Below, piece after piece: positions 1-6,947 of a DNA stretch of 6,947 nt. The notes under the pieces were generated by a model, which had not been told where the DNA came from, did no database searches, and saw only the letters and a program-made list of their open reading frames with translations. Every line of letters begins with the position of its first letter. Position 1 is the first letter of the stretch. Source of the stretch: Bacteroidales bacterium (GTDB lineage: Bacteria > Bacteroidota > Bacteroidia > Bacteroidales > SM23-62); contig JADHVS010000227.1 in assembly GCA_016783865.1 (NCBI GenBank), positions 1-6,947 on the forward strand, read 5' to 3'. The position numbers and the translations under genes are program-made.

Positions 1-186
1 GAATCCCGGGGTTCTAAGAATATGGACAAAGCCCTGTTTGCTGGCAGGCAATAGCAAGGGGTAAGCGCTTCCGGAAGGGAGGTAATACAGGATTGATCCC
101 CTATCAAATTTAACGAATGGCGTGTTATAATCCTGTGCCTCAAGTGATGCAGGCAGCAAAAGAATAAACAATATACTGATCCTCAT
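1..186 (-). CDS. Exported protein of unknown function, N-terminal 62 residues only (runs off left edge)
   Basis: An ATG at 186-184 opens a frame that stays open for 62 codons to the window edge, so the 3' part is missing. The first 18 residues form a classic Sec signal peptide: MRIS, a hydrophobic core ILFILLLPAS, then LEAQ with likely cleavage after A17 (Ala-Gln is a common junction in Bacteroidota exported proteins). The mature part begins QDYNTPFVKFDRGS and contains ILYYLPSGSAYPLLLP. I do not recognise a family in these 44 residues. The gene follows the propeller-like T9SS gene in the same orientation after 87 nt, so it may be the third member of a secretory operon or may start a new unit. 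There is no Shine-Dalgarno sequence before the ATG, as for the other genes here. Export is well supported by the sequence; the function is unknown. Confidence 0.72.
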   Translation of the reverse strand, partial: MRISILFILLLPASLEAQDYNTPFVKFDRGSILYYLPSGSAYPLLLPASKQGFVHILRTPGF

Positions 187-202
187 AGGTATCAAAATTT
201 AC

Positions 203-239
203 CACATTAGACACAGTAGAACACAGTAGATCTAATGTG
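203..239. repeat. 9-bp inverted repeat enclosing a 10-bp tandem duplication
   Basis: CACATTAGA at 203-211 is the exact inverse complement of TCTAATGTG at 231-239. Between the arms lie two perfect tandem copies of ACACAGTAGA (211-220 and 221-230; the first base is shared with the left arm). The element fills the middle of the 87-nt gap between the propeller-protein gene and the next exported-protein gene. On the minus strand the hairpin is followed by GGTAAATTTTGATACC, with a run of only four Ts, so it is at best a weak intrinsic terminator. It could instead be an operator or an mRNA-processing hairpin between operon members. Confidence 0.6.
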
Positions 240-273
240 AACTATGTGCTTATTGTGGTGGTTATTTCATATT

Positions 274-1902
274 TTAAAGAACAACCAGTTTCTCCCTTGC
301 CAGAATCCGGCCTTTTCGTTCCACCGCCAGCAGGTAAATCCCAGCATACAGCGCCGATACATCCACTTCAGTCTCTTTCCTGAAATCCCTTGTCAGGATC
401 TTCCTCCCGAACAGATCATACAGGATCAGCTTCCCGCCTCCGATTGCGTTTCCTCCTATTACATCCTTCAATCTGACCTGCACTTTCTCTGCGGCCGGAT
501 TAGGGAAGATATGCAACCGGTATCGCTCTTCAGTTCCGGCCGGTTCGCCATATCCCGTGATGATATCGCAATCGCAATCGATGGTATCGGTGAGGATGGG
601 GAAGGGACATAAACTATCGTATACAAAGGGAAATGAATACAGCGAATCATACTGGAGGTCGCTGTTGACTTTTATCGCCAATCCATCCACCTCAGTGTAG
701 GAGGACTCCGGGGGGCAATAGCCTGTGATCAAAAACTTCCCGTCAATCGATGAGGTGATACATTCATTGTATACCGAACCCGTATCATTTTCTAAAGAAA
801 CAAGAACATTAAAAGCCGTATCCGTCTTAAAAAGCCCTAAAACTCTTGGAGGACCGCCTGTTAAATTATGAGAAATCTTTGCTGCTTGAATAAGTGCGCC
901 ATCTGCCGTTGTTTTTAGGCCCAACAACATATTGACAATAGTATCAGTTTGGAGAGTCGTTTCATACAATAAGTTCCCGGAAAAATCAAACTTTCCGTTA
1001 TATGCCGAAAAATGAACAAAAGTACTTGATCTTTGTTTTGATAAAATATAATCATATCCTACAGCAAAATACTTATCAAGATATTCTATGGTATTCGGGA
1101 TTACTCCTTCATGATTGGTATCAAGATAAAGAGGTCTGATCCATTGGCCATTCCCAAGACTATCGACTTTCACAAGCATATGCTGCAGGCGCCACATAGT
1201 TGGATTCAGTGTGTCTAAGGGGAAATAACAACTTCCGGAAAAGAGATAACCCTGATCACTGGTTATAATAAAGTCTTCCACAAGCGGATCGCCGATATTC
1301 GGATGTGTGCCGGGGGGAACAATATAAAAACTTGATAGGTTATTTCCTGCGGTATCAATTATCCACAGCTTATCAGCTTTATATCCTTGCGGGGCTGCAT
1401 ACCTGGTATACAGTGCATAATTCCCATCCGGCTTAATCTTAACCCTGTATCCATAGTTCATATTGAAATACCGGATTACTTTACACCACACCTTCTCTCC
1501 ACAGGCATTTAAACGCATAATGAAAACATCACCCCACTCATCATATTGATTTATTTGTCCAGTGAGTATTATTTCTCCATTTTCATCAATGTCAAAAGAA
1601 GCTAAATAAATTAATATATCAGCATTATATAAGGACTTTGACCATAAAATGTTTCCGTTGATGTCTGTTTTAACTAACCAAATAAAATAATCATTCGGTG
1701 TTTCAGAGCTTGCATTTATACCCACTACATATCCATGGTCATATGATGATTTCGCTGAATAGATTATATCAAACCGATCAGGAATCCCATAGGTTCTCTG
1801 CCAGATCTCATTCTTTTGGGCGAAACAAGGAAGGTTATTTATTCCTGAAAGAACAAATACTAATATAGCAATTGCCTTAATATTCATTGACAAGCGGCTC
1901 AT
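274..1902 (-). CDS. Secreted propeller-like repeat protein with T9SS type A sorting domain
   Basis: The protein has 542 aa. A signal peptide covers residues 1-29: a hydrophobic stretch after MNIKA, ending CFAQ. About seven repeats of 43-50 residues follow (48-92, 101-145, 152-194, 209-259, 270-317, 326-373 and 381-424). Each has a D(Q/G)GY-like turn with a G, then a strand and turn resembling LVKTDINGNILW, as at residues 76-87. This pattern is typical of delta-60/propeller-like repeats in Bacteroidota surface proteins. Residues 460-542 form a T9SS type A tail with IFPNPA at 465-470, LYDLFGR at 494-500, and the GIYLL and closing KLVVL strands. The start at 1902 overlaps the upstream stop as ATGA, which points to translational coupling. 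Met6 (codon 1885-1887) is an alternative start that gives an equally good signal peptide. Export and the sorting tail are well supported. The propeller fold is inferred and the ligand or role is unknown. Confidence 0.9.
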   Translation of the reverse strand: MSRLSMNIKAIAILVFVLSGINNLPCFAQKNEIWQRTYGIPDRFDIIYSAKSSYDHGYVVGINASSETPNDYFIWLVKTDINGNILWSKSLYNADILIYLASFDIDENGEIILTGQINQYDEWGDVFIMRLNACGEKVWCKVIRYFNMNYGYRVKIKPDGNYALYTRYAAPQGYKADKLWIIDTAGNNLSSFYIVPPGTHPNIGDPLVEDFIITSDQGYLFSGSCYFPLDTLNPTMWRLQHMLVKVDSLGNGQWIRPLYLDTNHEGVIPNTIEYLDKYFAVGYDYILSKQRSSTFVHFSAYNGKFDFSGNLLYETTLQTDTIVNMLLGLKTTADGALIQAAKISHNLTGGPPRVLGLFKTDTAFNVLVSLENDTGSVYNECITSSIDGKFLITGYCPPESSYTEVDGLAIKVNSDLQYDSLYSFPFVYDSLCPFPILTDTIDCDCDIITGYGEPAGTEERYRLHIFPNPAAEKVQVRLKDVIGGNAIGGGKLILYDLFGRKILTRDFRKETEVDVSALYAGIYLLAVERKGRILAREKLVVL

Positions 1903-4900
1903 TGAGTAATGATAAATTTAGTGGTTGCTACTGTTCTTCCATTAGTTCTCAAAGAACAAAGATAAATCCCGGATGAATAGGATTCACATCGAATGACAAG
2001 CTGATTATAATAGTGTGTGACCGGAAGTCTGACAATCCGAACACCGGATAGTGAATAGATCTCTATCTCTTTGTTTGAAAGACCATAAGTATCTCCTGAA
2101 GAATAAAACATATATTCAATAACATAATAGTCTCTTGCCGGATTAGGATAAACTTTCACCCAATGCTTGTCCGCACATTTCTTTTGAGCCTGATCATGTA
2201 GTTGTTCCCCAGCGCCAATACTCTTCAATGAATCGAATGGAAGTATGATCTGTTCCGAAAAGGTCAACTTACCGGCGGCCTGCAGTAAATTCCGCGCCAA
2301 AACACCGGGCAGAATTGTGTCGTTTTGCGCCAGTTCTTCCAGCATGAGCGTTTGTGTGCTATTCAGGTACCATGGAAAAATATTCCCGGAATCGAGCTGG
2401 GTTAATACATTGAAAAGATCAAGATATCCCTGGTGAATTTCCTGTTCTAAGTTATCCAAGATGAAGACTGATGGAATTGAAGTCAAGACAGAGTCAACGC
2501 CTGTGATCATGCCTGATTTTAAAAATATAAATGCAAGCAGGTATTTCGATGATAACGATTCATCGTTGGTGAACAGAACCTTCAGACTGTCAAGCGGATC
2601 ATTGACCAGGGAATCATGACAAAGAGAGAAGATCAGTCTGCCGAATATATGCCTTTCCATTGAATGCTTTTCCTGAATAGTGGCTTCCAATATCTCTTTT
2701 GCTGACAAGAAATAAATCCCCTCCATGATCTCTGCCTTCATGGTATCAGGCATTGGCACTAAGCGTTCATCCAGTTTATCCATCAGCGAATCCTGTTTGG
2801 CCGCCTGAGGATTGGCGACCAGAATATCCCGGAGGAAAGCGTTATTCAATACCTCCTCTTTCAGAATCGACGAATTCATCACCGAATCAGACAAGCTTGG
2901 GGACTTAAGCATTAATTCGTCATAAACCTGCAATGCTTGCGGAGGTATGCTTGTAATAACTGTGGTATTTAAAGCCGCGGTATTTCCCCCGTCTACAAGT
3001 AAATTCAGTTCCAGTGTCAGACTGTCAATTTCTTCATTCAATTCCTGTCTTGTTTCATAAAGGCTATCTCTTCCATAATCTAATTCTAATGGATCACAAT
3101 TAATCTCTGAAACGGCTATCAATCCTGTCTCTCGATAAACCTTAACCGGACTGTTTACATTAAAGGGGTAATAATTTGGATAATCTAAATAATCTGAAGG
3201 CACAACATATCTGATATTATTCTCAGCACCATTAAAAATATTATAATCACAAATGTTTTGGGCGGTAAATGTATTCCCTGCCGGATTATCCAGGGTTCCC
3301 TGATGATACGCGATGCCCATACGGGTCTCATTGATCCCTCCTTCAGGATATTCGGGTTCCTCAAGGATCACCATATCATTCAGGCAATCCGAAAAATCGT
3401 TACATCTGTAAACCAACCCTTCCCCTTCGTCGTCTCTGTTGGCGCCAAACGCTATTGTGCCATAATCGAGATCCTGGAAGGAATTTTTATAGATCTGCTT
3501 GGGATCCCCTCCGCAATAATACACATAAATGCCGATATGCCCCCGTTGCCCCTGCATACCCGGTTTCTGAAACACATTTTCGGTGATCATATTCCATTGG
3601 GTGGAATGATCAAGATAGAGTCCATAACAGGTATCCCCGGTTACATTGGGTATCTGGAAAGCATTATTTCGAATCCTCTCATATGTTATTCCACTCAGAT
3701 AGATTCCTCTTCTATTACTCTCAAACCAGGAATTTGTAATTTCAATCTGATAATCAGGATTATACCAGTTGCCGAAAGCATAAATCCCGTAATTAAGGCC
3801 AATAAAATTCTCTTGATTCGGATTCAAAGGATCCGGATTCCCTCCATCAAATGAGAACTCTGAGTTATAGGCGTAGATCCCTATAGTTTTTCTTTTTGGA
3901 GATCCGTTTTCACGGAAAGTACAATTCGAAAACCCGAAATTTTCTCCATGTGTCCCATTTACAACAACAAAATATTGAGCATAGCTCCCGTCAAGCAATA
4001 GGCCATGGGTTTCAAAAGTATCGGCAATAAAATAGCTTGCACAGTCATCGATCGTGTACGGTGCAAACACGACGGCCTGTTTGTTATCCCTGAATGTCGA
4101 ATGCCTACCCTGGATTATTCCTCCGGAATATCCGGGGTAGGTTGCCCAACCAGATCCTTCATTCCAGTCGGGTTTAAAATTCCGAATTCCCAGGCTCATC
4201 TTTTCGATCGTTGCATGATCGAGTTCCAGAACACCCTGATCCCCTAATTGGGTTTCATTTGAATTACCCCATACCTCAATCCCCTGCCAAAATTCTCCGC
4301 ATCCGGCTGTGATCCTAGGAAAGTAATTGTCCCCACCATGTACTTTTGGGGCCATGATAAGTTTCCCTCCCCTTTCAATAATGATTTTTGCATCCGGCCC
4401 CATCCATAACGTTGCTCCCAAAACAGTCACTGTAGCGCCATCCTTAATTATTAAATCGCGGTTGAAATGTCGGTCGGTTTCCCAGTGGGCTATAGGAGAG
4501 GAATAAATAATTTCCGGATTATTAGGGTCATAATTGCAATTTTCAAGGCAACCGTAATCCTCATCGTAATACCCTTCATATTTGTTCCAATCGTTGCAGT
4601 CTTCCTGGTCCTTGATCACTCCGTACGGACATCCACAATCAAATGGATCAATTTGATTTCCACCGGCATCCCTATGTATCCCCCACCAATAATAGCCGTC
4701 TTCATCTTCGTCGCTGCATAATATCTCAATCGGAATCTCTCTAAAGATTGACCCATGTAAATAGATAATATCCCCGAATTCTGTATAATTTATACCGGAT
4801 ATTGAGTAAAATTGTGATCCTCCCCAGCTGCTATTTTTAAAAATCCATTCCGTACTTTCAAGAAATGGACAAACCTCGTCCAAGACAATATCTGGGTCAC

Positions 4901-5972
4901 CTGCGCCCGTTCCATGATAAACAGTATCCCCTAATTTCGCTGTTTTATACCCGACCAATAACATAAAATGCCACATATAAGGGATATGACATGAAAGTGG
5001 ACCCATTTTAATCAAAGCGCGTTTGATATCATCATTATTATTAAAAGATAAAGAGGAGAAATCAGATATCTTGATGTATTCTGTTGGATTGTAACATAAT
5101 GAACAAGGAGGATTGTACGTTGTTTGACCTGATCCGTAATAGTATTCATAGCTAAAACAATCATCATCATGGACGCCATCATTCTTCATTTCATTGAAAG
5201 ATGACAGATGATTCCCTGGTGACAGGCAATTAAGCCCGAGATTATATGGCCCTAAACATCTCATCACCTCGAGTTCAGATAAGTCCAGATCCAGTTGATG
5301 AGTATATGTCGCTCCTTCATCATTGGAATTGAAATACAAATTTATATAAGCCTCTGTTGCAGCTACAGCTGAAAAAAACCAACATGAATAACAATTATGC
5401 TGATCGACAATGGGTGTTATCCAACCCGTTCTGTTGTCGACAATATTTTCATCTCCATCGTAATATGGTGAATTTTCATTGTTCGCGCCATGCCGGTTCC
5501 TCCAGTCAAATTCTCCGACAAGGTCAGTAATATCCGGTATATATACTCTTTTATTAATCATTTCATATACGCCACCTTTATAATAGTCAAAACCCAGTAT
5601 ATTGAATTTCACGCCAAATAATATCTCTTTCTCATAAAAATATTTCTCAACAATCCCAGTTCGACCTGCTCTCCAGTACATCTGCTCCTCCACAATCCGT
5701 TGATTCATGATATTGATCTTCACCGAATCATGTTCCCATTTAGCCTGGGCTTGAAGTTCCGTTGCATGAGAGATATAGGTTGTGTCCAGCTTCAGGCTGT
5801 CCAGATCCAGAAAGGCGCTGATGATATCGATCCGGAGTGAATCACAGATCACACCGTCCAGAAAGGTGGTTTCATCGGACGCATGAAGAGTATCAAAGGC
5901 ATTTTCAACTGTGATCAAGGGATAGCATTCAAAAACCATATAATGATTCCCGTATGTGTCAATCAGTACCAC
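1899..5972 (-). CDS. Secreted C1 (papain-like) cysteine protease / beta-helix giant with T9SS sorting domain, main reading frame
   Basis: These 1357 codons lack an export signal because the 5' part lies in another frame (6002-6172). Numbering is from the GTG at 5972. Residues 95-155 are propeptide-like (WRAGRTG, GFDYYKGGVYE). Residues about 156-410 form a papain-type domain: Q191 of the oxyanion hole and nucleophile C197 in DQHNCYSCWFF, H335 in MWHFMLLVGY and N380 in WIFKNSSWGG. Residues 419-480 are rich in Cys and Asp (DEDEDGYYWWGI, DQEDCND), resembling metal-binding linkers. Residues about 500-930 carry WQGIEVWGNS and many GIY/N-F repeats, as in right-handed beta-helices. Residues 965-1250 are mostly helical. 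Residues 1270-1357 form a T9SS type A tail (VYPNPARDYYV, IYSLSG, GIYL). The GTG is only the first possible start in this frame; the frame is open back to about 6068. The stop overlaps the next gene. Protease activity is likely if the N terminus is restored. The substrate is unknown. Confidence 0.88.
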   Translation of the reverse strand: MVLIDTYGNHYMVFECYPLITVENAFDTLHASDETTFLDGVICDSLRIDIISAFLDLDSLKLDTTYISHATELQAQAKWEHDSVKINIMNQRIVEEQMYWRAGRTGIVEKYFYEKEILFGVKFNILGFDYYKGGVYEMINKRVYIPDITDLVGEFDWRNRHGANNENSPYYDGDENIVDNRTGWITPIVDQHNCYSCWFFSAVAATEAYINLYFNSNDEGATYTHQLDLDLSELEVMRCLGPYNLGLNCLSPGNHLSSFNEMKNDGVHDDDCFSYEYYYGSGQTTYNPPCSLCYNPTEYIKISDFSSLSFNNNDDIKRALIKMGPLSCHIPYMWHFMLLVGYKTAKLGDTVYHGTGAGDPDIVLDEVCPFLESTEWIFKNSSWGGSQFYSISGINYTEFGDIIYLHGSIFREIPIEILCSDEDEDGYYWWGIHRDAGGNQIDPFDCGCPYGVIKDQEDCNDWNKYEGYYDEDYGCLENCNYDPNNPEIIYSSPIAHWETDRHFNRDLIIKDGATVTVLGATLWMGPDAKIIIERGGKLIMAPKVHGGDNYFPRITAGCGEFWQGIEVWGNSNETQLGDQGVLELDHATIEKMSLGIRNFKPDWNEGSGWATYPGYSGGIIQGRHSTFRDNKQAVVFAPYTIDDCASYFIADTFETHGLLLDGSYAQYFVVVNGTHGENFGFSNCTFRENGSPKRKTIGIYAYNSEFSFDGGNPDPLNPNQENFIGLNYGIYAFGNWYNPDYQIEITNSWFESNRRGIYLSGITYERIRNNAFQIPNVTGDTCYGLYLDHSTQWNMITENVFQKPGMQGQRGHIGIYVYYCGGDPKQIYKNSFQDLDYGTIAFGANRDDEGEGLVYRCNDFSDCLNDMVILEEPEYPEGGINETRMGIAYHQGTLDNPAGNTFTAQNICDYNIFNGAENNIRYVVPSDYLDYPNYYPFNVNSPVKVYRETGLIAVSEINCDPLELDYGRDSLYETRQELNEEIDSLTLELNLLVDGGNTAALNTTVITSIPPQALQVYDELMLKSPSLSDSVMNSSILKEEVLNNAFLRDILVANPQAAKQDSLMDKLDERLVPMPDTMKAEIMEGIYFLSAKEILEATIQEKHSMERHIFGRLIFSLCHDSLVNDPLDSLKVLFTNDESLSSKYLLAFIFLKSGMITGVDSVLTSIPSVFILDNLEQEIHQGYLDLFNVLTQLDSGNIFPWYLNSTQTLMLEELAQNDTILPGVLARNLLQAAGKLTFSEQIILPFDSLKSIGAGEQLHDQAQKKCADKHWVKVYPNPARDYYVIEYMFYSSGDTYGLSNKEIEIYSLSGVRIVRLPVTHYYNQLVIRCESYSSGIYLCSLRTNGRTVATTKFIITQ

Positions 5973-6001
5973 TCGTACCAGGCTGGAGTCGCTGAGTAAG
6001 T

Positions 6002-6172
6002 TTACTCCCCCCCTGACATTTTTAATGAATATACGGGCGTTGATCCTGAAAATGGTGTGAGAATGGTATCAGAAGAATAGGTCTGGTTGATCGTGATCAC
6101 TTGTGCGTTACCCTCTAATGCGCTGCAAATAAAGATGATCATCGCAAGGAATGATTGAATAAATGCTTTCAT
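6002..6172 (-). pseudogene. 5' fragment of the protease/beta-helix gene: signal peptide and mature N terminus, frameshifted from the main frame
   Basis: The ATG at 6172-6170 begins MKAFIQSFLAMIIF followed by ICSALEGNAQ, a textbook Sec signal peptide with cleavage after NA (before Q24). About 30 mature residues follow (ITINQTYSSDTILTPF, then STPVYSLKMSGGE) and the frame stops at TAA 6004-6002. At the G7 run the frame used by the large downstream gene takes over: reading GGG GGG GGA GTA AAC gives SGGGVNLLSDSSLVR and then VVLIDTYG, a smooth continuation. The restored protein is about 1424 aa. The TTG at 6229 would add 19 residues ahead of a perfect signal peptide and overlaps a promoter-like element, so I prefer 6172. 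I label the fragment a pseudogene only because it is out of frame here. It may be intact in reality (base-call error), phase-variable, or expressed by a -1 slip. Confidence 0.8.
6007..6013 (-). other. G7 homopolymer (coding strand) at the frameshift junction
   Basis: Seven Cs on the plus strand read as G7 in the mRNA, in the context TCA GGG GGG GAG TAA. The signal-peptide frame enters this run and ends two codons later. The long protease frame is open upstream as far as the stop at 6069-6071, so the two frames overlap across the run. Eight Gs, five Gs, or a -1 ribosomal slip on GGG would join them. Confidence 0.85.
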
Positions 6173-6491
6173 GACTGGCGGATTTTGGAAAGGTTTATCG
6201 CAAACGTTTTGAAGTGGTGTAAGGTACAAAAAAAATCAATGATAACATTAAAAAGATATTAACAATCAGTCACTTGCGGTTTTCCGTAATAAATTTGCAA
6301 AATCGATGTGTATGATGTTGTGTGTGAGGTGGATCGTAAAAGAGGAATGGTGTGCAAATTACTCGGTCGGACGCTATTTTTGATGAATGTCTGGGGAAGT
6401 TGTGTTTGCCGAACCTAGCGCAAAATTCCAGGCAAGTTTATTTTAGGAAAACTATTTACATTCGTAAATCGAAAATCGACTCAATCGTAAA
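6173..6491. other. 319-nt intergenic region between the SDR gene and the protease gene
   Basis: I find no credible gene here on either strand. It holds the possible promoter at 6227-6234 and a perfect TAnnTTTG match on the plus strand (TAAATTTG, 6290-6297), which has no plus-strand gene after it and a TTG only 13 nt upstream. A small hairpin ATTTAC/GTAAAT (6454-6459 and 6464-6469, 4-nt loop) lies 23 nt after the SDR stop and is followed on the minus strand by AGTTTTCC, so it could be a weak terminator. A repeated TCGTAAATC also occurs (6462-6470 and 6485-6493). Confidence 0.6.
6227..6234 (-). promoter_or_regulatory. Possible Bacteroidota -7 promoter element for the protease operon
   Basis: On the minus strand TTTTTTTGTACC lies 54 nt upstream of the ATG at 6172. 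It differs by one base from the Bacteroidota -7 consensus TAnnTTTG and carries the common GTACC continuation. I see no good -33 TTG at the usual 17-23 nt spacing, so this is tentative. The element overlaps an A8 run (6228-6235 on the plus strand), which is itself prone to length change. Confidence 0.3.
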
Positions 6492-6493
6492 TC
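6462..6493. repeat. Two direct copies of TCGTAAATC, 14 nt apart
   Basis: TCGTAAATC occurs at 6462-6470 and 6485-6493. An extra AATCG sits between them (6474-6478). The second copy overlaps the stop codon of the SDR gene. Arrays of AATCGTAAATC-like units occur downstream of genes in some Bacteroidota, and this may be a degenerate remnant of one. Two 9-mers in AT-rich DNA are weak evidence on their own. Confidence 0.4.
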
Positions 6494-6947
6494 ACGTGAA
6501 GGGTGAGTCCGGCTCTTTCGCCATGTGATTATAGACCATTTTATCCATGAACTTCGGAAAGAATTTGTTCAACAGAACGGTCATTTTGCCCTGGGTGGTC
6601 AGGGTAAGCCGGTGTTTCCGGGTTTCGATGGCATGGCAGATGTGTTTGGCTACCTCTTCGGCCGGCATCAGTTTCGCTTCGTTGAGTGGTGATTCCCCCT
6701 GTGCGGTTCCATCCTTGGCCAGGGCTGTATTTCTGATATTGGAGTTGGTAAACCCAGGACAGGCAATCAGGACATGAAGGCCCTTTTTCCTGTTCTCGAT
6801 CCGAACCACTTCAAGGAATCCCTGAAGAGCAAATTTGGAGGCCGAATAGCCTGCCCGGCCGGGAAGGCCCTTGTAACCGGCTACAGATGATACACCTGCC
6901 AGAGATCCATGGGTTTTCAGCAACTCAGGCAGGGCATATTTGGTACA
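6492..6947 (-). CDS. Short-chain dehydrogenase/reductase (SDR), C-terminal 151 residues
   Basis: The frame is open through the right edge, so the N-terminal Rossmann part with the TGxxxGxG nucleotide-binding motif is missing. The visible part starts CTKYALPELLKTHGSLAG. Counting from the edge, S21 in GVSSVAGYKG and Y34/K38 in GYSASK have the classical SDR catalytic spacing (Ser to Tyr 13, Tyr to Lys 4). The substrate-side loop ACPGFTNSNIR follows. The C terminus is basic and hydrophobic (KMTVLLNKFFPKFMDKMVY), like SDRs of the DHRS7/11-beta-HSD-like group, and may touch the membrane. SDRs oxidise or reduce alcohol/carbonyl groups with NAD(P)(H); the substrate cannot be told from this part. The TTG at 6923 is not a real start because the conserved sequence continues upstream of it. 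A 319-nt gap separates it from the protease gene, so it is probably a separate transcription unit. The family call is firm; the subfamily is a guess. Confidence 0.9.
   Translation of the reverse strand, partial: CTKYALPELLKTHGSLAGVSSVAGYKGLPGRAGYSASKFALQGFLEVVRIENRKKGLHVLIACPGFTNSNIRNTALAKDGTAQGESPLNEAKLMPAEEVAKHICHAIETRKHRLTLTTQGKMTVLLNKFFPKFMDKMVYNHMAKEPDSPFT

Follow-up and report, generated by a model that had tools for sequence, protein, structure and literature searches.

Most of the phase variation known in the Bacteroidota is brought about by inversion of DNA. Bacteroides fragilis, for instance, is described as varying its surface between ON and OFF states by means of invertible promoters (PMC3090145). 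Slippage in a coding-region poly-C tract is the reported switch of NalP, a surface protease of Neisseria meningitidis (PMC5472700, PMC3796261), and phase-variable loci of Campylobacter jejuni have been taken from G/C tracts of at least seven bases, which are described as lying mostly within reading frames and in genes with mainly surface functions (PMC4965091).

The stretch of DNA analysed here (6947 bp in all, referred to as the window), whose probable source is an uncultured member of the Bacteroidales, encodes a predicted protease that can be compared with each of these systems. NalP is its closest functional likeness, being a surface protease with a homopolymer in the coding region, but NalP is subtilisin-like, is an autotransporter and not a T9SS substrate, comes from another phylum and has documented switching. 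With the contingency genes of C. jejuni the window shares a G/C tract of at least seven bases within a reading frame and a putative surface function, whereas those genes mostly encode surface-modifying enzymes and their tract lengths have been measured colony by colony, the present comparison using assembled sequences alone. B. fragilis belongs to the same phylum and also varies its surface in an ON/OFF manner, but it does so by promoter inversion and with no coding homopolymer. In family and in domain order the window protein agrees with the T9SS type A-sorted C1 peptidases of Bacteroidales, most listed members of which differ from it in having an in-frame stretch of signal-peptide length (119 of the 142 that carry the N-terminal motif).

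No report of homopolymer switching of T9SS substrates was found in the literature as judged by titles and abstract openings of mostly open-access papers. Papers in which a word search finds both T9SS and phase-variation terms (e.g. PMC8714846) describe no such switching in the portions of text available.

The frame break at the G7 tract

The protease locus lies on the minus strand of the window. Its open body frame, recognised with the help of full-length relatives, has 1357 codons from a GTG and extends over 1899..5972 (minus strand, stop codon included). A match to the papain family (C1) covers 4956..5441 of the minus strand and comes from profile search (Peptidase_C1, PF00112, E 8.9e-15, spanning positions 5-151 of the 220-position profile), from alignment A1 and from reading of the sequence. 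C197 and H335 are invariant in alignment A1 (n = 32, window included), C197 is aligned with cathepsin K in an alignment that covers the Cys only, and N380 is read in the sequence. The profile match together with the Cys, His and Asn places the protein in papain family C1, and protease activity is predicted. Further along the body are a NosD-like beta-helix stretch (3447..3779, minus strand; profile search, E 5.4e-6) and a Por_Secre_tail, the T9SS C-terminal sorting domain (1908..2153, minus strand; profile search, E 2.5e-9), which scores 37.7 bits, well over the cut-off of 27 bits, and so qualifies as a T9SS type A sorting tail. The stop codon of the protease overlaps the start codon of the next gene in the sequence ATGA (1899..1902, minus strand). 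This next gene (274..1902, minus strand) encodes a T9SS-tailed partner of 542 aa which, by profile search and comparison, is homologous to the genes that follow the protease in genomes G001 and G004.

Upstream of the body, and in another frame, lies an N-terminal piece of 56 codons (6002..6172, minus strand), delimited by the frames and by alignment with the relative P0013. It holds a signal peptide and the start of the mature N-terminal domain. The signal peptide, MKAFIQSFLAMIIFICSALEGNAQ, occupies 6101..6172 of the minus strand; its boundary was set by eye, with full-length relatives as the guide to the putative cleavage site. Read from the ATG at 6172, the piece runs from MKAFIQ to SLKMSGGE and is closed by a TAA shortly downstream of a run of seven Gs, the stop codon ending at 6002. 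This run, C7 on the plus strand and G7 on the minus strand, is located exactly at 6007..6013 and falls in codons 54-56 of the piece.

When the N-terminal piece is aligned alone with P0013, 34 of 55 residues match and the alignment ends at SGG; the family match is picked up again at GGVNLL in the body frame. On the 5' side of the tract the body frame reads IKNVRGG, in which IKNVR is unlike the relatives; GGVNLLSDSSLVR, which comes next, is relative-like. Because the two pieces have their matches in a single protein family, and these matches adjoin where the tract encodes Gly-Gly, the change of frame must lie inside the tract. The first-pass annotation had described an export signal at ATG 6172 out of frame with the 1357-codon body, a switch of frame at the seven Gs of 6007-6013 and an otherwise intact large frame, and all three descriptions are borne out, the first two by frames and homology and the third by a body with zero internal stops. 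In this copy, the N-terminal Sec signal peptide that belongs to T9SS type A sorting is therefore present, as seen by eye, but is not in frame with the body. The GTG at 5972 was also considered as the start of a cytoplasmic protease and was rejected, as this would cut the family's N-terminal domain and make the T9SS tail useless.

The suggestion that eight Gs would restore the gene does not agree with the relatives. G8 yields three Gly, which were found in none of the 54 proteins with the site located (out of 121 proteins, drawn from the best matches), as against a Gly pair in six of the 54 (P0002, P0008, P0013, P0016, P0017 and P0022).

This G7 is the sole G/C run of at least seven bases in the window. 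In 500 dinucleotide shuffles of the window the mean number of such runs is 0.89, and 59% of the shuffles have one or more. About one run is thus expected by chance, and the mere presence of G7 is not unusual. What counts is that the sole break in the window sits inside the tract; the remaining coding sequence, approximately 6 kb, keeps its frames throughout, even across an A7 and two G6 runs. A G/C tract of at least seven bases near the 5' end, with the frame set by its length and a T9SS tail that points to a surface location, is one feature of homopolymer phase-variable genes. A search with the N-terminal piece, which misses short fragments that have not been called, scored only the window's own fragment and thus gave no second copy split at the same place.

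Poly-C leaders in related genes

The strongest result of the analysis lies outside the window and consists of ten poly-C leaders, C7 to C11 in length, in loci L162-L171. Poly-C in a signal peptide was first spotted in L030 and later in further loci of two genomes. The ten related genes have a common leader in which the poly-C begins at base 14, counting from the A of the ATG, within the n-region of the signal peptide. When the three genomes of the family of G001 were searched for the pattern, G001 itself yielded eight leaders and G004 two, while G159 had none. The exact pattern was found in two of the 393 genomes of the order at nine places (seven in G001 and two in G004), as compared with zero places for the reversed pattern in the same 393 genomes. 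The eighth leader of G001 was found only when one mismatch was allowed.

The tract lengths of the ten genes are C7 in one, C8 in four, C9 in three, C10 in one and C11 in one. In all four genes with C8 (L162, L163, L164 and L166) the ATG and the signal peptide share a frame, and the other six are out of frame, with C7 in L165, C9 in L167, L168 and L169, C10 in L171 and C11 in L170. The bodies of the out-of-frame genes are open over 1385 aa in L165, 1380 aa in L167, 1446 aa in L168, 552 aa in L169, 1497 aa in L170 and 1380 aa in L171. For the in-frame genes the bodies are 1376 aa in L163 and 1391 aa in L166, with L164 short at 410 aa. L162, on the minus strand, has its tract in frame, yet the frame is lost at codon 85 after the ATG and the gene is likely a true pseudogene. 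When L162 and L167 are compared, 92 bases are identical on either side of the tract and the difference is one C.

Comparisons of body pairs (ON/OFF and OFF/OFF) give dN/dS values of 0.15-0.34 at dS 1.3-2.0 in four of the six pairs, the other two being saturated. These values indicate that the bodies have been under constraint, and they do not date the OFF state. Taken together, these data make it very probable that T9SS protease export from the poly-C genes of G001 and G004 is phase-variable by a slipped-strand mechanism. T9SS protease paralogues with poly-C in the signal peptide would then be a second way of surface variation.

Gene callers can lose the signal peptide of such genes, as in P0125, P0127 and P0145 and even in the in-frame L163, where the start of P0129 is called 82 residues late despite an in-frame signal peptide. 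Secretome surveys would consequently miss genes of this kind. The pair P0123 and P0126 is 99.9% identical over 1150 aa, with a signal peptide called in P0126 and not in P0123, a contrast that is only suggestive because P0129 shows that start calls are weak evidence.

From position 847 of L169 onward, on the plus strand, a protease-type C9 leader precedes a gene of the partner type, which looks as though the leader had moved by itself.

Explanations for the split in the window

The in-frame and out-of-frame lengths, C7 to C11, in related genes give support to phase variation, which was one of three explanations offered at first for the window. That part of the proposal has gained from the poly-C genes of two genomes, which do not by themselves prove switching in the window's own cells. 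Where matched over its length, the window protein is 35-36% identical to the products of the poly-C genes; they belong to the same family but to a different lineage, and have the tract at a different site. Switching is far better supported for G001 and G004 than for the window.

The reading preferred here, with a probability of about 0.5, is that the window copy is in the OFF phase through a slip similar to that of the poly-C genes but at another site. The locus would be a two-gene unit in which the first gene encodes a papain-type protease that has a beta-helix part and is exported by T9SS, and the second an overlapping T9SS partner. Replication slippage in G7, soon after the signal peptide, would have put the signal and the body in different frames, and ribosomes starting at ATG 6172 would halt after 56 codons so that no protease is exported. 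Since the partner start overlaps the protease stop, coupled translation of the partner would probably be lost too. A later slip in G7 would turn the gene back ON. Such a mechanism would require that G7 is real in cells, that the gene is expressed and can revert, and that selection maintains the tract as a switch.

Some observations speak against the OFF-phase reading. The window is without a poly-C leader and has its tract elsewhere, at a site where no such tract is seen in the relatives measured (22 of 46 matches), G7 is rather short for a contingency tract, variation in tract length was seen in related genes only, and there are plain lesions in the family (L091, L162 and L090). The window is accordingly given a lower probability than the poly-C genes, because decay is common in the family and the lineage of the window has no poly-C leader.

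An alternative is a recent ordinary pseudogene, in which G7 is a mere mutational hot spot and the slip is fixed or on its way to fixation with no selected switching. This is rather unlikely, in that the lone lesion falls in the one G/C run of at least seven bases while the other codons of the 1357 and the partner gene are open, and related genes vary in tract length with open out-of-frame bodies. However, the family is rich in paralogues and includes broken members (L091, where there is no homopolymer, L162 and L090), which makes decay common enough to account for a single slip in G7. Indels and errors are also described as commoner causes of a solitary frame break than programmed events (PMC3711429). 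The finding that relatives have no comparable tract near the site points the same way; the longest G run there is 4, counted on the coding strand for G only in the 22 of 46 matches that carried the measuring motif.

An error of base calling or of assembly at the homopolymer, with the real gene intact, was at first regarded as the simplest explanation. It is ranked lower here and considered improbable. Homopolymers are a classic error site and the window is a single contig, but the absence of any further break from about 6 kb of coding DNA argues against an error, as does the state of comparable tracts in relatives. Among 24 G/C tracts of at least seven bases in L001-L079, none was identified as splitting a gene, 13 are plainly intact and 11 are unclassified, five of the latter being poly-C leaders; the test covers L001-L079, requires 60 open codons on both sides and is blind to breaks at the gene start. 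The protein cluster of the window, P0001, can be viewed from both sides. The 56-aa fragment is not listed on the 7714-bp contig of this cluster, which fits an in-frame copy there and could have other reasons, but the representative of the cluster is the short form (1346 aa), even though there are two members.

The remaining alternative, low-level export by programmed -1 frameshifting of the ribosome or by slippage during transcription at G7, is highly improbable and has lost the support it had: AGTAA (read GAG TAA) directly follows the tract and a -1 shift would reach the body frame, but neither a conserved slippery site nor a downstream stimulatory structure is seen, as the tract is not conserved in the relatives measured (22 of 46 matches, the DNA of the closest relatives not among them), the downstream RNA is not unusually folded (91 nt, folded without pseudoknots; z -0.84, equalled by 43 of 200 shuffles) and most relatives need no shift (119/142).

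If the OFF-phase reading of the window is placed beside the poly-C genes, homopolymer switching of T9SS surface proteases might have arisen more than once in Bacteroidales, as n-region poly-C in the G001/G004 lineage and as poly-G after the signal peptide in the window lineage. Export of the protease/beta-helix protein and its coupled partner would then be stochastic, gene by gene, across paralogues. This wider picture is tentative and has somewhat less than an even chance of being right.

Relatives of the protease and its partner

The family search gave 221 relatives, and the following statements on the protein family rest on the best 120 of these. The closest relative outside the window's own cluster is P0002, with 56% identity. 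P0002 is called without a signal peptide, from MSGGV, in which the Met stands two codons upstream of the homologous Gly pair; its gene may or may not be split. In a set of 214 proteins, made up of the best 120 of 221 and the best 120 of 177 with the window's own fragment excluded, the N-terminal motif is recognisable in 142 and not in the other 72. A stretch of signal-peptide length precedes the motif in 119 of the 142 and is absent in 23.

An alignment-based scan of genome contigs gave at least 79 loci, all from uncultured MAGs and mostly labelled Bacteroidales or Bacteroidetes; no match was obtained when the genome contigs were scanned with a single protein, or in viral contigs. Matches were found in 135 of 393 genomes in the order sample (E 1e-3), in 14 of 43 in the family sample (E 1e-60) and in one of 395 in the phylum sample (E 1e-90). 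Genomes may have many paralogues, with 25 matches in G001.

A homologue of the partner is present in 109 of 171 loci, a count in which loci overlap, many loci are short and five of the six query partners are drawn from the same loci. The adjacency of protease and partner was read frame by frame in G001 and G004 only. In the six partners compared (L162-L171 region and window) the T9SS partner comes after the protease and has a length of 517-542 aa, with the ATGA overlap seen in the window.

The nearest relative of the window by DNA, L090, is 37% identical and has an internal TAG. In L091 (minus strand, at about 1402 in reverse-complement coordinates) the signal peptide and the body are in different frames, and the break, which has no homopolymer of six bases or more, represents another type of signal-body split. 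In L063 a UvrA-like frame has at its very start a C9/G9 run (position 2690, G9 on the plus strand), and no ATG is listed upstream of the run.
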